Shown: positions 1-43,860 of the stretch, piece by piece
How the letters are laid out: each line of letters opens with the position of its first letter
How positions within the stretch are numbered: the first letter of the stretch is position 1
Origin: a virus
Length of the DNA: 43,860 bases
IMG/VR virus record: IMGVR_UViG_3300012931_000033
Location: 1-43,860 of that record
Strand: one strand, 5' to 3'
The notes under the pieces: model-generated
What the model was told of the DNA's origin: nothing
What the model saw: only the letters and a program-made list of their open reading frames with translations
The model's database searches: none
Made by a program: the position numbers and the translations under genes

Positions 1-53
1 GTTTTCGGCAAGAAGCCCCAGCTCTCAAGACCCCCCTGCCATATATTGGCAAC
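1..53. other. Non-coding window edge, candidate packaging-site side
   Basis: No gene fits here. The stretch lies downstream of the HNH gene on the minus strand and carries a C6 run (GGGGGG on the minus strand) near positions 31-37. In related cos-type Firmicutes phages the HNH-to-small-terminase interval holds the packaging site. If the molecule is circular, this joins the non-coding end at 43735-43860. That it contains cos is inference only. Confidence 0.3.
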
Positions 54-698
54 TCACGCCAATCGATCACTTTTCAGCGCGTTGCATATTCTATGCGCAA
101 GCTGTACATTGTTAGGTTCATGCGTCCCGCCCTTCGACAGCGGAATTCTATGGTCGAGCGTTGCACCCATTCTATTCGATGTCTTAACCGACAGGTCTAC
201 AGGCTCGCCGCATATCTGGCATATTCCCTTATCTCTCTTGTATATATCCGCAAAGCTTACGGGTTCAATGAATATCCCGCGCTTTCGCGATTTCGCTTGA
301 AGCTTTCCATGTCTTTTGGCGCACACGTCCGAACAAAAATATCTTGAGTTAGCCATAAAGTTTGTCGTGTATTCCTTGCCGCACCATTTGCAGGCCTTAG
401 TTATGTGCTCATTTACAATCGCTGCCGCTTTATACTCACTCCAAAACTTTTTTGATCTACGCCTTTCGCGTTCCTTTTTGCATTCATCCGAACAATATTT
501 AGCATTTGGCCTGCCTTCAAATTCTTTGCCGCATACAATGCATGCGGGATTATTGTGCGGCTTCGGGCTGACTGCTATATCAGCAAAGAAACATTCCCTT
601 GAACAATATTTGTTTCTCGTTTTTTCTTTCGGATGATATTCCTTACCGCAATGCTGGCATGTATAAACTATGCTTTTAATTCTTTTACTTTCGCTCAT
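54..698 (-). CDS. HNH endonuclease with three zinc-ribbon repeats
   Basis: A 214-residue protein with three successive CxxCGKE(Y/F)...YCS(x)2-3C zinc modules, then a C-terminal HNH nuclease domain (CQICG, DHRIPLSKGG, NNVQLAHRICN). The ATG at 698 is chosen because GGAGG lies seven bases upstream; the reading frame stays open to 788 but without support. HNH proteins in this position, just before the terminase genes, often assist cos cleavage or DNA packaging. The zinc modules could equally mean a free-standing homing-type endonuclease. No intron or interrupted gene is visible nearby. Confidence 0.85.
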   Translation of the reverse strand: MSESKRIKSIVYTCQHCGKEYHPKEKTRNKYCSRECFFADIAVSPKPHNNPACIVCGKEFEGRPNAKYCSDECKKERERRRSKKFWSEYKAAAIVNEHITKACKWCGKEYTTNFMANSRYFCSDVCAKRHGKLQAKSRKRGIFIEPVSFADIYKRDKGICQICGEPVDLSVKTSNRMGATLDHRIPLSKGGTHEPNNVQLAHRICNALKSDRLA

Positions 699-813
699 AT
701 AACGTCCTCCTAACGTTTCTCCAATCGTGGGCATAAAGAAAGAGCGGTGGAGTTCCGCTCTTGTCGAGTTGCAATCTCTATTCTTCATGCTATTTAAACC
801 TGTTGGCTTAAAT

Positions 814-1167
814 CTATTTCTTTCTTCCGTGCACTGTTTCGTGACAGTCCCTGCACAAAGCCATAAGATTGTTTGCGTTCAGCCTATCGCCGCCTTGGTC
901 CAGCGGCTTGATATGATGCACCAATACAGCCGGTGTCAGCAGCCCGCTTCCAAGACAGCGCTCGCACAATGGGGTTCTTGTAAGATACGCTTTGCGCGCC
1001 TTAGACCAGACCGCATCATAGCCGCGCTCATTGGCTGGTTCCCTGTTTGCATTGCGTTGCTTCTGTTGCCGTTCCTCATACTCGACCATATGCTCAGGGC
1101 AATATCGCTGTGTAGTTAGCCTATTACAACCCGGATGGTTGCAGAAACGTTTCGCCCTGTCAGGCAT
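814..1167 (-). CDS. HNH endonuclease, packaging-associated type
   Basis: A 117-residue protein of the small HNH family. The N-terminus has a zinc-knuckle pattern (CNHPGCNRLTTQRYCPEH), followed by a basic helix, then CERCLGSG, VHHIKPLDQGG and NNLMALCRDCHE with the HNH histidines and cysteines. In HK97-type phages of Firmicutes this gene usually lies directly upstream of the terminase and is needed for efficient terminase cleavage. Here a second HNH gene and a RepL-like regulator lie between it and the small terminase. Confidence 0.88.
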   Translation of the reverse strand: MPDRAKRFCNHPGCNRLTTQRYCPEHMVEYEERQQKQRNANREPANERGYDAVWSKARKAYLTRTPLCERCLGSGLLTPAVLVHHIKPLDQGGDRLNANNLMALCRDCHETVHGRKK

Positions 1168-1249
1168 ATCGTTACCTCATTCCGCATAATAAAAGCACCC
1201 ACATAATAGCGGATGCTTTAAAATTATTTTAATTATCTTGCAAAAGGTA

Positions 1250-1278
1250 TTGACAAGTGTATATACATATGTTATACT
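1250..1278 (+). promoter_or_regulatory. Sigma-A promoter of the 1.3-1.8 kb plus-strand island
   Basis: TTGACA at 1250-1255, a 17-base spacer and TATACT at 1273-1278, nearly full consensus. It drives a small plus-strand operon set inside an otherwise minus-strand region, and can work without the phage late programme. Confidence 0.8.
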
Positions 1279-1301
1279 ATAATCAGAAAGGAGGTTAAAC
1301 G

Positions 1302-1412
1302 GTGGCTAAGAAAAAAAGGAAGCCCACCAAATGGCAGATACTAAAAGAGGTACTCGAAATCATAGCCCTGATCATCGGTATCCTCGCAAGTATCAAAACC
1401 TTGGTGGACTAA
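1302..1412 (+). CDS. Small hydrophobic peptide, holin-like toxin type
   Basis: A 36-residue peptide starting at GTG 1302, with AGGAGG seven bases upstream. It has a strongly basic N-terminus (VAKKKRKPTKW) and one hydrophobic helix (roughly residues 17-32, EIIALIIGILASIK). This resembles the short putative holin-like or type I toxin peptides of Firmicutes, but similarity by eye at this length is weak. It is the first gene of a three-gene plus-strand island. A GGGGAC-GCAA-GTCCCC hairpin at 1419-1434 follows, without a clear T-tract. Confidence 0.6.
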   Translation: MAKKKRKPTKWQILKEVLEIIALIIGILASIKTLVD

Positions 1413-1468
1413 AGGAACGGGGACGCAAGTCCCCTTCCTCCCCTCGCATTATACCCCACCGTAGAAAT

Positions 1469-1639
1469 ATGTGCAAGTATGGATTAAGCGCTGCTCTGGT
1501 TGTCCTATTTGTTGTCAATCTTTTAGCGCTCTCCCGCAATGGCTTCGATTGGTTGAATGCTCTGGCTGTTATTCTGTGCGGAATTTGCATCCTTTGGGAT
1601 ATTATTGAAAAGTGGGGGCCGAGCCGTGCCAAAAAGTGA
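1469..1639 (+). CDS. Small two-helix membrane protein
   Basis: A 56-residue protein with two hydrophobic segments (about residues 5-20 and 28-44) and a basic tail. The ATG at 1469 has no convincing ribosome binding site, which lowers confidence. It overlaps the next gene by 14 bases. No family is recognised. Its place between a holin-like peptide and a ribbon-helix-helix protein suggests a membrane-active accessory unit with its own regulator. Confidence 0.45.
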   Translation: MCKYGLSAALVVLFVVNLLALSRNGFDWLNALAVILCGICILWDIIEKWGPSRAKK

Positions 1640-1796
1640 AAACCTTGTAATTCGTGTTTCTCCCGAAGTAAAAGGAATCCTCGAGGCAAAAGCTGCCGTT
1701 CTCGGTATGAACATGAGTGAATATGTGAGACTGCTCATACTGGAGGATGCCCGCAAAGTCCTTAACGCACCTAAGGAAAATACCCCGTCTGAATAA
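1626..1796 (+). CDS. Ribbon-helix-helix protein
   Basis: A 56-residue protein from GTG 1626, with GGGGG about eight bases upstream. The pattern ENLVIRVSPEVKGILEAKA followed by LGMNMSEYVRLLI is the beta-strand, helix, helix layout of Arc/MetJ-type ribbon-helix-helix DNA binders. It closes the plus-strand island and is followed directly by a terminator. It may regulate the island's own promoter; no operator was identified. Confidence 0.7.
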   Translation: MPKSENLVIRVSPEVKGILEAKAAVLGMNMSEYVRLLILEDARKVLNAPKENTPSE

Positions 1797-1815
1797 GGCG
1801 GGGGTTTCTTTTTGG
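1783..1815 (+). terminator. Rho-independent terminator of plus-strand island
   Basis: CCCCGTC, a seven-base loop, GGCGGGG (one G-T pair) and then GTTTCTTTTT, immediately after the ribbon-helix-helix gene. Confidence 0.8.
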
Positions 1816-1894
1816 CATAACAAAAGAGCCGTCTCTCGACAGCCCTTAACGATAATAGCATAAGCCCTATATCACGTCCTTTTCAACGCTGTTT

Positions 1895-2311
1895 TCAAAT
1901 CTTTTTTAATTTCTTTGCAAGCATAAAGAAAAAGCAGCGTCTGGCCTTATAAAATTTATCCTGTTTGTGTCTAGGCACGCCGAGCGAATATCCGCTTATG
2001 CCCTGGGTTACGTTTTCAAGCAGATCGTCAAAAAGGCCGTACGCCCCGCACTCTCTGACGGCATATATCAGCGCCTGCTCTATCGCCTCGGTGTCGCCGG
2101 ACAGCGCGGCTGCGCGTTCTCCCTGCCTGCTAGTTATGTCCGTGGTAGCTCCGCCTCTCGGCATATCGGATATCCGCATGGCCGGCAGCTCATAACAGTC
2201 CCGCAGCTGCTCCTTTTTCCGCTGATAGCTCAGACAGAAATAATACAGCTCGCGGTATGTAATTTTATCTATGCCGTATTCATCAAGCTTCAGGTCGCGC
2301 TTATTCGGCAT
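1895..2311 (-). CDS. ArpU/RinA-like late transcription regulator
   Basis: A 138-residue protein like the phage late-gene regulators that resemble small sigma factors. Signature features are a tyrosine-rich N-terminus (LDEYGIDKITYRELYYFCLSY), a central helix (EAIEQALIYAV) and a C-terminal helix-turn-helix (ISGYSLGVPRHKQDKFYKARRCFFF). It has a GGAGG ribosome site before ATG 2311. It is the last gene of the early operon and precedes the HNH-terminase module, the usual place for an activator of packaging and structural genes. The match is to the general phage family and not to a named member. Confidence 0.7.
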   Translation of the reverse strand: MPNKRDLKLDEYGIDKITYRELYYFCLSYQRKKEQLRDCYELPAMRISDMPRGGATTDITSRQGERAAALSGDTEAIEQALIYAVRECGAYGLFDDLLENVTQGISGYSLGVPRHKQDKFYKARRCFFFMLAKKLKKI

Positions 2312-2324
2312 AACCCATCCTCCG

Positions 2325-2483
2325 TCACTTTTCGTTCAATCTCTCAAGCCTTTTCTTCACCGCGTTGCGTTCCTTTTCCATCTGTGCCGCGCTCTTGTAA
2401 AACACACACTCAGGGCAGTTCTTATGCAGCAGCGCCGTGCATATCTCCCCTTTCAGGGCGAAGCAATCCGATTTGTCTTTCAC
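2325..2483 (-). CDS. Small cysteine-containing phage protein
   Basis: A 52-residue protein from GTG 2483, with GGAGG upstream. The start overlaps the TGA of the preceding gene, so translation is probably coupled. Cysteines at 7, 15, 23 and 26 (last pair CPEC) could bind a metal, and the C-terminus is a charged helix. Function unknown. The strong ribosome site and tight packing support it as real. Confidence 0.65.
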   Translation of the reverse strand: MKDKSDCFALKGEICTALLHKNCPECVFYKSAAQMEKERNAVKKRLERLNEK

Positions 2484-2650
2484 GTTATTGCCTCCTTCGG
2501 CGGCGCGGTTTTTTCCTTCCGGTTATCCCTGATGATTTGTACGCATTTTTCAATACATTTGTCGCAAATCGCCGCATCTTCGCGTCCTATTATTAAACGC
2601 TCTACTTGATTTTCGTTTTTGCCGCAATAATCGCATTTATAGATTTTCAT
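2480..2650 (-). CDS. Stand-alone ClpX zinc-binding-domain-like protein
   Basis: A 56-residue protein that matches the N-terminal zinc domain of ClpX along most of its length: CDYCGKNENQVERLI, then AICDKCIEKCVQII. The four zinc cysteines (6, 9, 29, 32) have ClpX spacing. There is no AAA+ domain, so it is not a truncated ClpX remnant of obvious kind. In ClpX this domain dimerises and docks adaptors and some substrates. A free copy could divert host ClpXP. It overlaps its neighbours at both ends. Confidence 0.8.
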   Translation of the reverse strand: MKIYKCDYCGKNENQVERLIIGREDAAICDKCIEKCVQIIRDNRKEKTAPPKEAIT

Positions 2651-2837
2651 CCTTGCCCTCTCCCTTCTCCCAGTCGCGGCGGTTCCATGCGGTTGTAACT
2701 AACTCACCGGTTTTGTCCCCGCACCAATCGAACGTTAGATAACAGCAGCGGATACGTGCATAATCAAAAAATCCGTCATTAAATAATTCTAATTCTGGAA
2801 CGCGTCCGCAGAACGGGCACGGCTTAAGCTCATTCAT
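2637..2837 (-). CDS. Lar-like restriction alleviation family protein
   Basis: A 66-residue protein starting MNELKPCPFCG, with a second cysteine-containing stretch (RIRCCYLTFDWC) and the closing AWNRRDW. This is the layout of the Lar family (zinc-ribbon proteins). The family is named for E. coli Rac Lar, which modulates EcoKI restriction. Most phage members have no tested function. It overlaps both neighbours in the early operon. Confidence 0.75.
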   Translation of the reverse strand: MNELKPCPFCGRVPELELFNDGFFDYARIRCCYLTFDWCGDKTGELVTTAWNRRDWEKGEGKDENL

Positions 2838-3039
2838 CCTTCCCCGCCTCTTTCCGCAGCGCCGCGTCGGCCTCCAGCTCCTTGATGCGTTTTTGCTGTG
2901 TTTCTATCAGGTCGGCGGCTTCGTGCATGACTTTTTCTTTACAAGGCAAGTTTCCATTGTCTGCCGGACACCCCTCACAAAAGCCGTTTCCATCGGTTCC
3001 GCACTTGCGCAAGGCTTTTACAATCTCGTCATTTGTCAT
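2830..3039 (-). CDS. Small phage protein, cysteine-rich with helical tail
   Basis: A 69-residue protein from ATG 3039, with GCGAGG upstream; a longer start at 3072 has no such site. Cysteines occur in CxxGCPA and LPCKE patterns in the first half, and a charged coiled-coil-like tail (ETQQKRIKELEADAALRKEA) in the second. It resembles unnamed early proteins of Clostridia phages. Function unknown. Confidence 0.7.
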   Translation of the reverse strand: MTNDEIVKALRKCGTDGNGFCEGCPADNGNLPCKEKVMHEAADLIETQQKRIKELEADAALRKEAGKDE

Positions 3040-3340
3040 TGTCTGCCTCGCTTTCCTCGTGCAAATGGTCAAGCACCTGACCGCAGTGTTCGCAACGTTT
3101 TACCGGGTCGTCGTCTCCCCATCCTGCTACATATCGGCATGTCGGGCATATATAAACCTGTAATGGCTTATCCCGTAAAATCTTAATCGTTTTTGGCGCC
3201 TGCAATTCCATGCAGGCGATGGCGGTTTCAAAGTCAAGCCCCTGTTCTGCCGTTATGGTTACGTGCGCTCTGTTCCCATATATCACACGGCATAAACTTT
3301 TCAGAGTTTCAATCGCCTTTTTGATCTGCTTCTCGTCCAT
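3029..3340 (-). CDS. Hypothetical protein with C-terminal zinc ribbon
   Basis: A 103-residue protein. The N-terminal 60 residues are mixed alpha/beta with no recognised fold; the C-terminus has CPTC...CEHC, a zinc ribbon. AGGGAGG precedes ATG 3340. It overlaps the next gene by 11 bases. Function unknown. Confidence 0.7.
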   Translation of the reverse strand: MDEKQIKKAIETLKSLCRVIYGNRAHVTITAEQGLDFETAIACMELQAPKTIKILRDKPLQVYICPTCRYVAGWGDDDPVKRCEHCGQVLDHLHEESEADNDK

Positions 3341-3353
3341 GCTCAGACCTCCC

Positions 3354-3845
3354 TTATCTCAATTTTTGCGAATCCGCAAACGTTACAGCCACGGCGATTG
3401 CCGCCCATACGTCCTTTGACACACCATAGAAAAAGCCCGGACTTTTCTTTGTGCCTACAATCCCGAAGCGATCTATTAATGCCTGCCTGATGTTTGAATC
3501 CTTCGCTTTCGTCGTTCCGCACAGGTTCAACTTCACATCTTTGCGGTATACTTTTTCAGCCTTATAACCGTATGTTTCAGCCTGTTCGATAAACCGGCCT
3601 ATCCATACGCACGTTTCAAAAACTTCTTTGCCTACCGCCATTCCGTAAGACGCTACCATTTCAACGACAACGGTCAGCGGATCATAAACCACAAAATCAG
3701 ATACGTTTTCAAGATAAATCCCGGAAATGCTTTCCATCGCCTTTTTATTGTTTTCCTTTGCAAATCTGATCGGCGCTAAATCTTCGCCCAATAATACCCA
3801 TGCGCTTTCTTCGTTGCCGGGATCCACCGCAAGTATGTAACCCAT
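3354..3845 (-). CDS. RuvC-like Holliday junction resolvase
   Basis: A 163-residue protein of the RNase H fold. MGYILAVDPGNEESAWVLL carries the first catalytic Asp, VVVEMVASYG the central Glu, and KDVWAAIAVAVTFAD the C-terminal acidic residue. Phage RuvC-like enzymes resolve branched DNA before packaging. ATG 3845 is preferred because it begins exactly at the first strand and has AAAGGG upstream; ATG 3905, with GGGG upstream, would add 20 residues and is possible. It lies beside the helicase and recombination genes. Confidence 0.8.
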   Translation of the reverse strand: MGYILAVDPGNEESAWVLLGEDLAPIRFAKENNKKAMESISGIYLENVSDFVVYDPLTVVVEMVASYGMAVGKEVFETCVWIGRFIEQAETYGYKAEKVYRKDVKLNLCGTTKAKDSNIRQALIDRFGIVGTKKSPGFFYGVSKDVWAAIAVAVTFADSQKLR

Positions 3846-4032
3846 ATTTTCCCTTTCTTTCTGCCGCTGTGCCGATTCGGGCAGGTCGGATATGTTGACG
3901 CTCATGCTCTATGCCCCTCTCGCGTCCGTGGACGCGCTCTGCGCCTTGTGCCATGTCCGTATACTGCCATGCCCCTGTTCGCGGCGCTACGTTTAACGGC
4001 GTCACCCGCACATGCGTTCTATGCGCTGTCAT
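3745..4032 (-). CDS. Doubtful arginine-rich ORF overlapping the resolvase
   Basis: A 95-codon frame from ATG 4032 with an excellent ribosome site (GAGGAG, eight bases upstream) that overlaps the end of the preceding gene. The first 40 residues look protein-like, but the rest is arginine-rich and overlaps the resolvase by about 100 bases in another frame. Either a short real gene fills the 3846-4018 gap and runs on by chance, or the frame is spurious. Confidence 0.3.
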   Translation of the reverse strand: MTAHRTHVRVTPLNVAPRTGAWQYTDMAQGAERVHGRERGIEHERQHIRPARIGTAAERKGKYGLHTCGGSRQRRKRMGIIGRRFSADQICKGKQ

Positions 4033-4189
4033 TGTGTGTGCTCCTCAAATCCTCCGCAGCTTCGCGGAGAATGTCGGCGTTGCGATGATATTCGGCCTGC
4101 ATGAACGGGTCGCCTGTTATTTTTGCTTTTTCGCGTTCGCGTTTCGCGTAAAATTCAAGCAGATTTATCTTTTCTTCTATGCTGTGCAT
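4019..4189 (-). CDS. Small helical phage protein
   Basis: A 56-residue protein from ATG 4189 with AAGGGG upstream, starting just past the helicase stop. It is almost wholly helical and charged (MHSIEEKINLLEFYAKRERE, then EYHRNADILREAAEDL). Function unknown; its position directly after DnaB suggests a replication accessory role. Confidence 0.65.
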   Translation of the reverse strand: MHSIEEKINLLEFYAKREREKAKITGDPFMQAEYHRNADILREAAEDLRSTHNDSA

Positions 4190-4190
4190 G

Positions 4191-5474
4191 TCAATATCCC
4201 CTTTCCCGTATCGGAACGAATTTTCCCGGCCCACCGTAAAAGCTGAATTTTATTATTCCTGTGTTGCCGTGCCGGTTCTTGTCGATATAGCAAGTGGATT
4301 CTATGCCCTCCCACTCCTGCTGATCTTCCGTGCGTTCTTGAGTATGAAGCAGCATAACAGCGTCGGCGTCCTGTTCCAAAGCCCCACTGTCCCGAAGGTG
4401 ATACAGCCGGGGACGCTTTCCTTTTTCGTTTTCGCTCTCGCGGTTTAGCTGCGCGAGGCACAGCACGGGGATTCCGAGACGTATAGCCATTTGTTTTAAT
4501 GAGTTGCTTATGTCTGTGATTTCCTCATACCGTGATTTTTTTCTCTCCGCAGCTTTAATTAGGTTCACATAATCCACAACGACAAGCCTTACGCCCTTGA
4601 CCTTCCGAGCCATGCTCTCAATCTGCGGCACCGTCGCGCTCGGTCTACGGTTGACCGACACCGGGAGCTTCGCCATGTCTCCGCTTGCTTTCGCCATTTT
4701 TGTATAAGCCTCGTCGTTTAGATTTCCCATCAGCAGGTCGTTGTAAGGCACTCCCGTCCTCCGCGCTATGCGTTTCGCCGTTATCTGCCTGACAGACATT
4801 TCAAGGCTTACAAACAGCACCGGGAAACCGCGCTCCGCAACGTTATCTGCGATGTGCAGGGCAAAAGTAGTCTTCCCAACCCCCGGCCTCGCCGCCAGTA
4901 TGTACAGTCCTGAATTCACAAGCCCGATCAGCTTGCCGTCCAGATTTTCAAACCCGGTTTTGACGAACATACTTTCCGGGTTCTGGTCGAATTTGTCCCG
5001 GTATTCGTAAAAATCCGTCATGGCTTCCACTCCGTCCGCAAGCTCTCCATGCGCTCCGCTTTCCTGTAGCGCCGTGAATCTGTCAACAGCGTATCCGAGC
5101 GGTTCCGTAAAGTCCTGCGCGCTTCCGGCCATTTCCTGCACGGCATACGCAATGTCCCTGACAGCTCGCAACATAGAAGCGTTTTTAACGATCTCCGAGT
5201 AGGCCGCTATATTTGCAGCCCTGCTTGTGGCCTCCATGCACTCCAAGACGTATTGTCTGGTTTCCTGCGTGCCGCCAAGCTTTTTCAGTACGGTTACGGG
5301 GTCTATGCATTCCCCGGCCTCGCGCATGGCAAGCACAGTCTTGTAAATCTCGCGGTTAAGCTCAACCGTAAAATCGCCAGGAGTTAAGACGGACGCCGCT
5401 TGCAGCGCCTCGAAAGGGTTTATAAGTACGGAGCCTATAACGCTGTATTCGGCTTCTAAGTAATCGCTATTCAT
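4191..5474 (-). CDS. dnaB: DnaB-like replicative helicase
   Basis: A 427-residue protein with the DnaB N-terminal domain (about 5-105, AEYSVIGSVLINP) and the RecA-type ATPase: Walker A ARPGVGKTT near 195-203, Walker B LVVVDYVNLI near 297-306, and the later RDSGALEQDADAVMLL motif. It unwinds DNA ahead of the replisome as a hexamer. The gene overlaps the upstream initiator by eight bases. Normal family length is about 430-450. Confidence 0.95.
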   Translation of the reverse strand: MNSDYLEAEYSVIGSVLINPFEALQAASVLTPGDFTVELNREIYKTVLAMREAGECIDPVTVLKKLGGTQETRQYVLECMEATSRAANIAAYSEIVKNASMLRAVRDIAYAVQEMAGSAQDFTEPLGYAVDRFTALQESGAHGELADGVEAMTDFYEYRDKFDQNPESMFVKTGFENLDGKLIGLVNSGLYILAARPGVGKTTFALHIADNVAERGFPVLFVSLEMSVRQITAKRIARRTGVPYNDLLMGNLNDEAYTKMAKASGDMAKLPVSVNRRPSATVPQIESMARKVKGVRLVVVDYVNLIKAAERKKSRYEEITDISNSLKQMAIRLGIPVLCLAQLNRESENEKGKRPRLYHLRDSGALEQDADAVMLLHTQERTEDQQEWEGIESTCYIDKNRHGNTGIIKFSFYGGPGKFVPIRERGY

Positions 5475-6204
5475 CGGGTATCGCCACTTCCTGCCCGTTT
5501 ATGATTTCAATGCGGTATTTCTTCTTTTTCGGCTGATCTGCGGATTCCTCAGCGTAATTCTCATCCAGATAGTCAACGTATCCGCTGTTGAAGAACGTGC
5601 TGCCGTACTGCGGCTTGCGCCAGTCGTCGGCTTTCAGGCCGTCAAGATAACGGGAGATACAGCGCAAGATTTCAATTTCTCCGATTGCGTACAGTTTTTT
5701 CTTCTGCGTATCGGAAACCTGCCCTTTACCTTTTTTGTTTGGGTATGCCAACCATACGCTTTCAAACAATGCGTTCAAATCGCCTATATTTATATTCTCT
5801 TCTATTCTTTTCTCTTCTTTTCTTTTGGGCGGTAACGTTCCCGTAACGTTCCCGTAATCATCCCGTAACGATTCTCCGGGCTTAGGAAGGGTGCTTTTTT
5901 GAGGCTTGTTTATTGATTGATGCTTTTTAAAATTAAGTACATGGTAATATTGCTGACCGTCCACTTCGTATAAAGTTATCATTTTCAGCGTCGCGATACT
6001 CGCAAGGCCTTTTTCGATGTCCGGCGCTCTAAGGGTGTCGTAAGGAAATACGTCAGCCTTTATCAGCGTGGGATTAGCTCTTCCGTAGCCGTCATCATCA
6101 GCGAAATTCCATAAACCAATAAACAATAAGCGCTCAATCGGTTTTAATTGCGCGACCTTTTCATCCCGCCAGAATTCGGGGTCGATCATCCGCTTTCTTG
6201 CCAT
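5467..6204 (-). CDS. Phage replication initiator, DnaD-like/O-like
   Basis: A 245-residue protein. The N-terminal winged-helix domain (MARKRMIDPEFWRDEKVAQL...LLFIGLWNFADDDGYGRANP) is typical of phage replisome organisers. A low-complexity charged linker follows (about 105-140, KPGESLRDDYGNV...PPKRKEEKRIEEN), then a DnaD-like C-terminal part. It likely binds the origin and loads the helicase encoded next. The linker-coding DNA contains an iteron cluster, as in lambda O, where the origin lies inside the initiator gene. Confidence 0.85.
   Translation of the reverse strand: MARKRMIDPEFWRDEKVAQLKPIERLLFIGLWNFADDDGYGRANPTLIKADVFPYDTLRAPDIEKGLASIATLKMITLYEVDGQQYYHVLNFKKHQSINKPQKSTLPKPGESLRDDYGNVTGTLPPKRKEEKRIEENINIGDLNALFESVWLAYPNKKGKGQVSDTQKKKLYAIGEIEILRCISRYLDGLKADDWRKPQYGSTFFNSGYVDYLDENYAEESADQPKKKKYRIEIINGQEVAIPDE
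5779..5874. repeat. Iteron cluster with AT-rich flank, candidate replication origin
   Basis: Four tandem 11-base units at 5831-5841, 5842-5852, 5853-5863 and 5864-5874, close to CGTAACGTTCC; the first three keep GTAA at the same phase and the third diverges most. An AT- and pyrimidine-rich tract lies beside them at about 5779-5828. The 11-base period is not a multiple of three, so protein repetition does not explain it. Lies within the initiator gene. Confidence 0.65.
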
Positions 6205-6216
6205 ACTCCATCCCCT

Positions 6217-6726
6217 TTACCATAGCCTTGTCTGCGCTTTTGCTTCATCCGGAAGCTTCATAAAAGTCATCCAGTGCGTTTTACTTGTTCTGCCGCTGAT
6301 GTGCCCGAAAAGCGGCTCCTGCCCGATAGCCATGATTACTTCCGATGTGGGGACCTGCGTTTCGTTCCACTTGAATATAAGCGTGCCGTATGGTTTAAGC
6401 ACCCGCATAAGCTCGCTATATCCAAGTCGCAATGTTTCTTGCCAGTTTTTATCAAGGCAACCATATTTAATACCCATGTAACTTTTTTCGCCCGCACGGA
6501 TTAAGTGAGGCGGATCCCAAATGATTAAATAGAAACTATTATCATCGAACGGCAAAGATGTAAAATCTGCCGTCATGTCAGGATCCACACTAAACCGTCT
6601 GGCGTTTCGCCCTTTGCCCACCATACACGGCTCTACATTCCGTTTGTCAATGTACAGACAGGCCGGATTGTGCTTGTCGAACCACATCATGCGACCGCCG
6701 CACGTTACGTCCAATATCGGTTGCAT
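6217..6726 (-). CDS. SAM-dependent methyltransferase, DPPH type
   Basis: A 169-residue class I methyltransferase. LDVTCGGRMMWFD is the SAM-binding strand-loop, and LIIWDPPHLI the catalytic DPPH motif. The C-terminal strand pair has MRVLKPYGTLIFKW. This type is common in Clostridia phages and is assumed to modify DNA, perhaps for protection against restriction. The protein ends KAQTRLW, a beta-clamp-binding-like tail. The next gene is another methyltransferase with nearly the same tail. Confidence 0.8.
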   Translation of the reverse strand: MQPILDVTCGGRMMWFDKHNPACLYIDKRNVEPCMVGKGRNARRFSVDPDMTADFTSLPFDDNSFYLIIWDPPHLIRAGEKSYMGIKYGCLDKNWQETLRLGYSELMRVLKPYGTLIFKWNETQVPTSEVIMAIGQEPLFGHISGRTSKTHWMTFMKLPDEAKAQTRLW

Positions 6727-6740
6727 TTAATGTCACGCCC

Positions 6741-7367
6741 TTAAAACAATCTTGTCTGCGCCTTTACGGCCTCCAGCCGTTCCATTGCCGCTTTCCAATA
6801 GTCCTTGTCAATCTCAAACCCTATGTAGTCATAGTGCAGATTGTGGCAAGCGATAAGGCTTGACGCGCTGCCGACATGGGTGTCGAGTATTTTGTCGCCG
6901 GGGTGGGCAAATAATCTAAGCTGCCATTCATAGAGCTGAACCGGTTTTTCGCATGGATGAAGCTTGTTATGGTAATCTCCTTTAGCCAGTGGATCGCGTT
7001 GAAAAATTCTTACATTGGCGTCAAACGATGTCCACGCCAATTCTGCTTCGGCATATGAACGGTTTTTAAATCCAGCGCCCTTATCCCATATCAAGAAGCA
7101 CCTGGTTGGCCTCAATTCAAAATAATTTCCTCCCCATATGATTTGATTTTTTGATACTCTGAACAATTCGTTAAAATATTGCTTTGGCGGCGGAGATTTA
7201 TCCCAATTTTTCTTTTCAAAATTGTTGAAACCGCGATAACCAACATTCCCGCCATCCATGCCTATTCCATATGGAGGGTCAACCAAAGCTAAATCTGCCC
7301 ATTTATCAGGCATGGTTTTCATATATTTCATGCAATCGCCCAAATACAAATGATTCAGTTCAAGCAT
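6741..7367 (-). CDS. DNA adenine methyltransferase, beta class
   Basis: A 208-residue DNA N6-adenine (or N4-cytosine) methyltransferase. LALVDPPYGIGMD holds the DPPY catalytic motif, ahead of the SAM-binding region (HPCEKP, KILDTHVGSASS), which is the beta-class order. The usual FxGxG glycine loop is altered to THVGSAS. ATG 7367 is chosen for the GAGG five bases upstream; GTG 7373 is less likely. It ends KAQTRLF, matching the beta-sliding-clamp consensus QxxLF. There is no cognate nuclease, so it is an orphan enzyme. Confidence 0.88.
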   Translation of the reverse strand: MLELNHLYLGDCMKYMKTMPDKWADLALVDPPYGIGMDGGNVGYRGFNNFEKKNWDKSPPPKQYFNELFRVSKNQIIWGGNYFELRPTRCFLIWDKGAGFKNRSYAEAELAWTSFDANVRIFQRDPLAKGDYHNKLHPCEKPVQLYEWQLRLFAHPGDKILDTHVGSASSLIACHNLHYDYIGFEIDKDYWKAAMERLEAVKAQTRLF

Positions 7368-7374
7368 ACCCACC

Positions 7375-7512
7375 TCAAAACGTCACGCAGGCGGTCAGAA
7401 CCGCCGCCGCTATCCAGTAAATTCCGCGCTTCCAGTCGCCGCCGACAAAGTAAACGCCTGACGCGCACAGGTCAAGGATTATTAAGATCGTCGGGAATAT
7501 AAATGGTTTCAT
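7375..7512 (-). CDS. Small two-helix membrane protein
   Basis: A 45-residue protein from ATG 7512, preceded by AAAGGCGG. Two hydrophobic segments (residues 3-23 and 31-45) flank a short polar turn with GGDWKRG. It ends in the leader of the methyltransferase gene. Function unknown. Confidence 0.55.
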   Translation of the reverse strand: MKPFIFPTILIILDLCASGVYFVGGDWKRGIYWIAAAVLTACVTF

Positions 7513-7597
7513 ATTGCCGCCTTTCCTCCGGGCCGCCGGTCACGGCAAGCGGCCCGCTTTGTCTGTTCTTCCCGATGCCGTGACGGGAACAGGTTAA

Positions 7598-7969
7598 TTA
7601 AACCTTTGCAGGCTCTAAAAGCTTAAGTAAATAAATCGGATATTGCTTTGCAATAGCGATTATTTCCGAATCGTCCAATCCGATTGTGTCATAACTGCCG
7701 CCAGAACAAACGTCTTTTGCTATATAAATATCTCCGGCAATCGGACTGCCGTGAATATCCGTCTGATAAAGATATGAACCGAAATTATTCACCGGCAGAT
7801 TTTTCAAAAGGCCGCATTCGTCAACAACCATGCAAAACGGCGCAATTAAACGCTTTGGCTTTACGTGCTCAGGACAATCCCCGAGCAAATCCCAAAAGTC
7901 CATATATTTTTTAATATCAATAACCGACACTTCGCCCGATGCTGTAATTTTTATTGATTTCACAATCAT
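7598..7969 (-). CDS. DUF3846-like phage protein
   Basis: A 123-residue protein with the DUF3846 signature: VVDECGLLKNLPVNNFGSYL followed by IAGDIYIAKD. Family members are frequent in phages and conjugative elements of Firmicutes and Actinobacteria and resemble small ArdA-like or accessory proteins; no tested function is known to me. It is followed by about 85 bases without a gene (7513-7597). Confidence 0.75.
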   Translation of the reverse strand: MIVKSIKITASGEVSVIDIKKYMDFWDLLGDCPEHVKPKRLIAPFCMVVDECGLLKNLPVNNFGSYLYQTDIHGSPIAGDIYIAKDVCSGGSYDTIGLDDSEIIAIAKQYPIYLLKLLEPAKV

Positions 7970-8097
7970 TCATCCTTTCAAATCAGGCGGCAAGCGCAGC
8001 GGACGCGCCGCCCTTATTAGTCATTGTTACAGCCGTATCGTAATCGCCCCGGCATGTGCGCTGCGCTTAAGGCTGCCGCGTGTGGGGCTGGAGGGAT
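7970..8097. other. Intergenic gap without a supported gene
   Basis: The stretch between the SSB-like gene and the DUF3846-like gene holds only very short minus-strand frames (12-13 codons). No promoter, terminator or clear hairpin was seen. Confidence 0.5.
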
Positions 8098-8436
8098 TTA
8101 AAATGGAAGCCTGTCGCCGTTGATGTCCGTAATGTCCTCAAAACTGCTTGTGGAAACGTCCGGGACGTTGCCAATCAATTCAAGCTCGGCAATAACGTCT
8201 GTTTCGTCGTACCACTTTTCGTTATACTTTCGCTTGTACTTTTTGACTTCCAGAATGTCAACGATTCTGATTTGATCTCCCTCCGAACACTCAAAGCCGC
8301 CGTTATTCCAGATTGTGATCTGATCTCCGGCCTTTTCGCCCTTGACCTTGCAAAGAAAGTATTGTCCCTTTGAACTCGTACCGGAATGAACGCCCACGGC
8401 GGTAATTGTGTCGCCCTTCTTAACGGTTACGGCCAT
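8098..8436 (-). CDS. Single-stranded DNA-binding-like OB-fold protein
   Basis: A 112-residue protein rich in beta strands (MAVTVKKGDTITAVGVHSG, QYFLCKVKGEKAGDQITIW), consistent with an OB fold. The C-terminus ends EDITDINGDRLPF, like the acidic tip ending in P-F of bacterial SSB proteins, which recruits partner enzymes. It lies immediately downstream of recT. It is probably the recombination/replication ssDNA-binding protein, but is divergent from canonical SSB. Confidence 0.65.
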   Translation of the reverse strand: MAVTVKKGDTITAVGVHSGTSSKGQYFLCKVKGEKAGDQITIWNNGGFECSEGDQIRIVDILEVKKYKRKYNEKWYDETDVIAELELIGNVPDVSTSSFEDITDINGDRLPF

Positions 8437-8439
8437 GCT

Positions 8440-9081
8440 CTAATCCTCCAAGCTGATTGTGACCTTCTGCGGCATGGGATTCTCTGCGCCGTGAACATCC
8501 TCAATATCGTCTGCCGTTTGAAACCCCATCAAAACTTCCGGACATTCGGTACGGGCGAAAAAAGCGGCGGCGCGGTACTTTAACATTTGTTCGGGCATGG
8601 TTTTCCACTTGCTGCCGTTTTTGGCGCTCCATCCCTCGTTAAGCGCCATTTTCAGGTTGATTTCCGTGCCGCGTATCGTTTTGCCCGTGCGGATATTTAC
8701 GGCCTGTAGATAGCAACCGCGCGTCCCGTTGTCCTCGTTGCCGGTCATAATGTACTCGCTGTCGCGGAACTTACCGCATCCGTCAATCAACGCTTTGCAC
8801 GCCTGCCCTGACCACGACGGCTTGCCCTGTACAATGTATAAATTTTGCATCACAAGTACGGGGGAAACGTCCATACGACTTGCAAGCTCTAAAGCCACAA
8901 AGCAGTTGTCCGGGTTCTTTTTGTATGTATCGGGAACCATGCTGCTATTAGCGTAACGCTCCGCAAGACGCGCAATAACCGCCAACGCCTTTGTATTCTG
9001 CAATAGATTCTGTGTCATGGGTTGCTGTGCAAGCTGCTCCATCTGCTCCTGCACAACGGCGATTTCTGTGTTTTCAGGCAT
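8440..9081 (-). CDS. recT: RecT-family single-strand annealing protein
   Basis: A 213-residue protein from ATG 9081 (AAGGAGG upstream; the open frame to 9132 lacks a site). Hallmarks are ALELASRMDVSPVLVMQNLYIVQGKPSWSG in the first half and KWKTMPEQMLKYRAAAFFAR in the second, typical of the RecT-like annealing proteins of Clostridia phages. It acts with the nuclease at 9518-10030 to recombine phage ends. Confidence 0.85.
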   Translation of the reverse strand: MPENTEIAVVQEQMEQLAQQPMTQNLLQNTKALAVIARLAERYANSSMVPDTYKKNPDNCFVALELASRMDVSPVLVMQNLYIVQGKPSWSGQACKALIDGCGKFRDSEYIMTGNEDNGTRGCYLQAVNIRTGKTIRGTEINLKMALNEGWSAKNGSKWKTMPEQMLKYRAAAFFARTECPEVLMGFQTADDIEDVHGAENPMPQKVTISLED

Positions 9082-9271
9082 TTTCATCCTCCTTGATTGC
9101 GTAATATATACAGCCTTTTTCCCCGATAGCATTCGCGGCCATTCTGAATTTCCAAGATAGGAACCAACCGCGCGGGGTTATCTTGTTCCACCAGTAAACA
9201 AAATCCTGCCTTACCAATTCGTCCAAAGAAAGAATGTGACCGCCCCTGTGATATTTGCGCTTATATGCCAC
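9074..9271 (-). CDS. Small conserved phage protein of the recombination cluster
   Basis: About 65 residues from GTG 9271, which overlaps the preceding stop; ATG 9301 is an alternative that would overlap by about 40 bases. Notable are HILSLDELVRQDFVYWWNKI and PRGWFLSWKFRMAANAI, aromatic-rich helices. Similar unnamed proteins occur near recT in Clostridia phages. Function unknown. Confidence 0.6.
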   Translation of the reverse strand: MAYKRKYHRGGHILSLDELVRQDFVYWWNKITPRGWFLSWKFRMAANAIGEKGCIYYAIKEDENA

Positions 9272-9521
9272 CCTGTACACCTTCTTTTGGTAAAAAACCA
9301 TCGCAGTTTTGCAACCATACGGGATCATAATTTATGGGCCAGAAAAACCACCCCATTTGTACACCGTGCCGATTAGCGCGTATGTTTAACCTTCGTGCAT
9401 TCTCCTTGTTCGCATCGTCAAAAAAGTCAAATAGTCCGGTAGAATTTCCGGGATAGTGACAGCAAGAGTGCGCGTCGCCGGGAACGCTTCCGCGATATTT
9501 GCATTTATAACAATCGTTCAT
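9261..9521 (-). CDS. Small cysteine-rich phage protein
   Basis: An 86-residue protein with an N-terminal CYKCKYRG...CCHYPG cysteine cluster and an aromatic motif GWFFWPINYDPVWLQNCDGF. AGGGATG precedes ATG 9521, which overlaps the nuclease stop. It resembles a widespread unnamed protein of Firmicutes prophages. Probably metal-binding; function unknown. Confidence 0.65.
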   Translation of the reverse strand: MNDCYKCKYRGSVPGDAHSCCHYPGNSTGLFDFFDDANKENARRLNIRANRHGVQMGWFFWPINYDPVWLQNCDGFLPKEGVQGGI

Positions 9522-10030
9522 TCAATCATCCCTCTATCATGTTTCTTTTTAAGTGCCGTGTGAAGCGCAAGGCAGGCGTTCCATTCCGTGGGGTCTATCG
9601 CAACAGGATACAGCCGATACTTTCCGGTGTTCATAAGCTGCAAGCAATATAACCTTGTCGCCGCAAGCTTTCCGTTGACAATCCGCAAATGACTGTAAGC
9701 ATTTAGCTGTGCCTTAACAAGCGGCTTATGGACGCTCTGCATGGCTTTCAGGTCAATAATGCTTTCCTCTCCGTCTACCAATCCGCAGAAATCAGGCGTT
9801 CCGGCTATGCCGCGCTCCGTGTCCGCAAGCGGCTTTTCAATGTCCGTAAACTCGCATTTATGTTCTTTTAGAAATTGCATAAATGCCCGAACGTACGGCA
9901 CTATATTTTCGTCGCACTCGATTTTCCCGTATTTGTAGAGCGCCTCACAAGCCTTGTGTGCGTCGCGTCCACGGTCTGCCGCGTTGTCAAGCTTGTACTG
10001 GTTGATATCGTCGTATTCCTCTCGGCTCAA
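9518..10030 (-). CDS. PD-(D/E)XK exonuclease, RecB/Cas4-like
   Basis: A 170-residue fragment from TTG 10030. It carries RGRDAHKACEAL (motif I helix), GTPDFCGLV (catalytic Asp) and SIIDLKAM (the DxK motif), then a C-terminal QLNAYSHLR helix. The same frame continues upstream for 31 codons to the previous gene's stop and encodes the N-terminal strand pair expected for this family (LIFYDNDHIYEVDG, then SVSEVIRFLS). No ATG, GTG or TTG lies in that extension. The real start is therefore probably non-canonical (ATC 10117 or CTG 10108), or the protein is shortened. Partner of RecT. Confidence 0.78.
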   Translation of the reverse strand: MSREEYDDINQYKLDNAADRGRDAHKACEALYKYGKIECDENIVPYVRAFMQFLKEHKCEFTDIEKPLADTERGIAGTPDFCGLVDGEESIIDLKAMQSVHKPLVKAQLNAYSHLRIVNGKLAATRLYCLQLMNTGKYRLYPVAIDPTEWNACLALHTALKKKHDRGMIE

Positions 10031-10123
10031 AAAGCGGATGACCTCCGAAACGCTGTCCTGCTTAATCCCGTCGACCTCGTAAATATGGTCGTTATCATAA
10101 AAAATCAGCTGTGCGATTTTATA

Positions 10124-10453
10124 TCACTCCCCCGTGTCTATTTCGCAATAGTCGCCGCTGTAGTACCAACTGTCCAGATCGTGCCGCTTCATATCAATTT
10201 CGGTAACAAGCGTGACCGCGCGGACAAGCGAAAGCGCGTCGATCCGGTCTTTAATGTACTCCCGGCATTCTGCCTCGGTTATATTTTTTGACATATGCGC
10301 AAACCGGCAGTTTTTACATATCGCCTGACCTGTTTTTATTCTGCGTGTGTACTTGCCGGTTACTTGACGACCGCACTCACAGCACAATAGCGATTGCACA
10401 GGCTCCGCGTCGGGCGGGTAAATGTGCCTGAAAATGTACTCTATGCCTGCCAC
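10124..10453 (-). CDS. Zinc-ribbon phage protein
   Basis: A 109-residue protein with a four-cysteine zinc ribbon (LCCECGRQVTGKY...AICKNCRFAH, residues about 23-52) and a helical C-terminus. Its TGA at 10124 is in frame with the nuclease coding sequence that follows. Function unknown; gene order suggests a recombination-linked role. Confidence 0.65.
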   Translation of the reverse strand: MAGIEYIFRHIYPPDAEPVQSLLCCECGRQVTGKYTRRIKTGQAICKNCRFAHMSKNITEAECREYIKDRIDALSLVRAVTLVTEIDMKRHDLDSWYYSGDYCEIDTGE

Positions 10454-10504
10454 TTGACAACGCCGCCTTTCTGCGCTTATAATTGTGGTGACAATTATCC
10501 ACCG

Positions 10505-10768
10505 CTATACTTCTTTCCCAAACAAAATTGTCGGGGGAAAACTTTCGATTTCAAGAACCGTTGCGCCTTTAAATTCTCCCGTATAACCCCTCGGACATTT
10601 AATGATTTTATGCTCGGCGTTAAGTTCAAACCAATCCCATGAGATGCTTGTGGATGCCCCACACTTTGAAACGGACGTAACAATGCGGATTTTATCCTTG
10701 GCCCTATTAATCGTTACATCTCCAAACATGCGCCTAAAATCGCTATAGCGAATATTTAACCAGCCCAT
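10505..10768 (-). CDS. Hypothetical early protein
   Basis: An 87-residue protein with GAGGAGG before ATG 10768. Beta-rich with several aromatic residues (SISWDWFEL, ESFPPTILF). No family recognised. Confidence 0.6.
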   Translation of the reverse strand: MGWLNIRYSDFRRMFGDVTINRAKDKIRIVTSVSKCGASTSISWDWFELNAEHKIIKCPRGYTGEFKGATVLEIESFPPTILFGKEV

Positions 10769-10795
10769 ACTTGACCTCCTCTTTAAAATCTGTTA

Positions 10796-10915
10796 TTATT
10801 GTGGTGATGTATTTTCGCTTGCGCTGTGACTGTTGGTAGCGGTCGCGGCGCTTTCTTCATTTCTCAACCTGCACCCGTTGTCGCAGCCGGTGCAGGTGTT
10901 GTGCGGTCTGGTCAT
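10796..10915 (-). CDS. Short cysteine-motif peptide
   Basis: A 39-residue frame from ATG 10915, with GAGGCG upstream. It contains CTGCDNGC, a possible metal-binding knuckle, and a polar, Ser/Thr-rich tail. The position between two early genes in the same direction and the ribosome site support it; nothing else does. Confidence 0.4.
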   Translation of the reverse strand: MTRPHNTCTGCDNGCRLRNEESAATATNSHSASENTSPQ

Positions 10916-10922
10916 AATCGCC

Positions 10923-11477
10923 TCACTTAAAAAACCGATGCCCGCCGATGGTCATAACGTATGTAGCGTGCGTCTCATGCCATTTTCCCTCACACAGGGC
11001 AGGGCTGTAAAAATAATAGATATTCTCGTCCGTAACCCTCTCGCCCCTGTCAAATACCGCGCTCACCGCCTCCCTGACGCTCTCTGTCGGCTCTTTTCTC
11101 GCCATGGTGTATTTGTACTCGGTGAGCACATCGACCGGGCTTATCCCGTCCCTGACAGCGGCGTCCAGGATGCATTGACACACGGCAAGCTGGCCTTCAT
11201 AACACTCAGCCCCCGCCTCACTCATGACGGTTTGCTCAATCTCAGACCGGTCGGCATCGGAGAGTATGTAATAGATATCCGGCGTTGACTGAGAGAGGTT
11301 AGGACTTGGCACCGCTATCACCACTGCGGACGGCTCCGGTGTGGGTGTGGGCGTCGGCTCATACTCTGTCTTGGCCTCTGCGTCCATCGTCCCGGCAAGC
11401 AGACAGGCGAGCAGCACGGCGGTTGCGGGGATGCTGAGGACGAGGGCGAGGCGGTCACGTCTTTTTCGTTTGTTCAT
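10923..11477 (-). CDS. SleB-like cell wall hydrolase, membrane-anchored
   Basis: A 184-residue protein. Residues 1-9 are basic, 10-30 form a signal or anchor helix (LALVLSIPATAVLLACLLAG), 38-60 a Pro/Thr linker, and about 70-184 a hydrolase domain of the SleB type (EQTVMSEAGAECYEGQLAV with the likely catalytic Glu, then NIYYFYSP and THATYVMTIGGHRFF). Family enzymes are muramidase- or transglycosylase-like spore and cell wall lytic enzymes. Its place in the early operon, far from the holin/amidase cassette, is odd for a lysin. Confidence 0.82.
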   Translation of the reverse strand: MNKRKRRDRLALVLSIPATAVLLACLLAGTMDAEAKTEYEPTPTPTPEPSAVVIAVPSPNLSQSTPDIYYILSDADRSEIEQTVMSEAGAECYEGQLAVCQCILDAAVRDGISPVDVLTEYKYTMARKEPTESVREAVSAVFDRGERVTDENIYYFYSPALCEGKWHETHATYVMTIGGHRFFK

Positions 11478-11583
11478 CCTTCCGTTTCGCCTCCTTCAAA
11501 ATCGCGGCATACAGCGCCTGATACCCGTCTCGTGACCGTATATGCCTTACCCGCTTGCCGGTCTTCCGGCTTGCCGCGCTCAC
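11455..11583 (-). CDS. Small basic protein
   Basis: A 42-residue frame from GTG 11583, overlapping the upstream TGA (GTGA) and running 23 bases into the hydrolase gene. It is rich in Lys and Arg with one helix (GYQALYAAILKEAKRKDEQT). Likely translated by coupling. Function unknown. Confidence 0.5.
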   Translation of the reverse strand: MSAASRKTGKRVRHIRSRDGYQALYAAILKEAKRKDEQTKKT

Positions 11584-11678
11584 AGCGCCACCGCCAGTAT
11601 GATCAGCGCGAGGGATACCGCGCACGCGATCACGAGCGCCCAGCCGGCGGAAGTCAGGGGTGATGTGTTGCGTTTCAT
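11580..11678 (-). CDS. Single-helix membrane peptide
   Basis: A 32-residue peptide from ATG 11678 with AAGGAGG upstream. One transmembrane helix covers residues 12-32 (GWALVIACAVSLALIILAVA). Function unknown. Confidence 0.6.
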   Translation of the reverse strand: MKRNTSPLTSAGWALVIACAVSLALIILAVAL

Positions 11679-11690
11679 GGACTTACCTCC

Positions 11691-11792
11691 TTACAAAAAT
11701 AGCCAAATAATAATAATCGGTATCCAAAATGCCGTCATTACCGCGTACGTAACGCCTAGGCTCTCAGACATGCGGTCAGTGAGCTTCTTCAT
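11691..11792 (-). CDS. Single-helix membrane peptide
   Basis: A 33-residue peptide from ATG 11792 with GGGAGGG upstream, ending in a strongly hydrophobic segment (AFWIPIIIIWLFL). It overlaps the stop of the upstream gene. Function unknown. Confidence 0.55.
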   Translation of the reverse strand: MKKLTDRMSESLGVTYAVMTAFWIPIIIIWLFL

Positions 11793-12081
11793 TGTCGGTA
11801 CCCTCCCTCAACACAGCTTCAAGCAGGGTTTCCGGCTCTCCGTCCTCGTCCGCATAATAGCCGGTCACATAATACACATCTGCGTCATGCGTGTGGATCA
11901 TCCCAATCTCGCGTATAGCTTCATCTACGCTGTCAAACGTGCCGAGTAGGTAATTCCCCGCCTTAAGGTTAATCCCCCACAGCGTACCGGTTTCCGGGTT
12001 GAGTACAGGCTCGGTATAAAGTTCCAGGTCTTTCGGGTCAAAATCAAACACCTGATCGCGGTCTTGACTTACAATGATCAT
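11776..12081 (-). CDS. Conserved hypothetical acidic protein
   Basis: A 101-residue acidic protein starting MIIVSQDRDQVFDFD, with AGGAG upstream of ATG 12081. The pattern LGTFDSVDEAIREI resembles small proteins in Firmicutes phages and conjugative elements that begin with a beta strand and a DEA helix. No function known. Confidence 0.65.
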   Translation of the reverse strand: MIIVSQDRDQVFDFDPKDLELYTEPVLNPETGTLWGINLKAGNYLLGTFDSVDEAIREIGMIHTHDADVYYVTGYYADEDGEPETLLEAVLREGTDNEEAH

Positions 12082-12140
12082 TCAAAACACTCCTAAAATT
12101 TATTTGGAATCGTTTTGAACTTCCTTCCGGCGCGGCGGGG

Positions 12141-12302
12141 TTACGCTGATTTGTCCGCGCCCGTTGCAGGCAGTTTGCCGCCCATGGTCAATTCGGATAC
12201 GTCGAAAAATGCGTCGAGAATGATTTCCTCCGGCACGTCGGCCATAACCGCTTCCGGCGTTCCGCCTGCGCGCGGGTAGGTCACCTTTACCGGGATAAGC
12301 AT
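12141..12302 (-). CDS. Small hypothetical protein
   Basis: A 53-residue protein from ATG 12302 with AAGGAGAGG upstream. Soluble and acidic in its centre (ADVPEEIILDAFFDVSEL). No family recognised. Confidence 0.6.
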   Translation of the reverse strand: MLIPVKVTYPRAGGTPEAVMADVPEEIILDAFFDVSELTMGGKLPATGADKSA

Positions 12303-12351
12303 GATTTTCCTCTCCTTTCTTATGTGCTCTTGTCCGCGTCAGGCGGGGCTA

Positions 12352-12380
12352 TTGAATCTTGGCGATATTCGAGATATAAT
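12352..12380 (+). promoter_or_regulatory. Sigma-A promoter of the plus-strand membrane peptide
   Basis: TTGAAT at 12352-12357, a 17-base spacer and TATAAT at 12375-12380, followed 23 bases later by the plus-strand start at 12403. It opposes the early minus-strand operon. Confidence 0.75.
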
Positions 12381-12402
12381 CTCCGCGAAGGGAGGCGTGA
12401 AA

Positions 12403-12585
12403 ATGCCAAAAAAGCAATATTACATGCCCGGAGTTGACAAATTGAATCAGCTTGTTGAAACCCCGGTATCTCGGATGAAAACTGAGTCACGGCGCTTTAT
12501 TGTCAATACCGCAATTACCATTGTTGCCGCTATCGCCGCCATTGTCGCTGCGATCGTCGCCATCATGACTTATGCCAGGATTTAA
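12403..12585 (+). CDS. Small single-helix membrane protein on the opposing strand
   Basis: A 60-residue protein from ATG 12403 with GGGAGG upstream. The N-terminal 30 residues are basic and polar; residues 37-55 form one alanine/isoleucine-rich helix (TIVAAIAAIVAAIVAIM). It is the only plus-strand gene in the early region and has its own near-consensus promoter, so it could be expressed in the lysogen. It overlaps a minus-strand frame at 12487-12693. Possible roles include exclusion or toxin-like peptide; not determinable. Confidence 0.6.
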   Translation: MPKKQYYMPGVDKLNQLVETPVSRMKTESRRFIVNTAITIVAAIAAIVAAIVAIMTYARI

Positions 12586-12693
12586 AGGTTTGCACTTCCC
12601 GCACTTGCAATGAAACACGCCGTTTTTATCTCGTCCGCAGTTCAAGCTGTTACTATCGATCAAATATCCTTGAGAAACGGTAGAATTGTTCAC
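12487..12693 (-). CDS. Possible small cysteine/Gly/Asn-rich protein
   Basis: A 68-residue frame from GTG 12693 with a strong AAAGGAGG site. The first 40 residues look coding (NCGRDKNGVFHCKCGKC). The rest is Asp/Gly/Asn-rich and is the complement of the plus-strand membrane helix, so that part may be fortuitous. Either a convergent overlap or a partly spurious frame. Confidence 0.4.
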   Translation of the reverse strand: MNNSTVSQGYLIDSNSLNCGRDKNGVFHCKCGKCKPLNPGISHDGDDRSDNGGDSGNNGNCGIDNKAP

Positions 12694-12712
12694 GGGCGTT
12701 CCTCCTTTCCTG

Positions 12713-12964
12713 TTATTCGCCGGGGTCGGGCGGCGGGGTTAGGACGCTTAATACCATCCTGCCGTATCTGCAATAGCTGATAAATCCCTCTTTTGGAATC
12801 TTTACCCGGCTCCCCATTACGATTACGGGAAAGCCCAGCTTGTCGGGGTCGGTCTGAGCCTGAAGCCGAATAATGCCGTCATCGCATTCAAGGTATGGCG
12901 CTATGTCGGTCGCTAACAGCATCCGCTTGTCAAGCTTCTCGAGGTCGTCAAGGGTGGGTTTCAT
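12713..12964 (-). CDS. Excisionase-like helix-turn-helix protein
   Basis: An 83-residue protein with a MerR/excisionase-type winged helix: LATDIAPYLECDDGIIRLQA, then FPVIVMGSRVKIPKEGFISY. AAGGAGG precedes ATG 12964. Second gene after the early promoter. It is likely a regulator or recombination directionality factor for the integrase. Confidence 0.65.
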   Translation of the reverse strand: MKPTLDDLEKLDKRMLLATDIAPYLECDDGIIRLQAQTDPDKLGFPVIVMGSRVKIPKEGFISYCRYGRMVLSVLTPPPDPGE

Positions 12965-12973
12965 AGTGCCTCC

Positions 12974-13159
12974 TTAATACTCCACGCCCAGATAGGCGCA
13001 TATCTGCTTTGCCGCGCTGTCGTTGATTACGTGACCGTTGATTACATTGCAAAGCACTGTGTAATTCAGCCTGAGTATTTGCGCGAGTTCCTTCTTGTTC
13101 ATGCCCTTATCTACAAGGGACTTTTCGCAATCCTTCGCCCAAACGGATATATTTTTCAA
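12974..13159 (-). CDS. Cro-like helix-turn-helix regulator
   Basis: A 61-residue XRE-type DNA binder starting at TTG 13159, preceded by GAGGTG. NKKELAQILRLNYTVLCNVI is the helix-turn-helix. As the first gene of the early operon, divergent from the repressor, it occupies the Cro position. It probably binds the dyads in the 13.33-13.38 kb control region. Confidence 0.8.
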   Translation of the reverse strand: MKNISVWAKDCEKSLVDKGMNKKELAQILRLNYTVLCNVINGHVINDSAAKQICAYLGVEY

Positions 13160-13198
13160 GAAATCACCTCATTTCCCGCCAAATTTTGTAAAAAGGTA

Positions 13199-13227
13199 TT
13201 GACTTTCAGTAAAAGCGGAATTATATT
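13199..13227 (+). promoter_or_regulatory. Plus-strand promoter inside the early leader
   Basis: TTGACT at 13199-13204, 17-base spacer, TATATT at 13222-13227. Transcription would begin near 13234 and meet the hairpin terminator at 13254-13296, antisense to the early mRNA leader. Confidence 0.65.
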
Positions 13228-13233
13228 AATAGT

Positions 13234-13296
13234 GTTGTGTATAAATATGTCCCCGCCTCACTTTGTGAAAGCCTCTTTTCACAAGGCGATTTTTCT
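13234..13296 (+). ncRNA. Candidate short antisense RNA ending at a terminator hairpin
   Basis: A predicted RNA of about 63 bases runs from the promoter above to a hairpin in which CGCCT (13254-13258) pairs with AGGCG (13284-13288) and TTGTGAAA (13263-13270) with TTTCACAA (13277-13284, one base shared), followed by ATTTTTCT. No start codon with a ribosome site lies inside it. It is complementary to the 5' leader of the early (cro) transcript. Read-through would reach the repressor gene. Confidence 0.45.
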
Positions 13297-13327
13297 ATAC
13301 CCAAATTTCAATAACCTTGTGTATATG

Positions 13328-13356
13328 ATTATATCCAAAGATGTTTTGGATGTCAA
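13328..13356 (-). promoter_or_regulatory. Early lytic promoter (PR-like)
   Basis: On the minus strand TTGACA (13356-13351), exactly 17 bases, then TATAAT (13333-13328): full consensus. Operator 1 fills the spacer. The transcript starts near 13320, leaving a leader of about 160 bases before the Cro-like gene. Confidence 0.88.
13333..13351. promoter_or_regulatory. Repressor operator 1
   Basis: Dyad ATCCAAA-GATGT-TTTGGAT with perfect 7-base arms, lying exactly between the -35 and -10 of the early promoter, so a bound repressor or Cro would block it. Confidence 0.8.
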
Positions 13357-13361
13357 GTAAG

Positions 13362-13382
13362 AATCCAAAGATATTTTGGATT
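13362..13382. promoter_or_regulatory. Repressor operator 2
   Basis: Dyad AATCCAAA-GATAT-TTTGGATT with perfect 8-base arms. Its centre is 30 bases from operator 1, close to three helix turns, so dimers on the same face could cooperate. It overlaps a weak plus-strand -10 candidate (GATATT, 13370-13375, with TTGGAT at 13346-13351), a possible repressor promoter. Confidence 0.8.
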
Positions 13383-13413
13383 CTATTTATTACACAACAA
13401 GGAGTAATGTAAA

Positions 13414-13776
13414 TTGGCTAAAACGACAAATGAAAAACCGCGCTTTAACATAACAAAGGTGGAGGAATTAATAATGGGGCACGGCTGGAGTAATTCATAT
13501 TTCAGCAGTCTATTTGGAAAGTCTGAAACATGGATAACCGATTGGAAACGTAATAAAAGCCTGCCTGATAAAAACGCGCTTGCTGTTATTGCAAACAAGC
13601 TTGATACAACCATTGAATATCTGACGGACAAAACGGACGTAAAAAATAAGCCCGACGCACAAAGCGACGAGCTTGATAAAGAGGTATTGGATTTACTTAA
13701 ACGCGTTCCTGCCGATAAATGGGACGAGGTTGTGCGTTATCTTCGGTTTCAAGTAAACGAATCAGAAAAGCCTTAA
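13414..13776 (+). CDS. CI-like lysogeny repressor without protease domain
   Basis: A 120-residue XRE repressor from TTG 13414 with AAGGAG upstream. Residues about 12-65 form the helix-turn-helix (GWSNSYFSSLFGKSETWITDW...NALAVIANKLDTTIEYLTDK). The C-terminal 50 residues are helical, probably for dimerisation. There is no S24/LexA-like self-cleavage domain, so induction must come from another factor. A minus-strand gene with an SOS promoter converges on its last 80 bases. Confidence 0.85.
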   Translation: MAKTTNEKPRFNITKVEELIMGHGWSNSYFSSLFGKSETWITDWKRNKSLPDKNALAVIANKLDTTIEYLTDKTDVKNKPDAQSDELDKEVLDLLKRVPADKWDEVVRYLRFQVNESEKP

Positions 13777-13837
13777 AATCCGTTTTTTGGTCTTCCTCCA
13801 ATTTGAGATATATCCGGTAAGCCTCCTCAATGCTCAC
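13697..13837 (-). CDS. SOS-controlled small protein, antirepressor candidate
   Basis: A 46-residue protein from GTG 13837 with AAGGGG upstream. The N-terminus reads SIEEAYRIYLKLEEDQKTDF, a charged amphipathic helix, followed by KAFLIRLLE. Its 3' part lies on the complement of the repressor's last 80 bases. A full-consensus promoter with a LexA box precedes it. Because the repressor has no self-cleavage domain, this protein, its antisense transcript, or both could inactivate the repressor during SOS. Function is inferred from position only. Confidence 0.6.
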   Translation of the reverse strand: MSIEEAYRIYLKLEEDQKTDFKAFLIRLLETEDNAQPRPIYRQERV

Positions 13838-13874
13838 GCATACCCCTTCTTTCGTAATCGCGGCGAGTAAGTCA

Positions 13875-13903
13875 ATAATAGAACGTATGTTCTTTTATGT
13901 CAA
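13875..13903 (-). promoter_or_regulatory. SOS promoter with LexA/DinR box
   Basis: Minus-strand TTGACA (13903-13898), 17-base spacer, TATTAT (13880-13875). The spacer contains GAAC-GTAT-GTTC at 13881-13892, a perfect match to the Gram-positive LexA box core GAAC-N4-GTTC, touching the -10. LexA would repress this promoter until DNA damage. Confidence 0.82.
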
Positions 13904-13943
13904 GCGCTATTTTACAATTATAAACAATTTAACCATCCCCTTA

Positions 13944-14050
13944 GGCAAATAGCGCGGCCCTTCTGGCCGCATATCGTCGGCAACTGGCTGCCATTTTACA
14001 GGCCCTGTAGCTTTGCGTCGCCGCCTTTCGGCGGGTTTGCCTTTATTAAA
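13944..14050 (-). ncRNA. c-di-GMP-I (GEMM) riboswitch with expression platform
   Basis: On the minus strand the aptamer (about 14050-13975) has the GEMM core in order: AAAGGCAAACC, a CGCC-GAAA-GGCG stem with GNRA loop, GACGCAAAGC, a second stem with ACAGGGCCTGT, and GGCAGCCAGTTGCC closing P1. The G preceding GCAAACC matches the form that favours c-di-GMP over cGAMP, if aligned correctly. Downstream are a GCGGCC-GGCCGC hairpin (13970-13954) and UUUGCC (13949-13944), which can pair with the aptamer's own GGCAAA strand and so offers an alternative fold. The first gene downstream is the SOS-controlled 46-residue protein. Confidence 0.88.
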
Positions 14051-14065
14051 TTCAAACACAATAAT

Positions 14066-14094
14066 AATATACAGCCTTGTGGGGCGGAAAACAA
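14066..14094 (-). promoter_or_regulatory. Promoter of the riboswitch transcript
   Basis: Minus-strand TTGTTT (14094-14089), 17-base spacer, TATATT (14071-14066). The start near 14059 would place the aptamer right at the 5' end of the RNA. The surrounding 14060-14230 stretch is very AT-rich and has no gene. Confidence 0.55.
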
Positions 14095-14244
14095 TAGAAA
14101 ACAGTAGAAAATTGTCGATGTAAATTTTTGTCGATTTTTTGGTAATAATTATATTTGTAATATTATAATTTAATATTGACATTAATTAAACGCGGCGTTA
14201 TTATTTTACTGTGATTGTTAGTCATGTTTCAATCACTCTCTTTC

Positions 14245-14280
14245 GCAAAGGCCCGCCGCTCGTCCGGCGGTCTTTTGCTC
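14245..14280 (+). terminator. Terminator-like hairpin before the pilin gene
   Basis: GCAAAGGCCCGCCG, loop, CGGCGGTCTTTTGC: a GC-rich stem with a TCTTTT end on the plus strand. It would stop read-through from the repressor and isolate the pilin unit. Confidence 0.6.
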
Positions 14281-14389
14281 AATTACCATTATTTACATAA
14301 TATTTGCCCGGAGGTATTTATTACCGTTATTTTTAGTCGATATAATAATCGAAAATAAAAATTTCTAAAAGAGAAGGGGACACTAAACC

Positions 14390-14785
14390 ATGAAGACAAT
14401 GAAAAAATTCAAGGCAGGTCAGCAAGGCTTCACGCTCATAGAGCTGATCGTAGTTATCGCGGTTCTGGCAATTCTGGCGGTGATAATATTACCGAGATTT
14501 ATGGGCTTTACGGAAAGCGCAAGTGAAAAGGCGGCATTAAGCGATGCGAGAAACGTTCTTACTGCTATGGAGGCGCAACTTGCATCTGATCCTGGTTTGG
14601 CACCAGACGATATTGATGGTGCAGATTTAGCGGACTATGTTACTTTAAACGGTGATTTTACAAATAAATCTGCCGGAGATACCGTTTCATTTGAGTATGT
14701 TTTAACATCGGGAGGAAAAACATATACAGCATCTGTAATTGATGGAGTTTTGCAACCCGATGTTGCTATTGGCACTGCATCCTAA
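14390..14785 (+). CDS. Type IV pilin-like (prepilin) protein
   Basis: A 131-residue class III/type IV prepilin. A short basic leader ends at GFTLIELIVV, where prepilin peptidase cuts after Gly and the Glu at mature +5 is present. The hydrophobic helix (GFTLIELIVVIAVLAILAVI) is followed by a globular domain of about 95 residues. AAGGGG precedes ATG 14390. It is a cargo gene between repressor and integrase; no pilus assembly genes are present. It may enter the host pilus or pseudopilus and change attachment, DNA uptake or phage adsorption. Confidence 0.85.
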   Translation: MKTMKKFKAGQQGFTLIELIVVIAVLAILAVIILPRFMGFTESASEKAALSDARNVLTAMEAQLASDPGLAPDDIDGADLADYVTLNGDFTNKSAGDTVSFEYVLTSGGKTYTASVIDGVLQPDVAIGTAS

Positions 14786-14786
14786 C

Positions 14787-15080
14787 ATGAAAAAGCTATT
14801 CATTTCAATATTTATACTGACAATCGTTGACGCTGTATGTACCGCCATAGGCGTGCATCTGGGCGTTGTCGAGGAAGCTAACCCGTTTTTCCAGCGGGTG
14901 GTAATGGCTCAGCCGGTTCTCGCCTCGACCGCAGTATGTATCGGCGTGGGCGGCATACTGTATCTGGTCTACAGATTGCGGGATAAGGTCAGGTTTATGG
15001 TACCGCTGATGGTTGGCCTGCTGATTGTCAAACTCGTGGTTGTCGGTATACATTTGGAATGGATGGCACAGGTAATATAA
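14787..15080 (+). CDS. DUF5658-like integral membrane protein
   Basis: A 97-residue protein from ATG 14787, directly after the pilin stop. Three hydrophobic segments are predicted (about 2-22, 42-60 and 68-90). The motif DAVCTAIGVHLGVVEEANPFF near the first helix is typical of DUF5658 proteins. Co-transcribed with the pilin, perhaps helping its insertion; this is inference. Confidence 0.72.
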   Translation: MKKLFISIFILTIVDAVCTAIGVHLGVVEEANPFFQRVVMAQPVLASTAVCIGVGGILYLVYRLRDKVRFMVPLMVGLLIVKLVVVGIHLEWMAQVI

Positions 15081-15129
15081 AAATAGGCCCCGCTTCATTT
15101 GAGGTGGGGCTTTGTGCAAAGGAGGGCTT

Positions 15130-16266
15130 ATGCTTTGCATTAATAAAAAGTGTGCCGCCGAATTGCCGGAGGGCGCGGCCTATTGTCACCGCTGCGGGCG
15201 AAAGCAGGACACGCCGAAACGCAAACCCAAAACAAGAGGCAACGGCACAGGCACGGCATATAGACGAGGCGAAACCTGGACGGCGGCGGTTGTTGTTGGA
15301 AAGAAAATCGTTGACGGTAAAAAAGTGTTGATAAGGCCGACGCGCGGCGGCTTTGAAACGAAGCGCGACGCATTGGCTTACATTGTTGAGCTGCGAGAAC
15401 GGCGCGACGGTAAAAAACCCATATCGGTAACACTGGAATCAATGTGGGAAACCTATAAAAAAGGCGCATATAAAAAGCTATCTGCAAACAAGAAGACCGC
15501 ATATGAGAAAGCCCATGAACGCATGAGCGATATTTTTTTGCGCGACATTACCATACTGACGGTTTCTGATATTCAGGACTGCGTTGATAAAAACGCAAAG
15601 ACCTTTTACCCGGCGCGGGAAATGAAATCTGTGCTTTCCCACTGTTACCAGCTTGCGGCGGCGCAGCAGATTGTATTGTCCAATCTATCTCGCTTTATTG
15701 TTCTTCCACCGCTTGACGCGGAGGAAACGATGCCATTTAACGAAACTGAGCTTAATAACCTGTGGGCTGCATACGGCAAGGGAGATAAAATAGCCGGGTA
15801 CGCGCTGATTATGATCTACAGCGGCATGATGCCGGGTGAATTGTTTATTGCCAAAAAAGATATGATTGACTGGAGCAATCAATCTATATTGGGTTGCGGA
15901 CTTAAAACAAAAAAGAGAAAATCAACGCCGATTGTCATAGCTAATTTTATGATGCCGGTGCTTAAAGATTTATGCGACTACGCGCCCGGAGAAATGCTAT
16001 GCGCATTAGTCCGCGATGATTTTTACGCCGCATTTAAGGTTATGATAAAGCGCTGCGAATGCAGGGAAGGTCTTTCTCCGTACTCCTGCCGTCACACGAC
16101 GGCCACGGCTTTAGCCCTGGGCAATATAGCGCCGTCCGTTATCCAAGAAATTATGAGGCAGACTAAATTTACCACGACGCAAAAGTATATCCACATCGAC
16201 ACGGCAAAATCACTCGCGGCGGTTAATACGCTCCGGCAGGATAAAGATAAAGAATCGGCCTCTTAA
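15130..16266 (+). CDS. int: Tyrosine recombinase (phage integrase)
   Basis: A 378-residue integrase from ATG 15130 (AAAGGAGGG upstream). It has an N-terminal zinc ribbon (CINKKC...CHRCGRK), an arm-binding domain (RGETWTAAVVVG), an SAM-like core domain and the catalytic domain. PYSCRHTTATALA carries the HxxR-type block and QKYIHID the Tyr nucleophile. The Arg I position reads SGMMPGEL (Met instead of Arg) and the late His/Trp position reads RQTKFT (Gln). attP follows within 130 bases. Confidence 0.92.
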   Translation: MLCINKKCAAELPEGAAYCHRCGRKQDTPKRKPKTRGNGTGTAYRRGETWTAAVVVGKKIVDGKKVLIRPTRGGFETKRDALAYIVELRERRDGKKPISVTLESMWETYKKGAYKKLSANKKTAYEKAHERMSDIFLRDITILTVSDIQDCVDKNAKTFYPAREMKSVLSHCYQLAAAQQIVLSNLSRFIVLPPLDAEETMPFNETELNNLWAAYGKGDKIAGYALIMIYSGMMPGELFIAKKDMIDWSNQSILGCGLKTKKRKSTPIVIANFMMPVLKDLCDYAPGEMLCALVRDDFYAAFKVMIKRCECREGLSPYSCRHTTATALALGNIAPSVIQEIMRQTKFTTTQKYIHIDTAKSLAAVNTLRQDKDKESAS

Positions 16267-16281
16267 AAGCAGGGGAAAACT

Positions 16282-16300
16282 GTAGCAATAGCGTAGCAGT
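16282..16300 (+). repeat. Integrase arm-type repeats, left of core
   Basis: Two direct copies of GTAGCA(A/G)T at 16282-16289 and 16293-16300, 11 bases apart, between the integrase stop and the tRNA-derived core. The same motif recurs on the other side of the core. Confidence 0.6.
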
Positions 16301-16353
16301 AATTTAACTTTTTATAAGGCGGCTCAACTTTTTAATTTTATTTATGTAAAAAT

Positions 16354-16397
16354 AAAAACCCCGGAACCCTTGCACGGCAAGGCATTTCGAGGTTTTT
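16354..16397. terminator. Bidirectional terminator beside attP
   Basis: AAAAACC/GGTTTTT outer arms and a CCTTGC-ACG-GCAAGG inner stem (16368-16382). T-tracts occur in both directions, so it ends integrase transcription and, in an integrated state, could serve the tRNA on the minus strand. Confidence 0.65.
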
Positions 16398-16460
16398 GGC
16401 GGAGAAGGAGAGATTTGAACTCTCGCGCCGGTTACCCGGCCTACGCCCTTAGCAGGGGCG
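16397..16460 (-). other. attP core: 3' part of tRNA-Ser(GCU)
   Basis: On the minus strand 64 bases match a tRNA-Ser from the anticodon arm (CGCCC-CTGCTAA-GGGCG, anticodon GCU) through the long variable arm, the T-arm (GAGAG-TTCAAAT-CTCTC) and acceptor end CTTCTCCG-CCA. The 5' acceptor strand and D-arm are missing, so this is not a functional tRNA. It restores the 3' half of the host gene on integration. Confidence 0.85.
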
Positions 16461-16510
16461 AAATTCAATTTTAAAAATGCTGTAATATCAATACCTTGCA
16501 GGTTTGTTAA

Positions 16511-16538
16511 GTAGCAAATGTAGCAATATGTAAGCAGT
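16511..16538 (+). repeat. Integrase arm-type repeats, right of core
   Basis: GTAGCAAA (16511-16518), GTAGCAAT (16520-16527) and GTAAGCAGT (16530-16538). With the left copies they bracket the core, as in an intact attP. Confidence 0.6.
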
Positions 16539-16613
16539 AGAAAAATAAGCCCCCCCTCCGCCTGAAAGGGCCTTTCCTTCTAAAAATATTTTTATTATTT
16601 CCTCCATTTTCTA

Positions 16614-16642
16614 TTGACAATGCGCATAGTCTGATGTATAAT
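16614..16642 (+). promoter_or_regulatory. Sigma-A promoter of the cargo operon
   Basis: TTGACA at 16614-16619, 17 bases, TATAAT at 16637-16642: full consensus. It drives three plus-strand genes up to the terminator at 18.0 kb and is likely active in the lysogen. Confidence 0.85.
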
Positions 16643-16676
16643 GAATATGCAATCAAGATTAAGGGAGGCAACAAAA

Positions 16677-17054
16677 ATGACAACTTTTACATCAGCCGAA
16701 CAGCTCGAAGAATACCTTACCGATAACTGCGGCGGATACTACGCGGTGCGCGGGCTTAATGGATATAACGCAACGGTAAGCTATAACGACGGCGATGTAG
16801 TTGCAAAATCCTTTGATTTATACGATGAGCGCGGCATAGAGTACAACGCTTCAGCCAAAAGGCTTAACGGCACGTCCGGGATTGGTGTCAGCGATATGAT
16901 GTACAGCGACGAGCTGGAAACGCTGGTTAATAAGGCTAAAAAATACTCAGACGGACGCGTAATCCTTATCCACGGTGTGCAGCGCGAAGATGGGGAAGAC
17001 AATAACGAGACTATTATTTGCGACGCTACATTTTGCGGAGAAATTAAGTTTTAA
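16677..17054 (+). CDS. Small acidic protein of unknown function
   Basis: A 125-residue acidic protein from ATG 16677 with GGGAGG upstream. An N-terminal helix (SAEQLEEYLTDNCG) precedes a beta-rich region and a helix (SDELETLVNKAKKYSDG). No family recognised. First gene of a strongly promoted cargo operon facing the type IV CRISPR-like operon; size, charge and context would suit an anti-defence or regulatory protein, but nothing proves it. Confidence 0.7.
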   Translation: MTTFTSAEQLEEYLTDNCGGYYAVRGLNGYNATVSYNDGDVVAKSFDLYDERGIEYNASAKRLNGTSGIGVSDMMYSDELETLVNKAKKYSDGRVILIHGVQREDGEDNNETIICDATFCGEIKF

Positions 17055-17055
17055 A

Positions 17056-17565
17056 ATGAGTAATATCAAAGACATATCTAACCGCCGCTTTGGGCGGCTC
17101 GCGGTCAAAGAGCGCACCGACAAAAAAGACAAGCGCAATAATTATTATTGGCGCTGCGAATGCGACTGTGGAAAAACAGTTTTGGTGACAACCGTCAGGC
17201 TGCTGTCCAAAAATGTACAATCATGCGGGTGTATGCACGACGCGCTATCTATTATAAGACTGCCGAACGCCCGAGCAAAAATCAGCTTTGTCGACGGCAC
17301 AAGCGTAAATAATTTGGCATCATCCGCGCTATCGTCTCTTAATAAGTCTGGATGCCGCGGGGTATGCTGGGATCAAAACGCGAATGCATGGAGAGCTTAT
17401 ATAAGTTTTAAAAAACGGCGATATTATCTTGGCCTGCATCATGAACTTAATAGCGCTTGCGATGCCCGCAATAAGGCCGAAAATAATTTGTATGGCAACT
17501 TTTTAAACTGGTACGCCGAGACATATCCCGATATGTGGGATAAAATTAAAACAGAGAAGGAATAA
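17056..17565 (+). CDS. AP2-domain DNA-binding protein with zinc ribbon
   Basis: A 169-residue protein. The N-terminal part has FGRLAVKERT and a zinc ribbon (CECDCGK...SCGC, residues about 32-57). The C-terminal part is an AP2/ERF-type domain (GCRGVCWDQNANAWRAYISF, then YYLGLHHELNSACDARNKAE). Phage AP2 proteins are often fused to HNH nucleases; no HNH is present here, so it probably only binds DNA. Confidence 0.8.
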   Translation: MSNIKDISNRRFGRLAVKERTDKKDKRNNYYWRCECDCGKTVLVTTVRLLSKNVQSCGCMHDALSIIRLPNARAKISFVDGTSVNNLASSALSSLNKSGCRGVCWDQNANAWRAYISFKKRRYYLGLHHELNSACDARNKAENNLYGNFLNWYAETYPDMWDKIKTEKE

Positions 17566-17568
17566 AAA

Positions 17569-17997
17569 ATGAAAAAAATCATTAATGGAGCGTTATACAA
17601 CACGGATACGGCAAAATGCATCGGTGATTGGGATAACGGCCTGTACGGCAATGATTTTGGTTTTGTCCGAGAGCGGCTTTACAGGACAAAAGCGGGTAAG
17701 TTTTTTTTACACGGCGAGGGCGGAGGCAATAGTAAATACGGCGAGTGGCATGGCAATTCTGGCGGTCCCGGCGAGGAAATCAGGCCGTACGCGCCGCATG
17801 AGGCCCGCGAGTGGGCGGAGGAACATCTTAGCGCCGACGAGTATGCCGCTGAGTTTGGTGAGCCTGAGGAGGCTGCGGACGGGCGCGAAACCCTTAACTT
17901 GACTGTTCCGGCAGAACTAAAAAGGCGGTTGGAAAGGTTGCGGAGCGAAAGCGGAAAATCAATCAGCCAGATCATAGTAGACAAATTCGCGGAATAA
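17569..17997 (+). CDS. Mobile-element protein with C-terminal ribbon-helix-helix
   Basis: A 142-residue protein. The first 95 residues (MKKIINGALYNTDTAKCIGD, LYRTKAGKFFLHGEGG, then HEAREWAEEHL) match a type common in Firmicutes plasmids and phages. The last 38 residues (ETLNLTVPAELKRRLERLRS, then SISQIIVDKF) form a ribbon-helix-helix unit. The fusion suggests a DNA-binding regulator. It ends at a bidirectional terminator. Confidence 0.72.
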   Translation: MKKIINGALYNTDTAKCIGDWDNGLYGNDFGFVRERLYRTKAGKFFLHGEGGGNSKYGEWHGNSGGPGEEIRPYAPHEAREWAEEHLSADEYAAEFGEPEEAADGRETLNLTVPAELKRRLERLRSESGKSISQIIVDKFAE

Positions 17998-18001
17998 AAA
18001 T

Positions 18002-18029
18002 AAAGCCGGGAGTATTAGCTCCCGGCTTT
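18002..18029. terminator. Bidirectional terminator between convergent operons
   Basis: AAAGCCGGGAG, six-base loop, CTCCCGGCTTT: a perfect 11-base stem with A- and T-tracts on both sides. It ends the plus-strand cargo operon and the minus-strand type IV operon. Confidence 0.9.
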
Positions 18030-18911
18030 AATCATCCTCCACCGCTTGATGTGCACCGCGTTTGCCGATCGTCCGATCTCCTGCGCGATACGCCAATCCG
18101 GCCAGCTCGGATGTGATAATATTGTCCGCAGATCGTCATTTGAGTAATTATTGCCGTACCTTTTGTACGGCTTTTTTATTTTTGGCACGGCATCAATTTG
18201 CCATACCCTTCCGGCCTTGACGCCCTCCGCATATTTTAAGACGGTTGAGCGGTCGACGCCCAGCAGGCGGGCTATGTCGGCAGAGGTATTATAGCGCGGC
18301 TTTCCCGCGGAGAAATATAATTGACGCACCAGCCTATCGGATACGTTAAGTTTTTTGGAAATCGTATCGGTGGCGTACCCATGTGCGCGGAGTCTAATGA
18401 TCCGAGCGTCTCGCGCCTGCCGCTCTACGGGAGACATTGAGCGGTTGGCGTTGAGTTCCGGCAAGGTTTGCCCGGCGAGGTACGCCCGGCATTTTTTGAG
18501 CGCCCGATTACGCGCCGCCGCTTGGGAGTTGTTGCGACTCGGATTTCCGCCGGCAACGCGCCGAAGCGCCTCCAGCTCTGCCGGCGTCATATAATTACTG
18601 CAGCGCCGAAATATGTCGGATAAATATTGATTATCCTCAGCCTCGGCGTAAGCGTCCGGCGAGGCGATCTGCAGCTTGTCGATACTGCATGTCGGGCGGC
18701 ATCTCCTTGCGGACCATACCGCTCGGGACACGGCTACAAATGCATAGCTGAAAAATCTGCTCGGATCGCCCCGAAAACTCCGTGTGGCAAGACAGAGGCG
18801 CTCGGCGGCAACGTCATAATATTCGCAGGCGGGAAGACTGTATTTTTTGAGTACGGCGTAGATAACGTGATGATTGCTCTCGATCAGCGCGCGCTGGGCG
18901 TCGGTAAGCAT
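18015..18911 (-). CDS. Sigma-70 region 2-like protein with multiple HTH segments
   Basis: A 298-residue protein. Residues 5-70 resemble sigma-70 region 2 (LIESNHHVIYAVLKKY, then RFFSYAFVAVSRAVW). Three helix-turn-helix-like stretches follow: about 170-197 (IIRLRAHGYATDTISKKLNV), 208-228 (TSADIARLLGVDRSTVLKYA) and a Myb-like end at 255-293 (NDDLRTILSHPSWPDWRIAQ). It starts two bases after the radical SAM stop and is the last gene of the type IV operon. Perhaps a transcription factor for this operon or the phage; no typical region 4 was recognised. Confidence 0.7.
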   Translation of the reverse strand: MLTDAQRALIESNHHVIYAVLKKYSLPACEYYDVAAERLCLATRSFRGDPSRFFSYAFVAVSRAVWSARRCRPTCSIDKLQIASPDAYAEAEDNQYLSDIFRRCSNYMTPAELEALRRVAGGNPSRNNSQAAARNRALKKCRAYLAGQTLPELNANRSMSPVERQARDARIIRLRAHGYATDTISKKLNVSDRLVRQLYFSAGKPRYNTSADIARLLGVDRSTVLKYAEGVKAGRVWQIDAVPKIKKPYKRYGNNYSNDDLRTILSHPSWPDWRIAQEIGRSANAVHIKRWRMIKAGS

Positions 18912-18913
18912 TG

Positions 18914-20197
18914 TTAGCGCCGCCTTTCATACTCCTCTTGCGCCCACTCTGCTAAAGGCGGCTTCGCGTCGCGGTATCGGAAGAGTTCAAATTCATTTCC
19001 TGCCGTCAGCGCGCACTGTTCCGCGTGTGAGCGTATTGACATAAGGCCGTCGTTTTCCACATGCCAGCCCGGTTCCCGCTGTGGCAGCCGGTGCCGTGCG
19101 TGCCATTCCTCCACCGCATAATACATATCCCACGTATAGTTTGGCCTGACGCCCGCGAGCGGCGTGCAAGGCTGCGGTATCAGCGGCGTCCATTTTATGC
19201 GAAGTGAAATATTTTTCTTTAACGGCAAAGACATAAGCCTGTCCATCATGACCGACCACTCGTCAAAATCCTCTTGCGTTTCCCACGGGTACCCAATGAT
19301 CATAAACATTTTAAAGTTGCAGTGCCCGCGGTCTATAAATAGTGAAAAATAATCACGGATCATCTGATCCGTGATTGGCTTATTAACTTTTCGGCGCGTG
19401 GATTCCGTCAGCCCGTCTATGCCCACGCGTATCAGGTGATTATTTTTAAGGGGCGGCGGATTCCTTAAAACGGATTCTATGCGCATCGACGAAAATGCGG
19501 CCGAATATCCTTTGTCCCCCAGATATTTATACATTTCCGCATAGGCCGGATGACTTGCTTCGTCCGGCGCGTAAAAGTTTATTTTCCGCGTCTTGCCGGT
19601 TTCGCAGGCGTCTATCATTTTTTCAAGGTGTTCTCGCTTATACGGGCGATAGGGCAAGCTGTTTCCCAGCTCACAGTAATCGCACCGATAAGGGCATCCG
19701 CGGGCCATTTCGATGTACCATGCCGCCGATAGCGTGCCGGGGCGATTAAGATATGGCGGATTGTCCGGCAATGGGCGTTCAATATTTGCACTCGGAACCT
19801 TGCGCCCAGGCTCCCAGTCTTTACACATGATCGTTCCGGGCAAAGCAGACAGCGCGCTTATATCGTCCGTATCCTCAATCAGCCGCAGCGCCGCTTTAAT
19901 CCAAGACTCTCCCTCGCCGATGCAGATCGCGTCTGCATAAGGTATGCATGGGCGCGGGTTGTTTTGCATCGGATGGCCGCCGACGATACGCCACCTTGCC
20001 CGCTTCGGTGCGGCGGCAAGGCGCGGAAAATCCGTACAATGATGTACGCTGGCCAGCTCCACATCATACCCGACACGCGGGCCGTCCGCGACGTCAATAT
20101 GATAACCCGCCAATTCCGCATGATGCCGCACATAAAACGCGCCTATGCTGCCCTTATCCTGTCTTTCGCAAACCTCAAACATGCATATTTTCAACAC
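18914..20197 (-). CDS. Radical SAM protein with B12-binding-like N-terminus, in the type IV operon
   Basis: A protein of about 427 residues. Residues 1-100 resemble a cobalamin-binding-type domain (IVGGHP near 73, then YADAICIGEGESW). The radical SAM cluster motif CPYRCDYC (Cys 168, 172, 175) follows, then NFYAPDEASH, VGIDGLTESTRRKV and FMIIGYPWE, typical of the TIM barrel. GTG 20197 (GAGGTG six bases upstream, overlapping the csf3 stop by 7 bases) is preferred; TTG 20194 and ATG 20182 are alternatives. The frame open to 20371 overlaps csf3 and is not real. It uses SAM and a 4Fe-4S cluster; the substrate is unknown. Confidence 0.82.
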   Translation of the reverse strand: MLKICMFEVCERQDKGSIGAFYVRHHAELAGYHIDVADGPRVGYDVELASVHHCTDFPRLAAAPKRARWRIVGGHPMQNNPRPCIPYADAICIGEGESWIKAALRLIEDTDDISALSALPGTIMCKDWEPGRKVPSANIERPLPDNPPYLNRPGTLSAAWYIEMARGCPYRCDYCELGNSLPYRPYKREHLEKMIDACETGKTRKINFYAPDEASHPAYAEMYKYLGDKGYSAAFSSMRIESVLRNPPPLKNNHLIRVGIDGLTESTRRKVNKPITDQMIRDYFSLFIDRGHCNFKMFMIIGYPWETQEDFDEWSVMMDRLMSLPLKKNISLRIKWTPLIPQPCTPLAGVRPNYTWDMYYAVEEWHARHRLPQREPGWHVENDGLMSIRSHAEQCALTAGNEFELFRYRDAKPPLAEWAQEEYERRR

Positions 20198-20868
20198 TCC
20201 GCGCACCTCGGCATGTAGCACGTTACCTGATTGCAGGCCTTCCACGCGGGCGGGCGGATCGCGCAGTCGCGGATGACATACCCGCTCAGATCGTGCCCCG
20301 CATCCTCGCCAACCGGTAGCGGTCGCATAAGACCGTATTTGTCGCTCCATGTGCTCCAGTCTTCCGGCCACGGCTCAACGATCCAATCCCGGACAGCGCC
20401 CCATCCGGCTGCAGGCTTTTTGCCGACGGCGGGTATATATGACAGCAGCTCCCTCACCTTGTCGATCGTCCCGTAACCGTAAAATTCTATGTCGCTCACG
20501 GTATGTATGACCTGCGGCATGCGGTAAGCGCGCATCGTTCCCGTGCTTGTGGTGATTTTGCCACCGCCCTCAAGGTATTTTATGTCCTTGTCCCAGTCGG
20601 GGCGCTTATTCCAGTATTCGATATGCGTACCGTAATCTTTATAAAACCCTACCGACGCGGCATATCTGTTATTCGGCAACTGCCGAAGCGGCAAGCCGTA
20701 ATAGCCCGTTGCTTCCTCTTTCTGCTCCCCGGTCAGCACCTTTGGGGCGTATTTTAAAAACCACGCGTGGTATAGGATGCCGTCTAAAAAAAATAAGCCG
20801 TCGGCGGAGTTGACGCGGCCGTCGAGCAAGCGGCATGTTACCTTAAACGGTTCGGTCTCCGATCTCAT
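20191..20868 (-). CDS. csf3: Csf3/Cas5-like RAMP protein, type IV CRISPR effector
   Basis: A 225-residue RAMP-type protein. ADGLFFLDGILYHAWF near residues 22-37 is the Csf3 hallmark (DxxxxLDGxL). SVGFYKDYG and TMRAYRMPQ follow, and a glycine-rich loop near 149-160 (GKKPAAGWGAVRDW). The tail has CNQVTCYMPRCAEC, a possible metal site. In type IV complexes Csf3 caps the 5' end of the guide RNA. ATG 20868 overlaps the csf2 stop (ATGA). Confidence 0.8.
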   Translation of the reverse strand: MRSETEPFKVTCRLLDGRVNSADGLFFLDGILYHAWFLKYAPKVLTGEQKEEATGYYGLPLRQLPNNRYAASVGFYKDYGTHIEYWNKRPDWDKDIKYLEGGGKITTSTGTMRAYRMPQVIHTVSDIEFYGYGTIDKVRELLSYIPAVGKKPAAGWGAVRDWIVEPWPEDWSTWSDKYGLMRPLPVGEDAGHDLSGYVIRDCAIRPPAWKACNQVTCYMPRCAEC

Positions 20869-21836
20869 TCACCGACACCGCTTTCCAGCAGGCCGACAAG
20901 CGTCTTTTTGTTGCCGTCAAGATACTGCTGATAGAGATTGAGCATCTGTGCGTCATACTGCTCCTTGGCGTCCTTTGCCGGCTCGGCGAGCCGCAAAATT
21001 CCGTCCGTTACGTCGATAAACGGCGTACGGGTGCCATCCGCCTCGACAATCCGGATATCGGCATCGACCAGCCCAAAGCCTTTGCCGGACATGCCGCCGA
21101 GATACGGCTTCTTCGCCCATTGATGAATGGACGCGACAAGCGCGCCCAACTCCACTTCATTGCAGGTAATATTTAGGCTGTGCCATAACTGCACGCCCGG
21201 TATCATACATTCAGCGGTATAGCGCATCTGCGTCGCAGGCTCGTCCTTCTTTTTCTTCTCGTCCGCGTCTCCGTCGAGCAGCTTGAACTCGCGCGCGATA
21301 TACCTATCTCCCAGCAGGTCCTTGCTGTCGTCCTTGCGCGTAAAGCTGATCTCGTCGGTCATTTTGCGCCAGCTTGTAGCCCGCGCGCCGTAGTCGACGC
21401 CGTCGATTCCGTCCGGTATGATGCCGATCGTTTCCGCGCAGACCGGAAAAGCGAAGGTCTGCACGATCTTTCCCGAAAGGATCTGATTGCCGATGCCGCC
21501 GCCGAAAATCGACACAAACGGCAGCATGGCGCGCATGGTCTTGGCCTGCTCGACGTCAATCTTTTGATCTCCTGAAATCGCTCCGCCGGAAAAAAGGATA
21601 TGAAACATCTTTTTTGGCACCTGAATCTCACCCAACCGGTCAAGCAGGTAAGCCGCGCCCGCGTCCCTCCATGCGCCGCGTATGGCATTGCCGGTGTAGA
21701 CAAATACCTCTACGGGTTTGTCGGAGCAAAGGACGCGGACGGTATTTAAAAACGTCTCCGTACTCTCGCTCTCCCCGATGTGGGAGAGCGGCTGTTTGAG
21801 GGTATAAACCGTTTCGATATGATATGTTTTATCCAT
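20865..21836 (-). CDS. csf2: Csf2/Cas7-like backbone protein, type IV CRISPR effector
   Basis: A 323-residue RAMP protein. LKQPLSHIGES (residues 13-23), AIRGAWRD (51-58, the Cas7 signature), SIFGGGIGN (109-117) and a glycine-rich loop YLGGMSGKGFG (245-255) match Csf2/Cas7. Several copies would form the filament along the guide RNA. It lies between the small-subunit gene (3-base gap) and csf3 (4-base overlap). No HD or other nuclease motif was seen, as usual for type IV. Confidence 0.85.
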   Translation of the reverse strand: MDKTYHIETVYTLKQPLSHIGESESTETFLNTVRVLCSDKPVEVFVYTGNAIRGAWRDAGAAYLLDRLGEIQVPKKMFHILFSGGAISGDQKIDVEQAKTMRAMLPFVSIFGGGIGNQILSGKIVQTFAFPVCAETIGIIPDGIDGVDYGARATSWRKMTDEISFTRKDDSKDLLGDRYIAREFKLLDGDADEKKKKDEPATQMRYTAECMIPGVQLWHSLNITCNEVELGALVASIHQWAKKPYLGGMSGKGFGLVDADIRIVEADGTRTPFIDVTDGILRLAEPAKDAKEQYDAQMLNLYQQYLDGNKKTLVGLLESGVGE

Positions 21837-21839
21837 TTT

Positions 21840-22199
21840 CTAATCCTCCGTTACCTCAGTAATTTTTGGGTCAAACGGTTTTTCGCGCTCCAAGCGGTCG
21901 CGCACCAGTAAAATAATCCGCTGTGTCTGGTCGTAAAGTATATTTACTATTTGTTGCTGTCGCTCCGGGGATGCTTCCGTTATTGATAGCATAAAATCCC
22001 GCGGCTCATCGTCCCCCCCGTGAACAAAAATGGAACCGTCTTCAAACTGTACCGCGTTCATGGCCGGATTCCCGCTGCGGCTCCAGTGCGGGTTAATGGC
22101 TCCGCACCCCATAAGCGGCTTGAGGGATTTTAAAAAATCGCCAATTCCATCCGCCCGCTTTGCGGCCCGCCGGACAAACCGCTCGATTTGACTCCACAT
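21840..22199 (-). CDS. Cas11-like small subunit, type IV-B position
   Basis: A 119-residue, mostly helical protein from ATG 22199 (MWSQIERFVRRAAKRADGIG, ending near ERQQQIVNILYDQTQRIILL). The same frame is open to GTG 22349, overlapping csf1 by 97 bases, and that extension (DAAAGALLIYAVYRSRDIKRG) could also be coding, so the start is uncertain. Place and size between csf1 and csf2 fit the IV-B small subunit. Sequence evidence for homology is weak; the call rests mainly on gene order. Confidence 0.6.
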   Translation of the reverse strand: MWSQIERFVRRAAKRADGIGDFLKSLKPLMGCGAINPHWSRSGNPAMNAVQFEDGSIFVHGGDDEPRDFMLSITEASPERQQQIVNILYDQTQRIILLVRDRLEREKPFDPKITEVTED

Positions 22200-22252
22200 A
22201 TCATATCCGGACGGACCTCGCTTGATGTCCCGGCTGCGGTAAACTGCGTAGA

Positions 22253-23056
22253 TTAGCAGGGCTCCGGCTGCGGCGTCTTCGTTTTCTGTGTCAAACCCAA
22301 ATAACGTATAGATTCCTCCTCGTCCATTTTTTGAGCCACGAATAAGCACAATGCAAATATCCGCATTTCCATTGCGGGCCTCAACAGATTGTTTATGCGG
22401 TCATAGCAATCTGCCAGCTTAAAGCGGCTTATCTTGTCATATCTGATAGTGCCTCTTGATATCTCATCCTTTGTAAAGCCGATACCCCTGAGGGCTTCGC
22501 AGGTATGGATGATATCCGTCGCCATTCCTCTGTTAACCTGTACGCATTCCTCCTCAAAATTGCAAAAATAAATATCGCGGCTATATGAAACGCGGGACTT
22601 TATCGCCAAATGCTTCTTTTGCGAAACCGCGACGACCATCACAAACGGCGGTTCGGGCGGGTTTATAAGCCAGTCTCGCATTTCAGCGCGATTGCAAAGG
22701 TGAAGCATTTTTTCCGAGACAAACGAATAGCGGAATAGCGAGCACCGGTTTGATTCCATATTCAGCAGCATCGTAAAGGAGCAGGCGGCGCATATATGAT
22801 CCGATCCGGATTCCTTGTGCAGATGCCAATCCGTATAGTTACCGCCCAGCATTTTAAGCGCAGTTATTCCGCCATGGGATTCCGCGCCGCAGATAAGACA
22901 CTTGCCGCACCAGGCGGCATTATAATCCCCGTGCGTTGCGGGATCGACAAAATTGCATACCGTCTTCACCGCGCTTCCGGATCCGTCAGAGGTATTGTAA
23001 ATAATCGGGCGCGGAGTATTTCCCCAAGCCTCGTAAATCAATTGCGTCTGCGTCAC
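22253..23056 (-). CDS. csf1: Csf1-like large-subunit-type protein, type IV CRISPR effector
   Basis: A 267-residue protein from GTG 23056, with GAGGGGG upstream. A zinc site is formed by CGKCLIC (Cys 50, 53, 56) and CAAC (Cys 89, 92). PPFVMVVAVSQKKHL (residues 137-150) followed by SRVSYSRD is the Csf1 signature region. The C-terminal half is helical. Csf1 takes the Cas8-like position of type IV complexes. The frame continues open to ATG 23152, overlapping the endolysin, but lacks a good ribosome site. Confidence 0.8.
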   Translation of the reverse strand: MTQTQLIYEAWGNTPRPIIYNTSDGSGSAVKTVCNFVDPATHGDYNAAWCGKCLICGAESHGGITALKMLGGNYTDWHLHKESGSDHICAACSFTMLLNMESNRCSLFRYSFVSEKMLHLCNRAEMRDWLINPPEPPFVMVVAVSQKKHLAIKSRVSYSRDIYFCNFEEECVQVNRGMATDIIHTCEALRGIGFTKDEISRGTIRYDKISRFKLADCYDRINNLLRPAMEMRIFALCLFVAQKMDEEESIRYLGLTQKTKTPQPEPC

Positions 23057-23083
23057 ATTGGCTTCCCCCTCGTCTGATACGGT

Positions 23084-23092
23084 ATCATACCA
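23084..23092 (-). promoter_or_regulatory. Extended -10 promoter of the type IV operon
   Basis: TGG-TATGAT on the minus strand (TG at 23092-23091, -10 hexamer 23089-23084), an extended -10 element. No good -35 is seen. It lies between the endolysin stop and csf1, so the operon may be transcribed independently of late genes. Confidence 0.45.
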
Positions 23093-23141
23093 TTTTTTGT
23101 GAAATGTTTCGGCACGAATATTGTCGATGCTCTTTAGGGTA

Positions 23142-23720
23142 TTATGCCGCATATTCCTTCACTGCTTTTGCTATGGCCTCCGCCTCGGCTTTTTGCTCGG
23201 CGTAGGTGTCGACATCACAAACGTCCGCCGCGGTCATAAAAGCGTATTCGGTTATCACAGCCGGTATACCATATGTGGCCGCCGTGCGCAGGATGCCGTA
23301 ATAATCGGCGTTGCCGGAGCTGTTGGCCTTGCGGATAATGCCCCTGATATTCTGGCCGAGCGTTTCAAACTCGGAGAGGATAAACCCCGCGAGTCGGTAA
23401 GACTTGTTATCATAAGCGCCCGTCAGGCTGTTTATCTGCGCGCATACCTCCGCGCCGTGCGCCGAAGCCGCCGACGCGCCGTTATGGTGTATGCTGATGA
23501 CGAGATCAGGCCGCTCCGCCTTAATGACAGCCTGACGCGCGGCGATCGATACGGTTTGATCGTGCGCCGTGCGTGTCATAATTACGGTATGCCCCGCGGC
23601 TTCCAGCGCAGTTTTCAGGTAGCCCGCCACGTTCAGGTTTGTCCGGTCTTCACGCTGGCCCGTTGTAGCCACGGCGCCCGGATCGGTACCGCCGTGTCCG
23701 GGGTCAATAAGTATCAGCAT
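23142..23720 (-). CDS. N-acetylmuramoyl-L-alanine amidase (endolysin)
   Basis: A 192-residue Amidase_3 enzyme from ATG 23720, which overlaps the upstream stop (TAATG), with GGAGGG upstream. LILIDPGHGGTDPGA holds the first zinc His, SIHHNGA the second, and PAVITEYAFM the catalytic Glu. No cell-wall-binding domain follows. It cleaves the peptide-glycan amide bond at lysis. Confidence 0.93.
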   Translation of the reverse strand: MLILIDPGHGGTDPGAVATTGQREDRTNLNVAGYLKTALEAAGHTVIMTRTAHDQTVSIAARQAVIKAERPDLVISIHHNGASAASAHGAEVCAQINSLTGAYDNKSYRLAGFILSEFETLGQNIRGIIRKANSSGNADYYGILRTAATYGIPAVITEYAFMTAADVCDVDTYAEQKAEAEAIAKAVKEYAA

Positions 23721-24622
23721 TACGCCGCCCTCCAATCCTTAACAAGGCTTAAGTAGTACGCCGCCGTGTTCCGCATAGTCCCCGCCGCTTTTGCTTCCGC
23801 ATACAGCCTGTCGCCTATCTTGGCAAGCTGGAACAGCTCGCGCGCGGCGACGTCCGGCGCGGGAAGAACGACATAGCCCCAGCCGGTACGCACGTCGCAG
23901 CCGGTATCGTCTACATCGACGCCATGCGCCTTAAGGTAAGCGTACATCTGCGCGGCGGTAAGCGTATAGCCTGCTTTTGCAAGCATCAGCTCGTTTATAA
24001 GCCCCGCCTGCCCCGCGATAAACGGACACGCGCAGGACGTGCCGTTGAATAAGTACGGGTTGCCCTTTGCGTTGGGTATGTACAGGTTGGCAAAGCCCGC
24101 AAAATCCACCTCGTCGCTCTCCGACGTGTAGCCCTCCGTGACGACGGAGCCGTTTTCAAGCCTTACCGCGCCTACGCCGAACCAGCACGCCGAGTTCATG
24201 AATTTGTTGTACCCGTCGTCCCCGTAGTTGCCGGAGGAGCAAAACAGCGTGCATTTATCAAGAGCCGCGTCGTATGGGGTTTCCTCGCTCTGCTTTGAAG
24301 TCGTGGACTGCGATTTGTATACCGCGTCCACGCCTAAGTCTATAAGCTTCTGCGCGTCCGTACCGGCCTTGTCCAGATCGAGCATGACTATTTTACGCTC
24401 CGGCATAACCATCCTGTGTATCATGGCGGTCTGGTAGCCGTGCGCGGTAGCCGTTCCCGGGGAGTCCCTGCCGTCCGTTACCATGCCCTCTAGCAAAGGC
24501 AGGGTAACATCAAGGTATTCCGGCGTGGCGGACAGGCCGAGCTTGCCGGTGTAGCCTTTATCCCACCACGCCCGTATGCCGCACAGGTCGAGGACGGGGA
24601 TGTTTTGTTCAAGCGTCGTCAT
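23720..24622 (-). CDS. Subtilisin-like serine peptidase (S8) in the lysis cassette
   Basis: A 300-residue protein from ATG 24622 with GGAGGG upstream. GTATAHGYQTAM carries the His region, CSSGNYGDDG the oxyanion Asn region and NGTSCACPFIAGQAGL the catalytic Ser region of subtilases. The Asp motif is not clear: the expected position reads ATPEYLD. No signal peptide is present. It sits between holin and amidase genes, so it may be released at lysis or act inside the cell. Similar S8 peptidases occur in some Clostridia phages. Confidence 0.85.
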   Translation of the reverse strand: MTTLEQNIPVLDLCGIRAWWDKGYTGKLGLSATPEYLDVTLPLLEGMVTDGRDSPGTATAHGYQTAMIHRMVMPERKIVMLDLDKAGTDAQKLIDLGVDAVYKSQSTTSKQSEETPYDAALDKCTLFCSSGNYGDDGYNKFMNSACWFGVGAVRLENGSVVTEGYTSESDEVDFAGFANLYIPNAKGNPYLFNGTSCACPFIAGQAGLINELMLAKAGYTLTAAQMYAYLKAHGVDVDDTGCDVRTGWGYVVLPAPDVAARELFQLAKIGDRLYAEAKAAGTMRNTAAYYLSLVKDWRAA

Positions 24623-24858
24623 GAAATTCCCTCCAAAGTTGTTACAAACCTTGGAACATAATCTGCGGAGCTGGGTTTGTATGTTATCCACGGTTCATAC
24701 GGATTAACTGGCTGCGTCGGTACAATCCAAGAATATGTTACAGCCCGTTCTCCGTCCGCTATACCCTGCCTGTACGCTTCCTCTATCAGACTGTCCAGTT
24801 TTGCTTTTGTAATCGTCACCTTGTCCGTTTCGTCGGCGTATAAAATAATCGGCTTCAT
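24619..24858 (-). CDS. Hypothetical protein of the lysis region
   Basis: A 79-residue protein with GAGGTG before ATG 24858, overlapping the peptidase start. The N-terminal half forms a helix (ITKAKLDSLIEEAYRQGIAD); the C-terminal half is Pro/Tyr-rich. No known family; perhaps a partner or inhibitor of the peptidase encoded next, by coupling only. Confidence 0.65.
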   Translation of the reverse strand: MKPIILYADETDKVTITKAKLDSLIEEAYRQGIADGERAVTYSWIVPTQPVNPYEPWITYKPSSADYVPRFVTTLEGIS

Positions 24859-24866
24859 ACTTCACC

Positions 24867-25124
24867 TCACAAGCTGTTTGCGTTTGTCGGACTGTTGATA
24901 ATTCCCAGCAACGTCAGCATTTCCAGTATTGCCGTGGCAATGCCCTGAAACGTATCCGACGTAATGCCGAGCTTGTCCCACAGCCCAAGCAAGCCAAAGA
25001 TGGCGATAATCTGAGATACAATAGCCGCCCACATGACGTAGGATTTCCAGCGGGATTGGGTGGTGGTGGTATCTGCGGTTACGGCGACAGTCGTCGCGGT
25101 GCTGGATGTAGTTGATTCTGACAT
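24867..25124 (-). CDS. phi-LC3-family holin
   Basis: An 85-residue protein from ATG 25124 with AAAGGAG upstream. A Ser/Thr-rich N-terminus precedes the phi-LC3 holin pattern: WKSYVMWAAIVSQIIAIFGL, LWDKLGIT, then ILEMLTLLGIINSPTNA. Two membrane helices. It permeabilises the membrane for the amidase. Confidence 0.9.
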   Translation of the reverse strand: MSESTTSSTATTVAVTADTTTTQSRWKSYVMWAAIVSQIIAIFGLLGLWDKLGITSDTFQGIATAILEMLTLLGIINSPTNANSL

Positions 25125-25137
25125 AATGATTCTCCTT

Positions 25138-25365
25138 TTATGTATTAATTTTAGCTTCGACAAGTTCATCAATGCGGTGGTGCGCTGATTTTGAGGATTC
25201 CTCGACCGCTACCATCCGCTCTACCAGCCCGTTATGTTTATCGACCTTTTTTTCAAGCTGTTCTATCCGGTAATTGGTCAGCTTGTTTGATATTAAGATT
25301 CCGCCGCCCGTGGCAAGAGCGGAACCCACCAGAGAACATACCGCGACGATAACCGTTGCGTCCAT
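25138..25365 (-). CDS. XhlA-like membrane-anchored coiled-coil protein
   Basis: A 75-residue protein. One N-terminal helix (TVIVAVCSLVGSALATGGGI) is followed by a coiled coil (RIEQLEKKVDKHNGLVERMV). Such proteins sit next to holins in Firmicutes phages and help or modulate lysis. AGGGAG precedes ATG 25365. Confidence 0.75.
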   Translation of the reverse strand: MDATVIVAVCSLVGSALATGGGILISNKLTNYRIEQLEKKVDKHNGLVERMVAVEESSKSAHHRIDELVEAKINT

Positions 25366-25379
25366 GGTTTACAACTCCC

Positions 25380-25463
25380 TCACAAAACGCAGATTAAATA
25401 AATGATACAGATAAGCGCGACCGCCCCGCACACGGCGGCAAGTTTTTGTTCGATGTCGGTCAT
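25380..25463 (-). CDS. Very small membrane peptide
   Basis: A 27-residue peptide from ATG 25463 with AAAGGAGC upstream: MTDIEQKLAAV followed by a hydrophobic helix of about 16 residues. It lies between the tail fibre and lysis genes. A lysis accessory role is likely by position only. Confidence 0.55.
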   Translation of the reverse strand: MTDIEQKLAAVCGAVALICIIYLICVL

Positions 25464-25477
25464 ATGATAAAGCTCCT

Positions 25478-26785
25478 TTATATATGAAAAAAAGCCGGGC
25501 CAATATAATATTTTTTACCATATGTATACGCAAGGTATTGATGCACACTCAAAAGCTCCTCGTCGGACAATACGCGGTTATAATATAATAAACGCGCGAG
25601 TTCCATGCCAGTAGGAACAGCTAATGTAGTAAAATCCACTTCTGCCCATTGTTTGCTTCTATTTGTAATTTCCTGGATTCCATAAGTATAGCCGGTGATT
25701 CCGGTTGAATTGTCCGCTGCTTTTGCGCAAACAAGTTCAAATCTATCTTCCCGCGATATAGATATATCGTATTGGTTGGCAGCATAGGATGTGGTTCCGG
25801 CCCTCCCAAAAATAGAAATAACATTTTTGCCGTCCGAAGTTTCTGTATCTTCCCCGACAACTCCAAATTTTAGAGAAAGCCCGACAGCTCTAAAAAATGA
25901 TGCATTATACCTGTACCCATCTTCGCGTAGTCTGTAAAGCATAAATACCGTTCTTGCGGCAATTTCGGATAGGCCCAAAGTCGTTGGGAAAAGCACGGAA
26001 ATTGAATCAGATGCGACAATCCTTTTTTCCCCATTGAGGATTGTTGAATCGCTTTCTAATGTTGCTGCGCCAGACACCTGCGATGAAAGATAAATTTGCA
26101 GATTACTAAAATATGCATATACATTTGCATTCGATCCGTACATGGCAATGCTGCCAGCTGAATATGTTGAATTTGTTACTTCTATATCCCATGATGGCGG
26201 CTCGCTCGAACCGCTTAACCAGATTTTAGCCTTAATTGCAGTTCCCACAATTTTAAAGCGAATGCTGTACCATGTGCCAGAGGATAGCGTTAACGCCTTT
26301 GTACCAAGCGTAGTTAACGAACCGGAAGATGCAGACGAAAGTGTCAACGCAGTAGACGACAACGTGAGTCTGTATCCATTATATGATGTCGTCCCGTGGT
26401 CTGTTTGCCTTAAAAACGTTGAACCTGTTAACGTCCCAGTTCCGGATAACTTAATTTGATACGTTATTTCACAATCGGCATACGCCTCGGATGCAGTGTA
26501 CCGAATAGTTCTGTTGGTGCTCGTTCCAGGGTAATGATATATATTGTTATCGTCGGTAATTGTAAAATAATCTGTACCACTTGTTAACCAGCTCACACTA
26601 TCTCCGCATTTGACATCTTGTGGATCGTCGCACGAAATACCATTAAGCACATAGCTTGTTATATAGCCACTGCCATCAACCGTAATGTTATCTGTATCTG
26701 GGTTGATGTCGAGCTGTAAGCCGTCTTGTATGAGTTCTCCTGGATCAACGTCGCCCCCGCTGGGGAAGCTGCTTATAATCGGCAT
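25478..26785 (-). CDS. Tail fibre/receptor-binding-like protein
   Basis: A 435-residue protein, last of the tail genes. A LamG/concanavalin-type beta-sandwich region is suggested at about 105-235 (TGSTFLRQTDHG, GTWYSIRFKIVG, SIAMYGSNANVYAYFSNLQI) and a second at about 240-435 ending RLLYYNRVLSDEELLSVHQY, typical of LamG-like ends. DNA here is more AT-rich than in flanking tail genes, consistent with exchange of host-range modules. Confidence 0.75.
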   Translation of the reverse strand: MPIISSFPSGGDVDPGELIQDGLQLDINPDTDNITVDGSGYITSYVLNGISCDDPQDVKCGDSVSWLTSGTDYFTITDDNNIYHYPGTSTNRTIRYTASEAYADCEITYQIKLSGTGTLTGSTFLRQTDHGTTSYNGYRLTLSSTALTLSSASSGSLTTLGTKALTLSSGTWYSIRFKIVGTAIKAKIWLSGSSEPPSWDIEVTNSTYSAGSIAMYGSNANVYAYFSNLQIYLSSQVSGAATLESDSTILNGEKRIVASDSISVLFPTTLGLSEIAARTVFMLYRLREDGYRYNASFFRAVGLSLKFGVVGEDTETSDGKNVISIFGRAGTTSYAANQYDISISREDRFELVCAKAADNSTGITGYTYGIQEITNRSKQWAEVDFTTLAVPTGMELARLLYYNRVLSDEELLSVHQYLAYTYGKKYYIGPAFFHI

Positions 26786-26795
26786 AACACCCCTC

Positions 26796-27446
26796 CTAAC
26801 TTATCAATATAACCGTGATCGGTATGTCCACGGTGGGAAGCGTCCCGTCCGCTGTGACTGTGATTGTATCCGTCCCCTGAGACGTTACGGACATCTGCGC
26901 CGCCCTTGCCGCTGTGCGCTGCGCCGCCGTCGCCGACTGAGCCACGCCGACGTTTCCGTTTTTAGTGGAGGTCATGCCTGCGACCGTGACCGCCTGCGTG
27001 TACGGGGCCGCCGAACCTACCCAGCTTGCCGCCGCGAGAGTGGCGGAAACGGAGGTGGAGCCGACGCCGCTTAAATCCGTTATGACGACATAGCCGTCAA
27101 ATGCTGTGTTGGTGTAAATGATTACCTCTCCCGCGTCGGAAACGGTGTAATCCGGCGTTGTGTAATCGTTCGGCGTTCCCGCGTCAAAAACTAAAACGGA
27201 CAGATATTTGCTTGAAAAGCCCGTCGTCGCCGCCGCGTAGGTTATCGAGTACGGCGCCGAGCTTCCCACCCAGTCGGCAATCAGAAACGCTGCCTGATAA
27301 GAGGATGCGCCGGAACCGGAGCCGCCGCTGCCAAGCCCCACCCATATGGCGTTTGTGATATCAACGCTGTTAAACTTCGATGCGTCGGAGCGCATTTTCT
27401 GGATTTTATCATCGACGGCCTTGTTGACAAGCTGGGCAAGCGTCAT
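26796..27446 (-). CDS. Tail structural protein with duplicated beta domain
   Basis: A 216-residue protein. An N-terminal helix (MTLAQLVNKAVDDKIQKM) precedes two related segments, near 55-75 (ADWVGSSAPYSITYAAATTG) and near 137-157 (ASWVGSAAPYTQAVTVAGMT), which points to a duplicated small beta domain. Likely baseplate or fibre component. Confidence 0.7.
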   Translation of the reverse strand: MTLAQLVNKAVDDKIQKMRSDASKFNSVDITNAIWVGLGSGGSGSGASSYQAAFLIADWVGSSAPYSITYAAATTGFSSKYLSVLVFDAGTPNDYTTPDYTVSDAGEVIIYTNTAFDGYVVITDLSGVGSTSVSATLAAASWVGSAAPYTQAVTVAGMTSTKNGNVGVAQSATAAQRTAARAAQMSVTSQGTDTITVTADGTLPTVDIPITVILIS

Positions 27447-27455
27447 AAGTTCCTC

Positions 27456-28790
27456 CTATTCCGCAGGGGCATAGCCGTAATAATACGCCGCAAGAGTTGT
27501 TGTTATGATCGAGTTGCCGCTTGCGGTAAATTGATGATTTGTCGCCGCTATTCGGTAAATCTCCGATATGGTGCTGCTTTGCTCGATGACCATTATGCAA
27601 TCTCCAACGTCAAGGTACGGATTGCCGACGGCCTGAAAATCCACGCGCCGCACCTTCGCCCCGCAGTTGACCGCCGTCCGGGCGGCAACGACTGCGCAGG
27701 CCGCGCTTGTGGCGGAGGTTTCATCGTTGAGGATAAGCACCTTTTGATTCAGCAAGTTATAATAATCCGCGCTCCCGTACGTCGCGTCGCCGTCGCATAC
27801 GGCGTTGGCCGAGGTTTTGCCGAGTACGGTAATCGTGCGGTATATGCCGGAATCGTCCAGCTTATACCCCAGCGTGACAATGTCCTTGCCCTGCTCGAAA
27901 ACCCACGCCGCGTATACATACGACACGTAGACGGTCGCGCCGTCGGCTATGCCGCCTCCGGCTATGCGCGCGATAGTCCACGGGGAATCCTTGTCGCCCT
28001 CGACGATGGTATAGTCGGTGTCTTTTGTGTATTCCGTCCCCGTTTCCAACGTCCCCGAATATACGCGTATGGATGCCGTGACAATCGGATACTCGGCAAG
28101 TTCCTCCGCTGTCGTATCGTGCAGCGCGACGGATTCATCCGCCGCCTCCGGCTGCCGGTCGGTCGCGTAGTGAAAATGAATCTTGCCGTCGCGGTCGGCG
28201 TAATATTCGAAATTGTACAGCTCGCAGAGCTTCTGCATGGCGTCGGCATAGGTTTCATGGACGAAGGATATCATAATTATGTCTGTCTGCGCGTCGCAAT
28301 CTATATCCGCCGCCGCCCATCCCGCGCGCTCGGCCAGGTCTGTAAAAATGCCGTTGACCGTACCGTTGTAATCGATGGAGCGGTAACCTTCATCGTCCGT
28401 TACGGTCTGATCGAGCGCCCATTTCATATAGTCGCGGGCGACGATAGTCAGTGTTTGCGGAAAGGTGCGCATTTCGACGCTGTCAATCAGCCCGGTAAAA
28501 ACGGTTTCGAGGTTGGAGCCGTAACCGAGTTTAACGGTCATTTCCGCGTTCGGCCAGATAATATTAGCCCAGTCCCCCGTGCTGTCCGGCGCGTAGTAGC
28601 CAGCTTTGTTGTCGATAACGACGGTTGCGAGGCCCGCGCCGTTTTTGATCGGCTGGACGCTGACGGAGATCAGCGGCAGGCGCTCCCCGCTCGGCTGCCC
28701 GGTTATCGTCACTTCCGCAAGAGGACGGTTCGCGCCGATATGCGCGTTGGAGCGGATCAGAGCCTTTTCGGCGGACGTGTATGCAAGCAT
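27456..28790 (-). CDS. Tail hub/baseplate protein
   Basis: A 444-residue protein from ATG 28790 with GGAGG upstream. The frame continues to 29249, but that part is an arginine-rich shadow of the next gene upstream. MLAYTSAEKALIRSN, LTIVARDYMKWALDQ and TYADAMQKLCELYNFEYYAD suggest a gp27/gpD-like tail hub in which ligand-binding beta domains follow. Located after the distal tail protein, as expected. Confidence 0.75.
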   Translation of the reverse strand: MLAYTSAEKALIRSNAHIGANRPLAEVTITGQPSGERLPLISVSVQPIKNGAGLATVVIDNKAGYYAPDSTGDWANIIWPNAEMTVKLGYGSNLETVFTGLIDSVEMRTFPQTLTIVARDYMKWALDQTVTDDEGYRSIDYNGTVNGIFTDLAERAGWAAADIDCDAQTDIIMISFVHETYADAMQKLCELYNFEYYADRDGKIHFHYATDRQPEAADESVALHDTTAEELAEYPIVTASIRVYSGTLETGTEYTKDTDYTIVEGDKDSPWTIARIAGGGIADGATVYVSYVYAAWVFEQGKDIVTLGYKLDDSGIYRTITVLGKTSANAVCDGDATYGSADYYNLLNQKVLILNDETSATSAACAVVAARTAVNCGAKVRRVDFQAVGNPYLDVGDCIMVIEQSSTISEIYRIAATNHQFTASGNSIITTTLAAYYYGYAPAE

Positions 28791-28792
28791 GG

Positions 28793-29146
28793 CTAAGCCT
28801 CCACGAATGTTATAGCGGCTTTGATAAGCCCCGGCGCTTCGAGCGTAGGCGCGCCGAGGGATTCGATGTAATGCGATGCGTTTACCGTGTCGTCGTCGTC
28901 GAGCGTGCGGCTGGTGCCGTCCTCTTTGTCGTCCATCAGGTCTTCGTAGTCGCCCATGCTGTCGAGCATCAGCGTCCCGCTCACCCTGCGGCGCTTGCGT
29001 CCCTGCTGCTGCAATACGCTGCATACCGCGCCGAGGTTGTCCGGGTCGGGCAGCAGCAGGGTTTCCACAAGCTGCGCGGCGGACTGCGACGGGCTCCACG
29101 TGCCGTATACGACGGACAGCGCTGTGCTGCCCCATGTGATGGCCAT
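28793..29146 (-). CDS. Small tail protein after the tape measure
   Basis: A 117-residue protein with AAGGAGG before ATG 29146. Starts MAITWGSTALSVVYGTWSPS and contains KRRRVSGTLML. Gene position and size suggest a distal tail component; no family was recognised with certainty. Confidence 0.65.
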   Translation of the reverse strand: MAITWGSTALSVVYGTWSPSQSAAQLVETLLLPDPDNLGAVCSVLQQQGRKRRRVSGTLMLDSMGDYEDLMDDKEDGTSRTLDDDDTVNASHYIESLGAPTLEAPGLIKAAITFVEA

Positions 29147-29160
29147 GCCTGTCCGCCTCC

Positions 29161-31467
29161 TTAATAGTTGGAATTAAAGGATATCGCGGAAGGATACCGC
29201 CGCGACTGCTTGGCCATATCCTCCGCGATAAGATCGACGACGCCGACAAGCTCGCCCTTGCTGCTTACGCCCTCGACGCGGATTGTGCCGGTGTGCGTGA
29301 CGGTCTGGACGCCCGAGGCGACGCCTGTTGCCGCGCCGGTTTCGGCTGCCGGTGTTTTAAATGATTCGTTTAATCCGGAAAGCTCGCTGAAATCGGGCGC
29401 GGAGTATGCGGATATGTTCGGCAGCGTCAGGTCTGCCGTATCCTTGGAAAATCTTTTAATTAATTCCTGTAATGCCGGTTCCTGGTCTTCAATGCCCAGC
29501 GTATAGCCCTCTCCGACGTTCTGCCCCTTGTCGCGCATGACCGTGGAGGGGGAATTGATACCCAGGTCTTCATCCATGGTGTCTGTCGTTATGCCCGTCA
29601 GTACGCTTATGGCGGCGCGCACGGCGGCGGCCTTACTTCTAAGCCCGAGTATGTACCCTTCTACCGTTTCCTGCCCGGCTTCGCGCGCGGCTTCGGACTG
29701 ATTGAATTCCTCGACGGATTCAATCATGCGCTGGTCGATTGCATCCATGGAGGCGGTAAAATCTGTTTCCATGGTGGCTATTGCAGTTCCAAATGTGGCT
29801 TTGCCTTCTTCGACTTTTGCGAAGTTTTCATTGATTTTTGTTATTTGCGTATCGGATGCGCCTGCGAGCGTGGCAAGTATTTGAGCGCTTTCCTCCGACC
29901 CGTCCGATAGCTGTTCTATGAGCCCATCGTCAACGCCTTTTTTCATGGCGGCTTTTAAGTTTTTATTGTACTCGGCTATGTAGTCTATCTGGCTTTGCAG
30001 GCTTTGAATAAGGCTTTCGGTGCTTTCGCGCCCCGTTTCGTCAAGGTCCTCAAACAATCCCACCTGCTGGGACATGCTGTTGTACGCGGCGTTGTAAGCG
30101 TCCTCATAAGCTTTTTGCAAGCTTGCCAGATCTTCCTCAATGGCCGTCTGAGATTCGCCAAGCTTGCTTGTCGCCGCTTCCAACTCGGCGGATTTAGCCG
30201 CCGCGTCGGCCTCGGCCTGCGTGGTTTGGGCGAGCTCGTTGTTATAATTGTTCATGATGGCCGTGACTTCCTCTATCGTCATGCCCATGAACGCCGCCGC
30301 CGATTCGAGGGTATAGTATCCGCTTTTCATCATGAAAATAATTTGTTGCTCTTTATCGCCCGCGATGGTCTGAGAATAAATAAATTCTCCGATTTCGGCC
30401 TCCGCAGTTTGTATAAAATGCGTCCACGCGTCGCCTAAAGCGTCAAGTCCCGCGACCGCTTCTTCGGTCATTATCGCTCCGGATTCCTTAGCCTGCGTCG
30501 CGAGGTCGGTAAGAGTTTCCGTTCCCGCTTTAATAATGGGGTTTAACTCTGTTGCGGATTTGCCGAATATTTTCATTGCGAGAGCGTCCCGCTCTGTTTC
30601 ATTGCCTACATTATTAAGCGCCTCAAAAGCTTCCCACATAACGTCCGACGCGCTTTTTAACGCGCCCGTGGTCGGATCTATGATCGTTACGCCGAGTTTT
30701 CGGAACGCTTCCGTATATTCCGCAGTACCGGTGTAGGCCCCATACATAGCTTTGGTAAGCTTTACCTGCGCGTTCGCTATTTCGTCGAGCGATACCCCAA
30801 GATCGTCACCGATATACTGCAATTCCTGCAAGCGTTCCGTCGTAAGCCCGGTTTTTGCCGATAACTGCATCAGCTCGTCGGCGGTGTCAAAAGCAGCTTG
30901 TCCAAGCTCCTTGATTTTGCTTATTATTGCGCTGAGCGCATCCTTCGCCACTCCTGCCCAAAAAGAGCCCGTAAAGACGTCGCCAAACAAAGAGGTTTTT
31001 TCTGCCGCGTCGTCCGTTTCCTTGCCGAATTTATCAAGCCGCTCCGTAACGTCCTTAAGCTCCGCCTCGTTTTTCTTGAATTCGGCGGTCTGATTGTTAA
31101 TCGCTATCTTCAGCTTGACAGCCTTGTTGCTGTTTTCTCCGGATTCCGCCGATACAAGCTCATACTGCCGCCGCATACCCTCCAGCTTTGTCAGCTGGTC
31201 GTCCATGGTATCATTTAAGTATTTTATGCGGGCGTTGAGTCCGTCCGTGTTGTCCTTCCAGTCGGACATGCCCGCCGTCGCGGCCTTAAATTCAGACTGG
31301 GTGAGCTTTATGGAATCGTTTAATCCCGCAATGGCGCTGGTGGTGTCGGTAAGGTTTAACTCCCCGAACCCTTTTTCCATCGCTTTCGCGGCGGTCGCCA
31401 TGTTGCTTTTAAAGTCGGATAAATCGGCTCCGACTTTGACCATCAGGGAACGAATAATGCTGCTCAT
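29161..31467 (-). CDS. Tail tape measure protein
   Basis: A 768-residue, largely helical protein (SSIIRSLMVKVGADLSDFKS at the start, long coiled coils, hydrophobic helices such as FTGSFWAGVAKDALSAII). The C-terminal part has GINSPSTVMRDKGQNVGEGY, a phrase common in Firmicutes tape measures. It sets tail length; at about 1.5 angstrom per residue a tail near 115 nm would be expected. Confidence 0.93.
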   Translation of the reverse strand: MSSIIRSLMVKVGADLSDFKSNMATAAKAMEKGFGELNLTDTTSAIAGLNDSIKLTQSEFKAATAGMSDWKDNTDGLNARIKYLNDTMDDQLTKLEGMRRQYELVSAESGENSNKAVKLKIAINNQTAEFKKNEAELKDVTERLDKFGKETDDAAEKTSLFGDVFTGSFWAGVAKDALSAIISKIKELGQAAFDTADELMQLSAKTGLTTERLQELQYIGDDLGVSLDEIANAQVKLTKAMYGAYTGTAEYTEAFRKLGVTIIDPTTGALKSASDVMWEAFEALNNVGNETERDALAMKIFGKSATELNPIIKAGTETLTDLATQAKESGAIMTEEAVAGLDALGDAWTHFIQTAEAEIGEFIYSQTIAGDKEQQIIFMMKSGYYTLESAAAFMGMTIEEVTAIMNNYNNELAQTTQAEADAAAKSAELEAATSKLGESQTAIEEDLASLQKAYEDAYNAAYNSMSQQVGLFEDLDETGRESTESLIQSLQSQIDYIAEYNKNLKAAMKKGVDDGLIEQLSDGSEESAQILATLAGASDTQITKINENFAKVEEGKATFGTAIATMETDFTASMDAIDQRMIESVEEFNQSEAAREAGQETVEGYILGLRSKAAAVRAAISVLTGITTDTMDEDLGINSPSTVMRDKGQNVGEGYTLGIEDQEPALQELIKRFSKDTADLTLPNISAYSAPDFSELSGLNESFKTPAAETGAATGVASGVQTVTHTGTIRVEGVSSKGELVGVVDLIAEDMAKQSRRYPSAISFNSNY

Positions 31468-31967
31468 AATTTTTTCTCCATATGCTCGGATATAATTTCG
31501 TTCATATAGTCGGTCATGATGTTTGCTACCTCATCGCGGCTTTCGTCGGCGGCGGGGCGCAAATAGGGATGCTCCTTGACGTTGCCGAAGGTATCTCCGT
31601 GTCTTACCACATTGTGACCGAGTTCAAGAGGCACGCCGTGAGCGCCGCCTTTGCCGATGCTTACGCGGGAAAATATTTGCGTAGCGTGACCTTTTTTTCT
31701 TCCCGGCCCGACAACCTTTAAGGATTCGTAAAGATCGTTGTCGTCGTTATAGGTGCGGTGTATTTTTGTACGGGCTTTTTTAAGTATGATATTGGCCGCT
31801 TCGGTCGACGGCTCTGCAAGTTCAAGGATTGCATCCTCGCCCAGTTCGTTAAAATCCTTCAATAACTCATCGAAGCCGGATATCCCGCAAGTAAATTTAA
31901 CGCCTACAGCCTCATTCCTGCGCCCGGACTTAACTGTGATTTCCTTTAAAATGTCTTGCCCCTTCAT
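31464..31967 (-). CDS. HK97 gp10-like protein
   Basis: A 167-residue protein. ISGFDELLKDFNELGED, ANIILKKARTKIH, then LELGHNVVRHGDTFGNVKEH and PYLRPAADES are typical of HK97 gp10-like head-tail/neck proteins. Its place between chaperone and tape measure is unusual; normally it comes before the tail terminator. It overlaps the tape measure start by four bases. Confidence 0.78.
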   Translation of the reverse strand: MKGQDILKEITVKSGRRNEAVGVKFTCGISGFDELLKDFNELGEDAILELAEPSTEAANIILKKARTKIHRTYNDDNDLYESLKVVGPGRKKGHATQIFSRVSIGKGGAHGVPLELGHNVVRHGDTFGNVKEHPYLRPAADESRDEVANIMTDYMNEIISEHMEKKL

Positions 31968-31970
31968 GTG

Positions 31971-32600
31971 CTATCCCTCCAAGATTTTTCCGCCCATGGA
32001 CACGCACCAGAGCTTGCAGGCGTTCTGCATCTGCGCATCGGTCATTTCCCGCATGGGCGCGGGTTCGGATTCCGCGTCAACTAAAAATCCTGAAAGCTCC
32101 GGCATGCTGCCCCGCCAGCGAACAAAGCGGGCTGTAAACCACGCCTGCGTTACGCGGTCGTTCCGTTCGATTTTGCGGCGTTTTATATGTGCCTTTGACA
32201 GCAAATTAAATTCGGCGGGCGTAAGCCCTAAAAAATTTTCTATCGATATCCCCATCTCGGACGCCGTTTTTATATAATTTGTAATATCAAAATATTTTGA
32301 TTTATATTCCTTGCTTTTAGCAGCGCTTTTGTCAAACGCAGAGGCGGCGGCGTCCCATGCGGCGGCGTGAAAAAACGCGGCGTTCTTTTCTTTTAAAAGA
32401 AGTTTTGCCATTTGTTCAAGTGTAAGCTCGGGCGATTCCCGGCGCATCATTAGCCACAATAGCGTTATAGTTCCTTTGGCGTCTCTGTCCGCAAGCTCAC
32501 AGAGCATTTTCCCCGTATATTGTTCGTATTCAAGAATAACGCCGAATGTAAGCCGCAAATGATATAGGCGGTCTAAAAAAATAATGACGAACGGTTTCAT
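31971..32600 (-). CDS. Tail assembly chaperone-like protein
   Basis: A 209-residue protein between major tail protein and tape measure, the chaperone position. LRLTFGVILEYEQYTGKMLC and TITLLWLMMRRESPELTLEQ are like Firmicutes tail chaperones. It seems full length; no programmed frameshift site was identified. GGGAGG precedes ATG 32600. Confidence 0.75.
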   Translation of the reverse strand: MKPFVIIFLDRLYHLRLTFGVILEYEQYTGKMLCELADRDAKGTITLLWLMMRRESPELTLEQMAKLLLKEKNAAFFHAAAWDAAASAFDKSAAKSKEYKSKYFDITNYIKTASEMGISIENFLGLTPAEFNLLSKAHIKRRKIERNDRVTQAWFTARFVRWRGSMPELSGFLVDAESEPAPMREMTDAQMQNACKLWCVSMGGKILEG

Positions 32601-32649
32601 AAAACCTCCCGCAAAAGGGATAGGGGCGGGATTTTACCCGCCCCGCAGA

Positions 32650-33366
32650 TTATGCGGCCAGCACCGCGCAATGGAAGGTATATGTTTTTGAGGCGTATCC
32701 GGTTTTGGATATGACGATGACAATGTCCGTGATCGCGGAGGCCGACAGAGTAATAGCGCTTGACGCATTACCGGTCGTGACGGTCTGCGAAGCGCCGTTT
32801 GCCGTAATGGTGATAATCTCACCGCTGGTGGCGTCGACGGGCGTAATAATGGTGGAGCTTTCGCCGTGAGTAATGGTCACGACATATTCATATGTGCCTA
32901 TGGCAAACGAGGGCATCATAAGTACGTCGTTGCTGAAGCCGCAAGCGGACATGCCGGTCACGGCGGTCACGGCGTATACAGGCGTCCCGGCCACTTTGAG
33001 CGTTGCGGTAAACGGAACCTGCCCGTCAATCGGCGCGTCGCCTATCATCTTTATGGCCGTAATGAACGCCGTAAAAGTAATAGTAAACGCCGAACTTGGG
33101 CCGGTAATGACGACGGTCCTTGAGGTTCTTGCGGCGGCGTCCGTATACATGGCCTGTTGTCCGGTGGTATCCGTCTCGTCGAAATATCCTTCTAGCGTGA
33201 TGCTTCCGGGGTCGGCAAGTCCCGGCGAAAATTCGCGGACATAGCCGGAGCTGTCGTGTGTGGTTATGTCGTTGCTTTCAATGGATAACTCTGGGGTTCC
33301 GACATTTTTCAGCAGCGCCACGTCTACGCCGTTCCAACTGAGTTTTGTGCCTTTTGCAAAAATCAT
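32650..33366 (-). CDS. Major tail protein with C-terminal Ig-like domain
   Basis: A 238-residue protein from ATG 33366 (GGAG nine bases upstream; TTG 33375 is too close to it). Residues about 1-125 form the tail tube domain (AKGTKLSWNGVDVALLKNVG, PGSITLEGYFDETD, then FTATLKVAGTP). Residues about 140-238 are a Thr/Ser-rich Ig-like domain probably exposed on the tail surface. Confidence 0.85.
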   Translation of the reverse strand: MIFAKGTKLSWNGVDVALLKNVGTPELSIESNDITTHDSSGYVREFSPGLADPGSITLEGYFDETDTTGQQAMYTDAAARTSRTVVITGPSSAFTITFTAFITAIKMIGDAPIDGQVPFTATLKVAGTPVYAVTAVTGMSACGFSNDVLMMPSFAIGTYEYVVTITHGESSTIITPVDATSGEIITITANGASQTVTTGNASSAITLSASAITDIVIVISKTGYASKTYTFHCAVLAA

Positions 33367-33371
33367 TTTAT

Positions 33372-33782
33372 TCAACTCCTGTTATAGACGATTTCAAATT
33401 CCAGGTCGCACGTGCTGACCGTCACGCCGTCGCCCGGGTGCTGGGTATCAAAAAGTTCGTTTACAAGCATGATGTATTGGACAGTTAAGCCGCCCATCGT
33501 GCCGACGTAATCGCACAGGGCGGCTTTAATTTGGGCTGCTATGGCTTTGCATTGCGGACGAGTCGGCGCATAGACTGTAAGCTGATAGTTTGGCAGCTCT
33601 GTTTTGTTTTGTCCCTGATGCGTATGGATAAAACCTGCGGATATATGTTGATACACAACGGCAGTTTGCGTGGCAAGATTTACGCTTTGCGGTGTTTCGT
33701 CGGGATACAGGCGATTGCCGATCAGCGCGGTAAGCCCTATATAGGCAAGCAGATAAGCGGTAAAGGCAGCTTCGATGTCCAT
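33372..33782 (-). CDS. Tail terminator/completion protein (DUF3168-like)
   Basis: A 136-residue protein. DIEAAFTAYLLAYIGLTALI, RLYPDETPQ, then LTVYAPTRPQCKAIAAQIKA and CDLEFEIVYN match the DUF3168-like tail terminator group. Expected position between head closure and major tail protein. Confidence 0.8.
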   Translation of the reverse strand: MDIEAAFTAYLLAYIGLTALIGNRLYPDETPQSVNLATQTAVVYQHISAGFIHTHQGQNKTELPNYQLTVYAPTRPQCKAIAAQIKAALCDYVGTMGGLTVQYIMLVNELFDTQHPGDGVTVSTCDLEFEIVYNRS

Positions 33783-34102
33783 CAGACCACCTCCTTCGCG
33801 CTAATTTGCAGCTCCGTATGCTTGTTGTCCACGTCGTTGATACTTATGATCGCGTAAGTGCTGTTGCCAAGCTTGATTCGCATTCGGACGTTGATAGCGC
33901 TCGTGTACCTAATCTTGAAAACCGCCGAGGTTTCCGCGTTAAGCTTTTGCGCCGCGTAATATTCCCGGCCTCCGGTGGTAATGACGACTGCCCATACTGT
34001 TTCGGCGCTTACCCATACCGGTACAGGCGCGTTGTACTCATCGTAAGTTTTCGTTTCGCGCAGGATTGTAATCCGCGTATTGAGTTCTCCCGCTTTAAGC
34101 AT
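33782..34102 (-). CDS. Head-tail adaptor/head closure protein
   Basis: A 106-residue protein from ATG 34102, overlapping the upstream TGA. AGELNTRITILRET, YNAPVPVWVSAETVWAVVIT, GREYYAAQKLNAETSAVFKI and HTELQISAKEV are the phage head-tail joining (SPP1 gp16-like) pattern. Confidence 0.88.
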   Translation of the reverse strand: MLKAGELNTRITILRETKTYDEYNAPVPVWVSAETVWAVVITTGGREYYAAQKLNAETSAVFKIRYTSAINVRMRIKLGNSTYAIISINDVDNKHTELQISAKEVV

Positions 34103-35049
34103 CAAAACCACCAGCTTTTATACATGCTCAGCAGTGCTTTGACCGCAAATTCGACCTGCCCGCCTACGTTGCCCACAGCCTCTCGGTTTGCGTACCAGTG
34201 CCCGATCAGCAGCAGCATTGCCTGCTTGATGCTTTTTGGAATTAAGTTGGACGCGTAATATCCGGTTACAAAGCGCACCTTGACCGGATTAACCGGGTAC
34301 GCCGTGAAGCTGGGCCAGCTCTCGCCGTATGGCAGGACGATCCGCCCGACGTCGCTGTCCAGGTCGACCAGATAATCCGTATCGGCGGTCATGGTCGTTT
34401 CTGTTCCGTCGCTGTCCTTGTACTTGACCGACGTCACGCTTTGCAGAGGCGGGCGCGGCAGTTCAAAAAAATCGCGGCAGGGAAAACGGTCAAGGTAAGC
34501 TTCCAGCGTCTGCGTCGCAAGCGCCCTCCCCGTGTAGTCCTCGCAGTATTCGCGCGCCGCCGTGATCAGGGCCTCGATCAGCGTATTCTCCGTCGCATCG
34601 CCGGACTTCGTTATAACCTCCGCAGAAAACGCGCAGGCGGCTACGGCGACGGTAGCGGCTACGCGGACGTATTGCTTGCCGCCCGTGTATTCAAGCTCCT
34701 GCACGGCGTTGTCGCTCGCCTCCGTGACGGTCGTAAACGCGCCGCCCGCGAAGTCCGTCCATGTGACGTTGTCGTCGGATTCCTGGATTTTTGCCGCTAC
34801 GCTCCCGCCTGTGCCGCACGCGCCCGCGTTGAGGTTAACAAGCGTTTCCATGCCCAGAACGTCAACCGCCGCCCCGGTAAGTCCGTAGGCGGCGGCGATA
34901 TTGTGGCTTCCGGGCGCGATGCTTTGGCTGGTCATCGTGTCGTCCGCAAAGGTGCCGGAGGTCAGGCGAAGATGCAGCTTGGCCTCCGCGAGCGTCACCG
35001 GCTCCGTCGCGACAGGCGTTATGATTTTGTAGTCTTTCCAGTCGGACAT
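34102..35049 (-). CDS. gp6-like head-tail connector with inserted beta domain
   Basis: A 315-residue protein. The connector begins at about 18-34 (VTLAEAKLHLRLTSGTF) and resumes at about 155 (NTLIEALITAAREYCEDYTG), with later TDYLVDLDSDVGRIVLPYGE and KQAMLLLIGHWYANREA. Normal connectors are about 190-200 residues and these two stretches are adjacent. Here some 115 residues of beta-rich, Ala/Gly/Thr-rich sequence are inserted between them. Confidence 0.85.
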   Translation of the reverse strand: MSDWKDYKIITPVATEPVTLAEAKLHLRLTSGTFADDTMTSQSIAPGSHNIAAAYGLTGAAVDVLGMETLVNLNAGACGTGGSVAAKIQESDDNVTWTDFAGGAFTTVTEASDNAVQELEYTGGKQYVRVAATVAVAACAFSAEVITKSGDATENTLIEALITAAREYCEDYTGRALATQTLEAYLDRFPCRDFFELPRPPLQSVTSVKYKDSDGTETTMTADTDYLVDLDSDVGRIVLPYGESWPSFTAYPVNPVKVRFVTGYYASNLIPKSIKQAMLLLIGHWYANREAVGNVGGQVEFAVKALLSMYKSWWF

Positions 35050-35062
35050 CGCAAGCGCCTCC

Positions 35063-35233
35063 TTAAGCTATCAGCGTCCAGCCGCTTTCTGTGTCGTAAA
35101 TCCATTCCCTGCCCGTGTCGCGCTCACGAAACTTGGAGTCGACGCCGACATTTTCAGTCGGTTTCGCGTCGGTTGAAAGTCCGAGGTATAATCTGACGTT
35201 TTCCCCCGCCAGACCGATGTTTGCCCTTGCCAT
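35063..35233 (-). CDS. Small head-region protein
   Basis: A 56-residue protein from ATG 35233 with GGAGG upstream. It reads like a truncated beta-rich surface module (NVRLYLGLSTDAKPTEN, then RERDTGREWIYDTESGWTLI). Similar short proteins lie among head genes of Clostridia phages. Function unknown. Confidence 0.7.
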   Translation of the reverse strand: MARANIGLAGENVRLYLGLSTDAKPTENVGVDSKFRERDTGREWIYDTESGWTLIA

Positions 35234-35245
35234 TTTGCGGCCTCC

Positions 35246-36142
35246 TTACAGCGCGTTGATCTGCGCCTGCAGCTTGCCCAGCGCCGTCAATATCGTGTCT
35301 GTTTCCGTAATCGCCGTAGCTGTCGCCGTTGACAGGCCGGTCAGAATAGAAGCGTTTATCTGCGCGTCAGTAACGCGGTGTATCGTTCCCCCGGTATTAT
35401 TGAGGGTTATTCCGCTCGCCGATGCTGCGTCTATATACGCAGTGGCTCCGGTTTTAAGATTAACGACAGTATCAATGCAAAGAGCGCCGCCCATATGCAC
35501 CTCTGTCCCCGCTTCAAGATTTATGGTTCCGCCATAATTCTCGAATCCTATTAACTCCATGTAGCAATTTGTGAACGTATGAGTTCCTTCAAAATACCCG
35601 CCTTGGCAAGATACCACTCCGGTTATGCCTGATAAATCAATGTCCGATGTCCATAGAGTTGTTCCGCCGCTGATTTGTACATATGCGCCCGAAACGGAGC
35701 AGGATACCGTCCACTTTCCGGTTGAGACGGAGCAATCAGACATTTCGGCCAAAAACGCTGCCGTATACGTTCCGGTAACAACGCCCGTTGTCTTGAGGTT
35801 TTTAAGCCTGAAATGCGGAGCAGAAAGAGTTATCGCCCCGCTCAAAAGCGTTTCGCCATAACCCTCCAAAGTTACAAAGTCCTTATTAACGGCTAATGTT
35901 TCTGTGTATGCTGCGCCGGTCGCGATTTTAATGCAAAATCTGTTACTTGAGGTGTTGCCGGTTATGGAATTCATTGCGGCAGTAATTGTTTTGAACGGCA
36001 GCACGTAGGTGCCGATTTCCGTGTATGTATCAGTTCGCTTGTTGTCAACGTAGATTACGTTTGTCGCTTGTGAAATCAAACTCAAATCAGCCTTTGCGGC
36101 GATTGCAAGGGAAGTTTCTTCCACGCCGTTAATCATCCTCAT
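35246..36142 (-). CDS. Beta-helix protein of the head module
   Basis: A 298-residue protein from ATG 36142. Residues about 30-235 look like a pectate-lyase-type beta helix (YVDNKRTDTYTEIGTYVLPF, TAAMNSITGN, FVTLEGYGETLLSGAITLSA). The C-terminal 50 residues (DAQINASILTGLSTA, then TILTALGKLQAQI) resemble fibre trimerisation ends. Inside the head genes, it may be a head fibre or decoration protein that binds glycans. Confidence 0.7.
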   Translation of the reverse strand: MRMINGVEETSLAIAAKADLSLISQATNVIYVDNKRTDTYTEIGTYVLPFKTITAAMNSITGNTSSNRFCIKIATGAAYTETLAVNKDFVTLEGYGETLLSGAITLSAPHFRLKNLKTTGVVTGTYTAAFLAEMSDCSVSTGKWTVSCSVSGAYVQISGGTTLWTSDIDLSGITGVVSCQGGYFEGTHTFTNCYMELIGFENYGGTINLEAGTEVHMGGALCIDTVVNLKTGATAYIDAASASGITLNNTGGTIHRVTDAQINASILTGLSTATATAITETDTILTALGKLQAQINAL

Positions 36143-36144
36143 GC

Positions 36145-36465
36145 TCACACCGCCTTATGCTTGACTTCGACGCCGTAAGTCCGGTTGCTTGCGTTCGCCC
36201 ATGCGACAACAAGCTTGTCGCCGTTTTCAAACTGCATCGTACGCTCAGGCGAATAGACAAGATCTGCTGTGCTTGTCATGTCCTGCGTAAAGATAACGGC
36301 GTCATATGCGGCCCCGGCGTTGGCGTCCAGCGTTGCGGTAAGGTTTCCCGCGCCGCCCGCCGCGCTGAGATGGACGCGGATTTCTTCGAGCTGCCACGCT
36401 CTGCCGGGGTCAACCGTCATAGCGATTGCCCCGGTCGCGGCTGTAGCCCTTGCGGTTCCGGTCAT
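36145..36465 (-). CDS. Small structural/decoration-like protein
   Basis: A 106-residue beta-rich protein (RAWQLEEIRVHLSAAGGAGN, FENGDKLVVAWANASNRTYG). It lies among capsid decoration-like genes, with GGGGTG before ATG 36465. Likely virion component. Confidence 0.65.
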   Translation of the reverse strand: MTGTARATAATGAIAMTVDPGRAWQLEEIRVHLSAAGGAGNLTATLDANAGAAYDAVIFTQDMTSTADLVYSPERTMQFENGDKLVVAWANASNRTYGVEVKHKAV

Positions 36466-36478
36466 TTTATGTCACCCC

Positions 36479-36967
36479 TTACGCGGCGACTTCGAGCACT
36501 CCGACCACCCCGGCGGTCGTTATGGTCGAGCCAAGCCATGCGGTCGCGGATACACAGCGTACGATAACGGCTGTGTTCGCGGCGACGGCGGATTCAACCG
36601 CCGCGCCCGTGCCGCCGTTGATGCCGATTGTGGCGGGTGCGGAACTTCGCAGCTCGTAACCCGTCGCGCCGTTAAGCAGGGTAATAACAAGCCCCGGAAC
36701 GGGTGCGGGAAGCGTAATGATGTGATTCGCGTCTGTGGCGGTCACAACGACGTGGGTCACGCCAGCCGAAATAGTCCCCGTCCCGGTGCCGTCCGCTGTC
36801 GCCGTCCGCGCTTCGGATTTCAGCGCGTAGCCGGATACGTTTCCGGTCACGTCGCCCACAAGATCGCCCTCCGCGCCGGAAGCCGTAAGTTTAAAAATCG
36901 TGGTTCCGGTGGCCTTTACAAAAAATTCAAGCAGCCCGGAAACCCATCTGGAATTAAGTAAAGTCAT
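36479..36967 (-). CDS. Structural protein, decoration or fibre-like
   Basis: A 162-residue Thr/Ala/Gly-rich protein. LVGDVTGNVSGY near residues 36-47 is a phrase found in phage fibre and decoration proteins, and VTHVVVTATDANHIITLPAP is a strand-rich stretch typical of such surface proteins. GGAGG precedes ATG 36967. Confidence 0.65.
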   Translation of the reverse strand: MTLLNSRWVSGLLEFFVKATGTTIFKLTASGAEGDLVGDVTGNVSGYALKSEARTATADGTGTGTISAGVTHVVVTATDANHIITLPAPVPGLVITLLNGATGYELRSSAPATIGINGGTGAAVESAVAANTAVIVRCVSATAWLGSTITTAGVVGVLEVAA

Positions 36968-37039
36968 AATTTACCTCCATCCCTTTCGGGTAATGCCCTG
37001 GTTGGGCTAAATTTGCGGGGCGGTTGCCCGCCCCTGTTG

Positions 37040-37513
37040 TCAGGCTATTTCCGTGGGCTGATCGACGCCCTGATATGCGTAGCCGGTCAGGATCGCAACT
37101 GCCGAAACCAGCGTAGCGCCGCCGGGCGCCGACCATTTGAGTTCAAGGCAGGAATACCCTTCGCTCAGTTCGTCCGCGTCAAGCTCAATGACGTAGGTGA
37201 TGTTGTCGTTTGCCGACACGTCAATCCCGGTTGCAGCCGCCGCAAGAGTACGGGGACCAAGCGTGTCGCCCGTCGCGGTCGTCTCCGCATAATAATAAAA
37301 ATCAATTGCGGTGTCGTTGGTCGGCGTGAAGTCGTCGCATTCCTCGATAGTGATGTTGCCCGCGTCCGCGTTGGTCGTCCCGCAGGTTACAATGATAGAG
37401 CAATGCGAAGCGTTGCGCATCGAAAATACGTCGCTGGTCACCGCCCCGGAAATTGACTGAGGCGGCAGGATGTTTACAATATGGGCCTGTTCGGCCAAAA
37501 CCATTCTAGACAT
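37040..37513 (-). CDS. Capsid decoration-like beta-sandwich protein
   Basis: A 157-residue protein directly after the major capsid gene. The pattern SISGAVTSDVFSMRNASHCS, then IVTCGTTNADAGNITIEECD and LELKWSAPGGATLVSAVAIL suggests a discoidin-like beta sandwich, similar by eye to the insert in the connector gene. Probable decoration protein. Confidence 0.68.
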   Translation of the reverse strand: MSRMVLAEQAHIVNILPPQSISGAVTSDVFSMRNASHCSIIVTCGTTNADAGNITIEECDDFTPTNDTAIDFYYYAETTATGDTLGPRTLAAAATGIDVSANDNITYVIELDADELSEGYSCLELKWSAPGGATLVSAVAILTGYAYQGVDQPTEIA

Positions 37514-37542
37514 TTATTTTACCTCCTGATTGATTTTATTGG

Positions 37543-38850
37543 TTAAGCGCGGGTCGCGAGGGTGACAAACGGGGAAAGGGTGCTGCTTCCTTTGTAGGGC
37601 GTCAGCGCGGACTTCCACTTCGGCTTGCCGTTTACGCGCATGTTGAATTTAAAAGTCATCTCGTCATAGATGAATTTCACGTGGATGGACGACGCGCCGA
37701 CAAGGCCGCCCTTGCGCACAAGCGCATACTCGCCAAAGTCGCCAAGGATAATATCTCCGACCGTTCCGAGCGTCGGGCACTGCTCGACCGGAATGATGGG
37801 GCGTCCCATCAAGGTGTTGTAAGGGCTGCTTACCAGCCCGTTTGCCGGCATGAACACGGGAACGCCGCCAGTGCCGACAGCCATTGACATGGCGAACAGC
37901 TGCGGTTCAATGTCCTGATTGATGTACCACGCGGCGGTCGGGCGGGAACGTCCCCAGCAGCGGGTGTACATTTTGACAATGTTTTCAAACGCGATTGTGG
38001 CGGCGGCCTGCCCGGATTCTTTGGCCACGGATACGGTGCCGGCATGACCGATAACGGCGGTGCACTGCGCCGCGCCCGTGCCGCTCAGGATTTCGTCCTG
38101 AAGCTTGAAGTTAAATTCCTGCGGCATTGCGTCCATGATAAGCGATTCAAGCGCGGGCGCATCGTTCAGCATACGCTCCGTAACGTAGCACAGCGCTTTC
38201 ATGTCGGATACGCGGCATTCCCACATGCCGAGCTTCGTCTGGCTGGAAGTCGCGGCGTCAACCTCGCCCTCGCGGTAAGCCCTCAGCCCGCCCCAGCGGG
38301 AACCAGTCGCCCGGCTGGATTCCTCGACGTAGGGAACTTCCAGGCTGTCGGAATACTGGCCGATTTCGTAGGAGCTGCACGAGCTGACGATTGGGCTTCC
38401 TTCGTAAACCTTTTTCATGATTTCGTTTGAACGGGTGGGCGTGATCAAAAAGCCGCCGTCGGCGGGCACGTTCGCGCTTGCGCCGGATGCGGCGTTCTGG
38501 ACAAGGCGCGGGTCGATCCTGCCGGAGTTTGTAAAGCGCCCCGTAGGTGAGGCCGCAGCGGCGACGGCAACAAGCATATCGCCGAAGCTCTCAAACCCCT
38601 TGTCTTGCTTTTTGGGTTCGCTTTCTGGCTTGAAATCCTTATAGGTTCCGTCCAGATCGCTAACCCTGCTCTGAAATTTCTTGTCCCTGTCGATCGTATC
38701 CTCAATTTCGCCGATTGCGGTGTCCAACTTGTCAAAATTGGCCTTTTCGTCGACCGACATATTGCGTTTTTCGGTCTGAATCTTGGCAAGAATATCTTCC
38801 TGCTGCTTGATCAGACCGGCTCTTTCCTGCAATTTCTCCTGAATGTTCAT
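37543..38850 (-). CDS. Major capsid protein, HK97 fold
   Basis: A 435-residue protein. Residues 1-100 are a helical delta/scaffold domain (MNIQEKLQERAGLIKQQEDI). The mature part begins near 130, followed by ADGGFLITPTRSNEIMKKVY and an HK97-type body (YINQDIEPQLFAM, PIIPVEQCP, ALVRKGGLVGASS). The adjacent ClpP-like protease should remove the delta domain. Confidence 0.95.
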   Translation of the reverse strand: MNIQEKLQERAGLIKQQEDILAKIQTEKRNMSVDEKANFDKLDTAIGEIEDTIDRDKKFQSRVSDLDGTYKDFKPESEPKKQDKGFESFGDMLVAVAAAASPTGRFTNSGRIDPRLVQNAASGASANVPADGGFLITPTRSNEIMKKVYEGSPIVSSCSSYEIGQYSDSLEVPYVEESSRATGSRWGGLRAYREGEVDAATSSQTKLGMWECRVSDMKALCYVTERMLNDAPALESLIMDAMPQEFNFKLQDEILSGTGAAQCTAVIGHAGTVSVAKESGQAAATIAFENIVKMYTRCWGRSRPTAAWYINQDIEPQLFAMSMAVGTGGVPVFMPANGLVSSPYNTLMGRPIIPVEQCPTLGTVGDIILGDFGEYALVRKGGLVGASSIHVKFIYDEMTFKFNMRVNGKPKWKSALTPYKGSSTLSPFVTLATRA

Positions 38851-39617
38851 CTTGTTTCCTCCTGATACTTGAATTTAGATTTTTTAAGATCGATTTGCTT
38901 TTGCAATATAAAAAGCCGGTCGGCGTCCGGCTTATCGCTGGTTTCAGCCTTCTTAAGCTCGTTTTGCTGGACAATCGCCATTTTCGGGGCGTTTTTAAAG
39001 GATTTTAGGTCAAATTGCTGCCCGTTGACAGTCAAAATCCGTCCGTTTATGCTTGCGGCTATCTGTTTTTCTTCCTCGATTTCGTCCGCAAACCCGTAAT
39101 CTTTGGCCTCCTGCGCGGTCATCCACGTTTCGGCGTCAAGCAATTCAATGATTTTTTTATCCTCTTGACCGCTTTTCATGGCATAAACGGGTACCATGGC
39201 AGCCTGTATTTTGTCTAATTCGTCTGCGACTTTGCGCAAATCAGCCGCAAACCCCCACACGATTGTCGATGCGTTATGGATCATCATCATGGCGTTGGCT
39301 GGCATATAAACCTTATCTCCGGCCATGGCAATCAAGGAAGCTCCGGACGCCGCGATCCCATCGACATAAATGTTTTTTGTGGCCGAATGACGTTTAAGCA
39401 TTGTATAAATAGCCTGCGAAGCAAAAACATCCCCGCCAGGGCTGTTTATGTAGACATTTAACGTTTTAATATTGCCTAGCGCGTCAAGGTCGGCCTTGAA
39501 TTGTTTTGGCGTTACTTCATCTTCGTACCACGCTATGCTTGCTATTTCCCCATAAAGCAGCAGCTCCCCGGTTTCCTTGTCCTCGGCCTTATTTCTGAAT
39601 TCCCATGTTTTCTTCAC
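38847..39617 (-). CDS. ClpP-like prohead protease
   Basis: A 256-residue serine protease from GTG 39617 (GGAGG upstream). NVYINSPGGDVFASQAIYTM, GIAASGASLIAMAG (catalytic Ser), MMMIHNA (His) and the later Asp region DAETWMTAQEAKDYGFAD are those of ClpP-type prohead proteases. It overlaps the capsid gene by four bases. Confidence 0.94.
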   Translation of the reverse strand: MKKTWEFRNKAEDKETGELLLYGEIASIAWYEDEVTPKQFKADLDALGNIKTLNVYINSPGGDVFASQAIYTMLKRHSATKNIYVDGIAASGASLIAMAGDKVYMPANAMMMIHNASTIVWGFAADLRKVADELDKIQAAMVPVYAMKSGQEDKKIIELLDAETWMTAQEAKDYGFADEIEEEKQIAASINGRILTVNGQQFDLKSFKNAPKMAIVQQNELKKAETSDKPDADRLFILQKQIDLKKSKFKYQEETR

Positions 39618-40924
39618 CTGTTTTCACCTCCGTTTTGTAACGCTGTAATCAAAGCGTCCATTTTTTCTTCAAGGCTGTTTTGCGCAACCTGCTGCCCGCT
39701 CACCGGCTCGATGGAATTCACGACGCCGATTTCCCGCATGTTGCCGTTTATCAGCAGTTTGTCGGCCTCCGGCTCATCGCGCGGGTTCATATCGTCAACA
39801 GCTCGCCACTCGTTACCGCTGATCACGCCGTCCTGCCGCTTGATATGATTGACGTTTGCCCGCGTCGGCGCGTCGCCTCTCAACAGTTCGTCCATATTCA
39901 GGCGGGAAAAAAGCCCCTGCGCCCGGTCGCGCGCCGTTAAGTTCTGCGTGTCTGTGCCAATTTCCCAGCGCTTCACCCAAGGCAGCAAAGTACGTTTGAC
40001 ATATGCCAAATCCTGATGCTCGATATTGGAAAACGTGGCGTGAGACAAATCCTGAATCATGTGGAGCGGCATGCGGTAAATCCGGGCAATTTCTTCTATT
40101 TGAAAGCGACGCGTTTCCAAAAACTGCGCTTCGTCCAAGTTCATATTGAGCTTTGTGAACGTCATGCCGTTTTCCAGCACCATGATTTTATGTGCTTTGC
40201 CAAGTCCGGCAAATTTATCATCTATTTCTTTTTTCAGCGCGTCCCTGTCTTTTACGGCCTCTGGAGTTGTTATAAAGCCCCCGACATTTGCGCCGTTGGA
40301 ATAAAACCGCGCGGCGAATTCTTCGGCGGCAAGGCCCAGCCCCACCGCCTCCATCGCCATTTTTACGGGCGAATAGCCGACAAGGCCGTCATAGCCCAGC
40401 CCCGGAATGTGAAATATTTCATCCTTTCGAAACGGTATCGGCTTGCCTCTGTCGTTAAATTCGTAATAGACCTCGCCCGTGTCTTTGTCCCGCTTTACGG
40501 TCATGTCGAACCAGTCAAGCAGCTTCAGCCCCACAACCTGGCCGCGATTGTTCAGCGTTTTGTAGGCGTAGCCGTTTCCAGACTGCAAAATATGGCTCTG
40601 AAAAGTTTCCTCAAAGGTCATGGCGTTCATTTCTCCGTTTGGAGAATTTAAAAGCACATCGTTCAGCGGGTGATCAAAGGCCACGTCGGAGCCTTTCGAC
40701 TTATTCCGCGGATCCCTCCACCTCCGGATCTCAAACGGAAGCAGCCCGATATCCTCCGATATGATGCGGATGCAGGCATATACCGCCGAGAATTTCATAG
40801 CCGATTCTTCGCTTACCTTTACGCCGGTATTGCTTCTCCACCCGCCATAAAAATGCGATTCAAATTCCTTGTCAAAATCGGCCATGGAATAGTTTTTAAA
40901 GATCATATTTTTTAATAATCCCAT
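39614..40924 (-). CDS. HK97-type portal protein
   Basis: A 436-residue portal. Markers are EESAMKFSAVYACIRIISED, LLQ/HILQSGNGYAYKTLN-type stretch near 110-125, DEIFHIPGLGYDGLVGYSPV and FQIEEIARIYRMPLHMIQDL, followed by the ending helices. It forms the dodecameric DNA channel of the capsid. Confidence 0.94.
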   Translation of the reverse strand: MGLLKNMIFKNYSMADFDKEFESHFYGGWRSNTGVKVSEESAMKFSAVYACIRIISEDIGLLPFEIRRWRDPRNKSKGSDVAFDHPLNDVLLNSPNGEMNAMTFEETFQSHILQSGNGYAYKTLNNRGQVVGLKLLDWFDMTVKRDKDTGEVYYEFNDRGKPIPFRKDEIFHIPGLGYDGLVGYSPVKMAMEAVGLGLAAEEFAARFYSNGANVGGFITTPEAVKDRDALKKEIDDKFAGLGKAHKIMVLENGMTFTKLNMNLDEAQFLETRRFQIEEIARIYRMPLHMIQDLSHATFSNIEHQDLAYVKRTLLPWVKRWEIGTDTQNLTARDRAQGLFSRLNMDELLRGDAPTRANVNHIKRQDGVISGNEWRAVDDMNPRDEPEADKLLINGNMREIGVVNSIEPVSGQQVAQNSLEEKMDALITALQNGGENR

Positions 40925-41091
40925 TATTTAAGCCTCCTTGCCGGAAATCCGAACAGGAACAGCCCCGCCCCGCCGATGATGTACGCCGCCGGCGCATAAA
41001 TCTGATAGACGCCGTAAACGAGCAGTAAAAAACCCGCCGCCATAGCGAGTTCTGACAGTATGTCATAAAGTTTTGCCGATGTATTTTTCAT
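40924..41091 (-). CDS. Small two-helix membrane protein between terminase and portal
   Basis: A 55-residue protein from ATG 41091; its stop overlaps the portal start (TAATG). Two hydrophobic helices cover about residues 14-31 and 34-49, then PARRLK. Comparable tiny membrane proteins occur at this place in many Firmicutes siphophages. Function unknown. Confidence 0.7.
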   Translation of the reverse strand: MKNTSAKLYDILSELAMAAGFLLLVYGVYQIYAPAAYIIGGAGLFLFGFPARRLK

Positions 41092-41098
41092 AGCAACC

Positions 41099-42658
41099 TC
41101 AAAAGCAAATTAGCTTATCTCCCGCCGGGCGGGTATCGTAGATGCTGATCTTTTCCAGCCTCGTCGCCGCCGTCGCCGCGTTTATAAGCGCCACAATCGG
41201 ATCGATGCGGTCGATGCTGCGGTTTTTCATGGCTTTCATATTTTCGTTGCCGTCTGTTGATATAACGACATTGCCAAACGCCCACCTTCCAAGCGGATTA
41301 TGCGCGTGGGTTATTTTTTTAGAATAAAACAGGCGTTCCAATTCGTTCATGCCGGGCGTGTGTCCCTTCCAGTCCTGCGATATGTCAATAAATTTATTTG
41401 ATATTTCCGGGTCGAGCAGCTGCTTTAATATTTCCAGGTGCCACGGGTCGGCGCAATAGTGGACGACGTCATACAGCGCTTCATATTCCTCAATTTTTGC
41501 CTTTACAAAGCTGTAGTCGATAACGTCTCCCGCCGTGGCCTTTACGAAACCGCCGCGCTCCCATTCGTCATACTTGACGTGGTCGCGGGCGATGCGCTCT
41601 TTCATTTTGTTTTCCGGGATAAAGGCGTCTACAAAAAAACGCCAATCGTCAAACCCATCCTGCGGGGGGAATAACGGCGCGGTTCCGGCAAGGTCGACTG
41701 TTCGCGCAAGGTCAACGCCGACATAGCAGCGCTTTTTCAGCAGCTCCGAGGGATTCCACTTGCCCTCGGTTTCGTCCCACAGCGTTATCGGCAGCCAGCC
41801 GACGCGCTTGAGGGATACCCATTGATTCAGGCGGAGCCAGCGGAATAGCTTTTCATTCGCCGGATTGTTGCGGGCTTTAAGCGCTTCCTGCCGCACCTTG
41901 TCGATGTCGATGGAAACGCCCAGCGAAGGATTGATTTTAAACCACAGCCTTTCGTCGTATATGTCGGCGTCCTCCGGCGCGTTGTACATCTTCACATACC
42001 AAGTAGGGTCTGAAATCTCGCCGTCGCGAATGCGGCGCGCCTGGTCGTGTATCTCCCAGCCGATAGACTTTTTGTCAGGGTCGTCGCCCGCCGTGGTGAT
42101 AACCCACCAAAGCGGTTCCTCGCGGGCGGAGCCTGCGCCGAACGTCATGTAATCCCACAAGTCGCGCTTCTGCTGTGCGTGCAGCTCGTCAAATATAACG
42201 ACGGTCGGATTTATGCCGTGCTTGCTGTACGCCTCTGCGGACAGGACTTTGATATACGTGCCGGTGCTTCGATTGTATATCTCCTTCTTGCTGTCAACGA
42301 CACGGACGAGCTTTTCAAGCTCCGGGTCCTGCTCGATCATCTGCTTTGCGGCCTTGTAAACTAACGACGCCTGTTCCCGCTCTGCGGCGCAGCAGTATAT
42401 CTGACCGCCGGGGCCGTCGCAGACAAGATGATAAATCGATATGGCGGCGGTCAGCTCGGTCTTACCGTTTTTCTTCGGGATTTCCAGATATGCATACTGA
42501 TACTGCCGTCTGCCATTATCCCCGACGGTACCGTAAACATCCCACAGCACATCATGCTGCCAGTCCTGTAAAACAAACGGACGACCGTAAAAGTCGCCCG
42601 TAAGATGCAGGAACGATATGAACTCTATGACCTCAAGCGCCCGGTCTTTGTTGATCAC
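41099..42658 (-). CDS. terL: Terminase large subunit
   Basis: A 519-residue packaging motor of the HK97/P27-associated type. YLEIPKKNGKTELTAAIS is the Walker A-like region, TVVIFDELHAQ the Walker B/catalytic Glu, and YVGVDLARTVDLAGTAPLF the start of the nuclease domain. GTG start at 42658 overlaps the small-subunit stop by four bases. Confidence 0.96.
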   Translation of the reverse strand: MINKDRALEVIEFISFLHLTGDFYGRPFVLQDWQHDVLWDVYGTVGDNGRRQYQYAYLEIPKKNGKTELTAAISIYHLVCDGPGGQIYCCAAEREQASLVYKAAKQMIEQDPELEKLVRVVDSKKEIYNRSTGTYIKVLSAEAYSKHGINPTVVIFDELHAQQKRDLWDYMTFGAGSAREEPLWWVITTAGDDPDKKSIGWEIHDQARRIRDGEISDPTWYVKMYNAPEDADIYDERLWFKINPSLGVSIDIDKVRQEALKARNNPANEKLFRWLRLNQWVSLKRVGWLPITLWDETEGKWNPSELLKKRCYVGVDLARTVDLAGTAPLFPPQDGFDDWRFFVDAFIPENKMKERIARDHVKYDEWERGGFVKATAGDVIDYSFVKAKIEEYEALYDVVHYCADPWHLEILKQLLDPEISNKFIDISQDWKGHTPGMNELERLFYSKKITHAHNPLGRWAFGNVVISTDGNENMKAMKNRSIDRIDPIVALINAATAATRLEKISIYDTRPAGDKLICF

Positions 42659-43182
42659 TGTGCCTCACTTCGTTTTTTCATAAATGCCGCTATGCCACCG
42701 GTCGCCTGTTCTTTCGGCGGACTTTTGGGAATAGAGCGGATGCGGGATGCCGGGTTAAGGAATAGGCGGTCTTCGTATTTTAAAAGCAGCTCCTTGTTTT
42801 TGTTCATGGCGCGGAGCGTGTCGCTGATAAGCTCAAAGATTTTCAGCTTTTCCGCGACGTCGGCGCACTCGGCCAGGCTGTCATTAAGCCGCTGCAGGTT
42901 GTGCTGCAGGCCGCATGTGTTCGCCACTTCCAGACAATAGCGGTTGATTGTCTGCTCGTCCAGCCCGTCGATGTATGTGATTTTTTTATAAAGCCGCCGC
43001 AGCCAGGCGAATACCTTGTGGGCTTCCGGATTATCGCGAACCTGTTTGGATTCGTGAAATGTAAATCCGGTATATAATGCCTGCTCGGCGGCTTTGCGGG
43101 TTTCAAGCTGTTCTTTTGTGCGGTGGTCTTTGTTTCCCTCCATCAGGATAAGGCCCACCGGCTTCGAAGGCCTGCCTGCCAT
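42655..43182 (-). CDS. terS: Terminase small subunit, P27 family
   Basis: A 175-residue DNA-recognition subunit. MAGRPSKPVGLILMEGNKDH and the long helices with FAWLRRLYKKITYIDGLDEQ are typical of P27-type small terminases. It recognises the packaging site, expected in the adjoining non-coding DNA. Confidence 0.9.
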   Translation of the reverse strand: MAGRPSKPVGLILMEGNKDHRTKEQLETRKAAEQALYTGFTFHESKQVRDNPEAHKVFAWLRRLYKKITYIDGLDEQTINRYCLEVANTCGLQHNLQRLNDSLAECADVAEKLKIFELISDTLRAMNKNKELLLKYEDRLFLNPASRIRSIPKSPPKEQATGGIAAFMKKRSEAQ

Positions 43183-43203
43183 GTCAATCGCCTCGCTTAT
43201 GCG

Positions 43204-43704
43204 TCATTTTAAATTTTTCCATTGCTTTCCGTCATAAACTCTTATTTTGTAATTCCGAAACATTGTTTGCAAAACCTTGTTTATGCGGTTCCCTCTGCAA
43301 TACAGCCAGGGATTCATAAAGTATTGCCGCTCTTTTGAATTTTTGCCTCGGTATAAAATATCTTTATCAATAAGCGAATTTAGGGCTTGCGATACCGCGC
43401 CTCTGCTTAAAGCGGACAATTCCGCAATTTGATCAAATGTAATCATGTCGCCATTTTCATGCTTTAAACAGCAATCTTCGTAACCGACGTATGGACTTAC
43501 CGTAAACAATACGGCCTTTTCGTTTGGCGTTAAATCCTTCATCCATTTTTTAAGCTCGGACATATTGCCCTTGTAGAAGTGTTCAATCTTCCACGTTTGA
43601 AATTGGCTCAAGTGTTCTATGGATGCTTCGCGGACAATTTTGTCTTTGCCGTGCATTTCATTAACAACTTCTCCGGTGGCGGAGTTCACTACCAATCTAT
43701 CCAA
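43204..43704 (-). CDS. RepL-like winged-helix protein
   Basis: A 166-residue protein from TTG 43704, chosen because GGAGG lies six bases upstream; GTG 43725 overlaps an operator-like palindrome. DRLVVNSATGEVV, LTPNEKAVLFTVSPYVGYED, FDQIAELSALSRGAVSQALN (helix-turn-helix) and YFMNPWLYCRGNR match the RepL-type plasmid initiators of Firmicutes. In a phage, next to terS, a transcription regulator is as likely as an initiator. Confidence 0.78.
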   Translation of the reverse strand: MDRLVVNSATGEVVNEMHGKDKIVREASIEHLSQFQTWKIEHFYKGNMSELKKWMKDLTPNEKAVLFTVSPYVGYEDCCLKHENGDMITFDQIAELSALSRGAVSQALNSLIDKDILYRGKNSKERQYFMNPWLYCRGNRINKVLQTMFRNYKIRVYDGKQWKNLK

Positions 43705-43719
43705 GCAAAACCTCCATAG

Positions 43720-43734
43720 GTTCACCAGGTGAAC
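43720..43734. promoter_or_regulatory. 15-base palindrome, candidate operator
   Basis: GTTCACC-A-GGTGAAC, a perfect odd palindrome just upstream of the ribosome site of the RepL-like gene. It may be its autoregulatory operator or a binding site for another winged-helix protein. Confidence 0.6.
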
Positions 43735-43860
43735 TAACCAAAAATCGCTGTAGCTTTACTGTTGCAAAGGTTTGAACCCTGTTTTTTTGAATTTGGGGCC
43801 TCTCGTATTCTGTAATCCGTTTTCGGGTGGTTCATTTTGCGAAAAAATGTTGCGCTGTAA
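43735..43860. other. Non-coding window edge upstream of the RepL-like gene
   Basis: No gene is seen. On the minus strand the stretch contains GAGAGGCCCC (about 43795-43806) and A-tracts, and if the molecule is circular it joins positions 1-53. It is the most likely place for the packaging site together with them. No clear promoter was identified. Confidence 0.35.

Follow-up and report, generated by a model that had tools for sequence, protein, structure and literature searches.

Temperate phages listen to DNA damage, to peptides, and to quorum signals. Phages with non-cleavable repressors are served by SOS-controlled antirepressors, as in coliphage 186 (Tum) and the Salmonella Gifsy phages. 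To our knowledge, there is no parallel for an SOS antirepressor with a riboswitch upstream.

Phage-borne c-di-GMP riboswitches are documented in the Clostridioides difficile phages phiCD630-1 and phiCD630-2 (PMC7699646; PMC11477304; PMC3649979). In these phages, a riboswitch promoter (P1) lies upstream of a stronger promoter (P2) that drives an antisense antitoxin RNA (PMC7699646). C. difficile also carries an orphan c-di-GMP-I riboswitch with no known function (PMC11477304). In vibriophage VP882, the lysis-lysogeny outcome responds to the host c-di-GMP pool via an unknown effector (PMC11315295). Lastly, an antisense mode of action has been predicted for c-di-GMP-I riboswitches, among them one in Paenibacillus that opposes an XRE regulator (PMC9943018). 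The riboswitch class is a known one; its wiring into a phage immunity region would be new, and full-text searches of largely open-access literature turned up no c-di-GMP riboswitch in such a region. Here, we describe a c-di-GMP-I aptamer that points into the immunity region of a temperate phage.

The stretch of DNA analyzed (the window), 43,860 bases long, comprises an entire IMG/VR virus record and appears to be a complete temperate siphophage. Its right side encodes the terminase, portal, head, tail, and tape-measure proteins, and its left side a DnaB-like helicase, RecT, and an exonuclease. The features of the immunity and integration region are as follows.

12974-13159, minus strand: Cro-like early regulator that follows the lytic promoter (PHROG 1468, HTH_26)
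13328-13356, minus strand: early lytic promoter, TTGACA-17-TATAAT (12 of 12 positions), with an operator as its spacer
13334-13350 and 13364-13380: two perfect repressor operators, TCCAAAN5TTTGGA, read from the sequence
13414-13776, plus strand: Cro/C1-type repressor of 120 amino acids (PHROG 8 transcriptional regulator, E 1.9e-8; weak HTH_3)
13697-13837, minus strand: 46-amino-acid ORF with a GTG start, from the ORF list; putative SOS-induced antirepressor
13875-13903, minus strand: SOS promoter of the 46-amino-acid gene, TTGACA-17-TATTAT (11 of 12 positions)
13881-13892: LexA-type box GAACATACGTTC, within the spacer of the SOS promoter
15112-16266, plus strand: tyrosine integrase (Pfam Phage_integrase)
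about 16400-16460: attP core, corresponding to the 3' part of tRNA-Ser (about 90% identical to tRNA-Ser genes in phage records)

No whole tRNA gene was found within the 43,860-base window. The attP core is internal, with phage genes on both sides, which suggests an excised or circularized phage as the source of the sequence rather than the edge of an integrated prophage. The integrase shares 45% identity with MT835551 and 32% with Faecalibacterium phage Aster, and a relative at 49% identity occurs in a further genome. These relatives point to gut Oscillospirales-type hosts. A search of IMG/VR for relatives of the pilin, the repressor, and the integrase found none. The right arm also encodes a radical SAM protein (18914-20371, minus strand; 33.5 bits against a cut-off of 29.5).

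The TCCAAAN5TTTGGA motif occurs just twice in the window, and two copies were reached in none of 100 shuffles. The repressor gives helix-turn-helix signals only, with no S24 protease (self-cleavage) domain, so SOS induction would need a separate protein. The 46-amino-acid ORF is placed to supply one. Its promoter is one of four in the window that fit this pattern with no mismatch, and GAACATACGTTC, in the spacer, is the sole GAACN4GTTC in 43.9 kb. The ORF has a good Shine-Dalgarno sequence (AGAAGGGG, 13850-13843), is the sole minus-strand gene ahead of the aptamer, and overlaps the 3' end of the repressor gene in antisense. The genes ahead had been named as an SOS-controlled 46-residue protein and, in antisense, the repressor, and this description proved accurate.

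By analogy with the SOS antirepressors in the literature, inactivation of the repressor is the most likely function of the 46-amino-acid protein; its position, its control by LexA, and a repressor with no protease domain all suggest this role. Like Tum and the Gifsy antirepressors, it is a small protein whose promoter has a LexA box and whose gene adjoins that of a repressor lacking a protease; unlike them, it has no detectable sequence relationship to any known antirepressor. Searches of Pfam, PHROG, phages, and 394 order-level genomes gave no credible relative. AlphaFold predicts a two-helix hairpin (H3-12, H15-33; mean pLDDT 76.5), with residues 1-30 confident, and a fold search with this model gave no match. 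The repressor model has low confidence (52.8) and ends in a similar hairpin. Descent of the small protein from a copy of the repressor C-terminal hairpin was considered and set aside: the two share the two-helix shape, with sequence similarity that is not significant.

The aptamer lies to the right of the SOS promoter, on the same strand. It and the elements between the two are listed below.

13976-14051, minus strand: c-di-GMP-I (GEMM-I) riboswitch aptamer, RF01051 (cmscan, 65.7 bits against a gathering cut-off of 35)
14036-14042, minus strand: AGGCAAA, an aptamer strand and possible capture target of the platform, read from the sequence
13954-13970, minus strand: hairpin GCGGCC-AGAAG-GGCCGC, then GCUAUUUGCC, a poor U tract
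13943-13949, minus strand: UUUGCCU, a 7-nt match to the complement of AGGCAAA
13904-13955, minus strand: perfect 9-bp inverted repeat, GCGCUAUUU (13955-13947) and AAAUAGCGC (13912-13904), with a 34-nt loop

The original prediction of an almost complete GEMM aptamer on the minus strand was borne out by Infernal with RF01051, which returned a full-length match covering model positions 1-87 of 87 (E 8.9e-11 over the whole window). It is the single match above threshold in an Rfam scan of the whole window. P2 is capped by a GAAA loop, i.e., a GNRA tetraloop. The ligand contacts are assigned to residues of the aptamer from established knowledge of the class. In GEMM-I aptamers, the first contact position is G in the c-di-GMP type (GEMM-Ia) and A in the cGAMP type (GEMM-Ib). 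Here it is G, the first of GGCAAA, which argues against a cGAMP-sensing GEMM-Ib. The GGC variant (RF03167) was also rejected, with a score of 56.8 below its cut-off of 59 and an A where its consensus has G; GGCAAA and GACGCAAAGC can be read directly, and the aptamer has CAAAG, not the CGAAG of the variant. Together, these features support assignment to the canonical c-di-GMP-I class, with c-di-GMP rather than cGAMP as the probable ligand.

A 36-base core of the aptamer is identical at 35 bacterial genome loci, mostly in Lachnospiraceae and other Clostridia. The phage copy resembles other RF01051 riboswitches in sequence and structure, and belongs to a Firmicutes subtype whose P3 (GGGCCUGUAAAAUGGCAGCC) also occurs in chromosomal leaders. 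It differs from them in two ways: (i) it has no intrinsic terminator or Shine-Dalgarno sequence directly behind it; (ii) it sits in a phage immunity region, ahead of an SOS promoter. A standard scan found no intrinsic terminator within 200 nt of the aptamer, compared with terminators in 27 of 36 chromosomal leaders with the same aptamer subtype. The hairpin at 13954-13970 satisfies the terminator test only when four T in eight are allowed. At the platform, directly behind the aptamer, there is neither an ORF Shine-Dalgarno sequence nor a gene start; the Shine-Dalgarno sequence of the 46-amino-acid gene lies 126 nt past the aptamer, and the modeled change in its exposure is weak.

A downstream UUUGCC able to compete for the P1 strand had been proposed. 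It is present at 13949-13944 and extends to UUUGCCU, giving seven bases complementary to AGGCAAA at 14042-14036; its occurrence is near chance, since a 7-nt complement was reached in 117 of 2000 dinucleotide shuffles (~6%). In models of the nascent RNA, free AGGCAAA pairs with UUUGCCU with a probability of up to 0.76 (transcribed to 13935), and the pairing drops to ~0 when the aptamer fold is enforced. The inverted repeat overlaps UUUGCC and abuts the -35 element of the SOS promoter; a 9-bp repeat was reached in 31 of 2000 shuffles. The fold of the whole leader is no better than that of shuffles (z -0.13). The proposed promoter, placed so that the aptamer forms the 5' end of the RNA, was not confirmed: the best candidates match 8-9 of 12 positions, which is at chance level (equaled by 143 of 1000 shuffles) and contrasts clearly with the four promoters without mismatch found at other places in the window. 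Between the divergent promoters, at 14085-14140 (minus strand), are direct repeats of ATCGACAA and of TTTTCTAYTG, which are possible protein-binding sites.

How would such a sensor be connected to immunity? The argument is one of geometry: a riboswitch transcript has no other destination than the immunity region, where it would meet the SOS gene first. The leader transcript would begin with the aptamer, run leftward into the 46-amino-acid gene, and continue across the repressor gene in antisense. A likely design is one of two inputs on a single induction gene. The response to damage would come from the LexA-repressed promoter at 13875-13903, and a weaker riboswitch transcript from farther upstream would add c-di-GMP control of the RNA that reaches, or is translated from, the 46-amino-acid gene; the protein would then inactivate the protease-less repressor. 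Because the leader RNA is antisense to the repressor mRNA and would also encode the antirepressor, more leader transcript should favor lysis. We give even chances to a c-di-GMP input layered on the SOS antirepressor in this way, whether as an ON or an OFF switch. Folding models lean slightly, and weakly, toward an ON switch in which the ligand would free the Shine-Dalgarno sequence of the 46-amino-acid gene.

This arrangement can be compared with each of the described systems. As in Cdi1_4 and Cdi1_5 of phiCD630-1/2, which are associated with the antitoxin RNAs RCd11 and RCd12, a phage-borne c-di-GMP-I riboswitch lies upstream of a stronger promoter on the same strand (PMC7699646), and the transcript would be antisense to another gene. 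The targets differ: in the C. difficile phages it is a type I toxin that belongs to the lysis module, and here it would be the SOS gene and repressor. A terminator separates the riboswitch from P2 in phiCD630-1/2, and none is evident in this phage. Set against the Cdi1_4 module, P2 is strong in this phage and P1 is at chance level. In VP882, the sensor is thought to be a host effector (PMC11315295), whereas the input proposed for this phage would be an RNA sensor that it encodes itself. In the Paenibacillus case, a c-di-GMP-I transcript likewise opposes a gene of the Cro/C1 family, although that gene encodes a chromosomal regulator rather than a phage immunity repressor; both cases are computational predictions (PMC9943018).

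The immunity module does not appear to be common to sister phages. These were found via the terminase, mostly at 56-73% identity, and several of the records are fragments. An RF01051 match is present in 0 of 17 sister-phage records (several fragmentary), and just one of the records has a repressor match, a marginal one. A strict GEMM pattern search of IMG/VR gave no match. A general GEMM-I pattern gave 59 loci, many in C. difficile-type phages and others in host-flank or surface-protein contexts; the order riboswitch, SOS gene, repressor was absent among the matches listed for these 59 loci.

Several other GEMM-I records were noted in passing. MT835802.1 (L002), filed in GenBank as a phage, was considered as a phage with the same aptamer and rejected, since it is apparently a piece of a bacterial chromosome in which tandem GEMM-I riboswitches precede a gene for a CAP-domain protein. 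Two very large viral records (L003 and L016; 223 and 237 kb) carry GEMM-I riboswitches, in tandem in L016, that precede a series of secreted proteins; these have TYAWFS motifs in their signal peptides and are reminiscent of surface proteins of the TasA/SipW type. In five viral or host-flank records (L023, L035, L042, L045, and L054), GEMM-I lies just before single-domain CheY-like response regulators, and L035 also has a LexA-like gene near the riboswitch. Two metagenome records (L011 and L024) share the same one-strand order of integrase, XRE regulator, GEMM-I riboswitch, and a 502-amino-acid ORF.

On its other side, the riboswitch adjoins cargo.

14176-14204, plus strand: divergent promoter toward the pilin gene, TTGACA-17-TATTAT (promoter scan)
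14211-14389, plus strand: structured 5' leader of the pilin gene (fold z-score -4.73, reached in 0 of 200 shuffles)
14390-14785, plus strand: type IV pilin-like cargo protein (Pfam N_methyl, 34.9 bits against a cut-off of 21.2; phage pilin PHROG 3433)
14787-15080, plus strand: DUF5658 membrane protein (58.1 bits against a cut-off of 25.2)

The pilin and DUF5658 genes form cargo between the repressor and the integrase, and DUF5658 relatives occur twice in the sister phage record L162. The pilin leader, for which there is no Rfam match (14211-14389), contains a terminator-like hairpin at 14253-14270 and a 15-bp hairpin that ends in TCTTTT; with the strong hairpin removed, its z-score is only -1.4. 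In the predicted fold, CUCUCUUU pairs with the Shine-Dalgarno region of the pilin gene. In host type IV pilus operons encoding PilB, PilT, and PilC, GEMM-I riboswitches lie directly upstream of pilins (L134, 7201, minus strand; L108, 2286-2209).

This neighborhood raises a serious rival, namely that the riboswitch came with host type IV pilus DNA and lost its gene, so that it would still bind c-di-GMP as a vestige and control nothing important. The rival draws its force from the host relative L134, an Oscillospirales genome, where a GEMM-I riboswitch immediately precedes the pilin that is closest to that of the phage (62% identity over the N-terminal 61 residues). The pilin stretch is also lower in G+C than the phage (0.37-0.43 versus 0.49-0.53), the repressor-integrase slot of related prophages is filled by other cargo (e.g., lipoprotein-like genes in L131 and L133), and no canonical platform or gene start follows right behind the aptamer. 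However, the phage riboswitch has its back to the pilin gene, the intact aptamer (65.7 bits) shows no signs of decay, and the short stretch between aptamer and SOS promoter contains structured elements. We consider a hitchhiking origin of this kind unlikely, while taking it seriously.

A stand-alone c-di-GMP-responsive small RNA, ending near 13945 and acting in trans or as an antisense RNA or decoy, is less probable still. The GC-rich hairpin at 13954-13970 with its few U could serve as a weak 3' end, and C. difficile has both the orphan c-di-GMP-I riboswitch and riboswitch-antitoxin RNAs (PMC11477304). Yet the U tract after the hairpin is poor, no toxin ORF was recognized opposite, and action in trans on the pilin leader was rejected, since 22 of 60 shuffles pair with it as well. 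Chance or an assembly artefact, to which the single record of this phage might lend weight, is highly improbable given the E value in the window, which already refutes chance for the aptamer, and an attP, operators, and LexA box that cohere with one real phage.

The sensor is thus secure, and its wiring to the immunity region is not. Where a second messenger had been proposed as an input to the lysis-lysogeny decision, the aptamer stands, as does its orientation toward the immunity region, and an effect on the decision itself is plausible only; a canonical platform, a strong riboswitch promoter, copies in sister phages, and an antirepressor relative of the 46-amino-acid protein are all lacking. 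The fuller reading of the layered input, in which the phage RNA would sense c-di-GMP and thereby directly determine the threshold at which the SOS antirepressor and repressor switch, such that the surface, biofilm, and type IV pilus state of the host would tune lysogeny, is one that we hold tentatively, at somewhat below even chances.

If the riboswitch is wired to immunity, the phage would encode a direct sensor of c-di-GMP that can be mutated, and one RNA mutation would suffice to test the idea that phages read the lifestyle of their host. Through the pilin cargo beside it, the same c-di-GMP signal would be linked to the pilus. A gut-type temperate phage may therefore read the surface or biofilm state of its host when choosing between dormancy and lysis.
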